Shown here in pieces: positions 1-64,000 of a stretch of 64,000 nt of DNA (positions are counted from its first letter, which is position 1; each line of letters starts with the position of its first letter). The notes under the pieces were generated by a model. The model had not been told where the DNA came from, made no database searches, and was given only the letters and a program-made list of their open reading frames with translations. Source of the DNA: an uncultured Clostridia bacterium. GTDB lineage: Bacteria; Bacillota; Clostridia; Christensenellales; Borkfalkiaceae. The stretch spans positions 1-64,000 of the forward strand of contig CAMWME010000001.1 of assembly GCA_947175325.1 (NCBI GenBank). The letters run 5' to 3'. The position numbers and the translations under genes are program-made.

Positions 1-72
1 CCCCCTCCAACCCCCTCTTTTTTCGGCGCCCGCGTCTTTTGTTTAAACCCCCCCCTTAAAAATAAAACCGGC

Positions 73-90
73 CGGGGCAATTTCCCCGCC
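73..90 (-). terminator. Probable terminator of the comEC-like gene
   Basis: A GC-rich hairpin with arms CGGGG and CCCCG and a 6-nt loop is followed, on the minus strand, by a T-rich run (GGTTTTATTTTT). It lies just beyond the stop codon of the minus-strand comEC-like gene. The surrounding first 60 bases are oddly C-rich, so the sequence here may be of poor quality. Confidence 0.45.
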
Positions 91-110
91 CCCGCTTCAA
101 TTTTTAAAAG

Positions 111-2138
111 TCATTTTGCGTAGTGGCTAGCATCGTAAAAGGTGTTTATATTATTTATGTCGGATATGTCTAGTTCGTCAAAATATTTGCCGCTAAAAGA
201 AATAACCCAATCACAACTTTTAGGTGCCGTTGTGGGTTCGGCGGTTACAAGTATTTTTTTGCCGTCGATTAACGCAGAAATATTTTGACCGTCAATATAT
301 TCGAACTCGATGCCGCAAGCGGTAAAGATTTGCTCGTAATGCACTTCAACGGTCTGATACGGTTGAACGGGAATAAGAATGGGACACACGTAGACGTCTT
401 TACAATTCAAACTTAAATCGTACGCTTCAACGCAGTTATCTTCGCCGAGAATAATAACTCCGTCTAAATGCGTTGCGTATTCCCGATGCAGTTTGCTTTT
501 TATCCGCGAAAGCGACGCGTCCTCCGTCATAATAAGTACGGTTCCTTGGGTTGATTTAATAATCACGCTACCGTCGTTGTCGTAAGCGGAAACGGAGACT
601 TTATAGCCGTTTGCGGGTAAGTACGTTTGAGCAAGTACGCATATGGCGAGTACGGAAACGCCGCAAGTAGCAAGAACGCTTCTTGAAAGTATTTTTACGT
701 TTATCTTGTCGGATACGGTCAAGGCTACGAGGAAATAAAGCGGTACGAATATTCCCGCCCCGAAGCTGTTTATGATTGCATTTTCGAAGTTTGCCGAAAC
801 CAGAAAAGACAGCACGGCTTCCAAAGGCAGTGCGGAGTATTGCATAATAAAGCTTGCTGCCGGAGGAATAATCATCGACAAAACCGTACCCGCAAACAAC
901 ACCGTGAAAAGTATTGAAACGAGCGGTATTACCAAAATATTCAACAGTAAGCCGATTCCGCTTGCGTAACCGAATTTTGCAAGCATGACGGGGAAGGTGC
1001 CGACTTGAGCACCGAAAGAAGCGCTTACTCCCGACGAGATTTTGTCGGGGATTTTTATTCGTGTCAATCCTCTCTTAAATAGATTGGAAAATAAAAATAT
1101 CCCGCCTATTCCGCATACCGATAACTGAAATCCGACGGAAAACAAGCTTAGCGGCGACACGAACATTATAAGCATAGCGGCAAATCCTAAATTGTTCAAT
1201 CCGTCGCTTTTAACGTGAAAAAGTCTGGTAAGAATATTAATTGCACACATAATTACGGCGCGAACGGAGGAAACGGCAAACCCGCAAATCCATGCATACA
1301 AAATTATAGCAATTATGCGTATCACAGCAGATACGTACTTATTCGCGCGGCACTTTTTAAGAATAAAAGTAAGTATGCCGTATACCAGCCCTATGTGCAG
1401 ACCGGATACGGCAAAAATATGCGCTATGCCGCCGTAACGGAAGTTTTCAAGCGCTTCGTCGTCAACGTACTGCGTGTCTCCAAGCATCATACCGTAGCAT
1501 ACGGACGCGGTATCGGAACTCATATTTTCGTAAAACGTGTTTTTAATAAGCGAGCGGATACTTCCCGATAATGAGAAGTGGTAGGTGGATTTCAGTTCGG
1601 AATAATTAGAACAAGTGTACTTTACGTTATCTTCGGCGTAGTAATTAAGTTCACCGTAAGGGAAAGCGTCGTTGAATTTCAACTGCGTGTAAAATTGCAC
1701 GGTATAACCCACGTCGCAAAAGTCTCCGTATTTTTCCGAAAGGTAAACGCGCACTTTGCCGCTGAGCTTATCGTCGTATGCGGTTACGTTATCTGTGATA
1801 ACGTATTCTCCGTAAGTGGTAGTGCCTTTTTCTTTAACGGTGCCCGTGATAAGATAAATTTGTTCGGTATCAACGTCGCAAACACGGAAATTCTGTAAAG
1901 TGTAGTAGCTGTTTAATGCGCCGCCCGTAAAAACAACGGCAAATACGGCGGTCAAAATCATCAGTTTTTTATTTTTTAGAATTAAGGTAAACAAAAAAAT
2001 AATTGCGGTTAGAGGAACAACCGCAATCAGCCAAAGCATGCTTATTTCACTGTAACTGATAAAATAACCCGTTAATATGCCAAGCGCAACAATAGAAGCG
2101 ATAAGTACGGGTATTCGTGCGTTAATTATTCGCTTCAT
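111..2138 (-). CDS. comEC: ComEC/Rec2-family DNA uptake channel protein with degenerate C-terminal domain
   Basis: Polytopic membrane protein of the ComEC/Rec2 family, the inner-membrane channel for single-stranded DNA during natural transformation. Two N-terminal membrane helices and a soluble OB-like region (about 85-190) precede the competence domain, whose signature SGLHIG lies near residue 250 and is followed by about eight hydrophobic segments. The region from about 515 to the end occupies the place of the metallo-beta-lactamase-like domain, but I find no HxHxDH motif or other clustered metal ligands, so nuclease-like chemistry is unlikely there. I prefer the ATG at 2138 over an in-frame TTG two codons upstream; neither has a clear ribosome binding site. 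No other competence gene is in the window, so a role in transformation is inferred from family only. Confidence 0.85.
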   Translation of the reverse strand: MKRIINARIPVLIASIVALGILTGYFISYSEISMLWLIAVVPLTAIIFLFTLILKNKKLMILTAVFAVVFTGGALNSYYTLQNFRVCDVDTEQIYLITGTVKEKGTTTYGEYVITDNVTAYDDKLSGKVRVYLSEKYGDFCDVGYTVQFYTQLKFNDAFPYGELNYYAEDNVKYTCSNYSELKSTYHFSLSGSIRSLIKNTFYENMSSDTASVCYGMMLGDTQYVDDEALENFRYGGIAHIFAVSGLHIGLVYGILTFILKKCRANKYVSAVIRIIAIILYAWICGFAVSSVRAVIMCAINILTRLFHVKSDGLNNLGFAAMLIMFVSPLSLFSVGFQLSVCGIGGIFLFSNLFKRGLTRIKIPDKISSGVSASFGAQVGTFPVMLAKFGYASGIGLLLNILVIPLVSILFTVLFAGTVLSMIIPPAASFIMQYSALPLEAVLSFLVSANFENAIINSFGAGIFVPLYFLVALTVSDKINVKILSRSVLATCGVSVLAICVLAQTYLPANGYKVSVSAYDNDGSVIIKSTQGTVLIMTEDASLSRIKSKLHREYATHLDGVIILGEDNCVEAYDLSLNCKDVYVCPILIPVQPYQTVEVHYEQIFTACGIEFEYIDGQNISALIDGKKILVTAEPTTAPKSCDWVISFSGKYFDELDISDINNINTFYDASHYAK

Positions 2139-2223
2139 AGGCAAAATATAACATAATTCGACAATTTTGTAAACTTATTTTCTGCCCCGTTTGAAAACTC
2201 GTTTTTAGTCAATAATTAAAATT

Positions 2224-3678
2224 ATGAAATTTGAAAGCGTATGGAAGGCAGAAAAAAGAAATTATCCCGCACTTTACGGCAATGCGGAGCGGGACGTAGT
2301 AGTTATCGGAGGAGGTATAGCGGGCTATCTTACGGCGTTTAAGCTTGCGGAGGCGGGGCAGTTTGTAACGCTTATAGAGGCGGACGAGCTGTTCAGCGGC
2401 ACGACGGGCAGAACCACGGCAAAAATCACTTATAACCAAGGCGGAGTGTATTACGACCTTTATTATAATTACGGCTTGGAAACAGCAAAGGCTTACTATA
2501 AGGCACAAGTTGACGGTATGCGCGGTTTTAAAGAGCTTAAAGACAAGTTTTGCATAGAGTGCGACTGGGCTGAAACTAATGGATATATCTTTTCGTGCAG
2601 TTCGGAAACCCGCCTTAAAAGAACCTTCAGCGTTATGCAAGATATAGATGCCGATTGCGAGTGGACGAGTACGCTTTCGCACTTTGATGCAATCGCCGCG
2701 ATAAAATGCAGAAGGCAGTATTTATTCGACCCGCTCAAATTTCTTTGCGCCTTGCCGGTAAGGTTTGAAATCTTCGAACACACCCGCGCCATTGACGTTG
2801 ACGTGCAAAACAAAACCGTTTTGACCGATAAGGGCAAAATCAAGGCAAAGAAGATAGTTGTGGCAACGCACTTTCCAATAATCAATTCACACGGTGCGTA
2901 CTTTCTTAAGCTTCGGCAGTCAACTTCATACACCGTTGCAATAAATAAGCGGCTGACGGGTGAAATGTTTTTGGAGGAAAAGCAAGACGGAATATCAGTG
3001 CGCCCGTATGCCGGCGGAACCATTTTCGGAGGCGGCGACCACAGAACGGGAAGAATTAAGGACTTGGGGCACTTCCTCACGCTTAAAGCACGTGCTGAAA
3101 AGCTTTACGGCGCGGACACCGTTACTAACTGTTGGAGCGCGGAGGACGTTATGACCTTCGATGGTATGCCTATGACCGGGTTATACGCTAACGGCACTGA
3201 CGGAGTTTTCGTAATAACTGGTTTCAATAAATGGGGAATGGCTAACTCTATGACTTGTGCAAACCTTATTTGCGACCTTGTTTTAGGCAAAGAAAACGAG
3301 TATGAAAAGCTGTTCTCGCCGCAGCGCAAAGTCAAAGGGAGCATGGGTGCGTTCGTTTCAAATGCATTGACCAATATTAAAGAAATAACTATGGGCTACT
3401 TCCGACTGACCACAAAGACGGAGGCGGATATAGCAAAAGGCACCGGCGCAATAGTAAAGTATAACGGCAAGAAACGCGCCGTCTACCGCGACGAAGACGG
3501 CAATCTGCATATTATAGGCAGTATGTGCCCGCATATGCACGGCGAGCTTAAATGGAATGCAGATACGCACACTTGGGACTGTCCGTGCCACGGCTCGCGC
3601 TTTGATATTCACGGCAACATTCTTTCCGAACCCGCATCCAAATGCTGCAAATACGAACAAACAAAAAAAGAAGGGTAA
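2224..3678 (+). CDS. FAD-dependent oxidoreductase with C-terminal Rieske [2Fe-2S] domain
   Basis: Two-domain redox protein of 484 residues. The N-terminal DAO-type FAD domain begins with the dinucleotide-binding motif GGGIAG at about residues 29-34 followed by an acidic residue ending strand 2 (IEAD), and the conserved TGRTTAKIT segment. The C-terminal 80 residues carry a Rieske cluster site: CPHMH and, about 17 residues later, CPCHG, giving the two Cys and two His ligands. This FAD-Rieske architecture is recurrent in Bacillota and many other bacteria; the substrate is generally unknown. The gene stands alone, convergent with the nucleoside kinase and separated from it by a bidirectional terminator. 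It is predicted to be cytoplasmic, with no signal peptide. The architecture is certain, the reaction is not. Confidence 0.88.
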   Translation: MKFESVWKAEKRNYPALYGNAERDVVVIGGGIAGYLTAFKLAEAGQFVTLIEADELFSGTTGRTTAKITYNQGGVYYDLYYNYGLETAKAYYKAQVDGMRGFKELKDKFCIECDWAETNGYIFSCSSETRLKRTFSVMQDIDADCEWTSTLSHFDAIAAIKCRRQYLFDPLKFLCALPVRFEIFEHTRAIDVDVQNKTVLTDKGKIKAKKIVVATHFPIINSHGAYFLKLRQSTSYTVAINKRLTGEMFLEEKQDGISVRPYAGGTIFGGGDHRTGRIKDLGHFLTLKARAEKLYGADTVTNCWSAEDVMTFDGMPMTGLYANGTDGVFVITGFNKWGMANSMTCANLICDLVLGKENEYEKLFSPQRKVKGSMGAFVSNALTNIKEITMGYFRLTTKTEADIAKGTGAIVKYNGKKRAVYRDEDGNLHIIGSMCPHMHGELKWNADTHTWDCPCHGSRFDIHGNILSEPASKCCKYEQTKKEG

Positions 3679-3690
3679 TAGCCCTTCTTT
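3667..3690. terminator. Bidirectional terminator between convergent genes
   Basis: Perfect 9-bp stem AAAGAAGGG / CCCTTCTTT with a 6-nt loop and T/A runs on both sides. It overlaps the stop codon of the FAD-Rieske gene and serves the minus-strand kinase as well. Confidence 0.8.
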
Positions 3691-3701
3691 TTTATTACGT
3701 T

Positions 3702-5357
3702 TTAAAGTTTGAAACAGCTGCCGCCGATGAACTCGCGAATTAACGAATTGCAAGGAATTATGGACTCGTCGTTTATCGGTTTGAAATATTTTAGATATTT
3801 AATCAAACGGTTGGCTACCAAGAATTGAGGGTCGGTGTCCTTAATTTGCTGTAAAGCGGGCAACGCTAAATTACGCAAAACGCAAAGCTCGTAAGAAAGG
3901 CTTGAATTATATACGTAATCTGCACCCTCTTGGTTGGGATATATCCACTTAAACTCACCTTGGCGGACGGACTGCCACATATCTATGGTATTTGCCGCGG
4001 GGCAGTTTCTGTATTGCATATCACGGACGATACGACGAATAAGGCGCAAATCCGTAGTGTTCAGCGGTGCGTGGTTATCAATATTGATTTGCACTTGGGG
4101 CGCAATGTAAATTTTAAACTTTTGGTGCTTGGGGATGGAGGAGGTCAGCATCTCGTTAAGAGCGTGAATTCCCTCTATAATGATAGGACTCTTCGCGTCT
4201 ACTTTTATTGTTTTACCGGCTTCGCGCTTGCCTTTTTTGAAATTGAACTTGGGCAAAGTTACTTCTTCACCGTTAATTAAGTCGAACAAATCTTTGTTGA
4301 AAAGCTTTATATCCAAGCAGTTGATATGCTCTAAATCCAATTTGTCGATAGTCGTATTTTGCAGTTTGCACAAATCGGGTTTTTCCAAATAGTAATCGTC
4401 CATCGAAATCGTTACGGGACTGATACCGCGTGACTGCAACTCGATTTTCAAACGGTTACAAAAAGTAGTTTTTCCGCTCGAACTCGGTCCGGCTATGGCA
4501 ATAAGCCTTATGTTTTCAATATCGGATTCGATTTTGTTGCCAAGCTCGGAAAGCATACCGTTATGCTTTGCTTCACACATTTGAACTAACTCTAAGGCGT
4601 CGTTTTCCAACCTATGGTTAATATCTGCAATAGTTTGCGTATGTACCTTTTTAGACCAAACGTATTCCTTTTGAAGAGTGCGACCATAGGTGGATTCCTC
4701 GACGAAAGTCGGAATCGTCGTGCCTAACTCGTAGCGGGGATATTGAATAATGATGCCGGGGCTGTACGGTTTTAAAACGTAATCGTGCAAACACCCCGTA
4801 GACGGAAGCATATAAGCGTGGATATAATTCAAGTAATCGCCGCACTTGTAAAGGTGTGCAGTGGGTTCGGGGCGGTATTGCAGAATATCGATTTTGTCAA
4901 GATAATTATTCTTTCTGTAAATTTCCTTGGCTTCCTCGGTGGTTACTACGATACGCTCTATTTTAAGGTTAGCGCTTATAATTCTGTTAACCTCTTTTTC
5001 AATAATGGGAGTAGCCTTTGAAATGTTAAATCCGGGGGTAAGCACTTGGCAGAATACCGAACGCGAAACGTTATAACTGAATCTTATGTTTACGTCGGGA
5101 TACACGTTATGAAAAGCGTAAGCAATAACGTAGCGCAAAGTAGCCTCGTACGCTTTGCCCGCTTCGGCGTTATCCAAACCCAGCAAGGCAATTTCCTTGC
5201 CCTCGTTTTTGCTCGTAAGCATATAATTCAATTCTTTAACTTGCTGTCCGATACGGCAAACGCAGTAGCTGCATTTTTCGTTGTCGGGAACCAAGTCAAT
5301 GACCCGTGTATTATCTTTAACTTGAACGTTTTTTCCTTGAAAAATTATATTTACCAT
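3702..5357 (-). CDS. Nucleoside (uridine-type) kinase with N-terminal TGS/ThrRS-like region
   Basis: 551-residue protein with the architecture common in Clostridia and often annotated 'nucleoside kinase'. Residues about 1-60 resemble a TGS domain, about 60-270 resemble the threonyl-tRNA synthetase second additional domain region, and about 280-500 form a uridine kinase/phosphoribulokinase-type P-loop domain. The Walker A motif is GPSSSGKTTF and a following DDYY segment (SMDDYYLEK) matches the substrate-binding aspartates of uridine kinases. It likely phosphorylates a nucleoside with ATP or GTP in pyrimidine salvage; the exact substrate is not inferable. A ribosome binding site (GAGGATAAGGG) lies just upstream of the ATG. 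It is monocistronic as far as I can see. Confidence 0.85.
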   Translation of the reverse strand: MVNIIFQGKNVQVKDNTRVIDLVPDNEKCSYCVCRIGQQVKELNYMLTSKNEGKEIALLGLDNAEAGKAYEATLRYVIAYAFHNVYPDVNIRFSYNVSRSVFCQVLTPGFNISKATPIIEKEVNRIISANLKIERIVVTTEEAKEIYRKNNYLDKIDILQYRPEPTAHLYKCGDYLNYIHAYMLPSTGCLHDYVLKPYSPGIIIQYPRYELGTTIPTFVEESTYGRTLQKEYVWSKKVHTQTIADINHRLENDALELVQMCEAKHNGMLSELGNKIESDIENIRLIAIAGPSSSGKTTFCNRLKIELQSRGISPVTISMDDYYLEKPDLCKLQNTTIDKLDLEHINCLDIKLFNKDLFDLINGEEVTLPKFNFKKGKREAGKTIKVDAKSPIIIEGIHALNEMLTSSIPKHQKFKIYIAPQVQINIDNHAPLNTTDLRLIRRIVRDMQYRNCPAANTIDMWQSVRQGEFKWIYPNQEGADYVYNSSLSYELCVLRNLALPALQQIKDTDPQFLVANRLIKYLKYFKPINDESIIPCNSLIREFIGGSCFKL

Positions 5358-5452
5358 TTCCCTTATCCTCTTAAAAGTAAATTTAAGTGTTATTATATTT
5401 TACCATATATTTCAAAAAAATCTAGACCTTTATATAAAAAAGTGCACTTATT

Positions 5453-5794
5453 TTACAAATCTTTGCTTTTAAGATTGCTTAATGCTTCTGCATTGTTGGA
5501 TATTATCATACCGACAGTTTGACATCCGTTCATTGCTGAACAGTCGCCGCAAGTTTCGCACCCTTTACTGAGCGCACATTGTCTTATAGGACAAAGGCTA
5601 TTGCAAAATGGTGTTTTTACTCCGTCCATGCGACAACCATCGCAGTTTATCATTTCCGGTGTAATTTTTACCCCGTTCATCTCCGACCAAAGTTTCGCAA
5701 CTTTTTCACGTAAAGAATTATCGTTATTGAGTGTAGCCATTCTTGCATCACATTTTTCACAATCAAGACCGCAATATGCTATAAGTTTTTTCAT
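5453..5794 (-). CDS. DUF3795-type cysteine-rich small protein
   Basis: 113-residue protein with twelve cysteines in pairs and short clusters, for example YCGLDCEKC at the start, CDGCR in the middle and CETCGDC near the C-terminus. This pattern matches the DUF3795 family, small cytoplasmic proteins presumed to bind zinc or an iron-sulfur cluster; no biochemical role is established. It lies between the nucleoside kinase and a lipase-like gene, all on the minus strand, but with gaps that do not force co-transcription. There is no signal peptide. Confidence 0.75.
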   Translation of the reverse strand: MKKLIAYCGLDCEKCDARMATLNNDNSLREKVAKLWSEMNGVKITPEMINCDGCRMDGVKTPFCNSLCPIRQCALSKGCETCGDCSAMNGCQTVGMIISNNAEALSNLKSKDL

Positions 5795-5836
5795 AATCGT
5801 TTTATCCCTAAATTGTTGTCTATCGTAAAATTTTTT

Positions 5837-6610
5837 CTAAAAATTCATTTCGGCGAGTTCTTTGCAGATTTCTAAGTAAAAGGAGTAGATTTTTTCTTTC
5901 TTGCTTTTCGGTGTCATAAAATCTACTATTTGGCTATGGGAAACAGAACCCTCGATGCAGTTGCCCCTATAGTTTTCAAATACTGCGGAATTAACGGGTA
6001 CCAGCCCGTCGGTTTCAACCTTATCGAAGTGTCTTGAAAATATAAGGGGAATACCCATAACGAAGTCGTCTTTTGCCTTCTTCATAGTCGTGGAAAAGCT
6101 TTGGCAGAAGATTTTATCCGAAAAGGGGAACGCCGTTTCTTCGTCGTGCTGCTGTAACTGTTTGCAAACGGTAAAGGAGTCGGGGTGCTTATCGCCGAAA
6201 ATGTGGTACCAAAAATTTATCCAAAACGCAATGAATTTCAGCATAAATTTCGGTAAGGACATAATTTTGCTTGCCATAGGCGAGCCTTTATGCGGTGTGC
6301 AAAGGGTGGTGAGGGATGCAACCTTGTCTTGCATATGCAATTCGCTTATTAGGTATTTGCAGTCAAGCCCGCCCTTTGAATGGGCAATCAGGTTTATTTT
6401 TGCGGAATTTTCTTTCTTCAAAATATCTTCGATTTGTATTTTAAGCTGTTCGGCGTTGTTTTCGATAGTGCCGAAACCGTCTTGGTTACTTACGTAAACG
6501 CAATAGCCCTCGGCTTTCAGCTTTTTATCAATTTTACCGAACGCTTTAAAGATTTTGCTTTCTTTTAAAACGATTCCGTGTACTAATAATATCGGATATT
6601 TAGTCGGCAA
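5837..6610 (-). CDS. Alpha/beta-hydrolase, lipase/esterase-like
   Basis: 257-residue alpha/beta-hydrolase related to triacylglycerol lipases of the EstA/LipA type. The oxyanion-hole region LLVHGIV is at the N-terminus, the nucleophile elbow is AHSKGG (serine at about residue 78), a candidate acid is the aspartate in TDGLVP, and the catalytic histidine is probably that in SVSHSQIV. No signal peptide is visible, so the enzyme is predicted to act in the cytoplasm, unlike secreted lipases. The substrate is unknown. Downstream on the same strand comes the DUF3795 gene; upstream is the terminator of tRNA-Leu. Confidence 0.8.
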   Translation of the reverse strand: MPTKYPILLVHGIVLKESKIFKAFGKIDKKLKAEGYCVYVSNQDGFGTIENNAEQLKIQIEDILKKENSAKINLIAHSKGGLDCKYLISELHMQDKVASLTTLCTPHKGSPMASKIMSLPKFMLKFIAFWINFWYHIFGDKHPDSFTVCKQLQQHDEETAFPFSDKIFCQSFSTTMKKAKDDFVMGIPLIFSRHFDKVETDGLVPVNSAVFENYRGNCIEGSVSHSQIVDFMTPKSKKEKIYSFYLEICKELAEMNF

Positions 6611-6629
6611 AACAAACTCTCCTTGAACA

Positions 6630-6663
6630 AAACCCCGCTTGACAGATTTGCCAAGCGGGGTTT
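6630..6663 (-). terminator. Terminator of tRNA-Leu
   Basis: A 12-bp perfect stem (AAACCCCGCTTG and its complement) with a 10-nt loop, followed on the minus strand by TTTTG. It lies directly after the CCA end of tRNA-Leu. Confidence 0.8.
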
Positions 6664-6666
6664 AAC

Positions 6667-6749
6667 TGGTGCGGACGAAGGGACTTGAACCCCCATGGTT
6701 GCCCACAGGAACCTGAAACCTGCGCGTCTGCCAATTTCGCCACGTCCGC
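6667..6749 (-). tRNA. tRNA-Leu (CAG)
   Basis: Class II tRNA on the minus strand. The acceptor stem GCGGACG pairs with CGTCCGC, followed by discriminator A and an encoded CCA. The D-arm (TGGCGAAATTGGCAGACGC) and T-loop (GGTTCAAGTCC) are typical of tRNA-Leu, the anticodon loop reads TTCAGGT with anticodon CAG, and a short extra arm is present. Confidence 0.96.
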
Positions 6750-6842
6750 AAAACAATTGTGATTATAATAAAATAATTGAAAATTGTCAAGCCAAACCCG
6801 CCATAAATTTCATTTCAAAATTATATCGTCAAGCCTTTTTTC

Positions 6843-6870
6843 TTGCAATTTCGTGCTTTTGTGATATAAT
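6843..6870 (+). promoter_or_regulatory. Promoter of the nfn operon
   Basis: TTGCAA, a 16-bp spacer and TATAAT preceded by TG (extended -10), 8 bp ahead of the first ATG of the operon. The resulting 5' leader would be very short. Confidence 0.55.
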
Positions 6871-6877
6871 TTAAATT

Positions 6878-7144
6878 ATGGATAATTTATATTGTTTCGT
6901 GGCGGTGGAGTTTGTAGACGACCCGCGCGTCGCGGGTTGGACTTATTGGTATCTTTGCCCGTTTGACGGTGCGGAAGTAGGTGACGAAGTGATCGCGCCG
7001 CTTGGCAGACACGACCACATTCAAAAAGGCGTAATAAGGAAAGTAATGTATTCCAAAGAAGAAAACGCGCCGTATCCTATGCATAGCATTAAAAAGATAA
7101 AAATTTTAAATAAGGCAGAAACAGATGTACAAAATAGTAAGTAA
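6878..7144 (+). CDS. Small protein resembling the PriA N-terminal DNA-binding region
   Basis: 88-residue protein without a confident family name. The stretch from FVAVEFVDDP through GDEVIAPLGR to GVIRKVMY resembles the 3'-DNA-binding domain at the N-terminus of the primosomal helicase PriA (pattern: F-Y, P, GD-V, P-GR, GVV), but no helicase follows. It begins the nfn operon and overlaps nfnA by 20 bp, so the two are translationally linked. Functionally it may be a stand-alone beta-barrel nucleic-acid or protein binding module; this is inference from a weak sequence pattern. Soluble, no membrane segments. Confidence 0.6.
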   Translation: MDNLYCFVAVEFVDDPRVAGWTYWYLCPFDGAEVGDEVIAPLGRHDHIQKGVIRKVMYSKEENAPYPMHSIKKIKILNKAETDVQNSK

Positions 7145-7964
7145 ACGCGTTTTAAATCCCACGGTTACGATGATGGATATTTACGCACCCCTCGTTGCTA
7201 AAAAGGCTGAGGCTGGGCAGTTCATAATTCTTCGCGTTGATAAAGACGGCGAAAGAATTCCCCTCACCGTTGCGGGATACGACAGAACGGCGGGAACGGT
7301 TAAAATAATTTTTCAGATAGTCGGCGGCACGACTATGCTTTTGAACGCCAAAGAAGAAGGCGAGTTTATTGAAGACTTCGTCGGACCTTTGGGCTGTGCA
7401 ACTAAAACCGAAGGAATTAAAAAGGTGTGCATCGTGGGCGGCGGCGTTGGCTGTGCAATTGCGTTGCCCGTTGCACAAAAGTTCCACGAGCTTGGCTGTG
7501 AAGTTCATTCTATAATCGGTTTCCGCAATAAAGATTTGCTCATATTGGAAGAAGAATTCAAAGCTTGTTCAGATAAACTTACGGTAATGACGGATGACGG
7601 AAGCTACGGCAGACAAGGCGTTGTTACCGTGCCGTTAAAAGAAGCTATAGAAGCGGGCGAAAATTATGACGAGGTTATAACCATAGGACCGCTTATTATG
7701 ATGAAGTTCGTGGTTGCAACTACTAAGCCGTACGGCGTGCCTACAACCGTTTCAATGAACCCTATAATGATTGACGGAACGGGTATGTGCGGCGGTTGCC
7801 GCTTAACCGTAGGCGGCAAAACTAAATTTGCTTGTGTGGACGGGCCCGATTTTGACGGCTTTGAAGTAGATTTTGACGAGGCTATGGCACGCTCAAACGC
7901 ATATGCGGAATTTGAGCAGAGAGCAAGAGAAAAGAACTGTAATCTTTTGAAGGGGGCAAACTAA
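7125..7964 (+). CDS. nfnA: NfnA: ferredoxin-NADP+ reductase-type subunit of electron-bifurcating transhydrogenase
   Basis: Small subunit of NADH-dependent reduced ferredoxin:NADP+ oxidoreductase (also annotated sulfide dehydrogenase subunit or dihydroorotate dehydrogenase electron-transfer-like). The N-terminal FAD domain has the RIPLT flavin motif at about 45-50, the NAD-binding region has VGGGVGCAIALP near residue 105, and the C-terminal DGTGMCGGCR plus a later Cys supply the [2Fe-2S] ligands. The length (279) is normal for NfnA. It overlaps the start of nfnB by one base. With NfnB it couples exergonic electron transfer to endergonic reduction, balancing NADH, NADPH and ferredoxin in anaerobes. 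Confidence 0.9.
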   Translation: MYKIVSKRVLNPTVTMMDIYAPLVAKKAEAGQFIILRVDKDGERIPLTVAGYDRTAGTVKIIFQIVGGTTMLLNAKEEGEFIEDFVGPLGCATKTEGIKKVCIVGGGVGCAIALPVAQKFHELGCEVHSIIGFRNKDLLILEEEFKACSDKLTVMTDDGSYGRQGVVTVPLKEAIEAGENYDEVITIGPLIMMKFVVATTKPYGVPTTVSMNPIMIDGTGMCGGCRLTVGGKTKFACVDGPDFDGFEVDFDEAMARSNAYAEFEQRAREKNCNLLKGAN

Positions 7965-9376
7965 TGGCTATTCAACCGAAAAAACACGAAATGCCTACAC
8001 AGCCCGCTTTGGTGCGTGCGCGCAACTTTGAAGAAGTCGCGCTCGGTTATTCGGAAGAAATTGCCGTTGCCGAGGCTCAGCGTTGCTTAAATTGTAAAAA
8101 CAAGCCATGCGTAGAAGGTTGCCCCGTTAACGTGGCTATTCCCGATTTTATATCAAAAGTTAAAACTGGTGATTTTGAGGGGGCGTATCAGATTATTTCG
8201 GAAAGCTCTTCATTGCCCGCGGTTTGCGGCAGAGTTTGCCCGCAAGAAACGCAGTGTGAAAGCAAATGCACCGTCGGTATTAAGTTCGAGCCCGTCGGTA
8301 TTGGTAGGCTTGAGCGCTTCGTTGCCGATTGGCACAATACGCACTTTAAGGGTGAACCGACTTTACCTAAGCCCAACGGACATAAAGTTGCCGTTGTTGG
8401 CTCGGGCCCTTCGGGACTGACTTGTGCGGGCGATTTGGCGAAGAAGGGCTACAAAGTAACCGTTTTCGAGGCGTTACATTTAGCCGGCGGCGTACTCGTG
8501 TACGGAATACCCGAATTCAGATTGCCAAAAGAAATAGTTGAAAAAGAAGTAGAAACGCTGAAAAAATACGGCGTAGACGTTGAAACCAACGTCGTTATTG
8601 GCAAAACTCTCACCGTTGACGAGCTGTTTGAGGACGGCTACGAGGCTGTTTTCATCGGCTCTGGCGCGGGCTTGCCTCGATTTATGGGAATTAAGGGCGA
8701 GGGGCTGAAAGGCGTTTATTCCGCTAACGAATTTTTGACGCGTGCAAACCTTATGAAAGCGTATCAAAGCAACGCACAAACGCCCATATTGCGAGCAAAA
8801 AGCGTTGCTGTCGTCGGTGGCGGTAACGTTGCTATGGACGCCGCAAGAACGGCTTTGCGGCTTGGTGCGGAAAGCGTACGCATAATTTATCGCCGCTCTA
8901 TGGAAGAATTGCCCGCCCGTAAAGAAGAAGTTGAACACGCTGAGGAAGAGGGCGTAAAATTCGATATTTTAAGAAACCCCGTTGAAATTATCGGCTACAA
9001 TAATCCCGAAGACAAGCGTGACCCTAAAAACGGCACGGTTGTCGGGGTTAAGGTTATTAAGTGTGAGCTTGGTGAACCGGACGAAAAGGGAAGGCGCAGA
9101 CCCGTTGAAGTTGAAGGCAGTGAGTACGTCATTGACGTTGACTGCATAATCATGGCAATAGGCACAAGCCCTAACCCATTAATTAAAAATACCACAGCTG
9201 GGCTTGAAGTGAACAAGCGCGGTGGCATAATAGTTGAAGAAAACACGGGCAAAACTTCGAAGGAAGGCGTGTACGCCGGCGGTGACGCCGTTACGGGCGC
9301 CGCTACGGTTATTCTTGCGATGGGTGCGGGTAAGACTGCAGCAAAAGCAATAGATACATACCTTTCAAAAAAATAA
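7964..9376 (+). CDS. nfnB: NfnB / GltD-like NADPH-binding flavoprotein with two [4Fe-4S] clusters
   Basis: Large subunit of the NfnAB complex, often annotated 'glutamate synthase (NADPH), homotetrameric' (gltA). Residues about 35-110 contain the cysteine sets CLNCKNKPCVEGCP and CGRVCPQETQCESKC for two [4Fe-4S] clusters. An FAD-binding motif (VVGSGPSGLTCAG) follows at about residue 145, and an NADPH-binding motif (VVGGGNVAMDAART) near 285. The C-terminal GGDAVTGAATVILAMGAGK is the conserved flavin-binding end. 470 residues is the usual length. No glutamate synthase large subunit is adjacent, and nfnA is, which favours the bifurcating transhydrogenase over GOGAT. Confidence 0.92.
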   Translation: MAIQPKKHEMPTQPALVRARNFEEVALGYSEEIAVAEAQRCLNCKNKPCVEGCPVNVAIPDFISKVKTGDFEGAYQIISESSSLPAVCGRVCPQETQCESKCTVGIKFEPVGIGRLERFVADWHNTHFKGEPTLPKPNGHKVAVVGSGPSGLTCAGDLAKKGYKVTVFEALHLAGGVLVYGIPEFRLPKEIVEKEVETLKKYGVDVETNVVIGKTLTVDELFEDGYEAVFIGSGAGLPRFMGIKGEGLKGVYSANEFLTRANLMKAYQSNAQTPILRAKSVAVVGGGNVAMDAARTALRLGAESVRIIYRRSMEELPARKEEVEHAEEEGVKFDILRNPVEIIGYNNPEDKRDPKNGTVVGVKVIKCELGEPDEKGRRRPVEVEGSEYVIDVDCIIMAIGTSPNPLIKNTTAGLEVNKRGGIIVEENTGKTSKEGVYAGGDAVTGAATVILAMGAGKTAAKAIDTYLSKK

Positions 9377-9398
9377 GAATAATAAGGATATGTTAATA

Positions 9399-9803
9399 AT
9401 GGAAGAAATTCACGAAGTATTTGACTGTGCGGATTCAATAAACGTTTATAACGGCGGCGCAAAAACGGCATATTCTTCGGGTGGTAAAGAGTATAGCAAA
9501 ATTCTTGCGTGCTGGAACGATATGATTAACGGCGCACACGATATGCCGGCTTTCGGTGTAAGTCTTGACCGCTATACCAAAGAGGAAATGAAGAAAGGTC
9601 TTTGGGTTGAATTCGATTTTAAAAAGGTTTTGGAATGCAACGGAATGCCTTTTGAAAAGTTGCTTGTAAGCGTTGAAAAAGGCGCACAAGGCTTTAATTT
9701 GATAAGATATAACTCAGACGTCGGTTACGACGGCAGATGCTTCTATTTAGACCTTATTGGCAAAAATATGGGCAATTTTTACGATTTATTGTTAAATTTA
9801 TAG
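9399..9803 (+). CDS. Conserved-looking protein of unknown function
   Basis: 134-residue soluble protein that I cannot assign to a family. It is mixed in charge, has no signal peptide or membrane segment, and follows nfnB by about 20 bp, so it is probably the last gene of the nfn operon. The start is chosen at 9399 (MEEIHEVF): the AAGGA at 9384-9388 is 10 nt from this ATG but only 1 nt from the in-frame ATG at 9390. Readable coding and operon position make it likely to be real. Confidence 0.6.
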   Translation: MEEIHEVFDCADSINVYNGGAKTAYSSGGKEYSKILACWNDMINGAHDMPAFGVSLDRYTKEEMKKGLWVEFDFKKVLECNGMPFEKLLVSVEKGAQGFNLIRYNSDVGYDGRCFYLDLIGKNMGNFYDLLLNL

Positions 9804-9810
9804 TGTTTAA

Positions 9811-9832
9811 ATAGTACTATGTCTGACATAAT
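9811..9832. repeat. Dispersed 22-bp repeat, copy 1
   Basis: Contains AGTACTATGTCTGACATAAT. Copies 2 and 3 lie at 58745-58766 (20 of 22 identical) and 62792-62813 (21 of 22 identical). It combines two small palindromes, ATAGTACTAT and ATGTC-T-GACAT. This copy lies in the intergenic space after the nfn operon. Confidence 0.6.
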
Positions 9833-9870
9833 TAGCTAAAAACAAGCAAAAATTAATCAATTGTATGAAA

Positions 9871-9897
9871 AAAGCGGGTCTTAAAATGACCCGCTTT
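9871..9897. terminator. Bidirectional terminator between nfn operon and TSCPD gene
   Basis: Ten-bp perfect stem AAAGCGGGTC / GACCCGCTTT with a 7-nt loop, with A and T runs on both sides, between two convergent transcription units. Confidence 0.85.
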
Positions 9898-9906
9898 TAT
9901 TTTCTT

Positions 9907-10158
9907 TTATTCAACAGATTTTTTATAAGCCGCGATTGCCTTTGACAGCTGGTCGGGGCAAGAAGTACCGTTTCTGCAAATTACACCAGATAGAAGATTT
10001 TCAATTTCGTCAATGTTTTTACCTTCGCAAAGACGGGCAACGCCTTGCAGATTTCCGTTACAGCCGCCTATAAATCTTAAGTTATGTAACTTATTTTCTT
10101 CATCAACTTCGAATACTATCTGGCGCGAACAAGTGCCGTTTGTGGAATATGTAAACAT
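9907..10158 (-). CDS. TSCPD-domain protein (TIGR03905 type)
   Basis: 83-residue protein matching the TSCPD domain, a small module related to the C-terminal zinc-binding part of vitamin B12-dependent ribonucleotide reductases. Characteristic positions are GTCSRQI near the start, the GGCNGNLQG segment in the middle, and CRNGTSCPDQLSKAI at the end, with four conserved cysteines. The family role is unknown; metal binding is likely. It sits 8 bp downstream of the DUF4364 gene, so the two form a small operon, a pairing seen in other Clostridia from general knowledge. Confidence 0.82.
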   Translation of the reverse strand: MFTYSTNGTCSRQIVFEVDEENKLHNLRFIGGCNGNLQGVARLCEGKNIDEIENLLSGVICRNGTSCPDQLSKAIAAYKKSVE

Positions 10159-10166
10159 TTTGCCTC

Positions 10167-10691
10167 CTAATCACAAAGGTTTTCGTAAATAACTGAATAA
10201 ACGTCAGCCGCTTTTTCTTCCCACTTCTTATATATGGCTTTTGCCGTTTTTTTGTCGGGAACTACGAATTTTAATTCCAAAAGTGGTTGAACCGGTGCAA
10301 GAATTTTCAAAGATACGGTGAAAGTGCCGTCAACGTTCTGATAATAGTCTGAACGGCATTCTTGCCTATTGCGGTATCTTGCGCTGTTCTTTTTAACAAA
10401 TTGTGAAATTTCTTCTCTTACGCTCTTGGGAATATTTATGTAGAAATTCGCAAGAGATTCACGTCCGTCGGGGGTTATCGTGTAAAGAACGTCATCGTCC
10501 TCGTTCACAACGCAAATAAAATTGTCGTCTTTAAGTTTATGTATAATGTTGACACAGTCCATGTACCCCATCCAACTGTTGGAGGTGGAGCACATATCCA
10601 CAATAGTACGCTCGGATAAAGCGCTTTCCATTTTATCGAAAACGAAAAGAATTATTAACTTGTTGGTTGAGGTTTCGCCTATGTTCAACAT
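10167..10691 (-). CDS. DUF4364 winged-helix protein
   Basis: 174-residue cytoplasmic protein of the DUF4364 family. The N-terminal 80 residues (KLIILFVFDKMES, then a helix-turn-helix-like stretch and YTITPDGRESL) look like a winged-helix domain of the PadR/MarR-like type, and the rest is a mixed alpha/beta domain. It is presumed to be a DNA-binding regulator, but no target is known. It precedes the TSCPD gene, and the upstream region to 10854 is AT-rich with the divergent promoter of the next gene. Confidence 0.75.
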   Translation of the reverse strand: MLNIGETSTNKLIILFVFDKMESALSERTIVDMCSTSNSWMGYMDCVNIIHKLKDDNFICVVNEDDDVLYTITPDGRESLANFYINIPKSVREEISQFVKKNSARYRNRQECRSDYYQNVDGTFTVSLKILAPVQPLLELKFVVPDKKTAKAIYKKWEEKAADVYSVIYENLCD

Positions 10692-10853
10692 AATAAATCA
10701 ATAAACTTTAAAAAATTACCTCTTTATTATACATAATAAATAAAATAAAATCAAGATTATTTGTTTAAAAATAATACAATTTTATAATAAACTGTGATAT
10801 AATAAAAAAAACGCTTTACGCACGGTTTATAAAATTTTACGAGAGGCGAAAAT

Positions 10854-11585
10854 ATGTCTGATACGAAAGAACAAGTTTTATCATTTTTGGATAAATGCGA
10901 AGAACTTAAAAGCTGTAAATTTATTATGGCAACAACAAAAATCAAGGATTTATTGAAATGCATCGTCAATTGTCCCGATTTGTATAGGCTTTTTGAGACC
11001 GTAACTAACGGATTTAACTATCTCGAAGCAAAAAGCCAGTGCCTTTTAACGGTTAACGACGGAATTTTTACAAGAAGTTACGTTGTTCTTCCGCAAACGG
11101 TAGGGCAAAGACTTGCGTTCATTTTCTGCCTTTTGGTTGAATTTGATAAGGATAATATCAATTTAAATGATTTTTTAAGGCAGTACTTCCCCGAGGACGG
11201 AAGCTATTTTGCAAGTTATCAAGCGTTTTGTAACACGATAATTAAAGGTTTACAAGACTGTATTTCGCAAGTGTTCAGAGAGGAAATGGCTTTAATACAA
11301 GAAGAATCCGACAAATCTTCGCGTGCGGGTGAAATTTCATCGGCGCTCGGTGTCGCACTTTCTCAAGAAATGGATTTTATATCAAAAAGCCAAATTGCCG
11401 ACGAAGAGAAGGAGAACGGCTTGAAAATGTTGACGGCGCTTGCTAAAAACCTTAAAGTAGGCAACGTGGAAAATATTGACGCTTTGCTTTGCGGATACAG
11501 CTATTTTGTTTTAAATAATAAATGCGTTTCGGAAGGAATAGCCGAGATTATTGAGCTTATCGAGGACTACGAAAAGACTTTATGA
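10854..11585 (+). CDS. Unknown soluble helical protein upstream of NUDIX hydrolase
   Basis: 243-residue predicted mostly helical cytoplasmic protein; I do not recognise the family. There are no obvious catalytic motifs, signal peptide or membrane helices. The ribosome binding site GAGAGGCG precedes the ATG, and a TATAAT box at 10798-10803 with a weak TACAAT -35 lies upstream. Its stop overlaps the ATG of the NUDIX gene (ATGA), implying translational coupling and a shared role, possibly in nucleotide housecleaning. That functional link is inference from coupling only. Confidence 0.65.
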   Translation: MSDTKEQVLSFLDKCEELKSCKFIMATTKIKDLLKCIVNCPDLYRLFETVTNGFNYLEAKSQCLLTVNDGIFTRSYVVLPQTVGQRLAFIFCLLVEFDKDNINLNDFLRQYFPEDGSYFASYQAFCNTIIKGLQDCISQVFREEMALIQEESDKSSRAGEISSALGVALSQEMDFISKSQIADEEKENGLKMLTALAKNLKVGNVENIDALLCGYSYFVLNNKCVSEGIAEIIELIEDYEKTL

Positions 11586-12112
11586 AGTTTTTTGAAAAGA
11601 AATTGCACGGCAAAACCATATACGACGGAAAAATTTTAAAGCTTGAAGTTGACGAGGTTGAGCTTCCGGACGGGACTACTTCAAAAAGGGAGTGTGTGCG
11701 CCATTCGGGCGGTGCTGCGGTGTTATGTGTGGTTGACGGTAAGGTGTTGCTTGTCAAACAGTACCGGTATCTTTACGGAAAGGAAATTTATGAAATCCCC
11801 GCCGGAAAGCTTGAAAGGGGAGAGGACCCGTTAATTGCTGCTGCCCGCGAACTAAAAGAAGAAACTGGGATGTCCGCAGACCTCATTCCGTATATCAAGC
11901 TTTATCCCACGCCCGGATATACGGATGAAATAATTCACGTCTATCTTGCGAAAAATTGTCGTGGCGGTGGTAACCAAAGTTTGGACGACGGTGAGTTTTT
12001 ATCCGTATGTTCTAAGCCTTTAAATGAAGTTTTATCTCTTATCGAAAGCGGTGAAATTTGCGACGGAAAAACCGTTGCCGCGATATATAAATTCGTATCT
12101 GAAAGTAATTAA
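11582..12112 (+). CDS. NUDIX hydrolase, ADP-ribose pyrophosphatase-like
   Basis: 176-residue NUDIX enzyme. The NUDIX box begins at GKLERGEDP and continues AARELKEETGM (about residues 79-101), with the invariant REL-EE acidic residues for Mg binding. The preceding ILKLEVDEVELPDG and VKQYRYLYGKEIYEIPAGKLE segments are typical of ADP-ribose pyrophosphatases (NudF/YqkG type). It would cleave ADP-ribose to AMP and ribose-5-phosphate in the cytoplasm. It is translationally coupled to the unknown gene upstream and followed by a strong terminator. Confidence 0.88.
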   Translation: MKFFEKKLHGKTIYDGKILKLEVDEVELPDGTTSKRECVRHSGGAAVLCVVDGKVLLVKQYRYLYGKEIYEIPAGKLERGEDPLIAAARELKEETGMSADLIPYIKLYPTPGYTDEIIHVYLAKNCRGGGNQSLDDGEFLSVCSKPLNEVLSLIESGEICDGKTVAAIYKFVSESN

Positions 12113-12126
12113 ATCAAATTGTACTA

Positions 12127-12158
12127 TAAGCCCCTACATTTAACGGTGTAGGGGCTTA
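12127..12158 (+). terminator. Terminator after NUDIX gene
   Basis: Twelve-bp perfect stem TAAGCCCCTACA / TGTAGGGGCTTA with an 8-nt loop, followed by TTTC. Confidence 0.75.
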
Positions 12159-12165
12159 TTTCAAG

Positions 12166-12217
12166 CATATTACGGGGGCAACCGTGAAACTTGTTCCACA
12201 ATTGCCCCCGTAATATG
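12166..12217. repeat. Long inverted repeat (16-bp arms), member of a dispersed repeat
   Basis: Perfect 16-bp arms CATATTACGGGGGCAA and TTGCCCCCGTAATATG around a 20-nt loop. The left arm with its flank (TTCAAG) recurs with one mismatch at 46298-46319. It has no T-tract, so a simple terminator role is less likely than a small repeat element or structured RNA. Confidence 0.6.
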
Positions 12218-12296
12218 ATGCAAATAACGCAATTTTGTTAATTTAACAGCCATGTAATCTGTCGAAGATAATTAGAGTGTTTATGGCAAAAAAATA

Positions 12297-12325
12297 AAAG
12301 GGTTTACCTTTCGGCAAACCCTTTT
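12297..12325 (-). terminator. Terminator of the Cys/Gly-rich small gene
   Basis: On the minus strand, AAAAGGGTTTGCC pairs with GGTAAACCCTTTT around a GAAA tetraloop and is followed by A/T-rich TATTTTTTT. Confidence 0.8.
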
Positions 12326-12332
12326 TTTTAAA

Positions 12333-12554
12333 TTAGTTGCAACCGCAGCCGCAACCGCCGTTGCCACCGCCGCAGAGAAGGCTGGACAGCGTGCCGTTCT
12401 TCCACATACTGTATATAAGGGCAATAAGTATGGGGGTGCAGCTACCGGAAAGTACGCCTTCGAGACCGTTACAGCTGCAGCTGCTTGCTGCAAGCAATAA
12501 AAGTATCAAAATCCAAAGGCAGCCATTGTTGCCGCAGTTAGAGAATAAGTTCAT
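12333..12554 (-). CDS. Small Cys/Gly-rich membrane peptide
   Basis: 73-residue peptide: a Cys/Asn N-terminus (NLFSNCGNNGC), one strongly hydrophobic segment (LWILILLLLAAS), a cysteine pair (SCSC), a second hydrophobic stretch, and a Gly/Cys tail ending GGCGCGCN. The start at 12554 is fixed by an excellent ribosome binding site (AAGGAGGT) 6 nt upstream; an in-frame ATG 23 codons further up has none. It has its own terminator. Similar small proteins in gut Clostridia are often labelled 'chorion class high-cysteine protein' by automated annotation; the function is unknown. Candidate roles are a metal-binding or disulfide-linked surface or spore-associated peptide; this is inference. Confidence 0.7.
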   Translation of the reverse strand: MNLFSNCGNNGCLWILILLLLAASSCSCNGLEGVLSGSCTPILIALIYSMWKNGTLSSLLCGGGNGGCGCGCN

Positions 12555-12810
12555 AAGTGACCTCCTTAACTTCCTACGTGGCGGTATGTAGAGTTTTATT
12601 TTGTTGTTCCACGCAGGCTTCATCTGTAAAGGTTTAAAGCCTTTAACAGGTTTCGTATACTAAATAATATTTAAATTTTCTTAAAAATGTTACACTCCTT
12701 TTCATTTGCTTGAAAAATAAAATTTATTGTGTTAAAATTTATTTAAAACAAGATGCTTTCAGCCGCTACGTAAGGGTGGACTGTTTACAAGTATAATACT
12801 TTTATTGCTG

Positions 12811-12834
12811 CCGATATTCTTTTATAGAAATCGG
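12811..12834 (+). promoter_or_regulatory. Leader hairpin ahead of the ECF S-component gene
   Basis: Hairpin with arms CCGAT-(A)-TTCT and AGAA-ATCGG just before the GGAGG ribosome binding site of the membrane protein gene at 12848. It could modulate translation; I recognise no known riboswitch class in the leader. Confidence 0.35.
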
Positions 12835-12847
12835 ACGGAGGCTTTTT

Positions 12848-13486
12848 ATGAAAAGAGATAAAGCGCACTTTATCGCTTTTGTCGGCGTTATGTTTGCGCT
12901 GATATTCGTTCTGTTTTTATTGGAAGGCGCATTGTCGTTAGTTCTTGGAACAACGCCGTGTTTTCTTTCATTACCCGTCGCAATTGCGTTAAGTATTTAT
13001 GATGATTGGAAAAAAAGCTTCATCGGCGGAACGCTTTTAGGACTTGCAAGCTGTCTTTTCTGCCTTATCTTTGCATCGCTTTTTATAGTTTATGCAAACC
13101 CGCTTATTAGCGTTTTACCTAGGTTTTTTATTGGCGTAACGTCTTACTGGGCGTATTTTGGGCTTTCTAAGTTATTCAAAAAAGCCAAAAGCGTGTTTGT
13201 ACGGGAAAGTATACCCGCAGCAGTTGCCGGTGTTGTCGGTTCATTGACCAATACCGTTTTATACCTTCTTGCAATAAATATTTGGAGCGGTAATTTTATA
13301 GGGTCGCTTACTGCCATAATGAACGTTGCCGTTTCAATCTTTTTCCCCATAGAGTTGGCGGCTTGTCTAATTCTCGTGCCTATATACGTTGCGGTTCTTA
13401 AAAAAATCAACCATTCGCTTATAAATAAGCCTAAGAAAGTTATTGAAAGTACGGAGAACGTTTCTGAAAATGATAATTTGTCTTGA
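12848..13486 (+). CDS. ECF transporter S component, probably pantothenate (PanT-like)
   Basis: 212-residue integral membrane protein with about six hydrophobic segments and a charged C-terminal tail. The segments LPRFFIGVTSYWAYFGL and VVGSLTNTVLYLLA match the pattern seen in ECF transporter substrate-binding (S) subunits of the RibU/PanT superfamily. The 3' end overlaps coaX by 17 bp; since CoaX phosphorylates pantothenate, pantothenate is the most likely substrate, by context. S components need shared EcfA/A'/T partners, which are not in this window. The GGAGG ribosome binding site lies 8 nt upstream of the ATG. Confidence 0.72.
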   Translation: MKRDKAHFIAFVGVMFALIFVLFLLEGALSLVLGTTPCFLSLPVAIALSIYDDWKKSFIGGTLLGLASCLFCLIFASLFIVYANPLISVLPRFFIGVTSYWAYFGLSKLFKKAKSVFVRESIPAAVAGVVGSLTNTVLYLLAINIWSGNFIGSLTAIMNVAVSIFFPIELAACLILVPIYVAVLKKINHSLINKPKKVIESTENVSENDNLS

Positions 13487-14246
13487 CGTAGGTAACACGA
13501 ATATAAAATTTGCCGTTTACGACGGAGATGTGCTGAAACTGAGTTTCCGCGTTGCAACCGAGCACAAGAAGACTTCAGACGAATACGGCGGTCAACTTCT
13601 AAGCATTTTAGGTAACAACGGCGTTAAACCGGACGATATAACCGGTGGAATCATTTCGTCGGTTGTACCTCAGCTTGATTACACTTTGGATAGGACGTGC
13701 AGAACGTACCTAAAAATTAAACCTATGATGTTGGCACCCGGGTTAAAAACGGGGCTAAACCTAAAAGTAGACAATGCCAAAGAAGTTGGGGCTGATAGGG
13801 TTGTAAACAACGTAGCGGCGGTTAGAAAGTACGGTTATCCGCTGATAATCGTTGATTTCGGTACGGCAACCACTTTTAACGTTATTAACGACAAGGGCGA
13901 TTTTATAGGGGGCGTAATTGCACCCGGAATAAAGGGTTCTTTGGAAAGCCTCGTTAACGGAACGGCGAAACTGCCCAGAGTAGAGATAGAGCGCCCTTCA
14001 ACGGTCATTGGTAAAAATACGATAACTAATATGCAGTCGGGCATATTCTACGGCTTTGCGGGGCTTGTTGAGTTTTTAGTTAAAAAGATTAAACGCGAAA
14101 TGAAGTGCGAAAACGTAACCGTAGTAGCGACGGGCGGCTTTTCGGAAATTATAGCAAAAGAAATATCTTGCATTGACAAGGTGGACAAGCTTTTGACGCT
14201 TGACGGTTTAAAGTATCTGTATAACCTTAACAATACGGAGGAATAA
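13470..14246 (+). CDS. coaX: Type III pantothenate kinase
   Basis: CoaX catalyses ATP-dependent phosphorylation of pantothenate, the first step of coenzyme A synthesis; type III enzymes are not feedback-inhibited by CoA and need a monovalent cation. The ASKHA-fold signatures are DVGNTNIKFAV at the N-terminus, GADRVVN near residue 100 and VDFGTATTFNV near residue 126, followed by GGVIAPGI. The start at 13470 gives MIICLDVGNT, the canonical N-terminus; upstream in-frame TTG at 13443 would add an unneeded 9 residues. It overlaps the ECF S-component and is followed within one base by hom. Confidence 0.93.
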   Translation: MIICLDVGNTNIKFAVYDGDVLKLSFRVATEHKKTSDEYGGQLLSILGNNGVKPDDITGGIISSVVPQLDYTLDRTCRTYLKIKPMMLAPGLKTGLNLKVDNAKEVGADRVVNNVAAVRKYGYPLIIVDFGTATTFNVINDKGDFIGGVIAPGIKGSLESLVNGTAKLPRVEIERPSTVIGKNTITNMQSGIFYGFAGLVEFLVKKIKREMKCENVTVVATGGFSEIIAKEISCIDKVDKLLTLDGLKYLYNLNNTEE

Positions 14247-14247
14247 A

Positions 14248-15525
14248 ATGAAAAAAGTTGGCGTGGCAATTCTGGGCCTTGGCGTCGTCGGCGGCGGAAC
14301 GTATAAAATTCTTACCGAGCACAGAGAGTTTTACAATAAAAACCATGGTGTGGATATTTCCGTTGAAGCTGTTCTCGAGCTTAATCGCGAGCGTGCGATG
14401 GCACTTGGCATAGACGAGAGTAAAATTGCCTCTAACATAGCCGAAATATGCTCTAATTCGGAAATAGATGTCGTCGTCGAATCTATTGGCGGAATTGAAC
14501 CCGCAAAATCGTTCGTGCTTGCCGTTTTAAATTCGGGCAAGTCGGTCGTTACTTCTAATAAGGAGCTTTATTGCAAGTACAGCCACGAGCTGGAAAAGGT
14601 TGCAAAAAAGAACGATTGCGGACTGTATTTCGAGGCAAGCTGTGTCGGCGGTGTGCCGGTTATCCGCGCGCTTTTGGATAATTTGCAAGGTAATAAAATA
14701 ACCTCGTTAACGGGTATAATTAACGGCACCACTAACTATATTTTATCGAAGATGTCCGATTGCGGAGCGTCTTATACCGACGTTTTGAAAGAGGCGCAAA
14801 AGCTGGGTTATGCGGAGGCAGACCCCACTTCCGACGTGGAAGGGTATGACGCTGTTTATAAGCTTTCAATACTTTCCAGTCTTTCATTCCATACGAAAGT
14901 ACCCTATACCGAAATTTACCGTGAGGGAATTACGAGCGTTGACCCTACTGACATTCAATACGGTAAACAACTCGGTTATGCGTTGAAGCTTCTTGCCGTA
15001 GGCAAGAACGGTGAGAACGGAATAGAAGTCCGCGTTCATCCTACGTTTATAAAATCAAATCACCCGTTGGCAAACGTAAACGACAGTTATAACGCCGTTT
15101 ATATTACCGGCGACAGCGTGGAGGACGTTATGCTTTACGGCCGCGGTGCGGGCGCTTTGCCTACGGGCAGTGCGATAGTGGGGGATATTATTTACTGCGC
15201 GACCCATCAAGGAAGTAATTATTCTACTTTTAAGAACACGGAAAAGGCTGACCCCGCCACAAAGTTTATAAAGAATTTTGAAAGCGAGTATTATTTAAGA
15301 CTGTCCGTCAAGGATAAAACGGGCGTGCTTTCAAAGATAACTTCACATTTTTCAAAGCACGGAATAAGCATTTCCCAAGTAATTCAAGAGAAAGCGGAAA
15401 ACGGGCAAGTGCCGCTTATCATTTTAACGCATCATACTTTAGAAAACGACGTAAAGAAAACGGTTGACGAATTAAACGCTTCGGGCGTTGCACGTGTCGC
15501 TGCCATAATAAGAGTTATTTCTTAA
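14248..15525 (+). CDS. hom: Homoserine dehydrogenase
   Basis: 425-residue enzyme that reduces aspartate semialdehyde to homoserine with NAD(P)H, a branch point to threonine and methionine. The Rossmann motif is LGLGVVGGGTY at the N-terminus; the catalytic domain contains GIINGTTNYILSKM and EAQKLGYAEADPTSDVEG; the last 80 residues (YYLRLSVKDKTGVLSKI) form an ACT domain for amino acid feedback, usually threonine. The ribosome binding site GGAGG lies within the end of coaX. A strong terminator follows. Confidence 0.95.
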   Translation: MKKVGVAILGLGVVGGGTYKILTEHREFYNKNHGVDISVEAVLELNRERAMALGIDESKIASNIAEICSNSEIDVVVESIGGIEPAKSFVLAVLNSGKSVVTSNKELYCKYSHELEKVAKKNDCGLYFEASCVGGVPVIRALLDNLQGNKITSLTGIINGTTNYILSKMSDCGASYTDVLKEAQKLGYAEADPTSDVEGYDAVYKLSILSSLSFHTKVPYTEIYREGITSVDPTDIQYGKQLGYALKLLAVGKNGENGIEVRVHPTFIKSNHPLANVNDSYNAVYITGDSVEDVMLYGRGAGALPTGSAIVGDIIYCATHQGSNYSTFKNTEKADPATKFIKNFESEYYLRLSVKDKTGVLSKITSHFSKHGISISQVIQEKAENGQVPLIILTHHTLENDVKKTVDELNASGVARVAAIIRVIS

Positions 15526-15535
15526 AAGCAAATTT

Positions 15536-15565
15536 AAGCCCCCGCCGATTAATCGGCGGGGGCTT
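15536..15565. terminator. Bidirectional terminator between hom and potD
   Basis: Fifteen-bp palindromic stem starting AAGCCCCCGCCGATT, with T-runs on the plus side and A-runs giving a T-tract on the minus side. Confidence 0.9.
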
Positions 15566-15570
15566 CTTTT

Positions 15571-17091
15571 TTATTCTTCAACTTTTGAAAATCCCTTTTT
15601 GGGTTTATATTTAATGAACAGCTTATATCTGAATGCGTAAAGCAAAGAAGCAATCGTAATAAGACCCGCAGCTCCGCAGATAACTCCGATAGTGACGGGG
15701 GATATATCCGTAACGTCAAGGCATCTTACGTTAATCCACATTTGGTTAATTTCGGCCAGCTTATCCTCGAAGTCGCGCATAACGACGCTGCGGCTTTTAA
15801 CGTTTTCGGGAGGATATTGTGCAAAAAGCTGTCTGCCGCGGTTGATTTCGCCGGTTGCTTTGTCAATTGCAAAGTCGTCCGAGTTGGCATCAATAATATA
15901 TTCGCCGTCTTCTCCGAAGAAATAGCTTACGTCGTAAGGAAGTACTTTGTTTTCGTCTGCATCGTCTTCCGCACCGTAAGTCCAGTCCAAATACTCAAAA
16001 ACCGTATCACCGGCAATAGCGGAGGTGTAGCCGATATAGTACATATTTCTTACTGCGTTTTTGGGGCGGGAGAGATAGTTTACGAAGGCCTCTGCGGCGG
16101 TCTGTCTTTTCTCGTTTCCGTCAATGCCGCTCTTTAACATAACCCAGCCGTCAAACCAAAGGTTTGCACACTCGTCGGGAACGGAATACCAAAGCTCGGT
16201 ACCGTCGGCGTCAGCTCCGTCTAAAATGGTTATTGCATCGCCCGACCACTGGTAGTTTGCAATTACTTTACCCGTAACCATATCAGCCTTGCCGGAGTCT
16301 GTTTCAAAGGAATAAACGTTGTCCTTAATTCTTTTTAAGACGTCCTCGGCTTTTGCTATCGTTTCGCTGTCTGTGGCGTTCATTAAGTCGGTTAAATGCT
16401 CGCTATCAAGCTGCTGTGTAGTCAGCTGCTCGCTGTTGATAATACCTAGTGCGGCAAAGTAGGCGTCGCGCACGTTGTCTTTAATCGTAACTTGTCTTTT
16501 GTAATCTTCATTCAAAAGAATATTCCAAGTAGAAACATCTGCATCGTCTTTGATTTTGTCGGGGTTGTATACGATACCCGTCGTGCCCCACATATAGCAA
16601 GCTGCGTATTTCTCCCAACCATACTCCGTGAATATTCCTTTAATATAGGGCGAAACGTTCGTTGCGTATTCGCCGTTTTTAAAGTCGTCGGAATATTCTT
16701 GAATTTTATCCTCGGCAAGAAGTTTCATTATCATATAGTCGGAGGGGCAAACCAAGTCGTAAACGTCTCCCAAGCTTAAACGGTTGTATAAGTCCTCGTT
16801 GGTGCCGAAGGTGGAGTACTCAACCTTAACCTTGAAGCCAAAGTCACTTTCGCCGTTAAACCATTCTGCGAACTCGTCGTAAATGGCGTTTTCGCCGAAG
16901 ATTTCTTCTCCGTTGTCAAGCGTGATACGCTCGTCATCTTTCCAACTGCCAAGGTCAATGTATTCTTCCCAACTGCACACGCGCAACGTAATTACTTCGT
17001 CTTGTTCCGAGCAACCCGCGAAGGTCAAAGCCGAAGCCCCGACGAGTCCGCAAGCGGCGGCAACGGATAAAATCTTTTTAAATTTTTTCAC
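15571..17091 (-). CDS. potD: PotD: spermidine/putrescine-binding lipoprotein with extra C-terminal membrane helix
   Basis: Extracellular solute-binding protein of the polyamine ABC transporter. A signal peptide with lipobox LTFAGC (Cys at about 26) anchors it as a lipoprotein. The mature part contains the typical YSTFGTNEDLYNRL, VCPSDYMIMKL and WGTTGIVYNP segments. At about 506 residues it is longer than classic PotD (about 350); besides insertions, residues about 462-485 form a second hydrophobic helix with a basic tail, which is unusual for a binding protein. The start is a GTG with an excellent GGAGG 7 nt upstream. It overlaps potC by 14 bp and is the last gene of the operon. Confidence 0.92.
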   Translation of the reverse strand: MKKFKKILSVAAACGLVGASALTFAGCSEQDEVITLRVCSWEEYIDLGSWKDDERITLDNGEEIFGENAIYDEFAEWFNGESDFGFKVKVEYSTFGTNEDLYNRLSLGDVYDLVCPSDYMIMKLLAEDKIQEYSDDFKNGEYATNVSPYIKGIFTEYGWEKYAACYMWGTTGIVYNPDKIKDDADVSTWNILLNEDYKRQVTIKDNVRDAYFAALGIINSEQLTTQQLDSEHLTDLMNATDSETIAKAEDVLKRIKDNVYSFETDSGKADMVTGKVIANYQWSGDAITILDGADADGTELWYSVPDECANLWFDGWVMLKSGIDGNEKRQTAAEAFVNYLSRPKNAVRNMYYIGYTSAIAGDTVFEYLDWTYGAEDDADENKVLPYDVSYFFGEDGEYIIDANSDDFAIDKATGEINRGRQLFAQYPPENVKSRSVVMRDFEDKLAEINQMWINVRCLDVTDISPVTIGVICGAAGLITIASLLYAFRYKLFIKYKPKKGFSKVEE

Positions 17092-17884
17092 GCTTTGCCT
17101 CCTTTTTTCTGCTCGACATAACGTTCATAAGCAAAACTACGACGATAACAATTAAGAAAATGAGGGTTGAAAGCGCCCAAAGCGCGGTTTTAACTTCGGT
17201 CTGACTGCCCTTGGTTGCATTCACGACGTAAGTACTGATAGTATCGAAGGTGGAGGGTTTAGTGTAAGTGGTGACGAAGTAGTCGTCCAAAGAAAGGGTA
17301 ACCGCAAGCATAAAGCCCGAAAGTATTCCGGGGATTAGCTGGGGCAAAACCACCTTAAAAAGAGCTTGTGCGGGCGTTGCGCCAAGGTCCAAAGCCGCCT
17401 CGTATAAGCTGTTGTCCATCTGTTTTAATTTGGGCAATATAGAAAGATAAACGAAGGGGGTGGTCAGCACGACGTGCCCTATCCCTAAGGGGATATAGGT
17501 GTCCTTACTTATTCTCAGCATAACGATAAGCAGAATGCAGATTGAAAAGCCCGTTACTATGTCGGCGTTGACTACGGGTATCTGATTTGCCGTATTGATA
17601 AGCGTTTTGGGGAGTTTCTTGGAATAAAACGTTCCTATCGCGCCGCAAGTTGCAAGCACGGTTGATATGCACGCGCAGACGAAAGCGAGAAGAATCGTGC
17701 CGAGAATCATATTTCTGAGTTCTTCGTTTTTAAACAGATTTATATAATTCTCAAATGAAAATCCGCCCATATTCGCGCCTACGACGGTAGCTTCCGAAAA
17801 GCTGTAAACGGCAAGCACGAGAATAGGAATATAGATAAACAAGAGTACGATGGCAAGCCAAATTATGCGTAAATACTTTTTCAT
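17078..17884 (-). CDS. potC: PotC: spermidine/putrescine ABC transporter permease
   Basis: 268-residue permease with six transmembrane segments. The EAA loop (EAALDLGATPAQALFKVVLPQLIPG) that contacts the ATPase is clear in the second half. The order potA-potB-potC-potD and the overlaps on both sides (4 bp with potB, 14 bp with potD) make it the PotC-type partner. It forms the inner-membrane channel with PotB. Confidence 0.93.
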   Translation of the reverse strand: MKKYLRIIWLAIVLLFIYIPILVLAVYSFSEATVVGANMGGFSFENYINLFKNEELRNMILGTILLAFVCACISTVLATCGAIGTFYSKKLPKTLINTANQIPVVNADIVTGFSICILLIVMLRISKDTYIPLGIGHVVLTTPFVYLSILPKLKQMDNSLYEAALDLGATPAQALFKVVLPQLIPGILSGFMLAVTLSLDDYFVTTYTKPSTFDTISTYVVNATKGSQTEVKTALWALSTLIFLIVIVVVLLMNVMSSRKKEAKREKI

Positions 17885-18678
17885 AAAATCGCCCCCTTGT
17901 TGTTTGCGTCTTTATCGCTGAAACGGTTGGTTACAAGCGTAACGATGAAAATAATTATGAGTAGTACCAATGAAATCAACGAGCCGTTATTCCAGTCGTA
18001 CGCGCTGAAATAACTGCCGATAAGGCTGCCCATTATATAAGTGTTGTTGTAAAGCATATCCAAAACGACGTAGTTCGTCATAGAGGGAAGAAGCACCATC
18101 GTTATTCCCGAAATTATTCCGGGAACGGAGAGGGGCAAAGTTACTCTTAAAAATACGGTTGCTTTGTTTGCGCCCAAATCCGAAGCCGCCTCTAAAAGAC
18201 TGTTATCGAGTTTTTGCAAAGAGGTGTACAAGGGTAAAATCATAAAAGGCAAGAAGTCGTAAGTCATTCCTATCACGGAGTTCAAGAATGGATAGACCGA
18301 AATATTGCCCTCTAAAACCGATAAAACCTCTTTAAGCGCGGTAATTCTAAGCGTAAAGTTTATCCACATAGGAAGGATAAACAGAAGCAAAAGAACGTAC
18401 TTTTTCTTCATTTTGCTTCTTGCAAGAATGTAAGCGGTGGGGTAGGCTATAACGAGGCAAACGGCAGTCGTAACAATTGCCACCGCAAAGCTGTACAAAA
18501 GCGTACCCAAAGTTTTCGTACTTGTGAAAAAGTTCACAAAGTTGTCGAAGGTGAAGTGCCCTTGCCCGTTAGTAAACGCGTAGTAAACTATTACGAATAG
18601 GGGCGCAATCACGAATAAAACCAAAAACACCGCGTAAGGTATGCATAGGTGCTTTCTGTTAAAACGCAGTCCTTTCAT
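17881..18678 (-). CDS. potB: PotB: spermidine/putrescine ABC transporter permease
   Basis: 265-residue permease with six transmembrane segments and the EAA motif (EAASDLGANKATVFLRV). It starts one base after the stop of potA and overlaps potC by 4 bp, so the three are translationally coupled. The N-terminal MKGLRFNRKHLC is short and basic, as expected for a cytoplasmic end. Confidence 0.93.
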   Translation of the reverse strand: MKGLRFNRKHLCIPYAVFLVLFVIAPLFVIVYYAFTNGQGHFTFDNFVNFFTSTKTLGTLLYSFAVAIVTTAVCLVIAYPTAYILARSKMKKKYVLLLLFILPMWINFTLRITALKEVLSVLEGNISVYPFLNSVIGMTYDFLPFMILPLYTSLQKLDNSLLEAASDLGANKATVFLRVTLPLSVPGIISGITMVLLPSMTNYVVLDMLYNNTYIMGSLIGSYFSAYDWNNGSLISLVLLIIIFIVTLVTNRFSDKDANNKGAIL

Positions 18679-18679
18679 T

Positions 18680-20191
18680 TTATTTGCTCTCTCCCGCGGG
18701 CTTTAAGGTAAGCTTGATTTTGTCTTTCGGAATAATAATGCCTACGAAGTCGCCCGTGTTCCAAGTATCGGGGCAAGAAAGCACGTAATCTTCCTCGTTT
18801 TCTTCCGTTCTTACGATATAGCGGTAGTGGTCGCCCTTGTAAATCATTGAAATAATATTGCCTTGTGCGCCGCCAGCGTCCTTGTCGTCGCTCATCTGAA
18901 TGTCGTTAGTATCAACTTCAACGTTTACTTCAACGCCCGTGAGGTCGACTTTTTCACCGTTTGCAGTGATAAGATAGCCTTCTTCGTCCAAATGAGAGGA
19001 AGGATAAAGCTGAGTAACGTCGCACTCGAACTCGCCGTCGCCGAACTTAACCGTATTGTTTTTAGTGATTTCACCGTCGTATTTGTTCACGGTGTAAACC
19101 TTTTCCATAAGGTGAATACCGTCGGGCTCTATTCTAAGACCGATGGTGCTTCCGACGGGGGCGGTGGAGGTGCTTTGAATAATGATTTCGAATTTACCAA
19201 CGATTACGGTAATTTCGTAATGCACGCCCTTGAACACCGAAGAAATAACTTGACCTTTAAGCTGACCTTCGCCGGGTTTACAGATTTTTATATCTTCGGG
19301 GCGGACCACTACGTCAACAAGCTGGTTAATTTCGTAATCGTCGAGGCAGTCGAACGTTGCGCCGCAGAACTTAACTTTAAGGTTGCCGACGACCGTACCG
19401 TTGAAAATGTTGCTTTCACCTATAAAGTCGGCAACGAAGGTGTTCACGGGTTCGTTGTAAATCTCGGTGGGAGTGCCCGTCTGTTGAATATCGCCGTCGT
19501 TTATAACGACGATTTTATCGGACATCGTCAAAGCTTCTTCTTGGTCGTGAGTAACGTAGATAAAGGTTATGCCAAGCTTCTTGTGCATGTTTTTAAGCTC
19601 GACTTGCATTTCTTTACGCATCTTTAAATCGAGCGCGCCCAAAGGCTCGTCCAAAAGAAGAATTTCGGGTTCGTTTACGATAGCGCGGGCAATAGCTATA
19701 CGCTGCTGCTGTCCGCCCGAAAGGGTGGAAACGCTTCGCTTTTCAAACCCTTCGAGGTCAACTATTTCAAGCGCCTTTTTAACTTTCTTGTCAATTTCGG
19801 CTTTCGTCAGTTTTTCTTTCTTGGTGTATTTTTCGCCCTTGTCGTTTGCGTAGGTACTTTCAATTCTTTTCAAACGCAACCCGAACGCAATGTTTTCGTA
19901 AACGTTGAGGTGGGGGAAGAGGGCGTATTTTTGGAAAACGGTATTGACGGGTCTTTTATTGGGCGGAAGGCGGCTTATGTCCTCGCCGTTCAAAAGTATT
20001 TTGCCCGAGGTAGGCAGTTCAAAGCCCGCAATCATTCTCAAAGTAGTGGTTTTGCCGCAGCCCGAAGGGCCTAAAAAGGTTACGAATTCACCTTTTTTAA
20101 CTTCAAGATTAAAGTTGTCAACTGCTATCGTATCGTCGTCGAATACTTTTCTTACGTCGATAAGCTCGATAATGTTTTCGCTTTTGCTCAT
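18680..20191 (-). CDS. potA: PotA: spermidine/putrescine ABC transporter ATP-binding protein, with two TOBE regions
   Basis: 503-residue ATPase. Walker A is [10 protein letters not shown] (near residue 43), the ABC signature is LSGGQQQR, Walker B is [11 protein letters not shown], and a lysine-rich insertion of about 30 residues precedes the signature. A TOBE domain follows the ATPase core, and an unusual second TOBE-like module ([16 protein letters not shown]) forms the C-terminus, making it about 150 residues longer than E. coli PotA. The start at 20191 has a good RBS (AGGAG, 7 nt away); the reading frame stays open 55 codons further upstream, but through a terminator hairpin, so that extension is rejected. 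A long structured leader precedes the gene. Confidence 0.93.
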
Positions 20192-20204
20192 TTCGGTTCT
20201 CCTA

Positions 20205-20237
20205 ACAAAAAAATAAAGACGACCTGAAAGTCGTCTT
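20205..20237 (-). terminator. Intrinsic terminator in the potA leader (attenuator)
   Basis: Read on the minus strand, AAGACGAC pairs with GTCGTCTT around a 6-nt loop, followed by TATTTTTTT. It stands immediately ahead of the potA ribosome binding site and about 230 nt downstream of the promoter, so it must be bypassed for pot expression. Confidence 0.75.
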
Positions 20238-20465
20238 ACCGTAAAAATGCATATATACGCATCTTTAAACTTATATCGTGTTTTGGACTTTTTAGAGTCT
20301 ATATAGCAAATACTTTTACTACTCTTATTGACCGTTTCACAAGTGACGCCCTTCAAGGCTTTGATTATAAAGTAATCAACTTATAAAATTTGAGCTTTTA
20401 ACTCAATCAATAATGCGGTTTAAACCGCGCGGGTATTTGCGTGAACTCTAAAAGTTCTATACCAT
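20238..20465 (-). promoter_or_regulatory. Structured 5' leader of the potABCD operon, candidate riboswitch or attenuator
   Basis: About 230 nt without a gene between the potA promoter and the leader terminator. On the minus strand it can form several hairpins: GAACT/AGTTC, a GCGGTTTAAACCGC palindrome, TTGAG/CTCAA, TTGATTA/TAATCAA (7 bp, 5-nt loop), GCC/GGC and ATGC/GCAT. I recognise no consensus of a known riboswitch class. Together with the terminal terminator this has the layout of a ligand-responsive or antitermination leader; polyamine sensing is inference from the downstream genes. Confidence 0.5.
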
Positions 20466-20471
20466 AAGACG

Positions 20472-20500
20472 AGTATAAGGTAAAAAAAAGCCGTTGTCAA
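20472..20500 (-). promoter_or_regulatory. Promoter of the potABCD operon
   Basis: On the minus strand, consensus TTGACA, a 17-bp spacer and TATACT. Transcription would begin near 20465, about 270 nt upstream of the potA start. Confidence 0.8.
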
Positions 20501-20531
20501 ATAAAATTTAATAATATTTTCATTAAATAAG

Positions 20532-20560
20532 TTGATTTTTTAACCGTAATCGTTTAAAAT
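20532..20560 (+). promoter_or_regulatory. Promoter of tRNA-Ser
   Basis: TTGATT, 17-bp spacer, TAAAAT; 12 bp upstream of the tRNA 5' end. Confidence 0.6.
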
Positions 20561-20572
20561 CAATAAGGTACT

Positions 20573-20663
20573 GCGGAGATGGCTGAGCGGTTTAAGGCGC
20601 ACGATTGGAAATCGTGTGACGGCTAATACCCGTCCGGAGGTTCAAATCCTCTTCTCCGCGCCA
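20573..20663 (+). tRNA. tRNA-Ser (GGA)
   Basis: Class II tRNA. The acceptor stem GCGGAGA pairs with TCTCCGC, followed by G and an encoded CCA. The anticodon stem ACGAT/ATCGT encloses a loop with anticodon GGA; a long variable arm (GACGGCTAATACCCGTC) and the T-loop GGTTCAAATCC are clear. Confidence 0.97.
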
Positions 20664-20665
20664 TA

Positions 20666-20686
20666 ATCCCGCCTAAATGGCGGGAT
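20666..20686 (+). terminator. Terminator of tRNA-Ser
   Basis: Eight-bp stem ATCCCGCC / GGCGGGAT with a 5-nt loop and a following AATTTTTTT. Confidence 0.85.
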
Positions 20687-20714
20687 AATTTTTTTAAAAA
20701 TACGAGAATATTTA

Positions 20715-21128
20715 ATGATAAAAAAATACTATTTAAATACTGAATCTTTGCCGGTTATTCCAACACCTCATGACTGGGTTATAAACAAAATAGAAGCTAA
20801 TTCCGAGTTTTTAATTTTTTATTTGGAAGATACGGGAATTAATTATAACGGCGAACCTCCTCACGATTTCGCTCCTAATTCCAAATCACTTATTATGCGC
20901 TTGCATTTGGAGGACCCCGTATTTGAAGCATATAAATGGAAAAAATCGGTTTCAGGTAAAGGTTTTTTTGAGATTGACGCTAATAAATTATTAGCTATCC
21001 CTAAAAAACATACTTTGGAATACCTATATCATTACGTAGGTTATAATACTATAATCATAAAGCTGTATCAATTAGGACATATTTTGCTTGATATTTCTGC
21101 GGATTATGTTGAATTAGAGTGGTTATAA
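20715..21128 (+). CDS. Hypothetical protein
   Basis: 137-residue soluble protein, acidic to neutral, not recognised. It is AT-rich compared with neighbouring core genes and lies alone between tRNA-Ser and an unrelated membrane protein, with its own terminator. No signal peptide or catalytic motif is visible. The start lacks a good ribosome binding site. The size and solitary position resemble orphan immunity-type proteins, but nothing in the sequence demonstrates that. Confidence 0.55.
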   Translation: MIKKYYLNTESLPVIPTPHDWVINKIEANSEFLIFYLEDTGINYNGEPPHDFAPNSKSLIMRLHLEDPVFEAYKWKKSVSGKGFFEIDANKLLAIPKKHTLEYLYHYVGYNTIIIKLYQLGHILLDISADYVELEWL

Positions 21129-21146
21129 AAATCAAAACATAATTAA

Positions 21147-21163
21147 GCGCCGAGAATGGGCGC
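21147..21163 (+). terminator. Small terminator hairpin
   Basis: GCGCC / GGCGC stem with a 7-nt loop followed by ATTTTTAT, after the hypothetical gene. Confidence 0.55.
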
Positions 21164-21181
21164 ATTTTTATATCTCAGATT

Positions 21182-21649
21182 ATGGAAAACGAATTTACTA
21201 TTAAAAACAAGCCGATAACTTTTAAACTGGCGATTACTTTTACGGTTACTTCCGTGGCGCTTGCACTTACGATGGTTTTGCTGATTATCGCTTGCCGCAT
21301 CTATGAAAAGAACGAATTTATTTGGTTTATAGAAATTATTCCGGCTGCGGCTTTGGTCGGCTCGATTTTAGGGCTTTACACTTTTTATAAAGAGGAGTTT
21401 TCTTTAAAAGACGGGCAGTTCAGATATGTAAAGGTTTTTAAAAAAGACATCGTAATTAAAGTGAAAACTTTATACTGTGTTTATTTGAGCCCTTTAGGAT
21501 ATAAAACCAAAATAGAGTTTATGAACTATAAATGCGAAATTTTTGAAACGATTTATGACGACGGTACGATTATGCAAGACGGAATATTTTTAGACGCACT
21601 TAGAAATTTGCGGATAGACGTAAAGAGGAACGGTTATGGCGACGAATAA
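21182..21649 (+). CDS. Small membrane protein with two helices and a PH-like C-terminal domain
   Basis: 155 residues. Two hydrophobic helices (about 17-40 and 47-67) are followed by a beta-rich soluble region (FSLKDGQFRYVKVFKKDIVIKV onwards) that resembles bacterial PH-like domains of small membrane proteins. I cannot give it a family name with confidence. It overlaps the following TfoX-like gene by 14 bp, so the two are co-translated. The ribosome binding site is weak. Confidence 0.55.
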   Translation: MENEFTIKNKPITFKLAITFTVTSVALALTMVLLIIACRIYEKNEFIWFIEIIPAAALVGSILGLYTFYKEEFSLKDGQFRYVKVFKKDIVIKVKTLYCVYLSPLGYKTKIEFMNYKCEIFETIYDDGTIMQDGIFLDALRNLRIDVKRNGYGDE

Positions 21650-21959
21650 AGAATATATAGATTATATTGCAGAACAGTTTAACGGCGAAGGGCTGACTTT
21701 TCGTCCGATGATGGGGGAGTATCTCGTTTATTACAAGGGGAAGCTGGTCGGAGATATTTGCGACAATAGGCTTTTAGTTAAGCCCGTTGAAAGTGCAAAA
21801 AGGCTTATACCCGACGCGGAATACCAGCTGCCGTACGAAGGGGCTAAACCGATGATTTTGGTCGACAAAGTAGACGACGGTGAATTTTTAAGGGAATTGT
21901 TTGAAGAAATGTATCCAGAGCTTCCCGAACCTAAGACTAAAAAGAAAGTGCAACAATGA
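21636..21959 (+). CDS. TfoX N-terminal domain protein
   Basis: 107-residue protein matching the TfoX/Sxy N-terminal domain: RPMMGEYLVYYKGKLVGDICDNRLLVKP is the family signature at about 22-50, and the second half has YEGAKPMILVD. In Proteobacteria full TfoX activates competence, but the isolated N-terminal domain is widespread in Bacillota with unknown function. It overlaps the upstream membrane protein gene, with a GAGG ribosome binding site inside that gene. Confidence 0.82.
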   Translation: MATNKEYIDYIAEQFNGEGLTFRPMMGEYLVYYKGKLVGDICDNRLLVKPVESAKRLIPDAEYQLPYEGAKPMILVDKVDDGEFLRELFEEMYPELPEPKTKKKVQQ

Positions 21960-21974
21960 AGATATATATGAAGG

Positions 21975-22000
21975 AAAAGCGGGGTTTTTAACCCCGTTTT
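21975..22000 (+). terminator. Terminator after the TfoX-like gene
   Basis: CGGGGTT / AACCCCG stem with a 3-nt loop followed by TTTTTATTTT. Confidence 0.75.
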
Positions 22001-22074
22001 TATTTTATAATTTTTGCTTATACCCGAGTTAAGTAATTACGTACGAGAATGAATAATTATGCGGTAATAATCAT

Positions 22075-23483
<1,409 letters not shown>

Positions 23484-23501
23484 ATTTTATATCTATTATA
23501 T

Positions 23502-23523
23502 AAACCCGCAGTTTTGCGGGTTT
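23502..23523 (+). terminator. Terminator of gdhA
   Basis: AAACCCGCA / TGCGGGTTT stem, 4-nt loop, then TTTTT. Confidence 0.85.
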
Positions 23524-23541
23524 TTTTCACGCTTACATTAT

Positions 23542-23570
23542 TTGACAAAATACTGCGTATTTGGTAAACT
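23542..23570 (+). promoter_or_regulatory. Promoter of the AEC-GH28 operon
   Basis: TTGACA, 17-bp spacer, TAAACT. The promoter lies inside the longest open frame, which confirms that translation starts downstream at 23596. Confidence 0.7.
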
Positions 23571-23595
23571 TAAACAGATAAAAGAGAGGAAAGGT

Positions 23596-24729
23596 ATGGT
23601 AGAGGTATTAGTAACTTCTTTAAACGCCGTAGTGCCAATAATTTTACTTATACTTTTAGGCTACCTTTTAAAGCGGTTTAAATTTCTAAACGATAACTTC
23701 GTAAAGATAGGAAACAAGTTCGTATTTAAGGTTTGCTTGCCGTGTATGCTGTTTTTAAATATTTACGATAAAATGGATACGTTTTCGGATATCCCTTGGG
23801 AAGTCGTAATATATGCGGTAGTAGCAATCTTGGTCATTTTCGGTTTAGGGCTTGTAACGGCGATTTTAACCACCAAAAAGAGGAATAGGCGGGGCGTTAT
23901 ATTGCAGTGCGCTTTCAGAAGCAACTTCGCAATAATCGGACTTGCATTGGTTGGAAATTTGGGTGGAGATGAAGCGCTTGCCGGTATAATTTCAGCGTTT
24001 TCTATTCCGTTATTTAATATTTTGGCGGTAATTTCTCTTTCCGTTTTTGCCGAAGAAGAAACGCCCGCCGAAGAAACGGCTGTACAGACGGATATTTTCG
24101 ACCAAGCCATGATTGAGGGCGCGCAATCTTCGCCCGGTGTAAAAGCGGTTAAATCAAAGCACAGCGTTAAAAGTATACTTTTAAATATCGTGAAAAACCC
24201 GCTGATTATAGGCGTTTTCGCCGGTCTTGTTTTCGTGGCTATTCGAGAAATAGAAAGGGCGTGCGGCGGCGTTAAAATTGTTGAAATAGACGGTAAAGAG
24301 GTTGAAGCGGTAGTTTTCAGCCTTAAAGAGCATTTAAACTTTCTGTACACCGGCGTGGATTATTTAAGGAAGATTGCGTCGCCACTTGCGCTTATAGTTT
24401 TGGGCGGACAGTTTAAGTTTACGGCGGTTAAAGGTATGACGAAGGAAATCGTCGTCGGAACCGTATGGCGCGTTCTTCTTGCACCTCTGATAGGCGTAGG
24501 CGTAGCAATTATTTTAAGAACTTATACGGATTTATTCACTTTTGAATTGTCAGCAGTTTATCCTACTTTGGTTGCACTTTTCGGAACGCCCGTTGCTGTT
24601 TCAAGCGCAATTATGGCTGGAGAAATGAAAAACGACGAACAACTTGCCACACAACTCGTAGTATGGACGAGCTTGTGTTCGATAGTAACTATTTTTATTA
24701 CGGTATTTTTAATCGGAATATTGGTGTAA
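23596..24729 (+). CDS. AEC-family (auxin efflux carrier-like) transporter
   Basis: 377-residue membrane protein with about ten transmembrane segments, arranged as two five-helix halves with a charged central loop (about 155-195). The N-terminal VVPIILLILLGYLLKR and the C-terminal FGTPVAVSSAIMAGEM segments are typical of the AEC family (PF03547), which transports organic acids or other small anions. The start at 23596 has an AGAGGAAAGG ribosome binding site and lies 25 bp after the promoter. Three bases separate it from the GH28 gene, so an operon is likely. The substrate might be a sugar-acid breakdown product, which is inference. Confidence 0.85.
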   Translation: MVEVLVTSLNAVVPIILLILLGYLLKRFKFLNDNFVKIGNKFVFKVCLPCMLFLNIYDKMDTFSDIPWEVVIYAVVAILVIFGLGLVTAILTTKKRNRRGVILQCAFRSNFAIIGLALVGNLGGDEALAGIISAFSIPLFNILAVISLSVFAEEETPAEETAVQTDIFDQAMIEGAQSSPGVKAVKSKHSVKSILLNIVKNPLIIGVFAGLVFVAIREIERACGGVKIVEIDGKEVEAVVFSLKEHLNFLYTGVDYLRKIASPLALIVLGGQFKFTAVKGMTKEIVVGTVWRVLLAPLIGVGVAIILRTYTDLFTFELSAVYPTLVALFGTPVAVSSAIMAGEMKNDEQLATQLVVWTSLCSIVTIFITVFLIGILV

Positions 24730-24732
24730 CTT

Positions 24733-26271
24733 ATGAAAATTCTAACATTAACACCCAAAAGCGCAACGTTTGAACTTGACGGCAATTTGTCGCCGTATTT
24801 CAGCGGAAACAACTTTTTAATAGAGCTTAACGATAAGCTGGTTCGGCAAGAAAACCGCAACGTTTTCTCTGTTTTCGGGCTTGCCCCCAACACCGATTAT
24901 GTGTGTAAGGTGAACGGCGAAAGCGTGAAGTTCAGAACGACTCAAGCTAATCTTGAAATAAGTATTGAAAAATTCGGGGCGTTGGGTGACGGTATCCACG
25001 ATGATACCGGTGCGTTCAATGCGGCTATGAACTGCTTGCCCGAAAATTCGATTTTAACGGTGCCCGCGGGTACGTATTCCATAAAGCCCGTATTTATGAA
25101 AAGCGGGATAATGATTTATCTTGAAAAGGGCGCTAAAATTTGTGCAGCCCCCGCCCGCGGCGATTATCCTATTTTGCCCGGCGTGCTTGACGGTATTAAC
25201 TGCCGCCGTAATATTGGCACTTGGCAAGGTGAAGAGGACGACTGCTTTGCCTCAGTTTTTACCGCTTACGCGCAGAATAATATTGCAATTGTCGGTGAGG
25301 GCGAAATAGATTGCGGGGCAGTACAAGGCGATTGGTACTTTAACCACAGAGTCAAAAGGGGTGCGTGGCGCCCTCGCGGATTATTCTTTAACCGTTGCGA
25401 CGGCGTAACCGTACTCGGTATTACGGTTAGAAACACGCCAAGCTGGAACATTCACCCGTTCTTTTGCAGTAACGTAAAACTGTACGATTTGGTTCTTGAA
25501 AATTCTTCGGATATGCCTACGACGGACGGCATTGACCCTGACTGTTGCACGGGTGTTGAAATCGTCGGTGTAAAAATTTCCGTCGGTGATGACTGTATCT
25601 CGCTGAAATCGGGAACGTACGAGTTTGCAAAACGCTATAAAACGCCTTGTAAAGGCGTAACTATAAGAAACTGCCTTATGCGCGAAGGACACGGCGGCGT
25701 CGCGTTCGGAAGCGAGCTTTCGGGCGGGATAGAGGACGTTACCGTATCCAAGTGTCTTTTCGAGGGAACGTATAGGGGACTTAGGATAAAGACCCGCCGA
25801 GGCAGAGGCAGAATAGGCAAGTGCGACGGCGTTACTTTTTCCGACATAGTAATGAAAAGCGTAAAAGTACCCTTCGTCATAAACATGTATTACAATATGG
25901 GCGACGAAACGGGGCACACGGAATACGTATGGTCTACGGAAAAGCTTCCCGTTGACGAAAGAACCCCGCAGATAGGTTCGTTCGTGTTTAAAGATATGGT
26001 CTGCACGGGTGTTGAATATGCCGCCGCAGCTTTCTACGGTTTGCCCGAATCGCCTATTAAAAGCATAACCTTTGACCACGTAAGCTTTACATACAACGAA
26101 AACGCAGAGGAAGGCTATGCCGTTATGCGTGAGAAAAACGTTGCCGTGAAAAATCAAGGTCTTGATTTTAAATGCGTTGAAAAGGTTCTACTTAAAAACG
26201 TAGTAATAAGCGGCCAAATCGGTGAGCCGGTTTTAACCGAGGACGTCAAAAAAATAACTATTACAAAATAA
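24733..26271 (+). CDS. Glycoside hydrolase family 28 (polygalacturonase-like), cytoplasmic
   Basis: 512-residue right-handed beta-helix enzyme. After a short N-terminal fibronectin-like or jelly segment (1-75), the pectinase fold starts at FGALGDGIHDDTGAFNAA. GH28 active-site motifs are present in order: TDGIDPD, GDDCISLKSG, GHGGVAFGSE and RGLRIKTRRGRG. There is no signal peptide, which points to intracellular action on imported oligogalacturonides rather than on polymeric pectin. It is co-transcribed with an AEC carrier. An exo-acting or rhamnogalacturonan-specific activity is equally possible. Confidence 0.9.
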   Translation: MKILTLTPKSATFELDGNLSPYFSGNNFLIELNDKLVRQENRNVFSVFGLAPNTDYVCKVNGESVKFRTTQANLEISIEKFGALGDGIHDDTGAFNAAMNCLPENSILTVPAGTYSIKPVFMKSGIMIYLEKGAKICAAPARGDYPILPGVLDGINCRRNIGTWQGEEDDCFASVFTAYAQNNIAIVGEGEIDCGAVQGDWYFNHRVKRGAWRPRGLFFNRCDGVTVLGITVRNTPSWNIHPFFCSNVKLYDLVLENSSDMPTTDGIDPDCCTGVEIVGVKISVGDDCISLKSGTYEFAKRYKTPCKGVTIRNCLMREGHGGVAFGSELSGGIEDVTVSKCLFEGTYRGLRIKTRRGRGRIGKCDGVTFSDIVMKSVKVPFVINMYYNMGDETGHTEYVWSTEKLPVDERTPQIGSFVFKDMVCTGVEYAAAAFYGLPESPIKSITFDHVSFTYNENAEEGYAVMREKNVAVKNQGLDFKCVEKVLLKNVVISGQIGEPVLTEDVKKITITK

Positions 26272-26276
26272 ATTTT

Positions 26277-26303
26277 AAAGCGGTGCAATTATTGCGCCGC
26301 TTT
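26277..26303 (+). terminator. Terminator after GH28
   Basis: Twelve-bp stem (AAAGCGGTGCAA with one G-T pair) and 3-nt loop followed by TTTTC. Confidence 0.75.
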
Positions 26304-26307
26304 TTTC

Positions 26308-26336
26308 TTGACTAAATAATACTAACTTGCTATAAT
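26308..26336 (+). promoter_or_regulatory. Promoter of the TetR-ABC cassette
   Basis: TTGACT, 17-bp spacer, TATAAT with TG upstream. The start codon lies 46 bp downstream. Confidence 0.75.
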
Positions 26337-26346
26337 CTAAAACAAG

Positions 26347-26361
26347 TGTTGCAAAACAACA
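26347..26361. promoter_or_regulatory. Possible TetR operator
   Basis: Inverted repeat TGTTG-CAAAA-CAACA just downstream of the expected transcription start and upstream of the ribosome binding site of the TetR gene, a classic place for autorepression. Confidence 0.4.
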
Positions 26362-26381
26362 GTTTTAAATAAGGAGAATTT

Positions 26382-26960
26382 ATGCCACCCAAAGCAAAAT
26401 TTTCAAAAGAAGAAATAATTGACGCTGCGTTTGAAATTACGCGGCGTGAGGGATTTGACGCTTTGACAGCGCGCTCTCTTGCGGCGGAGCTGGGCAGCTC
26501 GCCTCGCCCGATTTTCACAGTATTCAACGGAATGGAAGAGGTGCAAAGCGAGGTCAAGGCTGCCGCAACCAAGCTTTACGAACAGTATGAGGACGAAGGT
26601 ATGAGCGGCGAAAACGCCTTTAAAGGTTCGGGCACGGGTTATATCCGTTTTGCCGCCGAACAGCCTAAGCTGTTTCAGCTTCTATTTATGAAGGAGCGTG
26701 AAGGCGCTCCCGACCTTGGCAACATACTGTCAATAATCGATAACTATTACGAAAAGATTTTAGGTGCGGTTCAGTCGGAATACGGTTTTTCCACGGAAAC
26801 GGCAAAAAACATTTATTTGCATATGTGGATATATTCGCACGGAATAGCGTCCCTACTTGCAACCAAGGTTTGCGCTTTTACTAACGAGGACGTTTCGAAA
26901 ATGCTTACTGATGTATGTTCAAGTATAATAAGAAAATACAAAGCGGAGGGAAGAAAATGA
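26382..26960 (+). CDS. TetR/AcrR-family transcriptional regulator
   Basis: 192-residue regulator. The N-terminal helix-turn-helix is typical (FSKEEIIDAAFEITRREGF, then ALTARSLAAELGSSPRPIFTVF), and the C-terminal half is an all-helical ligand domain with MWIYSHGIASLLATKV, as in WHG-type TetR C-domains. It is the first gene of a three-gene cassette and its stop overlaps the ATG of the ABC ATPase (ATGA), so it very likely controls its own cassette. The inducer is unknown; a membrane-active compound or peptide is a reasonable guess for MacB/FtsX-type transporters. Confidence 0.88.
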   Translation: MPPKAKFSKEEIIDAAFEITRREGFDALTARSLAAELGSSPRPIFTVFNGMEEVQSEVKAAATKLYEQYEDEGMSGENAFKGSGTGYIRFAAEQPKLFQLLFMKEREGAPDLGNILSIIDNYYEKILGAVQSEYGFSTETAKNIYLHMWIYSHGIASLLATKVCAFTNEDVSKMLTDVCSSIIRKYKAEGRK

Positions 26961-27643
26961 TTAAAGCAGAGAATATTGTAAAAACCTACAACGGCGGCGC
27001 GGTAGAAGTTCTTAAAGGTGTTTCGCTCGATATTAAAGAGGGTGAAAAGGTAGTAATACTCGGTGCGTCGGGTTCGGGTAAATCAACGCTTTTAAGCGTT
27101 CTTTCGGGTTTAGAGCGCATGGACGGAGGCAAGGTTTTTTACGACGATAAAGATTTGTCTTCTATGACCGAAAAACAGTTGACGGAATTCAGAAGAAATA
27201 CCGTAGGCTTTATCTTTCAACAATATTACCTGTTGCCTCATTTAAACGTTGAAAACAACGTCAAAATGGGCGCGGACTTGATAGGCAACAAGGATTTCCG
27301 CGAAATTATAAAGGCGGTGGGGCTTGAAAGTAAGCTTAAAAATAAGCCCGCAGAATTGTCGGGCGGTGAGCAGCAGCGCGTATGTATTGCACGCGCATTA
27401 GCTAAAAATCCGAAGGTTCTTTTCCTTGACGAGCCGACGGGCGCTTTGGACGAAAAAACGGGTAGAGAAGTTCTTGACTATATAATAAAGTCGCAAGGAG
27501 AGCGCGGCTTTACCATGGTTATGGTTACGCATAACCTAAACATTGCCGAAACTGCCGACACGGTTATAAAAATGAACAGCGGCGTTATAACAGAAGTTTA
27601 TCACAACGCAACCCCTAAAACGGCGTTTGAAATAGGGTGGTAA
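26957..27643 (+). CDS. ABC transporter ATP-binding protein, LolD/MacB type
   Basis: 228-residue ATPase. Walker A is GASGSGKSTLL, the Q-loop is FIFQQYYLLP, the signature is LSGGEQQR, Walker B is VLFLDEPTGALD, and the switch histidine is in VTHN. The sequence class matches type VII (FtsX-coupled) transporters. The start at 26957 overlaps the TetR stop and gives MIKAENIVKTY; a longer open frame upstream overlaps the TetR coding region and is not used. Confidence 0.93.
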   Translation: MIKAENIVKTYNGGAVEVLKGVSLDIKEGEKVVILGASGSGKSTLLSVLSGLERMDGGKVFYDDKDLSSMTEKQLTEFRRNTVGFIFQQYYLLPHLNVENNVKMGADLIGNKDFREIIKAVGLESKLKNKPAELSGGEQQRVCIARALAKNPKVLFLDEPTGALDEKTGREVLDYIIKSQGERGFTMVMVTHNLNIAETADTVIKMNSGVITEVYHNATPKTAFEIGW

Positions 27644-27646
27644 GCT

Positions 27647-28792
27647 ATGGTTATAAGTTTAAAAGACGGCTTAAAGCTGTTCGGTATAATAATAGTGGCG
27701 TTCTGTGCAGTATTCGTCTGTACGTTCTTTTTGAACTTTTACATGGACGCCGTAGCGATTAAGGATACGATTATTGAGGCACAGAAAACTCTGTACGACG
27801 CGCAGCTTGCAACCGCAAGGTTTACAAGCGCAATAAGCGGCGGGTTTCTTGCATTAATCGCCGTAGTAATGATAATCTTTTACGAAAAGCTGTATATCGA
27901 CGGACACTTGCGCCAGCTCGGTATATTAAAAGCGATGGGCTATTCAAACGGCAACATCGCACTTCGGTTTTGGGTATTCGGTCTTAGCGTATTTATCGGC
28001 ACAGCGTTCGGTTTCGCTGCGGGGCATATTGCAATGCCGTACATATACGATAGTCTGACGATAGACACCTTGGTTATAGATATTCATTTCCACGCGATAT
28101 TGCTTATTATGCTCGTGTTTGTGCCTACGATTGTATATTCACTGTTTGCGTGCGGTTACGCGTATCTGGCACTTCGCCGTCCCGTTAACGATATGTTGAA
28201 AGGAAGGGTAGAGAAGAAAATAAAGAAGCGCAAAGAAAAACCCGCAAAAGCGGGCAAGGAGCGTTCGTTTTTGGTTGAAACTTGCTTCAAAACTCTCGGC
28301 AGTAAGAAGTTACTTGCATTCTTCATTGCGTTTGCGTGTTTCTGTTTTTCCGCTATGGTGCAGATGGGCGCCTCGATGAAGCAGCTGTCAACCGAATCGA
28401 TGGGCTTAATGATTTTGTTAATCGGCATAGTCCTTGCCGTAACCACGATGTTTATGGCGGTTACCTCGTTGATAAAGAATAACGTTAAAACCGTTTCAAT
28501 GATGAAGGTTTTCGGGTATTCGATGAATGAGTGCGCCTTGTCGGTATTCGGCGGTTACGTGCCGTTTGCCTTTTTGGGGTTTGCCGTCGGTACGGGTTAT
28601 CAGTACGGGCTGCTAAGTTTGATGGTTAATATCGTTTATAAGGACGTGGCAGCGGTGCCCGATTACAGTTTTAACGTTCCGGTTTTCTTTATTACTCTTG
28701 CTTGTTTTATCGTGCTTTATACTGCGGTAATGGCGGTGTATGCGTTCAAACTGAACAAAGTTTCCGTAAAGGAAGTTATGCTTGAAAATTAA
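27647..28792 (+). CDS. FtsX-like ABC transporter permease
   Basis: 381-residue membrane protein with two FtsX/MacB-type membrane halves. Each half carries the cytoplasmic coupling motif of the family (LRQLGILKAMGYSNGNIALR and VSMMKVFGYSMNECALSVF). A lysine-rich cytoplasmic linker (KKIKKRKEKPAKAGK) joins the halves. The large extracytoplasmic domain of MacB is missing, as in many small Bacillota exporters. It follows the ATPase by 3 bp, completing a self-regulated TetR-ABC cassette. Confidence 0.88.
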   Translation: MVISLKDGLKLFGIIIVAFCAVFVCTFFLNFYMDAVAIKDTIIEAQKTLYDAQLATARFTSAISGGFLALIAVVMIIFYEKLYIDGHLRQLGILKAMGYSNGNIALRFWVFGLSVFIGTAFGFAAGHIAMPYIYDSLTIDTLVIDIHFHAILLIMLVFVPTIVYSLFACGYAYLALRRPVNDMLKGRVEKKIKKRKEKPAKAGKERSFLVETCFKTLGSKKLLAFFIAFACFCFSAMVQMGASMKQLSTESMGLMILLIGIVLAVTTMFMAVTSLIKNNVKTVSMMKVFGYSMNECALSVFGGYVPFAFLGFAVGTGYQYGLLSLMVNIVYKDVAAVPDYSFNVPVFFITLACFIVLYTAVMAVYAFKLNKVSVKEVMLEN

Positions 28793-28811
28793 ATTTATTA
28801 TATAATATAGA

Positions 28812-28841
28812 AACAGCGGCAGACATCTGTCAGCCGCTGTT
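28812..28841 (+). terminator. Terminator of the TetR-ABC cassette
   Basis: Imperfect stem AACAGCGGC-A-GACA / TGTC-A-GCCGCTGTT with a 2-nt gap loop followed by TTTT. Confidence 0.75.
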
Positions 28842-28850
28842 TTTGGTAAG

Positions 28851-29354
28851 TTATATTGATTCGTTGTAAAAATGTAATGCTTTATTTAACAGTTTACCTT
28901 GTTTACTGAACACTTTATTAATCATACAAAAATAATTGTCTGGTATGCGATAGGTAGACGGTAAAGGATTAACCGCAAAGTTGCACGAAAATAAATAGTG
29001 ATACGGTTTATCATACTTTCTTTCATTGCCTTCAAAGAATATATTTAGACATTCCGATATGGTATTTAGCAAGTTCCATTTTTCTAATATGTCTTTATAA
29101 TCAATAGGATTTGAAGGTGCAATGTCAAAGTCATACTTTACAACTTCGCTATCTAATTTTAAAGAGTTTTTTGAGCAAAATTCTGTAAGCTTGGCAAGGC
29201 TACTAAAACATTCTATATGGTGCTGGCTATGAAACAGTTTATCATTGCCCTTTTCATCGTAATAATACCCTACGTAATATAAAATATTTTTCCATTTAAT
29301 TATAACCGGAAACACTTCTTGATTTTGAAGATTATTGAATAAAATTTGTTCCAT
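28851..29354 (-). CDS. AT-rich orphan hypothetical protein
   Basis: 167-residue soluble protein of unknown family, markedly AT-richer than its neighbours. There is no signal peptide, membrane helix or recognised motif. I take the ATG at 29354 (MEQILFNN) because the in-frame codons above it are extremely AT-rich and lack any ribosome binding site; a start at 29396 is possible. It lies between an ABC cassette and tRNA-Arg, near a small inverted repeat and a 10-bp copy of tRNA sequence, which suggests an acquired segment. Confidence 0.55.
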   Translation of the reverse strand: MEQILFNNLQNQEVFPVIIKWKNILYYVGYYYDEKGNDKLFHSQHHIECFSSLAKLTEFCSKNSLKLDSEVVKYDFDIAPSNPIDYKDILEKWNLLNTISECLNIFFEGNERKYDKPYHYLFSCNFAVNPLPSTYRIPDNYFCMINKVFSKQGKLLNKALHFYNESI

Positions 29355-29443
29355 ATTTATTAGTTTGCTTTCACTATTTTTAAAAAATAATAGCACAATT
29401 TAATTAGTATATCAAGCAATACAATGTGAATATTTGCTGGGAA

Positions 29444-29475
29444 TCTGCCGTTTCCCGTAAGGAGCCCTCGGCAGA
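29444..29475. other. GC-rich non-coding hairpin segment between orphan gene and tRNA-Arg
   Basis: TCTGCCG and CGGCAGA form a 7-bp inverted repeat with an 18-nt loop, inside a GC-rich patch (about 29436-29515) that contrasts with AT-rich DNA on its left. No open frame or known RNA is recognised. Confidence 0.35.
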
Positions 29476-29530
29476 GCGTCGTCGCAATGCTCCTCGCACG
29501 AACGCGTGTTCAATTCAAATCAACGGTATA

Positions 29531-29569
29531 AAATAGCCGCGCAAAACAAAGCGTTTTGCGCGGCTATTT
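29531..29569 (-). terminator. Terminator of tRNA-Arg
   Basis: Seventeen-bp perfect inverted repeat AAATAGCCGCGCAAAAC with a 5-nt loop, beginning directly at the CCA end of the tRNA and followed on the minus strand by TATA. Confidence 0.75.
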
Positions 29570-29643
29570 GGTACTCCCGCTGGGAATCGAACCCGGAACG
29601 GCCCCTTAGGAGGGGGCTGTTATATCCATTTAACTACGGAAGC
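29569..29643 (-). tRNA. tRNA-Arg (CCT)
   Basis: On the minus strand, GCTTCCG pairs with CGGGAGT (one G-T and one T-G pair), then discriminator A and encoded CCA. The anticodon stem GCCCC/GGGGC encloses CTCCTAA with anticodon CCT; the T-loop is GGTTCGATTCC. Confidence 0.95.
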
Positions 29644-29694
29644 GTAATTGCTTTTCGAGTGGAGAGGGAAAAGCAAAATAAAACTGAAAAATAA

Positions 29695-29718
29695 AAGCGA
29701 GCGTTTTTGCGCTCGCTT
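29695..29718 (-). terminator. Terminator of rpsT
   Basis: AAGCGAGCG / CGCTCGCTT stem with a 6-nt loop and a following TTTTAT on the minus strand. Confidence 0.8.
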
Positions 29719-29728
29719 AAAATTCTTT

Positions 29729-29992
29729 TTACGCCATTGCGTTGAGTTTTTTCGCAAGACCTGACTTTTTGTTGGCTGCCGTGTTCTTTTTAAGAATACC
29801 CTTCGAAACTGCGCTGTCGATTACAGAGCAAGTGTGGGGGAACAGAGCCGTAGCCGCTTTCTTATCGCCGCCTTCAACCAAAGCAAGGAACTTCTTAATC
29901 TCGGTTTTAACCTCGGATTTGATAGACTTATTTCTCGCGGTTTTCTTTGCAGTTACAAGAACGCGTTTTTTCGCTGATTTTATGTTAGGCAT
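29729..29992 (-). CDS. rpsT: Ribosomal protein S20
   Basis: 87-residue, lysine-rich 30S protein that binds 16S rRNA early in assembly. The N-terminus MPNIKSAKKRVL and the interior RNKSIKSEVKTEIKKF and HKNTAANKKSGLAKKLN-like C-terminal segment (KKNTAANKKSGLAKKL) are diagnostic. The start at 29992 is preceded by AGGAGAT; upstream in-frame codons are not conserved family sequence. It is monocistronic. Confidence 0.97.
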   Translation of the reverse strand: MPNIKSAKKRVLVTAKKTARNKSIKSEVKTEIKKFLALVEGGDKKAATALFPHTCSVIDSAVSKGILKKNTAANKKSGLAKKLNAMA

Positions 29993-30130
29993 TTCATATC
30001 TCCTTTGGATACTTTTAACATTAATTCTTTGTAATTTTATCACAAAAAAACCGTATTGTAAACTGTTTTTTATCGGCTTTTTGCAATTTTTTTAATATAT
30101 TTTACGTTAGCAAAATATTTATATATAGTA

Positions 30131-30877
30131 ATGGATTTAGCTGAATTTTCACCGCAAAAAGTGTGTTTTTTCGACAGCGGAATAGGCGGGTTGAATTTGT
30201 TATACGAATCCGCGCTGAGACTGCCCGAAGCAGAGCTATATTATTTTGCGGACAACTTCAACGTGCCTTACGGCAATTTGCCCGACGAAGAGCTTGAAAA
30301 AGCCGTTGACGAAATTTTTTCGGAAATTGCTAAAATTAATCCGACGGTTGCGGTTATAGCTTGCAATACGGTTACCGCAAGGTGTGCCGAGCGTTTGCGT
30401 AGCAAGTATGATTTTCCCATCGTCGGCATTCAACCCGCCGTAAAAGAGGCGGTGCGGGCGGGAGGCAAGTGCGTGGTGTTTGCTACCCCCGCGACGGCGA
30501 AAAGCGCAAGCTTAAACAAACTGATTAAAGAGTACGGCAACGATTTAACGCAAGTGGTTGCTTGCCCTAAATTCGCTCAATTCGTAGAGCAAAATATTTT
30601 TAATTTGAATGAAGAAGAACTTATGAAATTGTTACCCGATTTAAAGGCAGATACGGTCGTTTTGGGGTGTACGCATTATATATTTGTTAAAGAAACCGTA
30701 CAAAAAAAGTACGGTTGTCCCGTGTTTACGGGTGTTGATGGGACGGTAAGGCGCATTTTAAAGCTTTTAGGCGTAGAAAATAAACAACAAATAGTGCCGT
30801 TTAGTCCCAAAATTACGTTTGTAGGAGGTGATGAACAGAAAAATAAACGCGTGTTTTACGACGTTTTATGTAGGTAA
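30131..30877 (+). CDS. murI: Glutamate racemase
   Basis: 248-residue PLP-independent racemase that makes D-glutamate for peptidoglycan. The two catalytic cysteines lie in ACNTVTA (about residue 76) and VVLGCTHYIF (about residue 180), with FFDSGIGGL at the N-terminus. The length is slightly short for the family (about 260-270). It stands directly upstream of the mraZ promoter, which extends the cell-wall theme of the cluster. Confidence 0.93.
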   Translation: MDLAEFSPQKVCFFDSGIGGLNLLYESALRLPEAELYYFADNFNVPYGNLPDEELEKAVDEIFSEIAKINPTVAVIACNTVTARCAERLRSKYDFPIVGIQPAVKEAVRAGGKCVVFATPATAKSASLNKLIKEYGNDLTQVVACPKFAQFVEQNIFNLNEEELMKLLPDLKADTVVLGCTHYIFVKETVQKKYGCPVFTGVDGTVRRILKLLGVENKQQIVPFSPKITFVGGDEQKNKRVFYDVLCR

Positions 30878-30898
30878 AATTGGCTCTGGGGAAATTTT

Positions 30899-30923
30899 TC
30901 CCAAAAAATCCCAAAAAATTCCT
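30899..30923. promoter_or_regulatory. Putative MraZ-binding boxes
   Basis: Three repeats with a 10-bp period, TCCCA, TCCCA and TTCCT, each separated by AAAAA. On the other strand this reads TGGGA with 5-bp spacers, the type of array that MraZ recognises in other bacteria. It ends 9 bp upstream of the -35 box. Confidence 0.6.
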
Positions 30924-30931
30924 AAAAAGGG

Positions 30932-30960
30932 TTGACATTGGTATTAAAGGGTGGTATAGT
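30932..30960 (+). promoter_or_regulatory. Promoter of the dcw cluster
   Basis: TTGACA, 17-bp spacer, TATAGT, upstream of mraZ and downstream of the MraZ-box array. Confidence 0.85.
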
Positions 30961-30993
30961 GTTGCTATAAACCTACAAAAGGGCAGTTTTCTC

Positions 30994-31422
30994 ATGTTTT
31001 ACTTGACGGGTGAGTATTCTCACCAAATGGACACGAAAAACAGAATAAGAATTCCCAACAAATTGAAGGGGGAAGAAAAGGCACTCTTTTTTGCAAAGGG
31101 ACCTAACAGCTGTATTTACGTGTACTATGAGGAAGCTTTTCAAGAGCTTTGCCGCAAGATTGAGGAAAACAACAAACTTACCGACGAAAGACAGCGTAAA
31201 GCCGTAAGAATTTTTGAAAAGTCAGCTTTCCATATCGAAGGCGACGGACAAGGCAGAATGGTTCTTCCGGTGTTACTTAAAGAACATGCAAAAATCGACA
31301 AAGAACTCGTCATTTGCGGCGCAGGTAGTCATATAGAAATCTGGGCTAAGGAAGTTTACGACAAGTACTTCGAGGGCGAAGAAGAGAACTTCGACGACAT
31401 GTTCAATATACTTGGTATATAA
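30994..31422 (+). CDS. mraZ: MraZ transcriptional regulator
   Basis: 142-residue SpoVT-AbrB-fold protein with two tandem domains; the motif for DNA contact is DTKNRIRIPNKL in the first half and DGQGRMVLPVLLKEHA in the second. It represses or tunes the dcw cluster from boxes in its own promoter. The start at 30994 (MFYLTGEY) matches the family N-terminus and lies 34 bp after the promoter; the longer open frame begins upstream of the promoter and is excluded. Its stop overlaps the rsmH start by one base. Confidence 0.95.
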   Translation: MFYLTGEYSHQMDTKNRIRIPNKLKGEEKALFFAKGPNSCIYVYYEEAFQELCRKIEENNKLTDERQRKAVRIFEKSAFHIEGDGQGRMVLPVLLKEHAKIDKELVICGAGSHIEIWAKEVYDKYFEGEEENFDDMFNILGI

Positions 31423-32363
31423 TGAAAGAATTTTCTCATATTCCCGTGATGCTTGAGGAGTGTATGCAAGGTCTTAACCTTAAAGACGGCGGCGTATACT
31501 TCGACGGTACGGTGGGGGGTGCCGGACATTCATTTGAAATTCTTAAAAGGACAGCCCCTACAGGAAGACTTATAGCAACCGACTTGGACGACGATGCTAT
31601 ATTGGCGGCAGAGAGAAGGTTGTCGGTCTTCGCGGGCAGATTTGAAATTTACCAATCTGACTACAAGGACTTTGAAAAAGTTTTAAGCGAAGCGGGCGTT
31701 GAAAGCCTTGACGGGGCGATTCTTGACTTCGGCGTATCGAGTTTTCAGCTTGATACCGAGGAGAGAGGGTTTTCGTACATGAAGCCTAACGCGCCGTTGG
31801 ATATGAGAATGGACCAAAGCCAAGAGCTTACGGCAGAAATTCTTTTAAACGAATATCCCCAAAACGAAATTTCAAAAATATTGAAAGAGTACGGGGAAGA
31901 AAAATTTGCGTCTTTGATAGCCGCGAACATCGTTAAAGCGAGAACCCGAAATCGCATAACGACTTGCGGCGAGCTTGTAGAAATAATAGAAAGTAGCATA
32001 CCGAAAAAGTTTCAGCAGAACGGACCGGCGGCAAGAAAGAGCTTTCAAGCAATAAGGATTGCCGTCAACGGAGAGCTAAAAGGGCTTTACGAGTGTGTTA
32101 CGGGGCTTACGAGAAGGTTAAAAAAGGGCGGAAGGATAGTTATTCTTACTTTCCATTCACTTGAAGACCGTATAGTTAAGCAAGCGTTTAGGTATCTTGA
32201 AACCGACTGCATCTGCGACAAAAATTTACCCGTTTGTGTTTGCGGAAAAGTGCAAGAGGTTGAGGTTATCACAAAAAAACCTATTATTGCAAGCGTTAAG
32301 GAAATGGCCTTAAATTCGCGCTCTAAGTGCGCTAAACTTAGAATAGCAGAAAAAATCATTTAA
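31422..32363 (+). CDS. rsmH: 16S rRNA (cytosine-1402-N4)-methyltransferase
   Basis: RsmH (MraW) methylates C1402 of 16S rRNA in the ribosomal P site using SAM. Family hallmarks are HIPVMLEECM at the N-terminus, the SAM-binding DGTVGGAGHS, LDFGVSSFQLD, GFSYMKPNAPLDMRMD, and ILTFHSLEDRIVKQ near the C-terminus. 313 residues is the usual length. Second gene of the dcw cluster, overlapping mraZ. Confidence 0.97.
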   Translation: MKEFSHIPVMLEECMQGLNLKDGGVYFDGTVGGAGHSFEILKRTAPTGRLIATDLDDDAILAAERRLSVFAGRFEIYQSDYKDFEKVLSEAGVESLDGAILDFGVSSFQLDTEERGFSYMKPNAPLDMRMDQSQELTAEILLNEYPQNEISKILKEYGEEKFASLIAANIVKARTRNRITTCGELVEIIESSIPKKFQQNGPAARKSFQAIRIAVNGELKGLYECVTGLTRRLKKGGRIVILTFHSLEDRIVKQAFRYLETDCICDKNLPVCVCGKVQEVEVITKKPIIASVKEMALNSRSKCAKLRIAEKII

Positions 32364-32383
32364 TATGCGATAGGGAGAAAGTT

Positions 32384-33076
32384 ATGGCAGTCGCGGTATT
32401 GGAAAGGGACGTTAATACCTTAGAAAAAATTGAAGAAGAAAGGAAGGTTGGCGGTTTTAATGCTCAAATGTCCGCTGACGAGCAGCATAATGCTCAAATA
32501 AGCGAAATTTATGCAAGGCTTATTAGCTCCAACAATAACGTGGACGAAGTTTTGGGTAGGTCGCAGCAAGCGGTTGAGTCCAAGCCCCGTAACGAGCTTT
32601 TTGCTAAGCCTTATCTTGTGGAAAATGCAAGGGCAGACGCGGAAATTTTCCGTGCGGACAGCCCCGTAAACCGCAAGGCTTTAGATATGCAGCCCGTAAT
32701 GGTCGCAGAGGATAGCGAGGAAGAGAACGAGGATTTGCGTCCTACTTCGACTACTATTCAATACAAGACCTACGGCGTTAAAAAGACTGAAGAAGTAAAC
32801 GTTGAGAATGCCAACACGGAAAAGCGTGCGGGTTTATCTAAAAAGGAAAAGATAGTTATTGCCGCGGTAGTCAGCATAATAGTAGTAATGCTTGTTTTGA
32901 TAATCGTTAACTCGGCTGTCATTTCGGGCATCAATGCGGATTTAGGCTCGCTTCAGTCGTCTTTGGAAGTTGTTAAGGGCTCTTATGCAGGGATAAGCGA
33001 CGAAGTTTCTACACTTAAAGACGCCGCGGAAAACGCCGCAAGGGAATATGCTATATCGATAGGTATGGTAGGCTAA
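32384..33076 (+). CDS. FtsL-position membrane protein with long cytoplasmic N-terminus
   Basis: 230-residue single-pass protein between rsmH and the class B PBP, where ftsL normally lies. Residues about 1-155 are charged and probably cytoplasmic; about 156-178 (KIVIAAVVSIIVVMLVLIIV) form one membrane helix; the last 50 residues are an alanine/serine-rich heptad region, compatible with the extracellular coiled coil of FtsL. The cytoplasmic part is far longer than in typical FtsL (30-60 residues). Position and topology suggest FtsL-like division function, but sequence similarity alone is too weak to call it. Confidence 0.6.
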   Translation: MAVAVLERDVNTLEKIEEERKVGGFNAQMSADEQHNAQISEIYARLISSNNNVDEVLGRSQQAVESKPRNELFAKPYLVENARADAEIFRADSPVNRKALDMQPVMVAEDSEEENEDLRPTSTTIQYKTYGVKKTEEVNVENANTEKRAGLSKKEKIVIAAVVSIIVVMLVLIIVNSAVISGINADLGSLQSSLEVVKGSYAGISDEVSTLKDAAENAAREYAISIGMVG

Positions 33077-33162
33077 GTTATTTAGGGTGTATATGGGGGT
33101 CAATTAAAATTTTTAAGTTTAATAAAAAAGGATTTTCTCTAACTGTATTACAAAAGAGGTTA

Positions 33163-34857
33163 TTGTCATTAGGAATGGCAATAACCTTTATTTTTTGCAT
33201 AATTTTAGGTAGGCTTTTATACGTGCAAGTAGCTTGGGGGTATGACTTACAAGAGCTTGCGACGGACCAATGGAACAGAGAAATTCCGGTGGTTGCGGCG
33301 CGCGGAATTATTTCCGACAGAAACGGTACGGTGCTTGCCGGCAACAAAACGACTTACAGCGTATTTCTGCGTCCAAACGCGGTGCAAAATGCGGAGTACA
33401 CATCAACTATTTTAAGCGGTTTATTCAATTTGGACCCGAAGGTTATCCTTGATAAAATTCAAGGCGGCAAGGTGTCGGAAGTTACCGTGGCACGGCAAGT
33501 AGGCAAAGAGAGTATTGAAAAATTAGTTTCTTACGACCTTGCGGGCGTTTATTATTCACGCGATAACAGCAGACAGTACACGTACAACGACGCGCTGTGC
33601 CAAGTGCTGGGCTTCACTTCAAACGACGGCTCGGGGCTTTCGGGTATTGAAAAGTATTACGACAATATCCTAAGCGGTATCAACGGCGAAATTACGTATA
33701 CAACGGATATTATCGGAATTGAAACGGAAAATTCTGTGGTCGTATACAAGGCGGCAAAGAACGGCGACGAGATACGGCTGACTATAGATATGGATATCCA
33801 GCTTGCAGCGGAGAACGCTATGCGAAGCGTTTACTCGTCAAGCAAGGCGAAAGCAGTATCGTGTATAGTACTTAACCCGCAAAACTTCGATATTCTAGCA
33901 CTTGTAAACTATCCGTCTTACGACTTAAACGACGTCCCCCGCGACGACACACAAACCTTGAACGCGCTTTCACGTAACGGACTTGTGAGCGATATTTACG
34001 AGCCCGGTTCAACCTTTAAGGTCGTTACGGCGGCGGCAAATATCGAGGAGTATTTGCAAGGTAACGTCAAAGCGTTTTCAAATTCGTACGTATTTAATGG
34101 CAGTAGAACGAGAACTGTAGACGGCACTAAAATCAAGTGCTGGTCTGACCACGCAAACGGCAAGCATTCAAACCAAACGCTTGCGGCTGCACTGAATAAC
34201 AGTTGCAACCCTTGCTTTACCGATATAGCGTTGTCTTTGGGCAGTGAAACTTTTTACGAGTATCTGAACGCCTTCGGCTTCGGTAACGTGACGGGGCTTG
34301 ACTTTACCGGTGAAGCGTTGGGAATGCTCGTGCCTCAGACGGCGGTGCGCGACTGTGATTTGGCGCGAATAGGATTCGGGCAGACGATTGCGGTTACCGG
34401 TGTACAGCTCGCGTGTGCAGTGGCGGCGGCCGTGAACGGCGGTAACTATTACGTTCCCCACTTTTTAAAAAGCATAGTATCTGCGGACGGAAAGACCGTT
34501 TCGGAATACGCGCCCGTGCTGAAAAACAAAGCCATAAGCGAGCAAGCCTCGGCTTATCTTGCGGAGATGCTTGAAGGCGTAGTTACGGAAGGCAGCGGCA
34601 CGAAAGCGTATATTGAAGGTTACCGTGTCGGCGGCAAGACCGGTACGGCGCAAAAGTACGAAAACGGGCACGTTGCACAAGGCAAGTACGTTTCGTCTTT
34701 TTGCGGGTTCTTTCCCGCAAACCACCCCGAGTATCTTGCACTTATCGTAGTTGACGAGCCTCAAGGAACTTATTACGGCAGTGCGGTTGCCGCACCCGTC
34801 GCAAAAGAAATTTTTGAGGATATTATCCGAATAAAGAATATTGAACGGTATGCATAA
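33163..34857 (+). CDS. Class B penicillin-binding protein (FtsI/SpoVD type)
   Basis: Septal-type transpeptidase with an N-terminal membrane anchor (GMAITFIFCIILGRLLYVQ), a PBP dimer domain, and a transpeptidase domain with the motifs EPGSTFK (active serine), SCN and KTGTAQK. No PASTA domain follows, so it is FtsI-like or a short SpoVD. The listed start is the TTG at 33163, but the frame is open and reads IKIFKFNKKGFSLTVLQKRLL upstream, a normal basic N-terminus. The ATG at 33093 would supply it if the run of five G after it had four; the true 5' end is therefore probably 33093, with a one-base slip, or an unusual ATT start. Confidence 0.9.
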   Translation: MSLGMAITFIFCIILGRLLYVQVAWGYDLQELATDQWNREIPVVAARGIISDRNGTVLAGNKTTYSVFLRPNAVQNAEYTSTILSGLFNLDPKVILDKIQGGKVSEVTVARQVGKESIEKLVSYDLAGVYYSRDNSRQYTYNDALCQVLGFTSNDGSGLSGIEKYYDNILSGINGEITYTTDIIGIETENSVVVYKAAKNGDEIRLTIDMDIQLAAENAMRSVYSSSKAKAVSCIVLNPQNFDILALVNYPSYDLNDVPRDDTQTLNALSRNGLVSDIYEPGSTFKVVTAAANIEEYLQGNVKAFSNSYVFNGSRTRTVDGTKIKCWSDHANGKHSNQTLAAALNNSCNPCFTDIALSLGSETFYEYLNAFGFGNVTGLDFTGEALGMLVPQTAVRDCDLARIGFGQTIAVTGVQLACAVAAAVNGGNYYVPHFLKSIVSADGKTVSEYAPVLKNKAISEQASAYLAEMLEGVVTEGSGTKAYIEGYRVGGKTGTAQKYENGHVAQGKYVSSFCGFFPANHPEYLALIVVDEPQGTYYGSAVAAPVAKEIFEDIIRIKNIERYA

Positions 34858-36297
34858 ATGAAATTAAACGAGTTTTTGAAGTACATACAAGTGAAGGAAA
34901 TCGTCGGGAATACCGATATAGAAATAAGCGGGCTTTGCGCCGATAGCCAAAAGGTAAAAGAGGGTGATTTATTCTTCTGTTTTGCGGGTGCAAAACACGA
35001 TTCGCACGGGGATATGCTTGAAATAACGGACAACGGCGCAGTTGCCGTAGTGTGCGAAAAAAGGTTGGATTGCCCCATAACTCAGATAATAGTAGACAGC
35101 GGAAGGGCGCAGATTGCCCGCGCGGCGCAAGCGTTCTATAATTTTGCGGATAAAAAGCTGAAAATTGTTGCCGTAACGGGCACGAACGGCAAGACTACGA
35201 TAACCCATATGCTTGCAAGTATATTCCGTTCAAACGGGCATAGTGCGGGGGTAATCGGAACTTTGGGCATAAGTTACGGTGAAAAATTCATATCGCCGGA
35301 GCTTACTACGCCGGACCCTATTTATCTGTATTCGGTGCTCGCGGATATGGCGGCGGCGGGCGTTAAGTACGTTTTTATGGAAGTTTCCGCGCACGCCCTT
35401 TATTACGATAAAATTTACGGACTGAATTTTGAGGTAGGAATATTCACCAACTGCACGCAAGACCATTTGGATTTTTTCGGCGATATGAAAAGATACGCTG
35501 ACTGTAAAAAGCTTTTGTTTAAAGACGGACGGTGCAAAAGTGCGGTTATTAACTCGGATGACGCGTTGGGAGTTGAAATTCTTTCAACGGTAAAAAACGC
35601 AACGAGCTACGGGCTTAAAAACCCAGCCGACGTGTTTGCAGTGGACGTAAGGGAAAGCCTTGACGGCACGACCTTCGTTTTAAACCTTGAAGACGAGCTT
35701 TACGAAATCAAGCTCTGCTTGCCGGCAATTCACAACGTGTACAACGCGATGGCGGCTGCCGCTTGTGCAAAAATTCTCGGAATAAAGATAAGCGATATAG
35801 CAAAAGGCTTGTTCGGTTTAAAGAACGTTTCGGGCAGACTTGAAAGGGTTGCAAGGTACAACGGAGCGGATATTTTCGTGGACTTTGCCCACACGCCCGA
35901 CGGCTTGGAAAAATCGTTGCAATCACTAAAAAAACTGTGCGAAGGTAAGCTGTATTGTCTTTTCGGCTGTGGCGGCAATAGGGATAAAACCAAACGCCCG
36001 ATAATGGGGAAGGTTGTGGCGACCTACGCAGATTTTTGCATAATAACTTCGGATAATCCCAGATACGAGGACCCGTACGACATAATAAGTGAAATCGAAG
36101 AAGGCGTTAAAACTACCGCTAAAAAGTACGTTACCGTTTCCGAAAGGGAAGTTGCAACCGAGTACGCGATTAGGCTTTTGGAAAAGGGCGATATCCTTCT
36201 CGTCGCGGGCAAAGGCGGAGAACAGTATCAAGAGATTATGGGTATAAAACACAGCTACAATGACAATACAGTTATAAAAAACATTATCGGCGGTTAA
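34858..36297 (+). CDS. murE: UDP-MurNAc-tripeptide synthetase, meso-DAP type
   Basis: MurE adds the third residue of the peptidoglycan stem. The ATP site is VTGTNGKTT near residue 107; VFMEVSAHAL and TNCTQDHLDFF follow; the DNPRYEDP motif near residue 398 contains the DNPR signature that selects meso-diaminopimelate. 479 residues, normal length. Starts directly after the PBP stop codon. Confidence 0.95.
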   Translation: MKLNEFLKYIQVKEIVGNTDIEISGLCADSQKVKEGDLFFCFAGAKHDSHGDMLEITDNGAVAVVCEKRLDCPITQIIVDSGRAQIARAAQAFYNFADKKLKIVAVTGTNGKTTITHMLASIFRSNGHSAGVIGTLGISYGEKFISPELTTPDPIYLYSVLADMAAAGVKYVFMEVSAHALYYDKIYGLNFEVGIFTNCTQDHLDFFGDMKRYADCKKLLFKDGRCKSAVINSDDALGVEILSTVKNATSYGLKNPADVFAVDVRESLDGTTFVLNLEDELYEIKLCLPAIHNVYNAMAAAACAKILGIKISDIAKGLFGLKNVSGRLERVARYNGADIFVDFAHTPDGLEKSLQSLKKLCEGKLYCLFGCGGNRDKTKRPIMGKVVATYADFCIITSDNPRYEDPYDIISEIEEGVKTTAKKYVTVSEREVATEYAIRLLEKGDILLVAGKGGEQYQEIMGIKHSYNDNTVIKNIIGG

Positions 36298-37239
36298 ATG
36301 AAAATTATATTTATATCAATGCTGTTCGCGTTCTTGGCTTCGGCTGCGTTATTGCTATTAATTTTGCCGCTTTTGCGGCGGCTGAAAGCGGGGCAGTATA
36401 TCTTAGGTTACGTTAAAGAACATAAAGACAAAGGCGGCACGCCCACGATGGGCGGGCTTGCCTTTATTTGTGCGCTCGTAATCGTAGGGTTCTGCATACT
36501 CGGTTTTAACGGCGGTGAAGTAAACCTTACGCTTGCCATAACCGCAAGCTTTATGGTTGTGGGTTTTTTAGACGATTTCATTAAAATCTATCACAAAAAA
36601 AACGAGGGGTTAAAGCCCTATCAAAAGATAATTTTTCAAGTTTCTATCGCTGTCGTTGCGGCGCTTTATTGCTATTTTAACGGAATTACAAAACTAAATA
36701 TCCCCTTCACAAGCATCTCAGCGGATATAAGCTGGGGGATAATTCCTCTCGTAATTTTCATTTTTATTGCTACCGTCAACTGTGTAAACCTTACCGACGG
36801 ACTTGACGGTCTCGCCGGCGGGACAAGCTGTGCTTATCTTTTGGTTCTTGGAATTATGTTGGCAATGAAAGGCACTTATTTTTCCGTTCTTTGCTTCATA
36901 GGCGTTGGCGCGGTTGCGGCTTTCCTCGTATTTAACGTGAACAAAGCGGCAATTTTTATGGGTGATACGGGTTCGCTCGCTCTCGGTGGACTTATATCGT
37001 GCGTTTCGGTGTTTTCGGGTAACTCTTTATATATTCCGATTATCGGGATAATGTTCGTAATTTCGGGAATATCCGTTATTGTACAAGTCATATATTATAA
37101 ACGGACAAGGAAGCGAGTGTTCTTAATGGCGCCGTTGCATCATCATTTTCAGATGAAGGGGCACACGGAATGTAAAATCACTTACAGCTATTTCGCGCTC
37201 ACCGCCTTCGTCGGAATAATTTGTTTGATTTTTTGGTGA
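36298..37239 (+). CDS. mraY: Phospho-MurNAc-pentapeptide translocase
   Basis: MraY transfers phospho-MurNAc-pentapeptide to undecaprenyl phosphate, making lipid I, in the membrane. Signatures are KGGTPTMGGLAF near residue 43, FLDDFIKIY, NLTDGLDGLAGG, FMGDTGSLALGG and APLHHHFQMKGH. About ten transmembrane helices in 313 residues. It follows murE with no gap; the usual murF is missing between them. Confidence 0.97.
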   Translation: MKIIFISMLFAFLASAALLLLILPLLRRLKAGQYILGYVKEHKDKGGTPTMGGLAFICALVIVGFCILGFNGGEVNLTLAITASFMVVGFLDDFIKIYHKKNEGLKPYQKIIFQVSIAVVAALYCYFNGITKLNIPFTSISADISWGIIPLVIFIFIATVNCVNLTDGLDGLAGGTSCAYLLVLGIMLAMKGTYFSVLCFIGVGAVAAFLVFNVNKAAIFMGDTGSLALGGLISCVSVFSGNSLYIPIIGIMFVISGISVIVQVIYYKRTRKRVFLMAPLHHHFQMKGHTECKITYSYFALTAFVGIICLIFW

Positions 37240-37245
37240 GGTAAA

Positions 37246-38598
37246 ATGTATTTTAAAAGTCAGAAGTTTTTTGTAGCGGGTATGTCGGTTTCGGGTGAAA
37301 GCAGCGCCCGCTTTTTGCTTGAAAGAGGAGCCGAAGTTTATATTTACGACGACGTCGTAAGTGACAAAGTACAAGCTGTAATGGCGGAGCTTTCGGGCTT
37401 GGGCGCGCATATCGTAACGACCGACAGATGCGAGGCGGCGGCGCTTAAATGCGATATTTTAGTATTGAGCCCCGGTATTCCCATAGACAACGCCCTTCCC
37501 GTAGCGTTCAGAAAACAAGGGAAGGCGATAATAGGTGAAGAAGAGCTTGCCGCCATGTTTTTAAGGGCGACGGCAGTTGCGGTTACGGGCACGAACGGCA
37601 AGACCACGACGGTTACGATGCTTAACGAAGTGTTGAACGCAACGGGCGCGCACAGCGTTGCTTGCGGCAATAATGGGCACCCGCTTATCGAAGAAGTGGA
37701 AGACTTAACTTTTAACGACTACGCAGTAATAGAAGTTTCGTCTTTTCAGCTTGAAACTCTTTCAAGTCTGCGCCCCCATATTGCAGTGGTTACCAACGTT
37801 ACCGAGGACCACTTAAACAGACACTACAATATGGAAAATTACATATTTTTAAAATCAAAGATTTTAAAGAACTTGCGTGAAAGCGAGTACGCCGTACTAA
37901 ATTACGACGACCCCACCGTAAGGGAATTCGCCAACAAGACGAAAGCTAAGGTCGTTTACTTCTCTATGCAGACCCGTATTAACGGCGCTTATTACGAGAA
38001 CGGCAGCGTGTATTTCAACGGTGAAAAATACTTTGACGTAACCGAGCTGACGATAAACGGAGTACATAACGCTTACAACGCGCTTGCATGCGTTGCCGTT
38101 GCCGGAATATTAGGTCTCGATAAGAAAATTACTGCACAAGCAATATGCGCGTTCAAGGGCGTTAAGCACCGTATTCAAGTAGTAAGGGAAGTAAACGGCG
38201 TAACTTATATAGACGACAGCAAGGGAACGAACGTTGACGCGTCGTTGAAGGCGGCTCAGTCTATGGCAAATCCCACTATAATTCTTTTGGGAGGCAAGGA
38301 TAAGGGGGACGATTACGTTCCGCTGTTTGAAGGACTTAGCGCAACACCCGTAATTCACGCGATAATTTACGGCGAAAACAGATTTAAAATGCTTAACGCC
38401 GCAACCAAAGCGGGCTTCGTCGGGTTCTCACTCTGTTCGGAGTTCAATACCGCAGTAAAAATTGCACAGTTTATCGCAAAGCCCGGGCAGTGCGTGCTTT
38501 TAAGCCCCGCAAGCTCCAGCTTTGACAGCTTCCTCAATTACGAAGAACGGGGCGACGCTTTCAGAGAGATAGTGGAAAAGATAAATGAAACCTTCTAA
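37246..38598 (+). CDS. murD: UDP-MurNAc-L-alanine:D-glutamate ligase
   Basis: MurD adds D-glutamate. The P-loop is VTGTNGKTTTVTML near residue 108, with VIEVSSFQLETL, NVTEDHLNRH and the C-terminal DDSKGTNVDASLKA and LSPASSSFDSF motifs. 450 residues, family length. It overlaps ftsW by 14 bp. D-glutamate would come from MurI at the start of the cluster. Confidence 0.96.
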   Translation: MYFKSQKFFVAGMSVSGESSARFLLERGAEVYIYDDVVSDKVQAVMAELSGLGAHIVTTDRCEAAALKCDILVLSPGIPIDNALPVAFRKQGKAIIGEEELAAMFLRATAVAVTGTNGKTTTVTMLNEVLNATGAHSVACGNNGHPLIEEVEDLTFNDYAVIEVSSFQLETLSSLRPHIAVVTNVTEDHLNRHYNMENYIFLKSKILKNLRESEYAVLNYDDPTVREFANKTKAKVVYFSMQTRINGAYYENGSVYFNGEKYFDVTELTINGVHNAYNALACVAVAGILGLDKKITAQAICAFKGVKHRIQVVREVNGVTYIDDSKGTNVDASLKAAQSMANPTIILLGGKDKGDDYVPLFEGLSATPVIHAIIYGENRFKMLNAATKAGFVGFSLCSEFNTAVKIAQFIAKPGQCVLLSPASSSFDSFLNYEERGDAFREIVEKINETF

Positions 38599-39745
38599 GG
38601 CAGAAAAGAAAAAATTTTCACCCTTAATAACCGTGGGTGAAAAGGCAAAAAAAACTACGAAAGCGGGCGACGTCCCGCTTTTAATTTGCGTTGCGTTTAT
38701 GGCGTGCTTCGGCTGCCTAATGATTTATTCCGCAAGTTCGTATACCGCAGAAGTGCAATACGGCGATAGTCTTTACTTTGTTAAAAAGCAGCTTATCGGC
38801 GTCGTGCTCGGGTTGGCCGCTATGATTGGCACTTGTTTTTTGCCGTATAAAAAGCTGATGAAGCTGAAATTCCCCGCAGTAATTTTGGCGGTGATTTTGC
38901 TTGCGCTCGTTTTTGTGCCGGGGGTTGGTATAACCAACTACGGAGCAACGCGTTGGATAGGGTTTGGCGGCGTAACCATTCAGCCGTCGGAAATTGCGAA
39001 GTACGCTTTTGCGCTTTTTTCAGCCGCATATTTTGCAAAAAATTACGAAAAAGTAAAGACGGTGAAGGGCGTTCTGCCAGTTCTCGGCGTAGGAATTTTG
39101 TTCTGTATTCTCATAATTATCGAACCAAACATGTCGATAACGATGTGCGTCGGGCTTCTGATGCTTGGCATCGTTTTTTTAAGCGGTACCAACTTAAAGA
39201 CCTTTGTAATATTGTTAATTCCTTTCGTAATAGCGGTGCCCGTTTTGATAATTTTGGAGCCTTACCGCTTGCAACGCCTCAGTGCCTTTATAGATCCTTG
39301 GGCTTCGCCCAAAGACGAAGGATATCAGCTTATACAGTCCTTGTATGCGCTGGGCAATGGCGGTCTTTTCGGCAAGGGGCTTTTCAATTCCACGCAGAAA
39401 TACCGCTTTTTGCCGTTTGCGGAAAGCGACTTCATACTTGCGATAATGGGTGAAGAGCTCGGCTTTATAGGGCTTTTGATATTTTTCCTTGCTTGCGGGT
39501 TCATAGTATACAGAGGTTTCAGAATCGCAAAGAACTGCAAAGACCGGTTCGGCTTCTTGCTTGCGTCGGGTTTTACCTTGGTTTACGGCATTCAAGTTGC
39601 TATAAACGCGCTCGTTGTGAGCGGCACGATTCCGCCTACGGGCTTACCGTTGCCGCTTATAAGCAGCGGAAACACTTCGCTTATAATCACTATGGCTTCA
39701 ATGGGGGTTCTGTATAATATTTCTAAAGTGAACAATGACGGCTGA
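38585..39745 (+). CDS. ftsW: Septal peptidoglycan glycosyltransferase FtsW
   Basis: SEDS-family polymerase with about ten transmembrane segments after a basic cytoplasmic N-terminus. Family motifs are MIYSASSYTA, GATRWIGFGGVTIQPSE, GNGGLFGKGLFNSTQKYRFLP and GEELGFIG, plus SGTIPPTGLPLPLISSGNTS. It partners the class B PBP encoded upstream. In most dcw clusters murG follows; here an inverted repeat and murA follow instead. Confidence 0.95.
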   Translation: MKPSKAEKKKFSPLITVGEKAKKTTKAGDVPLLICVAFMACFGCLMIYSASSYTAEVQYGDSLYFVKKQLIGVVLGLAAMIGTCFLPYKKLMKLKFPAVILAVILLALVFVPGVGITNYGATRWIGFGGVTIQPSEIAKYAFALFSAAYFAKNYEKVKTVKGVLPVLGVGILFCILIIIEPNMSITMCVGLLMLGIVFLSGTNLKTFVILLIPFVIAVPVLIILEPYRLQRLSAFIDPWASPKDEGYQLIQSLYALGNGGLFGKGLFNSTQKYRFLPFAESDFILAIMGEELGFIGLLIFFLACGFIVYRGFRIAKNCKDRFGFLLASGFTLVYGIQVAINALVVSGTIPPTGLPLPLISSGNTSLIITMASMGVLYNISKVNNDG

Positions 39746-39763
39746 ATAAATCATATTATGAAG

Positions 39764-39804
39764 TAGGGTAACGAGGTGCGTTGTAAATATAAGCCGTTAC
39801 CCTA
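39764..39804 (+). promoter_or_regulatory. Hairpin between ftsW and murA
   Basis: Perfect 10-bp arms TAGGGTAACG / CGTTACCCTA with a 21-nt loop in the 80-bp gap. There is no proper T-tract, so it may be a processing site, weak attenuator or protein-binding site rather than a simple terminator. Confidence 0.5.
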
Positions 39805-39825
39805 TATTTACTATTCGGAGTCAAT

Positions 39826-41082
39826 ATGGAAAAATACATAATAAACGGAGGAAACAAGCTATACGGCAGTGTGGAAGTTCAATCCGCAAAAAATTCTGTT
39901 CTGCCTATACTTGCGGCATCGGTCCTGACGGACGACAAAGTAAAAATTTTAAAAGTACCGAACATAACCGACTTAAAAAACATGGCTAAAATTCTCTCAA
40001 AGCTCGGCTGCAAAGTCGTGTTCGAAGGAGAGGATTTAATTATAGACAGCTCGTTTGCGGATTGCTTTGAAATTCCGCGGGAACTTGCACACGAATTAAG
40101 GTCTTCGGTTTTTTTGCTCGGTTCGGTAATATCCCGTTTTCATACGGCGAAAATTGCGTACCCCGGAGGGTGCGACATAGGGCTAAGACCCGTCGATTTA
40201 CATCTTGCCGGATTAAAGCGTTTGGGTGTTGAAATAGAGGAAGAAAACGGATACATAATTTGCAAATGTGAAAAACTTAAAGGCAACGAGATTATGCTTG
40301 ACTGCCCCAGCGTTGGTGCAACGGAAAATCTTATGCTTGCCGCAGCAAAGGCAGAGGGAACCACGGTAATCAAAAACGCCGCGAGAGAGCCGGAAATTGA
40401 GGATTTACAGCGTTTTTTAAATTGTATGGGCGCAAAAATGCGCGGTGCTGGAACCGGAACGATAGTAATCGAAGGCGTTAAAAACTTGCACGGTTGCGAG
40501 TTTTTGCCCATTCCGGACAGAATAGAGGCGGGCACGTTTCTTATTGCGGCGGCAATGTGCGGCGGTGAGATAGAGCTTAAACACGCTTGTGCGGAAAATA
40601 TAAGCTCACTTTTACATAAACTTAGGGAAAACGGTTGCAAAATCCACCTAAATAATGATAAAATAATTTTAGAAAATCACAGACGGCCTACTTCGGTTAA
40701 GAGTGTTGAAACTCAGCCTTATCCGGGCTTCCCCACCGATTTGCAAGCACAGATAACGGCGCTATGCTGTATCTGTCACGGACAGTCGATTATTACCGAG
40801 AATTTGTTTGAAACCCGCTTTAAATACGTACCCGAGCTCAGAAAAATGGGTGCAGATATAACGGTTATTGACCGTAACGCTTTCGTGCGCGGGGTTGAAA
40901 AATTCTACGGGGCGACCGTCGTTGCACACGATTTGCGCGGCGGGGCGGCGTTAGTTTGCGCGGGGCTTGCCGCAGAAGGCAGAAGTGAAGTTCTGGATAT
41001 TTCCCATATAGATAGGGGGTACGGCTCTTTCGAATATAAACTCCGTTCACTTGGCGGGGATATTGTAAGGGTATCAATATAA
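39826..41082 (+). CDS. murA: UDP-GlcNAc 1-carboxyvinyltransferase
   Basis: MurA catalyses the first committed step of peptidoglycan synthesis, adding enolpyruvate from PEP to UDP-GlcNAc. The catalytic and fosfomycin-target cysteine is present in PGGCDIGLRPVDLHL (near residue 112), with SAKNSVLPILAASVL at the N-terminus and YPGFPTDLQAQ later. 418 residues, family length. A GGAG ribosome binding site precedes the ATG. Presence inside the dcw cluster, in the murG position, is a feature of some Clostridia. Confidence 0.96.
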   Translation: MEKYIINGGNKLYGSVEVQSAKNSVLPILAASVLTDDKVKILKVPNITDLKNMAKILSKLGCKVVFEGEDLIIDSSFADCFEIPRELAHELRSSVFLLGSVISRFHTAKIAYPGGCDIGLRPVDLHLAGLKRLGVEIEEENGYIICKCEKLKGNEIMLDCPSVGATENLMLAAAKAEGTTVIKNAAREPEIEDLQRFLNCMGAKMRGAGTGTIVIEGVKNLHGCEFLPIPDRIEAGTFLIAAAMCGGEIELKHACAENISSLLHKLRENGCKIHLNNDKIILENHRRPTSVKSVETQPYPGFPTDLQAQITALCCICHGQSIITENLFETRFKYVPELRKMGADITVIDRNAFVRGVEKFYGATVVAHDLRGGAALVCAGLAAEGRSEVLDISHIDRGYGSFEYKLRSLGGDIVRVSI

Positions 41083-41087
41083 ACGTT

Positions 41088-41867
41088 ATGAAGCACCTAA
41101 GAAAAATCGGAATACTTATTATCGCGATAATTATGGTTGCGGCTATTGCCGTAGGTATATGCGTCGTTTACGCCGTAAGGAACGTAAACGTTACCTTTTT
41201 AAGTTATCCCGAGGATGAGGAAAATTTAAATTCCGAAATTCAGTCGGTAAAGCAAGGCGTTCTTGATAAAGTTCGCGGAAGAGTAATTTCTTCGGTCAAT
41301 GAAGACGACGTTTCTTCGTGCCTTGGGGATGATTATTATCTCGGAAGTTTTGAAAAGGTTTACCCTTGTACCATAAATATTACCGTAATGCAAAGGCGGG
41401 AAGTTTTTGCGGTATATGACGGCGAAAATTATTCGGCTTATGACGAAAGCGGTAAGTTTTTAAGGACTTCCGAAACTAACGCCAACTCCCGTGACGGAGA
41501 GCCTAATTTAATTATTGAGGGCGCGAGTAACGATGCGGAAATAAAAGAAGTTGCTTCGGTTTGTGCAATATTTAAAAGCTGCACTAAGGACGCAAGATTA
41601 TTGAGGTCTTTGGTTGAAAAGGTTACGCTTTACAAATCACAAACGACTATAAGTATCGATACCGATAAGGTTACGTTTAAATTGTGGTGCGGGCTTTCGA
41701 TTGAAATTTGGGATTACTCAAAATATACTTCCGAGAAAATTTCAAAAGCGTATAAGCTGTTTGATAATCTTACGCCCGATCAAAAGCTGAAAGGCAGAAT
41801 AATCAGCCGTATTGACGTTGACGGAAATTTTGATGCAGAATATACGGAATACGGTGCTGACGTATAA
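41088..41867 (+). CDS. divIB: FtsQ/DivIB-like division protein
   Basis: 259-residue single-pass protein: short basic cytoplasmic N-terminus, membrane helix at about 7-30, then a soluble extracytoplasmic domain that starts with a POTRA-like stretch (VNVTFLSYPEDEENLNSEI, ending VYPCTINITVMQRREVFAVY). It has the size, topology and location (between murA and ftsA) of DivIB/FtsQ, which scaffolds FtsL and FtsB at the septum. Sequence similarity is modest. A strong terminator follows, so the first half of the cluster ends here. Confidence 0.78.
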   Translation: MKHLRKIGILIIAIIMVAAIAVGICVVYAVRNVNVTFLSYPEDEENLNSEIQSVKQGVLDKVRGRVISSVNEDDVSSCLGDDYYLGSFEKVYPCTINITVMQRREVFAVYDGENYSAYDESGKFLRTSETNANSRDGEPNLIIEGASNDAEIKEVASVCAIFKSCTKDARLLRSLVEKVTLYKSQTTISIDTDKVTFKLWCGLSIEIWDYSKYTSEKISKAYKLFDNLTPDQKLKGRIISRIDVDGNFDAEYTEYGADV

Positions 41868-41876
41868 CGGATAATT

Positions 41877-41903
41877 AAAAAAGCGGTTTGATACCGCTTT
41901 TTT
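41877..41903 (+). terminator. Terminator after divIB
   Basis: AAAAAAGCGGT / ACCGCTTTTTT stem with a 5-nt loop and TT following. It separates the murE-divIB transcription unit from ftsAZ. Confidence 0.85.
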
Positions 41904-41914
41904 TGTTTATTCTG

Positions 41915-41943
41915 TTGACTTTTACATAACCCCATTATATAAT
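41915..41943 (+). promoter_or_regulatory. Promoter of ftsA-ftsZ
   Basis: TTGACT, 17-bp spacer, TATAAT. Two copies of the palindrome ATTATATAAT (41934-41943 and 41946-41955), separated by AG, overlap the -10 and the start region. Confidence 0.8.
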
Positions 41944-41975
41944 AGATTATATAATAAATAATGGGGTTTAAGCGT

Positions 41976-43100
41976 ATGCGCTCGAATTGCGTCGCAATAC
42001 TTGATATACGCTCAGCCGAAATGACGGCAGTCGTCGGTGAAAGAGGTGTAAACGGTACTTTTATCATTAAAAGTAAATACACTTGCGCTTATGACGGTTT
42101 TGCCGAAGGCGAGCTTCTGGACGTTGAAAATTTCATTTCTTCCGTATGTGACGTGGTTAAAAGCACTTTATCCGGCAGTAGCGGCGTGAAAAGTTTTTAC
42201 GTAGGCGTGCCGGGGGAATTTTTAAAGCTTATAAACGTGGACAAGGTTTTAAGTTTCCAGTCGGCAAAAAAGATTAGTGCTTCCGATTGCAAAACGCTTA
42301 TAGAATTAAGTACTCCGCCCGACACCGAACAATGGAGAACCGTTCGCCACAGTTGCCTTTACTACGTTTTATCGGACAAGCGTAAGGTTATTGACCCTAT
42401 CGGCGCAGTAAGCGACAGCTTGCAAGGTAAATGCTGTTTCTATCAGTGCAACACGTCGTTTATCGGTTGCCTTATGACGGCTTTTAAAAGGTTTAAAGAA
42501 ATTACGGCCGTTAACTTTATTCCCATAAACTGCGCCGAAGCTATGTATCTCGTTGAACCGGAACTTCGCGACGAGTGCGCCGTTTTGTTTGATTTTGGCT
42601 ATATTTCGTCCACTTACAGCGTAATTTGCGGTAACGGACTTTTATACAGCGAGTCGTTTTCGGTAGGAATAGGACATATTGCTTTCTACCTTATGACTGA
42701 ACTTGACATTCCCTTTGAGGTAGCCTCGACTTTCCTTTCTACGGTTAATCTGAACGCGAAAGAAAAGTTGACGAGTATTGAAGAATGTATCTACGAAGGA
42801 AAAACTTATAAATATTCTACGGCACAGCTGAGGGATATTATAAGGGAAGGACTTGACGGAATTTGTGAAACCGTTGAGGAGTGCAGACAGAGTTTTTCCG
42901 GCAGAAATATTGACGGTAAGCCATTACTTATTACCGGTGAAGGAATAAAGGTCGTAAGAGGTACGGCAGAGCATCTTGCCGGCAGATTGGTCAAAAGTAT
43001 TGACGTGATTGCGCCGAAAGTGCCTTATTACGATAAACCGCACTTTTCTTCGGTATTAAGCCTTTTAAATATGGCTTTGGACGATGCTAATAATTCTTAA
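41976..43100 (+). CDS. ftsA: Divergent FtsA-like protein
   Basis: 374-residue actin-fold protein directly upstream of ftsZ. FtsA-like segments are VAILDIRSAEMTAVVGE (phosphate-1 region), a 1C-like region (SSVCDVVKSTL to KKISASDC), CAVLFDFGYISSTYSVICG (phosphate-2 region) and LITGEGIKVVRGTAEH (adenosine region). The phosphate loops lack the usual DIGxxK and DxGGGT residues, and no C-terminal amphipathic membrane helix is visible (the end is ALDDANNS). The start at 41976 has GGGG 9 nt upstream; the ATG five codons earlier lies about 10 nt from the transcription start with no RBS. Confidence 0.8.
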   Translation: MRSNCVAILDIRSAEMTAVVGERGVNGTFIIKSKYTCAYDGFAEGELLDVENFISSVCDVVKSTLSGSSGVKSFYVGVPGEFLKLINVDKVLSFQSAKKISASDCKTLIELSTPPDTEQWRTVRHSCLYYVLSDKRKVIDPIGAVSDSLQGKCCFYQCNTSFIGCLMTAFKRFKEITAVNFIPINCAEAMYLVEPELRDECAVLFDFGYISSTYSVICGNGLLYSESFSVGIGHIAFYLMTELDIPFEVASTFLSTVNLNAKEKLTSIEECIYEGKTYKYSTAQLRDIIREGLDGICETVEECRQSFSGRNIDGKPLLITGEGIKVVRGTAEHLAGRLVKSIDVIAPKVPYYDKPHFSSVLSLLNMALDDANNS

Positions 43101-43120
43101 CCATTTAACGGAGGTTAACT

Positions 43121-44389
43121 ATGTTTAACGATTTACAAGGTATGGGCTCTAACAGAATAATAGGCAGAGCAAAAATAAAAGTAATCGGCGTTGGCGGCGC
43201 TGGTAATAACGCCGTTAACAGAATGTTAGACGCGGGAATTCGCAGTGCGGAATACTACGTCGTAAATACGGACAGCCAGATTTTGACGCTTTCACCTTGC
43301 GAAAATAAAATACAAATTGGTAGTGCGCTCACCAAAGGGCTTGGCGCTGGTGCCGAACCCGAAGTGGGCAGAGCTGCTGCCGAAGAAAGCAAAGAGGAGC
43401 TTACGGAAGCCGTTAAAGATACCGACCTTCTGTTTATAACTGCGGGTATGGGTGGCGGAACCGGAACGGGCGCTGCACCCGTAATAGCTAAAATAGCAAG
43501 GGATTTAAAAATCCTTACTATAGCCGTAGTTACCGAGCCTTTCAGCTTTGAAGGCAAAAAGCGTATGGAAAATACGGCTAAGGGATTGGATAACCTTAAA
43601 AAGTACGTTGATACGCTCATCGTAATCCCTAACGACAAAATCAAAACCGTCGTTGCTAAAAATACACCGCTCACGGAAGCATTCCGCGTAGCTGACGATA
43701 TTTTAAAACAGAGCATCAGAGGGCTTACGGAGCTTATCGTTAATCCTTCGCTTATCAACCTTGACTTTGCGGACGTTAAGACCATTCTCAAAGATAAGGG
43801 TATTGCTCACCTTGGCGTAGGCGTTGCAAAGGGCGATAACAGAATTATCGAGGCTGTAAGAGTTGCAGTCAATTGCCCTCTTTTGGAAACCACTATCGAG
43901 GGCGCACGCGGCGTAATTTTGAACGTTGTCGGCGGCAAGGATTTGACGATAGACGAAGTTACAGACGCAGCGGAGCTTGTTAAGAGCGTCGTTGACGCTT
44001 CCGCAAACATTATATTCGGTGCAAGAATTGACCCCAACGTTCAAGACGAGGTTGAAATCACAGTTATAGCAACCGGGTTCCCCGGCTACGATACCTCGCG
44101 CCGTGATGACGATGCGGTAAGGGGATATACCGGCGGTTCTGCTTACGATGACGGCCTTTACGGCGGCGGAATAAGGAGAATGAGCGTGAATGAGCCTTAT
44201 TATAAGCCCGTTCAGCCCATTCAGCCGTTGCAGCCCGAAAGACCGGTTCAATACGTTCAACCTATTCAGCCCGTACAACCCGTACAGCAACCCAGAAACG
44301 AGGAAATCAATATCGAGCGTCAGCCCGAAAAGAACGTGCCTAAATTTGCACAGCTTTTAAAGAATTTCGGTAAAAAACGCGACAACTAA
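43121..44389 (+). CDS. ftsZ: Cell division protein FtsZ
   Basis: Tubulin-like GTPase that forms the division ring. The glycine-rich tubulin signature GGGTGTGAAPVIA is near residue 107, with GVGGAGNNAVNRM at the N-terminus and NLDFADVKTIL (T7 loop region, NxDFAD). The core ends near residue 320; a proline/glutamine linker (repeats of QPVQP) of about 70 residues leads to a basic C-terminal peptide (VPKFAQLLKNFGKK). An AGGTTAAC-type ribosome binding site (GGAGGTTAACT) precedes the ATG. Co-transcribed with ftsA. Confidence 0.98.
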   Translation: MFNDLQGMGSNRIIGRAKIKVIGVGGAGNNAVNRMLDAGIRSAEYYVVNTDSQILTLSPCENKIQIGSALTKGLGAGAEPEVGRAAAEESKEELTEAVKDTDLLFITAGMGGGTGTGAAPVIAKIARDLKILTIAVVTEPFSFEGKKRMENTAKGLDNLKKYVDTLIVIPNDKIKTVVAKNTPLTEAFRVADDILKQSIRGLTELIVNPSLINLDFADVKTILKDKGIAHLGVGVAKGDNRIIEAVRVAVNCPLLETTIEGARGVILNVVGGKDLTIDEVTDAAELVKSVVDASANIIFGARIDPNVQDEVEITVIATGFPGYDTSRRDDDAVRGYTGGSAYDDGLYGGGIRRMSVNEPYYKPVQPIQPLQPERPVQYVQPIQPVQPVQQPRNEEINIERQPEKNVPKFAQLLKNFGKKRDN

Positions 44390-44399
44390 AAATAATATA

Positions 44400-44440
44400 A
44401 AACGAAAAGGCGCACGGTTATTCCGTGCGCCTTTTCGTTT
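44400..44440. terminator. Bidirectional terminator between ftsZ and spoVG
   Basis: Eighteen-bp perfect stem (AAACGAAAAGGCGCACGG) with a 5-nt loop between convergent genes. Confidence 0.9.
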
Positions 44441-44484
44441 TACAAATTCAGTATTAATTTAACTGACGGAAAACTAAATATGAC

Positions 44485-44748
44485 CTATTTTTTAAGTTCA
44501 TCATAGTAAGCCGTAAGGATTGCTTTTTTCAAATTATCTCGGGTCGCGGTGTCAAGTGGATGTGCAATATCCTTATAATCGCCATCATTAGTTTTTCTGC
44601 TGGGCATCGCAATAAACGCGCCTTCAGCGGATTCGATTATCTTAATATCGTGTACGACAAAGCATTGGTCAATGGTAATCGAAGCAACTGCTTTAAGTTT
44701 ATTGTCCCCCTTGTTAACTAATCTGATTCGTACATCTGAGATTTCCAT
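44485..44748 (-). CDS. spoVG: SpoVG family RNA/DNA-binding regulator
   Basis: 87-residue SpoVG. The N-terminal VRIRLVNKGDNKLKAVASITID, central FVVHDIKIIE and GAFIAMPSRKTNDGDYKDIAHP are diagnostic. It is a small nucleic-acid-binding regulator linked to division-septum and sporulation control in Bacillus and to virulence in other species. Here it sits convergent to ftsZ and divergent from murC, interrupting the cell-wall cluster. The ribosome binding site GGTAGGTG and a possible TTGTAC-N17-TATATT promoter (44763-44791) lie upstream. Confidence 0.95.
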   Translation of the reverse strand: MEISDVRIRLVNKGDNKLKAVASITIDQCFVVHDIKIIESAEGAFIAMPSRKTNDGDYKDIAHPLDTATRDNLKKAILTAYYDELKK

Positions 44749-44762
44749 AATTCACCTACCAG

Positions 44763-44791
44763 AATATACTTTCATTAAATTCATTGTACAA
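44763..44791 (-). promoter_or_regulatory. Possible promoter of spoVG
   Basis: Minus strand TTGTAC, 17-bp spacer, TATATT, ending 14 bp before the start codon. The short distance makes the assignment tentative. Confidence 0.35.
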
Positions 44792-44895
44792 TAAAAGAAA
44801 AACAAATTCAATACTTATTTAAAAAATTTTCCCAATTTTTTTAAAAAAACTGCAAAATTCGTGCTAATAACTTAAATTAATTAATAAAATTTAAT

Positions 44896-46224
44896 ATGCG
44901 GAAAAGTTTTTTGGAGTTTTACGACAGCTTTTATTTTATAGGTATCGGTGGAGTCAGTATGAGCGGACTTGCAAAATATATACTGTCTTGCGGTAAAAAA
45001 GTTGGCGGAAGCGATAATTTTGCGGGGATATATACTGAAGAGCTTTCAAAGGCTGGAGCCAAAATCGAAATAGCCGAAGCCAAGGGCAGCGTTAAATATT
45101 ACGACGTTGTAATCTATACCGACGCCGTTAAAGAAAACGATATACAGCTTATTGAGGCAAGGGAACTTAATAAAACTATTCTATCGCGTGGGCAACTGTT
45201 GTACGAGGTTAGCCGTGATTTTAAAAAAGTAATAGCAGTATCGGGCTGTCACGGCAAGACGACTTGCACGGCTATGCTGGCACATATTTTTGCGTGTGCC
45301 GGTGCTAAATTCGGTGTACATATAGGCGGTCGTGATAAAAGTTTTTTAAACGGGTTTTACAGCGGTAGGGACTTCTTTATTACTGAGGCTTGTGAATATA
45401 AAAAGAACTTTTTGTTATTGAAGCCCGATATTGCCGTTATTTTAAACAGCGCGCCCGACCATTTGGAATGTTACGGCTCGGTGGAGAATCTTCGTTCGTC
45501 GTATGTGCGATTTGCGGATAGCGCTGAAATTGCTATAGTTCCTTACGGTGATTTAAAGGTGGAGGGCTTAACGTTCGGGTGTGAAAAGAATTCAAGATTC
45601 TGTGCAAAACGTATCACGTGTACGAACGGATTCTATAGCTTTACGGCTATGGATGGGGATGTTAAACTTGGAACGGTAAACTTAAGCGTATACGGTAAGC
45701 ATAACGTCTTAAACGCCCTTGCGGCTGTTGCGGCGGCTCGCTCTGCGGGTATACCTTTTGCAAGAATAAAGGAAGGGCTTGCGGATTTTACCGGTGTTGA
45801 AAGGCGGTTTGAAAATATAGGTAAGTACAAAGGCGCGCGTTGTATTGCCGACTACGCACATCATCCCGATGAAATAAACGCAACTTTGTCTGCTATAAAA
45901 AAACTGAACGACGGAAAGCTTTACGTTGTATTTCAGCCGCACACTTATTCAAGAACGAGAAATCTTTTTAATGAATTCGTTAAGGTGTTGTCGGGCATTA
46001 ACAATTTGCTTATTTACCGAACCTTTGCGGCCCGAGAATATTTTGACGATAAGGGGAGTGCGCTCACTTTATCTCAAAGCGTAAAAAAGGCGCGCTACGG
46101 TGATAACGTAAAAGATATAACGGATTTTATACGCCGCGCAAGTGATGGCGATACCGTGCTTTTTCTCGGTGCTGGCGATATTTACGATATTGCAAAGAAT
46201 ATTATAAATATACAAAATAGTTAA
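44896..46224 (+). CDS. murC: UDP-MurNAc:L-alanine ligase
   Basis: MurC joins L-alanine to UDP-MurNAc. FIGIGGVSMSGLAKYI is the N-terminal nucleotide-sugar site; the ATP P-loop reads SGCHGKTTCTAM, with Cys where most family members have Thr (GTHGKTT); EACEYKKNFLLLKPDIA, DYAHHPDEI and QPHTYSRTRNL are present. 442 residues, normal length. It has no visible strong RBS and starts a new unit after spoVG. The distance from murD and divIB shows that the cluster has been rearranged. Confidence 0.95.
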   Translation: MRKSFLEFYDSFYFIGIGGVSMSGLAKYILSCGKKVGGSDNFAGIYTEELSKAGAKIEIAEAKGSVKYYDVVIYTDAVKENDIQLIEARELNKTILSRGQLLYEVSRDFKKVIAVSGCHGKTTCTAMLAHIFACAGAKFGVHIGGRDKSFLNGFYSGRDFFITEACEYKKNFLLLKPDIAVILNSAPDHLECYGSVENLRSSYVRFADSAEIAIVPYGDLKVEGLTFGCEKNSRFCAKRITCTNGFYSFTAMDGDVKLGTVNLSVYGKHNVLNALAAVAAARSAGIPFARIKEGLADFTGVERRFENIGKYKGARCIADYAHHPDEINATLSAIKKLNDGKLYVVFQPHTYSRTRNLFNEFVKVLSGINNLLIYRTFAAREYFDDKGSALTLSQSVKKARYGDNVKDITDFIRRASDGDTVLFLGAGDIYDIAKNIINIQNS

Positions 46225-46449
46225 TATTTATGCACAATTTAAATTTGGCTTACAAATTTGCTAAATTACGAAAATAAAATTGTGTAAATACATTAATTCA
46301 AGCATATTATGGGGGCAATTAATTTTTTGCAAAATAAAATTGATTCTTTTGCTAATTTATTTTGGGGGTTAGTTTTAAATTCATTTGTAAAATTATTCAT
46401 TTTTAAAATTAGTTAAAGACGTGTGTTTTGTAGCAAAAATTAATTATCG
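46225..46449. other. AT-rich intergenic region with no gene
   Basis: About 225 bp after murC, strongly AT-rich, with no open frame of note. Apart from the half repeat at 46298-46319 I see no coding or structured feature in it. Confidence 0.5.
46298..46319. repeat. Dispersed repeat, half copy
   Basis: Contains CATATTATGGGGGCAA, preceded by TTCAAG, matching with one mismatch the left arm and flank of the inverted repeat at 12166-12217. The complementary right arm is absent here. Confidence 0.55.
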
Positions 46450-46472
46450 AGCGTGTCGGTTTTCGGCACGCT
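46450..46472 (+). terminator. Probable terminator of murC
   Basis: Nine-bp stem AGCGTGTCG / CGGCACGCT (one T-G pair), 5-nt loop, followed by TATTTATATA. Confidence 0.6.
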
Positions 46473-46512
46473 TATTTATATATAAATAAATTTAATTTGT
46501 CTTTTCATTTTG

Positions 46513-46541
46513 TTGTCATTTTTTCAAGATTATGTTATAAT
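46513..46541 (+). promoter_or_regulatory. Promoter of ftsK
   Basis: TTGTCA, 17-bp spacer, TATAAT. It lies inside the longest open frame, which supports the downstream GTG start. Confidence 0.7.
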
Positions 46542-46592
46542 GTTAAACGAAAAAAATATTTTATCGGATTTTTGAAATTCGGAGATTGGAAA

Positions 46593-49500
46593 GTGAGCGA
46601 CAAGAAAAAAAACAAAAGCGAAAAAATTTCATATATTTTGACGAAAGAAACGATAGGAATGACTTTAATGTTGTTCAGCGTTATCGTCTTTTTAATGCTG
46701 TTAAGCCATACGGCGATTTTTGCGGGAATAGGCGGGGCAATCTGTACTTTTATGTACGGTGTTTTCGGCTACGGTTCTATTCTCGTCGTTGCGCTTTTAG
46801 GGTATTTGGGCGAATGGTTGGTATTCGGCAAAAAGTTTAAAATAGGATTCAAAAAGACCGTTACGATTATTTTGACTGCGATAATGCTCTTTTTGCTTTT
46901 TCACGCCGTTTCAACCAACGGCTATCCCATAAACGGATACGGCGAGTACATTTCAGACTGCTATAAAAATGCACAGTACGGCTATTCCGGATATACGCTT
47001 GGCGGAGTCGTTTCGGCAATAGTGGTTTATCCCGTGCTTGCTGTGGGCGGTTATATCACTGCATACGTAATTTTCAGCCTTCTTGCGGTTCTGTGCTGCG
47101 CTTTGACCGTTTGGGCGTTTAAAGGTACGGTTTCAGTTAGACTGCGTAAGGTTAAAATTAAAGACAGCGAAGTGGAAGAAAGTTATGCGGAAAACGCTAC
47201 GGATACTGCTCCGATAAAAATCGAGTATACGCCGGAGGTTGTCGTTCAGCAACCGCCTAAAGCTGTCGAACAGCGCCCGCGTGAGAACGTGAAGGATAAC
47301 AAGTTTTCCCAAAAGAATTTGGGACGTAAAATTTTATTTGAGAAGGGTGAATTCGCAGCCGAAAGCTACAGAAGAAATATGATTTTCAATGAAAATTCAT
47401 ATTTTAACCATCCGGTAACCAGCGAAGCGGATTATTTAAGCAGTTTTACAACCAGTAAAACCGAAAAACCCAGACCCGCAGAACCGCAGAGTTATACTCA
47501 AAGTTATCAGTATAACGTTTATAACGAATCACCGTCGATGCCGACGAACTACGTCGTGGAGGAAAAGCCCGTTCAAAGCAACTCTTATCAAGAGCAATCA
47601 TTCGGTGCACAAGAAGAAAAACCCTATTACGGCAATTACGACGAGCCGGTTGACGCATATTCGCCGCAACCCGAAGTAGCGGCATCCGAACCCGAAGAAA
47701 TTTATCCTAAGCAAGAAGAACCTTATACTCCGCCCGCAAGAGAACGCGGTGCGGTAGGATTTACCGATTCTAATCAAGTGCAACCCGTAAGGGAAGAACC
47801 TCGCGTGGAAGACGTTAAAAACGTACCTCCAGTAGTTGAGGAAAATAAAGATACTGACGTTTACAATTTCTTAGGCAACGATTCGGTTCGTGGAGAAAGG
47901 GGTGGCAGACCCACCGCGCAAAGAAGTGAGCGCAGTAACGCAGAGCTTTTCGATGACGACAGCTCTGACGACGACGATATTTTTGCAGTTCGTACCGATA
48001 GGGGGGCGCGCGCTGATGTAGACGCGCGTAGGACAGAACGCGCAGTTCCGCCTACTCCCGCAACGCAAGATCGCGTTTCAAGAAGGGTAGAAGACGTTAA
48101 GCACACTAACAATGCCGTTGAGCAACCTCCGCAACCGGCAGAGGAAAAGCCCAAGCACGTTTGGAAAAAATACGTCCGTCCTTCGCTTGATTTGTTGGAC
48201 AACTACCCCGAAAACACGAACGTGAACACGGGTGAGATAGAGGATAACAAGCGCACGATAGTTCAAGCGCTTGCGCGCTATAAAATTTCGTGTGAAGTGT
48301 CTAACGTCACGATAGGCCCCGCGATTACCCGTTACGACGTAATTATTCACGATAAAACGAATATTAAGCGTTCTCTCGGTTATCGCGACGCCATTGCTAT
48401 GGAGCTTATGAAAGAGAACGTGACGGCTTACCTCAACTATTCAAAGGGTGCGCTTTCGATAGAAGTTCCCAACAATAAGAGGTCAATTGTCGGACTTAAA
48501 ACTATGCTTGCAAGCTCGACGTTCCTCAACAGCAAGCAAAATTCTTTAACCTTTGCTCTCGGAAAAAACGTAGAAGGCGAAGTGGTTTGTCCCGATATAA
48601 CCAAAATGCCCCACTTGCTTGTAGCCGGTACTACGGGCAGTGGTAAGAGTATCTGTTTAAGTGCGTTACTCGTCAGCCTACTTTATAAGTACGGTCCCGA
48701 AGAATTAAGGCTTATCCTCGTTGACCCCAAACAAGTTGAGTTTATTTCTTACGACAAGCTTCCTCACCTTATGATTAACGAGATTATTTACGACGTGGAC
48801 AAGGCTATCAAGGCGTTAAACTGGGCGATTAAAGAAATGGAACGCCGTTACACGCTGTTTAAAGATATGACTGAAAACGGCGTAGCAACGAAGAACCTTG
48901 ACGAATACAACGCTCATTTGCCCCAAGGGGAAGAGAAGTTGCCCAAAATCGTCATTATTCTCGACGAGTTCGGCGATTTGATGTTGCAAGCAAAGAAGGA
49001 CATTGAGAGCAGAATTATTAAGCTCGTTCAGAAAGCCCGTGCGTGCGGAATTCACCTTATTCTTGCTACGCAGCGTCCTTCCGTTGACTGTATTACCGGA
49101 CTTATTAAGTCCAACTTGCCTACGCGTATCGGCTTTAAGGTTAACTCTTTCGACGATGCTCGCACGATATTCGATATAGGCGGTGCGGAAAAACTTCTCG
49201 GCAAGGGTGACTCTTATTTCCGTTCTGCGATAGACCCCGATCTTGCGCGTATTCAGTGCTGTTTCGTAGACACCCACGAGGTGCAGAAGGTTACCGATTT
49301 CGTTAAAGCAAATAACGAAACCTACTTTGACCAAAGCGTTTCCGACTTCATTAATACCGTTGAACAAGAGGAAACCACTAACTCTATGGTCAGTGGCGGT
49401 GGAGAAGGTGAGGACGGCGAAACCAAGATTGACGATACCTTCATTAAGGCGCTCAAATATTGCGTAACCTCTAATCAAGCATCTGTATCTATGATACAGC

Positions 49501-49652
49501 GACGCTTCCCCGTAGGCTACATAAAGGCGTGCAAAATTATTGACTGGATGGAAAATATGAATTACGTTACTCCTTCAGAGGGGTCCAAGCCCAGAAAGGT
49601 TTTGCTGTCTAAAGACGAATTTTTCAATATTTACGGTGACGTAGATGATTGA
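46593..49652 (+). CDS. ftsK: DNA translocase FtsK/SpoIIIE
   Basis: 1019-residue hexameric DNA pump. Four N-terminal membrane helices (about 20-165) anchor it at the septum. A Pro/Glu/Gln-rich linker (about 190-520) leads to the alpha-beta motor: Walker A GTTGSGKS near residue 680, VDPKQVEF, Walker B IVIILDEFGDLM, and ATQRPSVD. The C-terminal gamma winged helix (about 945-1010; SNQASVSMIQRRFPVGY) reads DNA polarity. The start is the GTG at 46593 with GGAG 8 nt upstream; the ATG at 46497 is upstream of the promoter. Its function is chromosome segregation into daughter cell or forespore. Confidence 0.95.
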   Translation: MSDKKKNKSEKISYILTKETIGMTLMLFSVIVFLMLLSHTAIFAGIGGAICTFMYGVFGYGSILVVALLGYLGEWLVFGKKFKIGFKKTVTIILTAIMLFLLFHAVSTNGYPINGYGEYISDCYKNAQYGYSGYTLGGVVSAIVVYPVLAVGGYITAYVIFSLLAVLCCALTVWAFKGTVSVRLRKVKIKDSEVEESYAENATDTAPIKIEYTPEVVVQQPPKAVEQRPRENVKDNKFSQKNLGRKILFEKGEFAAESYRRNMIFNENSYFNHPVTSEADYLSSFTTSKTEKPRPAEPQSYTQSYQYNVYNESPSMPTNYVVEEKPVQSNSYQEQSFGAQEEKPYYGNYDEPVDAYSPQPEVAASEPEEIYPKQEEPYTPPARERGAVGFTDSNQVQPVREEPRVEDVKNVPPVVEENKDTDVYNFLGNDSVRGERGGRPTAQRSERSNAELFDDDSSDDDDIFAVRTDRGARADVDARRTERAVPPTPATQDRVSRRVEDVKHTNNAVEQPPQPAEEKPKHVWKKYVRPSLDLLDNYPENTNVNTGEIEDNKRTIVQALARYKISCEVSNVTIGPAITRYDVIIHDKTNIKRSLGYRDAIAMELMKENVTAYLNYSKGALSIEVPNNKRSIVGLKTMLASSTFLNSKQNSLTFALGKNVEGEVVCPDITKMPHLLVAGTTGSGKSICLSALLVSLLYKYGPEELRLILVDPKQVEFISYDKLPHLMINEIIYDVDKAIKALNWAIKEMERRYTLFKDMTENGVATKNLDEYNAHLPQGEEKLPKIVIILDEFGDLMLQAKKDIESRIIKLVQKARACGIHLILATQRPSVDCITGLIKSNLPTRIGFKVNSFDDARTIFDIGGAEKLLGKGDSYFRSAIDPDLARIQCCFVDTHEVQKVTDFVKANNETYFDQSVSDFINTVEQEETTNSMVSGGGEGEDGETKIDDTFIKALKYCVTSNQASVSMIQRRFPVGYIKACKIIDWMENMNYVTPSEGSKPRKVLLSKDEFFNIYGDVDD

Positions 49653-50979
49653 TTTTAAAACTAAGAAGTTCGGAATTATTTCGCTTGGCTGTGATAAAAA
49701 CCGCGTAGATATAGAAAAACTTTTGGCTATAATCAAGGCAAACGGCTGTGAAATAACCGACGACGCTTCAAACGCGCAAGTGCTGGTTATAAACACGTGC
49801 GCGTTTTTGAACGAAGCGCGTAAAGAAGCCATTGAAACGGTTTTGGAATATGCAGCTTTAAAGGGCGAAAACCTAGAAAAACTCGTCGTTACGGGTTGCT
49901 TGCCGCAAAAGTACGTGGGCGAAACTTTCGAAGCTTTGACGGAGGCCGACGTTTTTCTCGGCACGGACGACTACGATAAGTTCTTCGAGGCTCTTGAAAA
50001 GTCGTATTCGGGTGAAAGAGTAAATTTCGTAGGCAGCGGCGCACACGGTTTCAACGGCGAAAGGGTGGTTACCACGCCCGCGCATTATGTTTATCTGAAA
50101 ATAGCCGACGGCTGCAACAACCACTGCACTTATTGTTTAATACCTAAAATCCGTGGTAAATACGCAAGCTACCCTATGGACGTGCTGTTAAAAGAAGCGG
50201 AAGGGCTTGGCGACGTTGCCGAACTGATTTTGGTGGCGCAAGACGTAACGAGATACGGGCTTGATATTTACGGTCAAAAAAAATTAGTAGAAATTTTAAA
50301 AAAGCTGACAACACTTGTCAACATTAATAGTGTAAGATTACTGTACTGTTATCCCGATATGATTGACGACGAGCTGATTTCCGAAATTCGGGACAACCCC
50401 AAAATAGTCAAATATCTCGATATTCCTCTGCAGCATAGCGAAAACAGAATTTTAAAGCTTATGAATCGCCCCGCCGGCAGAGAAGAATATTTGTCGCTTT
50501 TCAGAAAACTGAGAAAAGAGATACCCGATATTGCTATCCGTTCAACTTTTATTGCGGGTTTTCCTACGGAAACGGAGGAGGACTTATCCGGTTTAATTGA
50601 CTTCTTAAAGGAAGCGAGGCTGGATAATTGCGGTTTCTTTGCCTATTCACGTGAGCCCGATACTGCGGCTTACAAGCTTAAAGGGCAAATTCCATATGCA
50701 GTTAAAAAGCGGCGTGTTAAAAAACTTTACGAAGTGCAAAAGGAAATTTCTTTTGAAAAACTTCAAAGTTTAGTCGGTAAAAAGATAAAAGTTCTTTGCG
50801 ACGGTATTGATTACGAAAAGAATTGCTTCGTTGGTAGGGCTTACTTTCAAGCCCCCGATATTGACGGAAAAGTTTATTTTAACGCTTATTCAGCCGTTCA
50901 AGGCGAATATGCGGAAGTGATTATTGAAGGCTCAGACGCATACGACTTGTACGGGCGTACGGAGGACTACGGTTTATGA
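49645..50979 (+). CDS. rimO: Ribosomal protein S12 methylthiotransferase RimO
   Basis: Radical-SAM enzyme that methylthiolates an aspartate of ribosomal protein S12. The N-terminal UPF0004 domain has GCDKNRVD, NTCAFLNEARKEA and TGCLPQKY, three cysteines for one [4Fe-4S] cluster. The radical-SAM motif CNNHCTYCLIPKIRG is near residue 150. A TRAM domain closes the protein. The SLGCDKN start motif separates RimO from MiaB. It overlaps ftsK by 8 bp and pgsA by 4 bp. Confidence 0.95.
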   Translation: MIDFKTKKFGIISLGCDKNRVDIEKLLAIIKANGCEITDDASNAQVLVINTCAFLNEARKEAIETVLEYAALKGENLEKLVVTGCLPQKYVGETFEALTEADVFLGTDDYDKFFEALEKSYSGERVNFVGSGAHGFNGERVVTTPAHYVYLKIADGCNNHCTYCLIPKIRGKYASYPMDVLLKEAEGLGDVAELILVAQDVTRYGLDIYGQKKLVEILKKLTTLVNINSVRLLYCYPDMIDDELISEIRDNPKIVKYLDIPLQHSENRILKLMNRPAGREEYLSLFRKLRKEIPDIAIRSTFIAGFPTETEEDLSGLIDFLKEARLDNCGFFAYSREPDTAAYKLKGQIPYAVKKRRVKKLYEVQKEISFEKLQSLVGKKIKVLCDGIDYEKNCFVGRAYFQAPDIDGKVYFNAYSAVQGEYAEVIIEGSDAYDLYGRTEDYGL

Positions 50980-51641
50980 ATAACGAAACGGAAAAAGAAG
51001 TGAATAAGGAGAGCCGTGCTTACAAGTTTGCGGCGGGTAAAGGCGTAATGAATTTACCCAACAAACTGACGATTGCAAGAATGGTAATGATACCAGTATT
51101 CATTTTATTCTTTTATCTGAACTTTACGGCGCATTACTTCGTTGCACTTGCCGTGTTTGGAATTGCTTGTTTAACCGACCTTTTCGACGGAAAAATTGCA
51201 AGAAAGTACAATTTGGTTACCAATTTAGGCAAATTTTTGGACCCCATTGCAGATAAAGTTTTGGTGTTGTCGGCGCTTGTTATTATGCTTACAGTGCCGT
51301 CCTTCTTTACTCAAAACCTCGGTTTTTGGGCGCTGATAGTTGCCGGTTGCGGCGTTGCGCTTATCCTTGCGCGTGAAATTATAGTCAGCGGTTTCAGAAT
51401 GGTTGCCGCAAGTGCTGGAATGGTTATCGCCGCAGATATTATCGGTAAATACAAAACGACTTGCCAAGATGTTTCCATAGTCGTGCTGATAATCGGTGCG
51501 GGCGTAAGCGAGCTTACCGACCATCTTGCGGGCGCAATAATTAATTATATTGGGCTTGCGTTCTTTGCGCTTGCCGTGATTTTAACGGTGGTTTCGGGCA
51601 TTAATTATCTTGTAAAAAACAGAGAAGTTTTAACGAAATGA
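50976..51641 (+). CDS. pgsA: CDP-diacylglycerol-glycerol-3-phosphate 3-phosphatidyltransferase
   Basis: Phosphatidylglycerophosphate synthase, the first step to phosphatidylglycerol. The CDP-alcohol phosphotransferase motif is intact: TDLFDGKIARK followed by NLGKFLDPIADK. Five to six membrane helices after a 25-residue charged N-terminal extension; the usual start would be near MNLPNKLTIARM at residue 25, so translation from a GTG or ATG there is possible. It overlaps rimO and cinA by 4 bp each. Confidence 0.93.
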   Translation: MNNETEKEVNKESRAYKFAAGKGVMNLPNKLTIARMVMIPVFILFFYLNFTAHYFVALAVFGIACLTDLFDGKIARKYNLVTNLGKFLDPIADKVLVLSALVIMLTVPSFFTQNLGFWALIVAGCGVALILAREIIVSGFRMVAASAGMVIAADIIGKYKTTCQDVSIVVLIIGAGVSELTDHLAGAIINYIGLAFFALAVILTVVSGINYLVKNREVLTK

Positions 51642-52327
51642 GTGATTTTATACGAACTGTTGCCGCACCCGTTGAAACTGTAAACGGTGCGCTTGCAAAA
51701 TTAAAAGACGCTTGTCCTAACGTTTCAATAAATCTGCGTGAAAGCTTCGGTGATCTAACAATTGAAATCGGCAACGACGGTATTGATAAATCAATCTATC
51801 AAAAGGCACACCGTGAGCTTGTTGCCGCGCTTAACGACTACGTTTACGCGCTTGAAGATATTCCGCTTTGTGAGAGGCTGTTTCAGCTTTTGAAATTGAG
51901 GAAGGCGACAATAAGTGTTGCAGAATCGTTTACGGGCGGCGGAATAAGCAAAAGGCTGGTTGAAATTTCCGGCATAAGCGAAGTTTATTTCGAGGGGCTT
52001 AATACTTACAGCAATAAATCCAAAATCGCGCGGCTTGGCGTAAAAGAGGAAACGCTTGAAAAGTACGGTGCGGTTTCGGCGCAGACGGCGTACGAAATGG
52101 CTTACGGATTACTTGCTACGGGCAATTGCAATTTAGCAATAGCCACTACGGGAATAGCGGGACCCAAATCGGACGGCACGAAAAAGCCCGTAGGGCTTAT
52201 ATATATCGCCGTAGGAAACGAGGAACATATCAGCGTTTATGAGTATAATTTAAACGGTTCAAGGCAGTCTATTACAGAAACTGCGATAAATATTGCGCTG
52301 TTTCTGGCTTTTAAAAAGTTAAAATAA
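51638..52327 (+). CDS. CinA C-terminal domain protein (PncC-type NMN amidohydrolase)
   Basis: 229 residues. The C-terminal 155 residues match the CinA/PncC amidase domain: [42 protein letters not shown] and [18 protein letters not shown]. The N-terminal 75 residues resemble the small domain that follows the MoCF domain in full CinA; the MoCF (nucleotide pyrophosphatase) part itself is absent. It probably deamidates nicotinamide mononucleotide. It lies upstream of recA, as cinA does in many bacteria, and near nadE. Confidence 0.88.
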
Positions 52328-52343
52328 TCAGAGGTATATAAAA

Positions 52344-53345
52344 ATGAATGAAGAAAAATTAAAGGCACTTAACTCAACCATAGCAATGATTGAAAAGCAG
52401 TACGGCAAGGGCTCGATTATGAAGCTGGGTGACACGACGGCTTCAAACGACGTTGAAATTATCCCTACGGGCTGTCTTTCCCTTGACTTGGCGCTCGGCG
52501 TTGGCGGTGTTCCCCGCGGCAGAATTATGGAAATTTACGGACCCGAATCTTCGGGTAAAACTACCGTAGCTTTACATATAATTGCGGAAACGCAGAAGCT
52601 TGGCGGCGTTGCGGCGTTCATCGACGCAGAACACGCTCTTGACGCTCAGTACGCGCACGCTCTCGGCGTTGACACTAACGAGCTTTATCTTGCCCAGCCC
52701 GACACCGGCGAGCAAGCGCTTGATATCTGCGAGTCGCTCGTTCGTTCAAGTGCTGTTGATATTATCGTAATCGACTCCGTTGCGGCACTTACGCCCAAAG
52801 CGGAAATAGAGGGGGACATGGGCGATACGCACGTGGGACTTCTTGCCCGCCTTATGTCGCAAGCTTTGAGAAAGCTTACGGCGATAACAAACCGTTCGAA
52901 AACGTGCGTAATCTTCATTAACCAATTGCGTGAAAAGGTCGGCGTTATGTTCGGCAACCCCGAAACCACCCCCGGCGGCAAGGCGCTTAAATACTTTGCT
53001 TCGCTCCGTCTTGATATAAGAAAGGCTGACGCTTTGAAGGGTGACGGCGCTATTATCGGTAATAGGACGAAGTGCAAGGTCGTTAAAAACAAGGTTGCGC
53101 CCCCGTTTAAAGTTGCGGAGTTCGATATCATTTACGGTGAGGGCATCTCGCAAGAAGGCTGCCTTATTGACCTCGGTGTTGAATACGGCATATTTAACAA
53201 GAGCGGTAGCTGGTTCAACTATAACGACGAAAAGGTTGCCCAAGGCCGTGAAAAGCTTCGCGAGCACTTGAAGCAGACGCCCGAATTAAAAGCCGAGATA
53301 GAGGCAAAAATCAGAGAGGCATACAAAGCCGCTCAAAGCAAATAA
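52344..53345 (+). CDS. recA: Recombinase RecA
   Basis: 333-residue RecA. Walker A is [12 protein letters not shown] near residue 67, the MAW region and the C-terminal [20 protein letters not shown] segment are conserved, and a short C-terminal acidic/basic tail follows. AGAGGT precedes the ATG. I see no LexA-type box immediately upstream, but the gene is probably read through from the cinA operon, so SOS control would have to act further upstream. Confidence 0.98.
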
Positions 53346-53355
53346 GAAGGTTTAG

Positions 53356-55290
53356 ATGCAATACGGATTTATAAAAGTTTGCGCCGCAACGCCCGAAATG
53401 AGGGTTGCGGACGTAAGCTTCAACACACAAAAAATAATAGAAGCAATTAAGGAAAGTGCGGCAAAAGGGAGTCAGCTTACCGTTTTTCCCGAGCTTTCGG
53501 TTTGCGGCTATACGTGCGGTAACTTGTTTAATCAACCCGCGCTTATAAAAGCGTGCGAAAATGCTTTAGATAAAATTGCCGAGGCAACGAGGGAAATAAA
53601 AACTCTCGTATTCGTCGGCGCGCCCATAAGACACGACGGCAAGCTTTTTAACTGTGCAATAGCTATTCACAGCGGTAAAATTTTGGCTGTTATTCCGAAA
53701 ACCTTTTTACCTAACTACGGTGAGTTTTACGAAAGAAGGTATTTTTCTTCCGCAACGGAAGTTATAATGGATTACGTCAGCCTTATCAATAATCAGTTCG
53801 TGCCCTTTACAACGAAGATTTTGTTTATGGCAAGCAACTGTCCGGGCTTTACCGTGGCGGCGGAAATTTGCGAGGATTTGTGGACGGTTCAATCGCCCTC
53901 GTTAAAACACGCGCAGAAAGGGGCAAATATTATCGTAAACTTGTCTTGCAGTGACGAGACGACCGGTAAAGCCGAACGCAGAAGAACGCTTATTAAGGCG
54001 CAGTCGGATAAGCTCGTTTGCGGATACGTCTACTGCAATGCGGGCGAGGGCGAAAGTTCTACCGATATGACGTTTGGCGGACATAACATAATTGCCGAAA
54101 ACGGCAAGATTCTTAACGAAAGTAAGCTTTTTAAAAACGGCCTTTTGTATTCGGAAATCGACGTTGAAATGCTTGAAAACGAAAGATGCAAAATGGCGGG
54201 GGTATATTACAACGACTTAAAAGAGGAAAGAAAAGAGCAGCGCGGAGACGACGGATATTATAGGTCGGTCTTTGAAACTTCTAAAAGCGAAGAGGATTTA
54301 AGCAGAAAAATTTCTCAAACGCCTTTCGTTCCTCAAACCGGCTTAGCGGAAAGAAGCGAGCTTGTGTTGACTATCCAGCAAAAAGGATTAGAAAAAAGGC
54401 TTAAGCATACCCATTCTAAAACCGTTTTAATAGGTGTTTCGGGCGGGCTTGATTCTGCGCTTGCACTACTTGTAACTTGCCGTGCATTTAAGGCCTTGGG
54501 CAAGGATTTGGAGGACATTGTTGCAGTTACCATGCCGTGCTTCGGTACGACGAAGAAGACGAAGAGTAACTCTATAAAATTGATAGAGGCGTTGGGTGCA
54601 ACGGCAAAATCCGTCCCCATAGCTACCAGCGTTTTAAAGCACTTTAAGGATATAGGACACGACCCCGAGGACAAAAACGTTACCTATGAGAACGCCCAAG
54701 CTCGTATGCGTACTATGATTTTGATGAATATGGCGAACGATTTGGGCGGGCTCGTTATCGGCACTTGCGATTTAAGCGAAACGGCGCTTGGTTGGTCAAC
54801 CTACAACGGCGACCATATGTCAATGTACGGCGTTAACGCGTCCGTTCCCAAAACGCTTGTAAAGCATCTTATTGCTTACGAGGCGGATAGACTTGGTGGG
54901 GACGTAAAGAGAATACTTACAAGTATTTTAAATACGGAAATAAGCCCCGAGCTTCTTCCCCCCGACGAAAACGGTCATATTGCCCAAAAGACCGAAGATA
55001 TTGTAGGACCGTACGTTCTGCACGATTTCTTCATCTATTACGCTATCCGTTACGCTTTCCCGCCCGATAAAATTATGTTTTTGGCGGAAAACGCTTTTGC
55101 CGGTGTTTATAACAAAAAGGTGATAAAGAAGTGGCTTAAAAGCTTCTACGAAAGGTTCTTTAAACATCAATTTAAACGCTCTTCTATGCCGGACGGAGTG
55201 AAGGTAGGCTCAGTGTCGCTTTCTCCCCGCAGTGACTGGCGTATGCCATCTGACGCCGTTGTAAACGTTTGGCTTGATTATTTCAAATAA
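53356..55290 (+). CDS. nadE: Glutamine-dependent NAD+ synthetase
   Basis: 644-residue two-domain enzyme. The N-terminal nitrilase-type glutaminase domain (1-~280) has the catalytic Glu in FPELSVCGY, and the nucleophile Cys in EICEDLW. The C-terminal synthetase domain begins near residue 330 with the ATP pyrophosphatase P-loop GVSGGLDSALAL and contains GTCDLSETALGWSTYNGDH. It amidates nicotinic acid adenine dinucleotide to NAD+. Directly follows recA by 10 bp and ends the operon at a strong terminator. Confidence 0.96.
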   Translation: MQYGFIKVCAATPEMRVADVSFNTQKIIEAIKESAAKGSQLTVFPELSVCGYTCGNLFNQPALIKACENALDKIAEATREIKTLVFVGAPIRHDGKLFNCAIAIHSGKILAVIPKTFLPNYGEFYERRYFSSATEVIMDYVSLINNQFVPFTTKILFMASNCPGFTVAAEICEDLWTVQSPSLKHAQKGANIIVNLSCSDETTGKAERRRTLIKAQSDKLVCGYVYCNAGEGESSTDMTFGGHNIIAENGKILNESKLFKNGLLYSEIDVEMLENERCKMAGVYYNDLKEERKEQRGDDGYYRSVFETSKSEEDLSRKISQTPFVPQTGLAERSELVLTIQQKGLEKRLKHTHSKTVLIGVSGGLDSALALLVTCRAFKALGKDLEDIVAVTMPCFGTTKKTKSNSIKLIEALGATAKSVPIATSVLKHFKDIGHDPEDKNVTYENAQARMRTMILMNMANDLGGLVIGTCDLSETALGWSTYNGDHMSMYGVNASVPKTLVKHLIAYEADRLGGDVKRILTSILNTEISPELLPPDENGHIAQKTEDIVGPYVLHDFFIYYAIRYAFPPDKIMFLAENAFAGVYNKKVIKKWLKSFYERFFKHQFKRSSMPDGVKVGSVSLSPRSDWRMPSDAVVNVWLDYFK

Positions 55291-55296
55291 TATTTT

Positions 55297-55328
55297 GCCC
55301 CGCGCCTCTGCCGCGCGGGGCTTTTTTT
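55297..55328 (+). terminator. Terminator of the recA-nadE unit
   Basis: GCCCCGCGC / GCGCGGGGC stem, 7-nt loop, then TTTTTTT. Confidence 0.9.
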
Positions 55329-55453
55329 AATATTGTACAAACAATTTATTCTATTAAATTGACTTTTAATGAGTGCGGGTGTACAATATAATAAGATATA
55401 AAGTACTTCTTTGGAAGTAACGTATATATTTAAAACTTTATCAGGAGGCTTAA

Positions 55454-57073
55454 ATGAACTTATTGGCATTAAGCAGCCTGTTTCTTGCAAACGAGGTAAA
55501 CGTGCCCGCAATCGTTTTGGGCGTATTGCTCGGTGTCGTTGTTTGCCTTGCCGTGGTGGCGTTTTTTCTTGGAGGAAAGTTCAAAGAAAAAAGTATTGAA
55601 AAAGAGTTAGGCACAGCGAGAGCTAGGTCTGACAAATTTATAGAAGACGCAAAACGCGAGTGCGAAAACATTAAAATCGAGGCACAGAAACAGAAGCTGC
55701 AAAAAAAGGAAGAATTAGAGGCAGAATTTGAAGAGTGGAGTAGGGAAAAGAAAAAAGACCTACAAAAACAAGAACAGCGTTTAGTTCAGAAGGAAGACAT
55801 TCTGGACAAGAAGGAAGAGGCACTTTTGAAGCAGACCGGTGAATTGGATCAGCAGAAAAAGGCGCTTGCAGCAAAGGAAGTTGAAGTTAACAAGACTCAG
55901 GAAAAGGTAAAGCATCAGCACGAACTTATGGTGCAAGAGCTTGAAAAAGTTGCTCAACTTACCAAGGACGAGGCTAAGAAGCTTCTTTCCGAAGAAATTC
56001 TGGACGAAACCAGACACGACGTAGCTTTACAAGTAAGAAATATAGAGGCAACCGCGAAGGAAGAAGCTGTTACCGAGGCAAAGAAAATTATTTCGCTTGC
56101 CGTTCAGCGTTGCGCCGCTGACCACGCATCGGAAATTACCGTTTCCGTCGTTCCTCTGCCCAGCGACGATATGAAGGCAAGGCTTATCGGTAGAGAGGGT
56201 AGAAATATCCGCGCAATCGAGAACGCAACGGGCATTGAGCTTATTATCGACGATACGCCCGAAGTCGTTATCCTTTCGGGATTTGACCCCGTAAGGCGTG
56301 AAATTGCAAGAATTACGCTTGAAAAGCTTATCTCTGACGGAAGAATTCATCCCGCAAGGATAGAAGAAACCGTTGAAAAGGTAAGAAAGGAAATGGACCA
56401 AGAAATCAAACAAGCGGGCGAAAGCGCGATGTTTGACGTAGGTATCTTTGGAATTCATCCCGAACTTATCAAACTCTTGGGTAGACTTAAATACAGAACG
56501 AGTTACGGTCAGAACGTATATAAGCATTCAATAGAAGTTGCACAGCTTGCCGGCCTTATGGCTCAAGAATTAGGGCTTGACGTTAACCTTGCTAAGCGTG
56601 CGGGACTTCTTCACGATATAGGTAAGGCCGTTGACCACGAGCAAGAGGGAACGCACATTCAACTCGGTGCAGACCTTGCTAAGAAGTATAGGGAAAGCAA
56701 CAACGTAATTAACGCTATTGCCGCCCATCACGGCGACGTAGAACCTAAAACTATCGAGGCTGTACTCGTTGCCGCTGCCGACGCTATTTCGGGCGCAAGA
56801 CCCGGTGCGAGAAGAGAAACCGGTACTAACTACGTTAAGAGGCTTGAAAAGCTTGAAGCTATTGCGGGCGACTTCCGCGGCGTGGACAAGTGTTACGCTA
56901 TTCAAGCGGGCAGAGAAGTGCGCGTAATAGTTAAACCCGACCAAGTTGACGATGCTCAAACCTTGTTCCTTGCAAAGGATATTGCAAAGAAAATCGAAGC
57001 GGAGCTTGAATATCCCGGACAAATTAAAGTTAACGTAATAAGAGAATTCAGAGCGTCTGAATTTGCAAAATAA
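55454..57073 (+). CDS. rny: Ribonuclease Y
   Basis: 539-residue membrane-anchored endoribonuclease that initiates mRNA decay. One N-terminal helix (about 15-45), a long coiled coil (about 50-200), a KH domain ([20 protein letters not shown]) and the HD domain with [12 protein letters not shown] followed by AAHHGD. Ribosome binding site AGGAGG 7 nt before the ATG. Monocistronic, with its own terminator, convergent with the PadR gene. A TATAAT sequence lies at 55387-55392 about 60 bp upstream, though its -35 partner is unclear. Confidence 0.97.
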
Positions 57074-57083
57074 GCAAAAATAA

Positions 57084-57113
57084 AAATCCCCCGAGTAAAA
57101 TCTCGGGGGATTT
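57084..57113. terminator. Bidirectional terminator between rny and padR-like gene
   Basis: AAATCCCCCGAG / CTCGGGGGATTT stem with a 6-nt loop and A/T runs either side. Confidence 0.85.
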
Positions 57114-57115
57114 AA

Positions 57116-58654
57116 TTATTTACTGAATACGTAGAAGATAGTTGCGAAGATGGGGATATTTAAAACTACGAGGCAAGGAATAATTATCTTTGCCGCAATA
57201 TCACCCGCGCTAGCAAAGCTGACGTTTAGAAGTATCGAAGTTACGAATACGATTAAAATCAATAAAACCGTAATAACGACCGATGCCGTAAGGTAGGAGT
57301 GAGAAGTAGGTTTTCTCGTACACTTTCCGAAGTCGGTTGTGGTAAGAATTCCGAATATCGCAAGCTGTGCAACTGCAATAGCAAGAATAACGAAGGGATA
57401 GCCTATTGAAATCCCGTTTACCCCCAAAGAATCTTTGAAGGCAAGGCTTAAGGCAAACTCGAATAAAAGGATTACGCCGATAATCAAAGAGCACTTGAAA
57501 AGGGTCTTGCCGCGGTTGTATTTCTTTCTTCTTGAACCGGAAACGGTATATTCGGAAGAACTAACCGTCAAGCCGTCCTTATTAGCTTTGATGCTTGCAT
57601 CCTCGTAATTGACTTGTACGGGCACTTGTTGAATGGGATTAGAGGGCTGTTCGGGGCGATTCTGTTGTTTCACCGTCTTTACGAACAAATTATTTATAAG
57701 GTTTTTATAGTCGCGCTCGGTTTCGGGTTTATTGTTATAAATAAGCTTTTCCGTATCTATGTATTCCGAATCGGGAACGGTAGGAGTTTCTTGTCGCTCG
57801 GTTACCGGTTCAGAAATAAGCCGCAAATAATTTTCGTGAATTCTTCGTGCATCAGAGGCCTTGTCGGCTACGGCAATTTCGCTTGACTGAGCTTGAGTAG
57901 GCTCTTGCTGTATCTGGGTTTGGAAGACTTCTTGCGCTGGCTGTACGGGTTGTTGAACAGATTGCATTTGTTGCATAACTTCTTGCATTATCTGCTGAAC
58001 GACTTCTTGTACTTGAACTTGTTGTGCTGCAGGCTGCTGTTCGGTATTTTGCACGGGTTGTGCTTGCTCTTGTACGGGCTGCGCGGTCGGCTGCTCAACA
58101 ACTACCATTTCTTCGGACTTTTCGTCCTTTTTATCGGTTTCGTCGTCATACTTAACCTCACGCACTTCTTTAACTTCGTCTTCGTCGTCCTTAGAAGTAG
58201 GAACGCGGGAAGTAGAGGTCTTTAAAATTTTAAAATCAACGGCAGTGGGAGCGGGCTGAGAAAAGTCAAAATTCCTTTCCGAAATAAGGCTGTCAATGAC
58301 AGTTCTGGAATATTCCCATTCGGCTTGATTTCTTTCGGTAATTTCTCTGCCGCTGTCAGTAAGCGTATAATACTTTCTTCTGCCGCCGTTTGAAACCTCG
58401 TCCGTTTTCCAGTAAGCGTTTATGTAGCCTTGGCTTTCAAGGCGCTTTAACGCACTGTAAAGGGTGGGCTGTTTTAAAGTATATTGACCGTGGCTCTTGG
58501 ATTCGATTTCTTCGATAATTTCGTAGCCGTATTTGTCGCGCTCGTAAAGGGTGCGAAGAATTATCGTGTTTATGTGCCCGCGAATAAGGTCGGCGCTTAT
58601 TCCGCTTTTATTTTCTTCTTCCTCGACTTCGTTGTTTTTCAATTCTTCGTCCAA
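57116..58654 (-). CDS. PadR-family regulator fused to a Gln-rich linker and four membrane helices
   Basis: 512 residues with three parts. Residues about 20-105 are a PadR winged helix (LIRGHINTIILRTLYERDKYGYEI, then LKQPTLYSALKRLESQGYI and GRRKYYTLTDSGRE). Residues about 110-370 are low-complexity, rich in Gln, Glu, Val and Pro, including QEVVQQIMQEVMQQM. Residues about 378-510 hold four strongly hydrophobic helices. PadR proteins are normally soluble, so this is a membrane-tethered regulator. Ribosome binding site CGGAGG; a 27-bp palindrome covers its own transcription start, which suggests autorepression. The ligand and other targets are unknown. Confidence 0.85.
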   Translation of the reverse strand: MDEELKNNEVEEEENKSGISADLIRGHINTIILRTLYERDKYGYEIIEEIESKSHGQYTLKQPTLYSALKRLESQGYINAYWKTDEVSNGGRRKYYTLTDSGREITERNQAEWEYSRTVIDSLISERNFDFSQPAPTAVDFKILKTSTSRVPTSKDDEDEVKEVREVKYDDETDKKDEKSEEMVVVEQPTAQPVQEQAQPVQNTEQQPAAQQVQVQEVVQQIMQEVMQQMQSVQQPVQPAQEVFQTQIQQEPTQAQSSEIAVADKASDARRIHENYLRLISEPVTERQETPTVPDSEYIDTEKLIYNNKPETERDYKNLINNLFVKTVKQQNRPEQPSNPIQQVPVQVNYEDASIKANKDGLTVSSSEYTVSGSRRKKYNRGKTLFKCSLIIGVILLFEFALSLAFKDSLGVNGISIGYPFVILAIAVAQLAIFGILTTTDFGKCTRKPTSHSYLTASVVITVLLILIVFVTSILLNVSFASAGDIAAKIIIPCLVVLNIPIFATIFYVFSK

Positions 58655-58671
58655 GGTTCTTATCCTCCGTT

Positions 58672-58698
58672 AATTAAAGTTAAATATTAACTTTAATT
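58672..58698. promoter_or_regulatory. Operator palindrome of the PadR-like gene
   Basis: Perfect 12-bp arms AATTAAAGTTAA and TTAACTTTAATT around a 3-bp centre, directly downstream of the -10 box and overlapping the transcription start of the gene. Confidence 0.65.
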
Positions 58699-58727
58699 AT
58701 TTTACCATAAATTGGCGTGCAAGTCAA
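58699..58727 (-). promoter_or_regulatory. Promoter of the PadR-like gene
   Basis: Minus strand TTGACT, 17-bp spacer, TAAAAT, abutting the palindrome. Confidence 0.7.
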
Positions 58728-58744
58728 TACTTTGAGCAAGTTAA

Positions 58745-58766
58745 ATAGTACTATGTCACACATAAT
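58745..58766. repeat. Dispersed 22-bp repeat, copy 2
   Basis: Contains AGTACTATGTCACACATAAT; 20 of 22 positions match copy 1 at 9811-9832, and the AAAT flank on the left is shared too. It lies between divergent genes. Confidence 0.55.
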
Positions 58767-58843
58767 CAGTCAAAATGGCGCATTTTGGTGGACTTTTATG
58801 CTTATTTTTGATAAAATTATGAAAAAGTATAAAAGGGCTAAGT

Positions 58844-59575
58844 ATGTATAGGCATAAAAAAATTTACGAACTTAGATATACTGACGTTGACGCATACGAT
58901 ATTTTGAAGCCTTCATCGCTTTTATCGTTTTTAGAGGAATCTGCTTGCCTTTCTGCAGACGAGTTGGGGTTCGGTTACGACGCCGTTGCGCCAAAGAATA
59001 TGGGCTTTATAATCGTAAATTGGTATATTGAATTTACCCGCCCAGTAAGATTGGGTGAAAAGCTTGAAATTCAAACTTGGCCGTTACGTCCAAAGTTCTT
59101 AATTTTTTTCAGAGATTACGAGTTTTTCATTAACGGTGAAAAGGTTGGTGTGGCTACGGCAAGGTGGTGCCTTATAGACACAGCTAATTTTAAGGTTCTT
59201 CCCCCAAGCGCGTTCTTTGAAGAAGGGGCGTTTGATAATTACAACACTGAACGCAGTATTGACTTTAAAGCATGGAAAATACCTTCATTAGACGGTGGTA
59301 ATACCGTTTATACTAAAAAAGTTACTTATTCTGATTACGACCACTACTTTCACGTAAACAACACGAAGTATGCAGATTTTCTTGCGGATACTTTCTCCGT
59401 TGAAGAATTTAAGGGCAAATATATCAAAAAATTGCAAGTTACTTACGTTAAACAGTGCAAAATCGGCGAAGAAATTGCTTTCTCACGCGAAGAAAAAGAC
59501 GGCGCGCATATAGTTGAAGGCAAAGTTGACGGTGAAGTGCGCGTTCAATTCAAGGTTGAATTAGATGAAGTATGA
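58844..59575 (+). CDS. Acyl-ACP thioesterase (FatA/FatB-like)
   Basis: 243-residue double hot-dog enzyme that releases free fatty acids from acyl carrier protein. The N-terminal half has YELRYTDVDAYDILKPSSLLSFLEE and the GFIIVNWYIEF segment; the second half has the active-site region YSDYDHYFHVNNTKYADF, with the Asp/Asn/His arrangement of bacterial FatA-type enzymes. It is the first gene of a four-gene stretch with small overlaps. Cytoplasmic. Its role in this operon with a YgjP-like protein is not obvious. Confidence 0.9.
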   Translation: MYRHKKIYELRYTDVDAYDILKPSSLLSFLEESACLSADELGFGYDAVAPKNMGFIIVNWYIEFTRPVRLGEKLEIQTWPLRPKFLIFFRDYEFFINGEKVGVATARWCLIDTANFKVLPPSAFFEEGAFDNYNTERSIDFKAWKIPSLDGGNTVYTKKVTYSDYDHYFHVNNTKYADFLADTFSVEEFKGKYIKKLQVTYVKQCKIGEEIAFSREEKDGAHIVEGKVDGEVRVQFKVELDEV

Positions 59576-60206
59576 CGTTGAACTCGTTTTTTCAAAACGA
59601 AAAAGCTTGTCAATAACTGTTTCAGCAGAAAACAAAATTACTTTACGTTGCCCGTTGGGGTACAGTCGAGAGCGGGCTGAGCGGTTTTTAAACGATAAAT
59701 CCGCTTGGATAGAAAAAACGGTTTTAAGAAACGAGAAAAAATTAAGCTTTAACGCAGATATTATTTCATATAAGTCAATATTCGTTAACGGTGCCAAACT
59801 TCCGCTTTTTGTGGATTGCAAAAAGGCGGCAATAACCGGAGAAGGAGTATTCGTTAAGAGTATCAAAGATATAAAAAAACTGTTTGTAAGCAGCTTTGCA
59901 AAAGCGTTCGTTTTGCGTGTTGAAGAAGTTGCCAGCCGGACGGGTTTAAAATTCAACGGTATAGCGATTAAAAGCTATAAAAGCCGTTGGGGGTGTTGTG
60001 ACGGCGGCAACAATCTTGCGTTTAATTACAAGCTGTTTATGCTGCCGGACCGTATACAATATTATATAATAGTACACGAATTGTGCCACACCGCACAGCA
60101 CAACCATTCCGAGAAATTTTGGCGGCTTGTTGAAAAATTTGTACCCGATTACAAGAAGATAAAAAAGGACTTGCGCGGCTACGATTTTCTTACCACTTTA
60201 TATTAG
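59565..60206 (+). CDS. YgjP-like (DUF45) zinc metallopeptidase-type protein
   Basis: 213 residues. The C-terminal domain has SRWGCC, LAFNYKLFMLP and the zinc motif HELCHTAQHNHSEKFW (HExxH with a later His), matching the YgjP/WLM metallopeptidase family; the N-terminal half is beta-rich as in this family. The biological role is not established. It overlaps the thioesterase gene by 11 bp. No signal peptide, so predicted cytoplasmic. Confidence 0.88.
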   Translation: MKYDVELVFSKRKSLSITVSAENKITLRCPLGYSRERAERFLNDKSAWIEKTVLRNEKKLSFNADIISYKSIFVNGAKLPLFVDCKKAAITGEGVFVKSIKDIKKLFVSSFAKAFVLRVEEVASRTGLKFNGIAIKSYKSRWGCCDGGNNLAFNYKLFMLPDRIQYYIIVHELCHTAQHNHSEKFWRLVEKFVPDYKKIKKDLRGYDFLTTLY

Positions 60207-60263
60207 TTTTAATTTTAAGGGTGGCCTATTTAACTGTAAGGCAGCCCTTTGAAAGGCAAAATG

Positions 60264-61391
60264 ATGATTTATTTGGATAATGCGGCAACGACTAAACCCG
60301 ATGAGGAATGTTTAAAGTTAGCCGAAAAGTATCTATACGGAGATTTTTTTAATCCGTCTGCGCTTTATACGGGTGGGTATAATCTCCAACGCGAAATAAA
60401 ATCTGCAAGAGATAATATATTGTCACTTATTGCAGACAAAGAAAATTTCGAACTTATATTTACTTCTTGCGGCACCGAGGCTGACAACACGGCTGTTTTC
60501 GGCGCGGGAAGAAGGGGCAACGTAGTTACAACCTCTGGTGAACATTCCGCAATTTATTCCGCTGTTAACGAACTGAAACAGCGCGGAATTGAAGTTAGAT
60601 TCGCTAACCTTAACGCAGACGGAAGTGTGAACGTGGAGCATCTTTTAAGCCTTATGGACGAGAAGACTTCGCTTGTGTCGGTAATTCACGTCAGCAATGA
60701 AACGGGCGCAATTAATGATATTGTATCAATTTCAAAGGCGGTTAAGGCAAAAAATAAGTTTACACTGTTTCATTCCGACGGCGTTCAAGCGTTCGGAAAA
60801 ATCCCGTTTAAGCTGACAAAAGATATTGATTTGTACTCAATAAGTGCTCATAAGATAGGCGGAATAAAGGGGTGCGGTGCGCTTATAAAGCGTAAAAGCC
60901 TTATAATTAAGCCGTTAATCTACGGCGGCGGGCAAGAAAAGGGACTTAGAAGCGGTACGGAAAACGTCTTCGGTATTAAAGATTTCGAATTTGCCGCTGT
61001 TAAAAAGTACTCAAAAATCAAAGAAGATTATAAAAGCGCGAAAGTTCTGCATAGGTTGCTTTGGGAAAGGCTTGATAAAACTCTTTTTCAAAGAATTTCG
61101 GGTGAAGACTGCTCGCCGTATATTCTTTGCATAGGGGCTGACGGCTTGCGCGGTGAAACGATTTTGCACGAAGCGGATGATAAAGGGCTTGTAATTGGCA
61201 CTGGCTCGGCTTGCTCTTCCAACGAAAAGAACAGATATTCCCGCACGATTCTTGCTTGCGGAGTCTGTGGAAGTTTAGCGGACGGAATTCTTAGGTTAAG
61301 CCTTTCTTCCGAAACCACGAAAGATGAAATCGTTCAAGCAGCAAAAATTCTTAACGAAGTAGTTGCAAACAGAAAAAAAATTATGGCGTAA
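60264..61391 (+). CDS. Cysteine desulfurase (NifS/IscS-like), probable ThiI partner
   Basis: 375-residue PLP enzyme that transfers sulfur from cysteine as a persulfide. Motifs are YLDNAATTKP at the N-terminus, HVSNETGA, the PLP lysine in SAHKIGG, and the catalytic cysteine in GTGSACSS. The start at 60264 gives MIYLDNAATT with AAAGG 7 nt upstream. It lies 2 bp before thiI, the arrangement of the Bacillus NifZ-ThiI pair, so its main sulfur acceptor is probably ThiI for tRNA 4-thiouridine. Confidence 0.92.
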   Translation: MIYLDNAATTKPDEECLKLAEKYLYGDFFNPSALYTGGYNLQREIKSARDNILSLIADKENFELIFTSCGTEADNTAVFGAGRRGNVVTTSGEHSAIYSAVNELKQRGIEVRFANLNADGSVNVEHLLSLMDEKTSLVSVIHVSNETGAINDIVSISKAVKAKNKFTLFHSDGVQAFGKIPFKLTKDIDLYSISAHKIGGIKGCGALIKRKSLIIKPLIYGGGQEKGLRSGTENVFGIKDFEFAAVKKYSKIKEDYKSAKVLHRLLWERLDKTLFQRISGEDCSPYILCIGADGLRGETILHEADDKGLVIGTGSACSSNEKNRYSRTILACGVCGSLADGILRLSLSSETTKDEIVQAAKILNEVVANRKKIMA

Positions 61392-61393
61392 AT

Positions 61394-62548
61394 ATGGAAA
61401 AAGTAGTAATTGTAAGATATTCGGAATTGCATCTTAAAGGCAAGAACCGCGGGTATTTCGAGCGGGTTCTAATTATTAATATGGAAAAAGCCCTTAAAGG
61501 GCTTAAACACGAAGTAAAACGACAAAGCGGAAGATACCTTATTGAAAACTTTGACGAATTTGACTCTGACGAAATCGTGTCCCGCCTAAAAAAAGTATTC
61601 GGTATACATTCGCTGTCGGTGGCGTTGAAGGTTAAATCCGATATGGACGCGATTTATAAGGCGGCGGAAGACGTTTGTTTTGAAAGCGGCAGCTTTAAAG
61701 TTGAAACGCACCGTGCGGACAAAACGTTTCCTTTAAATTCCTTGCAGATTAGTGCAGAGGTAGGTGGTCGACTTTTGCACAAACGCAAAAATCTCTCCGT
61801 TGACGTGCATAATCCGCAGTTTATAGTCAATATCGACGTGCGTGAAAACGGCACGACGCTCGTGTTTAACGAGTTCTTTAAAGGTGCGGGCGGTATGCCG
61901 GTGGGAACTTCCGGAAAGGGGTTGCTTCTTATTTCCGGCGGAATCGACAGCCCTGTGGCGGGGCATATGATAGCAAAGCGCGGTATGCAGATAAACTGTA
62001 TTCATTTCCACAGCTATCCTTATACCAATATGCAAGCACGCGATAAGGTAATTGAGCTTGCCAAAGTTCTTTCTTCTTACACTTGCGGAACGAAACTTCA
62101 TATCGTGTCGGTTACGCATATTCAAGAAGAAATTCACAAAAAGTGCAACGGCGAATATATGGTTACGCTATTAAGGCGTTTTATGATGAGAATTGCCGAG
62201 CGCATTGCGAACAAATGCGGGGCACAGTGCCTTATAACGGGTGAAAGCTTGGGGCAAGTGGCCAGCCAGACGGTAGAGGGAATAACTTCTTCAAACAGCG
62301 TTATAAAAAATCTTCCCGTCCTTCGTCCTTTGTGCGGATTCGATAAAGACGAAATAATCGAACGTAGTAGGGACATAGGCGCTTACGATATTTCCATTCA
62401 GCCTTATGAAGATTGCTGCACGGTGTTCTTACCTAAGCATCCGGTAATAAAACCTTCAATGCAAAGCATTCTCGATGAAGAAAGTAAGCTTGAAGTTGAA
62501 AAGCTTATAGAAGAGGCTATTTCGTCTTTGGAAGTTATAACTTTATAA
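61394..62548 (+). CDS. thiI: tRNA 4-thiouridine synthetase ThiI (no rhodanese domain)
   Basis: 384 residues: N-terminal ferredoxin-like and THUMP domains (about 1-165), then the PP-loop ATPase with LISGGIDSPVAGHM near residue 180. The C-terminal rhodanese domain of E. coli ThiI is absent, as in Bacillus; DCCTVFLPKHP near residue 340 contains cysteines that may relay sulfur. It modifies U8 of tRNA and may feed thiamine synthesis. Overlaps the convergent PBP gene by 6 bp at the 3' ends. Confidence 0.95.
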   Translation: MEKVVIVRYSELHLKGKNRGYFERVLIINMEKALKGLKHEVKRQSGRYLIENFDEFDSDEIVSRLKKVFGIHSLSVALKVKSDMDAIYKAAEDVCFESGSFKVETHRADKTFPLNSLQISAEVGGRLLHKRKNLSVDVHNPQFIVNIDVRENGTTLVFNEFFKGAGGMPVGTSGKGLLLISGGIDSPVAGHMIAKRGMQINCIHFHSYPYTNMQARDKVIELAKVLSSYTCGTKLHIVSVTHIQEEIHKKCNGEYMVTLLRRFMMRIAERIANKCGAQCLITGESLGQVASQTVEGITSSNSVIKNLPVLRPLCGFDKDEIIERSRDIGAYDISIQPYEDCCTVFLPKHPVIKPSMQSILDEESKLEVEKLIEEAISSLEVITL

Positions 62549-64000
62549 ATCGTACCATTCACCGTTTGCGATATCCGGTATTTTAACTTGAGGTGAAGTG
62601 GTATCTTTATTTACGTTTACGGGCGGCAAGGAAATTTCCTTGCCGTAAATTTTATTTTCACCGTCAAAATAATACGGTGTAACAGAATATTCGTAATATC
62701 CTTCGGCTGGCGTGTCCTTTATGCAACTTTGCCATTTTCCATCGTAAATCAGCTTGTTTTTGCCATTTAAACAGCGATTAACAAGATATGCATAGTACTT
62801 TGTCTGACATAATATAATGTTTACTTCGCCATTTTTTACCGAAATTGTAGGCATGACTATTGAGGGTGAAGAAAATTTCATGCTTTTATCTTTTGGCTCA
62901 TTGCCGCTTAAAACCTTAACTTCCAAAACGTTTAATTTGGGCGAAATGTCGTCTGCAAGAATCATTTTATTGTTGTTATAATAATCTTCAGCGTCAATTT
63001 TGACAGTGGAAGTCCCGCTTGAAGTGTCAAGCTTTTGCGGTGTATGGTCGGCATAAAGCCTATTCAAGATATCGCCAACGTAGTCGCAACAGTTGCCGCC
63101 GCCGGTAATTTTTAGTCTTTTATTGTCTTTATCGCCAAGCCATACGCCTATGCAGTGTTCAGATGTATAGCTTATGGCGTAGGCGTCGGTATTTCCTTCG
63201 GAATTCCCGCAAGTACCCGTTTTTGTGGCTATATCGTATTTAAAATTTGCAAGGGCTTTTGCCGTTCCGCTTTTAGAGGTTGCTATAAGCATTTCGTTCA
63301 TAAGTGAACAAGTTCCGTTTGAGAATACGGGATTAGAGAATTCTTCAGCTCTATAAATTGCTTGACCGTTTTTTGAAATAATCTCTTTTATGAAGCGGGA
63401 GGGGGCGTAAGTGCCTCCGCGTTGAAAAATTGAGTATCTGTCAACGATATCTTTAAGGCTAAGCCCATACTTCATTCCGCCGAGCGCCAGCGACAAATTC
63501 TTTTCGTCGTCTTCAAGCGCAATATTCATACGTGTTAGGTACTTTTCAGCGTTATCAATAGTCAATGAATTAAGTGTTTTTACTGCGGGAACGTTGTAGC
63601 TGTACTTCAAGCTGTCGGCAATCGTAACGTATCCGTGGTATTTTTTATCGTAATTTTCGGGCGAATATCCGCTAAAATCCACCTTTTCGTCGAGAATTCT
63701 TGTAAAAGGACTTACAAGTTTTTCTTCAATGGCGGGTGCGTAGACAAGTGCGGGCTTAATCGTAGAACCGGGCTGTCTTTTGGCATCACCAACCGTGGAT
63801 TTGTATGCGCTGACTCCGCCGTTAAAAGAGGTTACGATAACTGCGTTGTCTGTGTCGTAATTAAGTTCTTCAATTAGGTTTTGCAAAGAAGGGTTTAGAT
63901 ACGTCTTTATTTTACAACCTTCAGTGAGGTCGTAAACGTTTAAATCCAGCGTTTCCAGTTCGTCAAAAACGGCACTAATATACGATGAATTCTTATCGCC
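62543..64000 (-). CDS. Class A penicillin-binding protein, 3' part (5' end beyond the window)
   Basis: The frame is open through position 64000 and continues as DKNSSYISAVFDELETL, so the start lies outside the window; a TTG at 63886 is internal. The transpeptidase domain has GSTIKP (active serine in SxxK), SYNVPA and KTGTCGNSEG. About 170 residues of C-terminal extension follow. The glycosyltransferase domain is presumably upstream. A copy of the 22-bp dispersed repeat lies in the C-terminal extension (62792-62813). This is a bifunctional PBP1-type cell-wall polymerase. Confidence 0.88.
   Translation of the reverse strand, partial: GDKNSSYISAVFDELETLDLNVYDLTEGCKIKTYLNPSLQNLIEELNYDTDNAVIVTSFNGGVSAYKSTVGDAKRQPGSTIKPALVYAPAIEEKLVSPFTRILDEKVDFSGYSPENYDKKYHGYVTIADSLKYSYNVPAVKTLNSLTIDNAEKYLTRMNIALEDDEKNLSLALGGMKYGLSLKDIVDRYSIFQRGGTYAPSRFIKEIISKNGQAIYRAEEFSNPVFSNGTCSLMNEMLIATSKSGTAKALANFKYDIATKTGTCGNSEGNTDAYAISYTSEHCIGVWLGDKDNKRLKITGGGNCCDYVGDILNRLYADHTPQKLDTSSGTSTVKIDAEDYYNNNKMILADDISPKLNVLEVKVLSGNEPKDKSMKFSSPSIVMPTISVKNGEVNIILCQTKYYAYLVNRCLNGKNKLIYDGKWQSCIKDTPAEGYYEYSVTPYYFDGENKIYGKEISLPPVNVNKDTTSPQVKIPDIANGEWYDL
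62792..62813. repeat. Dispersed 22-bp repeat, copy 3 (inside PBP gene)
   Basis: Contains AGTACTTTGTCTGACATAAT, one mismatch from copy 1. It is inside the C-terminal extension of the class A PBP and read in frame (ILCQTKYYA). Confidence 0.55.

Follow-up and report, generated by a model that had tools for sequence, protein, structure and literature searches.

An RNA leader ahead of potABCD is a member of a widespread Bacillota element that probably senses polyamine sufficiency and terminates transcription

In an uncultured Clostridia bacterium a structured non-coding leader lies between a promoter and a polyamine transport operon, raising the question of what this leader controls and to which signal it responds. 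The locus was analysed in the window, i.e. the whole stretch of 64,000 nucleotides, and its features lie on the minus strand unless stated otherwise. The operon comprises potA (polyamine ABC transporter ATPase, 18680..20191, ATG at 20191), the permease genes potB (17881..18678) and potC (17078..17884), and a gene for a potD-like substrate-binding protein (15571..17091). PotA was assigned to the NCBIfam potA subfamily TIGR01187, barely over the cut-off, the Pfam permease domain was present in both PotB and PotC, and PotD gave matches only under equivalog cut-offs. The PotA protein has 503 amino acids, and the PotA models that it matched span 325-378 positions. A hydrophobic C-terminal segment of the PotD-like protein resembles a membrane anchor by eye.

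The first-pass annotation, made from the letters of the DNA, had described a consensus promoter, about 230 nt of hairpin-rich RNA and an 8-bp terminator with a T-tract ahead of the potA ribosome binding site. The promoter was found as described, at 20472..20500, with TTGACA at 20500-20495, a 17-nt spacer and TATACT at 20477-20472, a sigma-70-type arrangement agreeing with the consensus at 11 of 12 positions. Within 2 kb, 4 promoter-like sites were seen and 6.0 were expected, so that a lone match is not beyond chance. The pattern TTGACH-N16..19-TAWAHT was present 5' of the RNA in 27 of the 28 genus copies examined; across the complete set, 136 of the 221 copies had a match to a looser pattern. 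The whole leader RNA, from the start site predicted from the -10 box to the end of the terminator stem, covers 20216..20464, and the leader proper from that predicted start, ~20464 to 20238, is ~226 nt long. Its richness in hairpins was confirmed by folding 20466-20192 with the terminator, which gave -69.4 kcal/mol compared with -51.7 +/- 4.4 kcal/mol in 200 dinucleotide-shuffled sequences, none of which folded as stably (z = -4.0). The terminator is followed by a U-tract (20207..20215) and by the Shine-Dalgarno sequence AGGAG of potA (20199..20203), as had been claimed, but its hairpin (20216..20237, 4-nt loop) has a stem of 9 bp, not 8 bp. Both a DNA search and a covariance model found the leader only once in its genome. 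A tRNA-Ser (GGA) gene adjoins the leader promoter on the opposite strand (20573-20663, plus strand); a tRNA gene takes the equivalent position at two other loci (L003 and L004).

No known class of regulatory RNA was recognised in the window copy. A search of 20150-20560 with Rfam 15 gave no hit at the gathering score and, at E <= 10, none that was credible, in agreement with the first-pass annotation, which had seen no familiar riboswitch. Membership in the T-box leaders and in the guanidine riboswitches (ykkC, mini-ykkC) was rejected since none of these covariance models matched in the window, and that in the SAM-I variants since RF00162 had no match at E <= 10 in the window region. In a scan of 55 loci RF00162 was likewise absent from the element; one locus (L226) had a match, but ~3.7 kb away from it. 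The 54-nt model of RF02440 (SpF59_sRNA) did not match the window copy at gathering score. Other structured RNAs were seen nearby: in the window, a 'pan' motif (RF01749, 39.0 bits, gathering 36.2) at 12760-12842 of the plus strand lies ~600 nt upstream of a frame at 13443 that resembles a type III pantothenate kinase (CoaX), and at another locus (L092) a 6S RNA gene (2143-2329, minus strand) lies ~0.5 kb upstream of the element.

The initial DNA query against 93 genus genomes combined the leader with the 5'-terminal 42 nt of potA, and it returned core matches in many genomes with a gene other than potA behind. The covariance models R1 and R2 and the search pattern contain no coding sequence. 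R1 matched in 90 of 398 family genomes, representing 8 of 18 genera. The core-only model R2 matched in 37 of 396 genomes sampled within the order and in 21 of 398 phylum genomes (minimum completeness 90), both of these sets overlapping with the family set. A pattern scan of named genomes gave at least 118 stretches. Among the pattern matches listed, R2 confirmed 79 of 80 in a first batch, and it confirmed 76 of 78 in a second batch made up of the other 38 listed matches and 40 order and phylum loci. According to the record titles, the hosts include Streptococcus, Bacillus, Neobacillus, Paenibacillus, Heyndrickxia, Lachnospiraceae, Oscillospiraceae, Faecalibacterium, Acidaminococcus and Phascolarctobacterium. 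Pattern matches without an R2 match, in Arenicella (L201), Prolixibacteraceae (L252) and Streptococcus entericus (L234), were left out, as were three of the 91 family matches, two of them (L023 and L024) nearly duplicating L022 and L025 and the third, in G122, being the weakest. Anchor-based deduplication left 218 distinct copies of the 243 collected. The leader is a conserved RNA element and is not specific to potA.

Between species within the genus the conserved core of ~125 nt reaches 98% identity, also where a different gene lies behind it. In the window R1 matched it end to end at 20294..20443 with 171.9 bits, a score for a sequence that is in the R1 training set. The core consists of P2 followed by P3, which surrounds P4 and P5, with P5 surrounding P6 and P7; the long-range helix P1 closes the whole. 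The outer closing stem P1a, formed by 20444..20453 and 20290..20299 (pairing with 20299-20290), was found in the minimum free energy structure and is backed by the own-versus-swapped test described below; its 5' strand competes with a local hairpin at 20457-20443. P1b, GCAAAUAC (20433..20440) with GUAUUUGC (20306..20313, read as 20313-20306), is absent from the minimum free energy structure of the window copy, in which its 3' strand forms a local hairpin. P2 is the hairpin GCGG..CCGC (20415..20428), with 4 of 4 pairs changed on both sides among the copies. P3 pairs UUAUUGA (20407..20413) with UCAAUAA (20325..20331, from 20331 to 20325) and is nearly invariant. P4, UUGAG-UUAAAAG-CUCAA (20390..20406), has 3 to 4 of 5 pairs changed on both sides. 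P5, formed by UUUAUAAGU (20379..20387) and ACUUGUGAA (20336..20344, from 20344 to 20336), is nearly invariant with some UG to UA or CG changes; its 3' strand is among the most conserved strands and, in many relatives, doubles as the antiterminator partner. P6, UGAUUA-CUUUA-UAAUCA (20362..20378), with 5 to 6 of 6 pairs changed on both sides, is altered or absent in some relatives, and in P7, GCC..GGC (20348..20359), 3 of 3 pairs were changed on both sides and 84% of cells were paired.

Covariation within the genus was uninformative because its sequences hardly vary; it did not exceed that of shuffles (3 double-changed pairs versus 1.6, 68/500). The 88 family copies, in an alignment that was fitted to the covariance model, had 20 of 42 pairs double-changed compared with a shuffled mean of 9.0 (0/500), and 96.3% of cells were paired compared with 28-47% in slid controls. 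Two sets of mostly new taxa, with 27 modelled pairs each, gave 11 double changes versus 3.6 shuffled and 8 versus 3.1 (both 0/500). Over the covariation sets, slid controls had 24-55% of cells paired versus 96%. The covariance search of related leaders proposed in the first-pass annotation therefore did recover covarying helices (20/42, 11/27 and 8/27 pairs), and a conserved, structured, aptamer-like core with covariation, as is looked for in a riboswitch, is present. P2, P4, P6 and P7 vary with compensation; P3 and P5, being nearly invariant, yield little covariation evidence. A single shared alignment of P1 was abandoned, as its position slides between architecture types and its 5' strand lies further upstream in copies bearing an additional domain, and for this reason each copy's own strands were compared with swapped strands. 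In 58 representatives of 209 usable copies, own P1 strands paired at -18.1 kcal/mol and swapped strands at -15.1 kcal/mol (sd 0.38; 0/5000). In six copies (L064, L065, L069, L080, L082 and L108) the P4 loop was replaced or changed and P6 was concurrently altered or lost, a hint of contact between loops L4 and L6; three others (L010, L027 and L029) had lost P6 and kept the P4 loop. Across the wider tally, 115 of 123 readable cases were compatible with a loop-loop contact, the breaks being 5 A-C, 2 G-A and 1 A-G, which is only suggestive.

The genes behind the element were called by blastp against references taken from the loci, on the same strand and within 1.5 kb. Seven of the 218 distinct copies had too little downstream DNA and were set aside. 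In all 211 readable copies collected the first recognised gene belonged to one of four families, ADC (arginine-decarboxylase-like, 106), SpeD (54), CASDH (carboxy(nor)spermidine synthase, 27) or PotA (24), with small unrecognised frames possible between the RNA and that gene. The families were not preset; the references came from the loci and CASDH was added once seen. Start codons lay 66-526 nt from the end of the model (median 166, 211 copies). Identities were checked on examples with NCBIfam and Pfam. The ADC-like PLP decarboxylase carries Pfam OKR_DC_1 (Orn/Lys/Arg decarboxylase), far under the NCBIfam equivalog cut-offs; the name ADC is used here since the available text of PMC7990898 gives its pneumococcal relative SP0916 as an arginine decarboxylase. 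The SpeD example exceeded the cut-off of TIGR03331. CASDH has saccharopine-dehydrogenase Pfam domains, and its best NCBIfam model was carboxynorspermidine synthase with 418 bits, below the 800-bit equivalog cut-off; at one locus (L186) nspC follows it. Another locus (L176) has speD, then ADC, speE and speB. PotA was found behind the element in the window genus, in the family genera g15 and g5, and in single Lachnospiraceae (L194), Oscillospiraceae (L235) and Clostridia (L269) MAGs. The linkage of every readable copy to the genes of one metabolite pathway is that expected of a riboswitch, and it strongly supports by comparison what the first-pass annotation had guessed from the downstream genes, namely a connection with polyamines.

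Within the genus set of 93 genomes, many of them incomplete, the element itself was detected in 39 genomes, ADC orthologs in 30 (E <= 1e-100) and PotA in 60 (E <= 1e-150). Of the 30 genomes with ADC, 28 have the RNA ahead of that gene; of the two others, G021 has no RNA and in G049 ADC is cut at the contig start. The RNA preceded potA in 11 of the 60 PotA genomes, none of which has an ADC ortholog; where both genes occur, in the three genomes G041, G084 and G090, it is found at ADC only. The sole decarboxylase homolog of the window genome is 28% identical. Thus, in genomes without the decarboxylase, the import operon seems either to have retained the element or to have gained it by relocation. 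The remaining 49 of 60 potA genomes have no RNA at potA; 21 such upstream regions were searched with R2 with filters off, and 0/21 matched (best E 0.08), although one of these regions (L295) comprises only ~75 nt and is hardly a test. Uniform control of all genus potA genes was therefore rejected. potA genes without such a leader, which the first-pass annotation had considered fatal to its proposal, are the majority in the genus, and the RNA is nonetheless found at 11 of 60.

Of the 211 copies, 164 had a terminator-like hairpin in the interval from the RNA to the start codon, compared with 12 of 211 shuffled ones. By family it was found in 89 of 106 ADC, 44 of 54 SpeD, 20 of 24 PotA and 11 of 27 CASDH loci, and was lacking by the rule used in 17, 10, 4 and 16, respectively. 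At Bacillus and Paenibacillus CASDH loci (e.g. L161, L179 and L186) the gap from core to start codon is up to ~340 nt; the expression platform of CASDH loci may differ. The terminator 5' arm found its best partner upstream in the conserved ACUUGUG strand, scored within -14..+12 of the CUUGUGA element, in 123 of 163 cases (23 for a uniform distribution, 41 for shuffled arms), divided into 70 of 89 for ADC, 28 of 44 for SpeD, 16 of 20 for PotA and 9 of 10 for CASDH. The remaining 40 of 163, among them L155 and L203 from streptococci, had their best partner elsewhere. Own terminator arms scored -9.7 versus -7.6 for swapped arms (sd 0.21; 0/5000, 88 representatives). The pairing extends, in many copies, over both the P7 3' strand and ACUUGU. 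The candidate antiterminator strand in the window, GGCGUC (20345..20350), pairs with GACGACU (20235-20229) with one bulge; this pairing is short and weak (-6.0 kcal/mol). Mutually exclusive terminator and antiterminator were thus found for the family as sequence complementarity, and in weak form in the window copy. Together with the covarying helices, this arrangement lends strong comparative support to the attenuator or riboswitch suggested by the first-pass annotation.

Many copies contain an extra domain between P1 and P2, GACC..GGCCAUACGGACAGCC..GGGUC followed by UGCCGA. A crude motif for this 5' domain was found in 121 of the 210 distinct copies with enough upstream DNA. The Rfam family RF02440, 'Streptococcus sRNA SpF59 (ldcC RNA)', has a 54-nt model that matches the 5' domain alone. 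Matches adjoining the core on its upstream side were obtained at 13 of 15 named loci and at 15 of another 20 (18 family, 2 named) chosen mainly for the 5' domain. Of 24 genus loci scanned, 2 matched (L031 and L063) and 22 did not, the window copy included. The window copy is a trimmed member without the part visible to Rfam, and its Rfam scan was empty for that reason. An Rfam hit to a known class, which the earlier proposal had set against itself, is therefore lacking for the window copy and exists for its relatives in the form of an 'sRNA' entry that covers the 5' domain only. The proposal survives both this and the potA genes without the leader. The alias 'ldcC RNA' shows that the gene context had been noticed by someone earlier. 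In S. pseudopneumoniae (L203), core, RF02440-like domain (28.5 bits, below threshold), terminator and ADC ortholog follow in order. The F59/srn235 transcript is located upstream of the pneumococcal speA operon in the portions available of PMC3395615 and PMC12323649, and judging from the RF02440 name and the S. pseudopneumoniae locus, F59 would be this element. In searches of the open-access literature we found no description of the core, of its linkage to polyamine genes or of RF02440 as a switch.

From these results the element is almost certainly a cis-regulatory RNA of polyamine genes, and a switch between terminator and antiterminator is very likely. The antiterminator pairing would open P7 and P5 and therefore excludes the closed core, with which the terminator is compatible; it follows that a ligand stabilising the core would switch the gene off. 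At low polyamine the P7/P5 3' strand would pair with the terminator 5' arm as antiterminator and potABCD would be transcribed. With ample polyamine the closed core (P1-P3-P5-P7) would hold that strand, the terminator could form and transcription would end ahead of potA. SpeD/SpeE and the carboxyspermidine route both end in spermidine, which is also a substrate of PotABCD. Because each of the four gene families has spermidine either as its end product or as its cargo, it is the proposed ligand, and its direct binding is likely. The window leader is one copy of a widespread Bacillota RNA that probably senses polyamine sufficiency, most plausibly by binding spermidine directly, and terminates transcription.

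As far as the sources were available, the published results on pneumococcus are mostly consistent with an OFF switch operated by spermidine. When polyamines were lowered by deletion of potABCD, qRT-PCR showed a 16.9-fold rise of speA and a 14.4-fold rise of speE, a rise absent from the RNA-seq of the same paper (portions of PMC8540371); the operon that rises when polyamines fall is the F59-led speA operon. Deletion of speE raised the level of arginine decarboxylase protein (excerpts of PMC7990898). The same review, in the text at hand, also reports that deletion of putrescine synthesis lowers the expression of transport and spermidine-synthesis genes (PMC7990898), which a simple OFF switch does not predict and for which polarity is possible.

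A protein factor could also be the sensor. In that case an RNA-binding protein, either polyamine-sensing or limiting in its own right, might bind the invariant core and control termination. The extreme invariance of the paired strands of P3 and P5 could equally mean protein recognition or a ligand pocket. However, the element spans several Bacillota classes and such a protein would need an equal spread. A multi-helix junction with a built-in antiterminator is typical riboswitch architecture. We consider the protein-binding attenuator fairly unlikely.

Direct binding of spermidine must also be weighed against binding of another pathway metabolite, such as putrescine, agmatine, arginine or decarboxylated SAM. 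The commonest context is an ADC-like gene (106/211), whose product would be agmatine. However, CASDH and SpeD act on different intermediates, and spermidine is the simplest product shared by them. The carboxyspermidine route uses no decarboxylated SAM. The rise of arginine decarboxylase upon speE deletion, as given in the accessible text of PMC7990898, also argues against these metabolites, and we consider them quite unlikely as the ligand.

It is very unlikely that the terminated transcript is a trans-acting small RNA, with merely incidental read-through into the downstream genes. The publications, as far as available, list F59/srn235 among the sRNAs, and RF02440 is typed 'Gene; sRNA', but every readable copy precedes one of four unrelated polyamine gene families and the covarying antiterminator points to cis control. 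Ribosome-mediated attenuation through a leader peptide, as at enterobacterial speF, was rejected as extremely improbable, since single-copy open frames exist (e.g. the TTG frame at 20356 running into potA) but closed frames of >= 6 codons preceded by a Shine-Dalgarno sequence were found in only 10 of 175 leaders.

With more than 200 distinct copies in Bacillota, the element lies ahead of both the synthesis and the import branches of spermidine supply. If the spermidine reading is true, polyamine feedback control would become directly testable with purified RNA, the pneumococcal 'sRNA' would be reinterpreted, and the 54-nt Rfam entry would be extended to a full regulatory RNA. On balance, we favour the view that the element is a second class of spermidine riboswitch, of unrelated structure and far wider spread, acting on synthesis and import, with F59 as its terminated leader and the window copy as a trimmed form at the import operon of species without the decarboxylase.

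Natural polyamine riboswitches are a contested field, as stated in the part of PMC10853860 that was available. Among known systems, the 'ABC-leader' of Pasteurellaceae, described in the text obtained from PMC2965389, is likewise a predicted attenuator ahead of potABCD, but it belongs to Gammaproteobacteria and is likened here by description, not by sequence. RF02440 covers the 5' domain of the element at the same genomic place; it is typed as an sRNA gene, and its model extends to neither the core (P2-P7) nor P1 nor the expression platform. Pneumococcal F59 (srn235, SN20, Spd_sr49) is similarly a transcript upstream of the SP0916 arginine decarboxylase gene, but in the published text available it is a putative sRNA and not a switch of polyamine genes. 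A further parallel is the validated spermidine riboswitch, a SAM-I variant, which its authors call rare while expecting more to exist (PMC10853860, in part). According to the same partial text it is associated with overlapping Firmicutes genes (speE, speB, speD and ldcC) and is also a transcriptional OFF switch with terminator and antiterminator (PMC10853860). It adopts the SAM-I fold, whereas the element described here has no RF00162 match, in the window or at any of the 55 loci examined, and is built from other helices.
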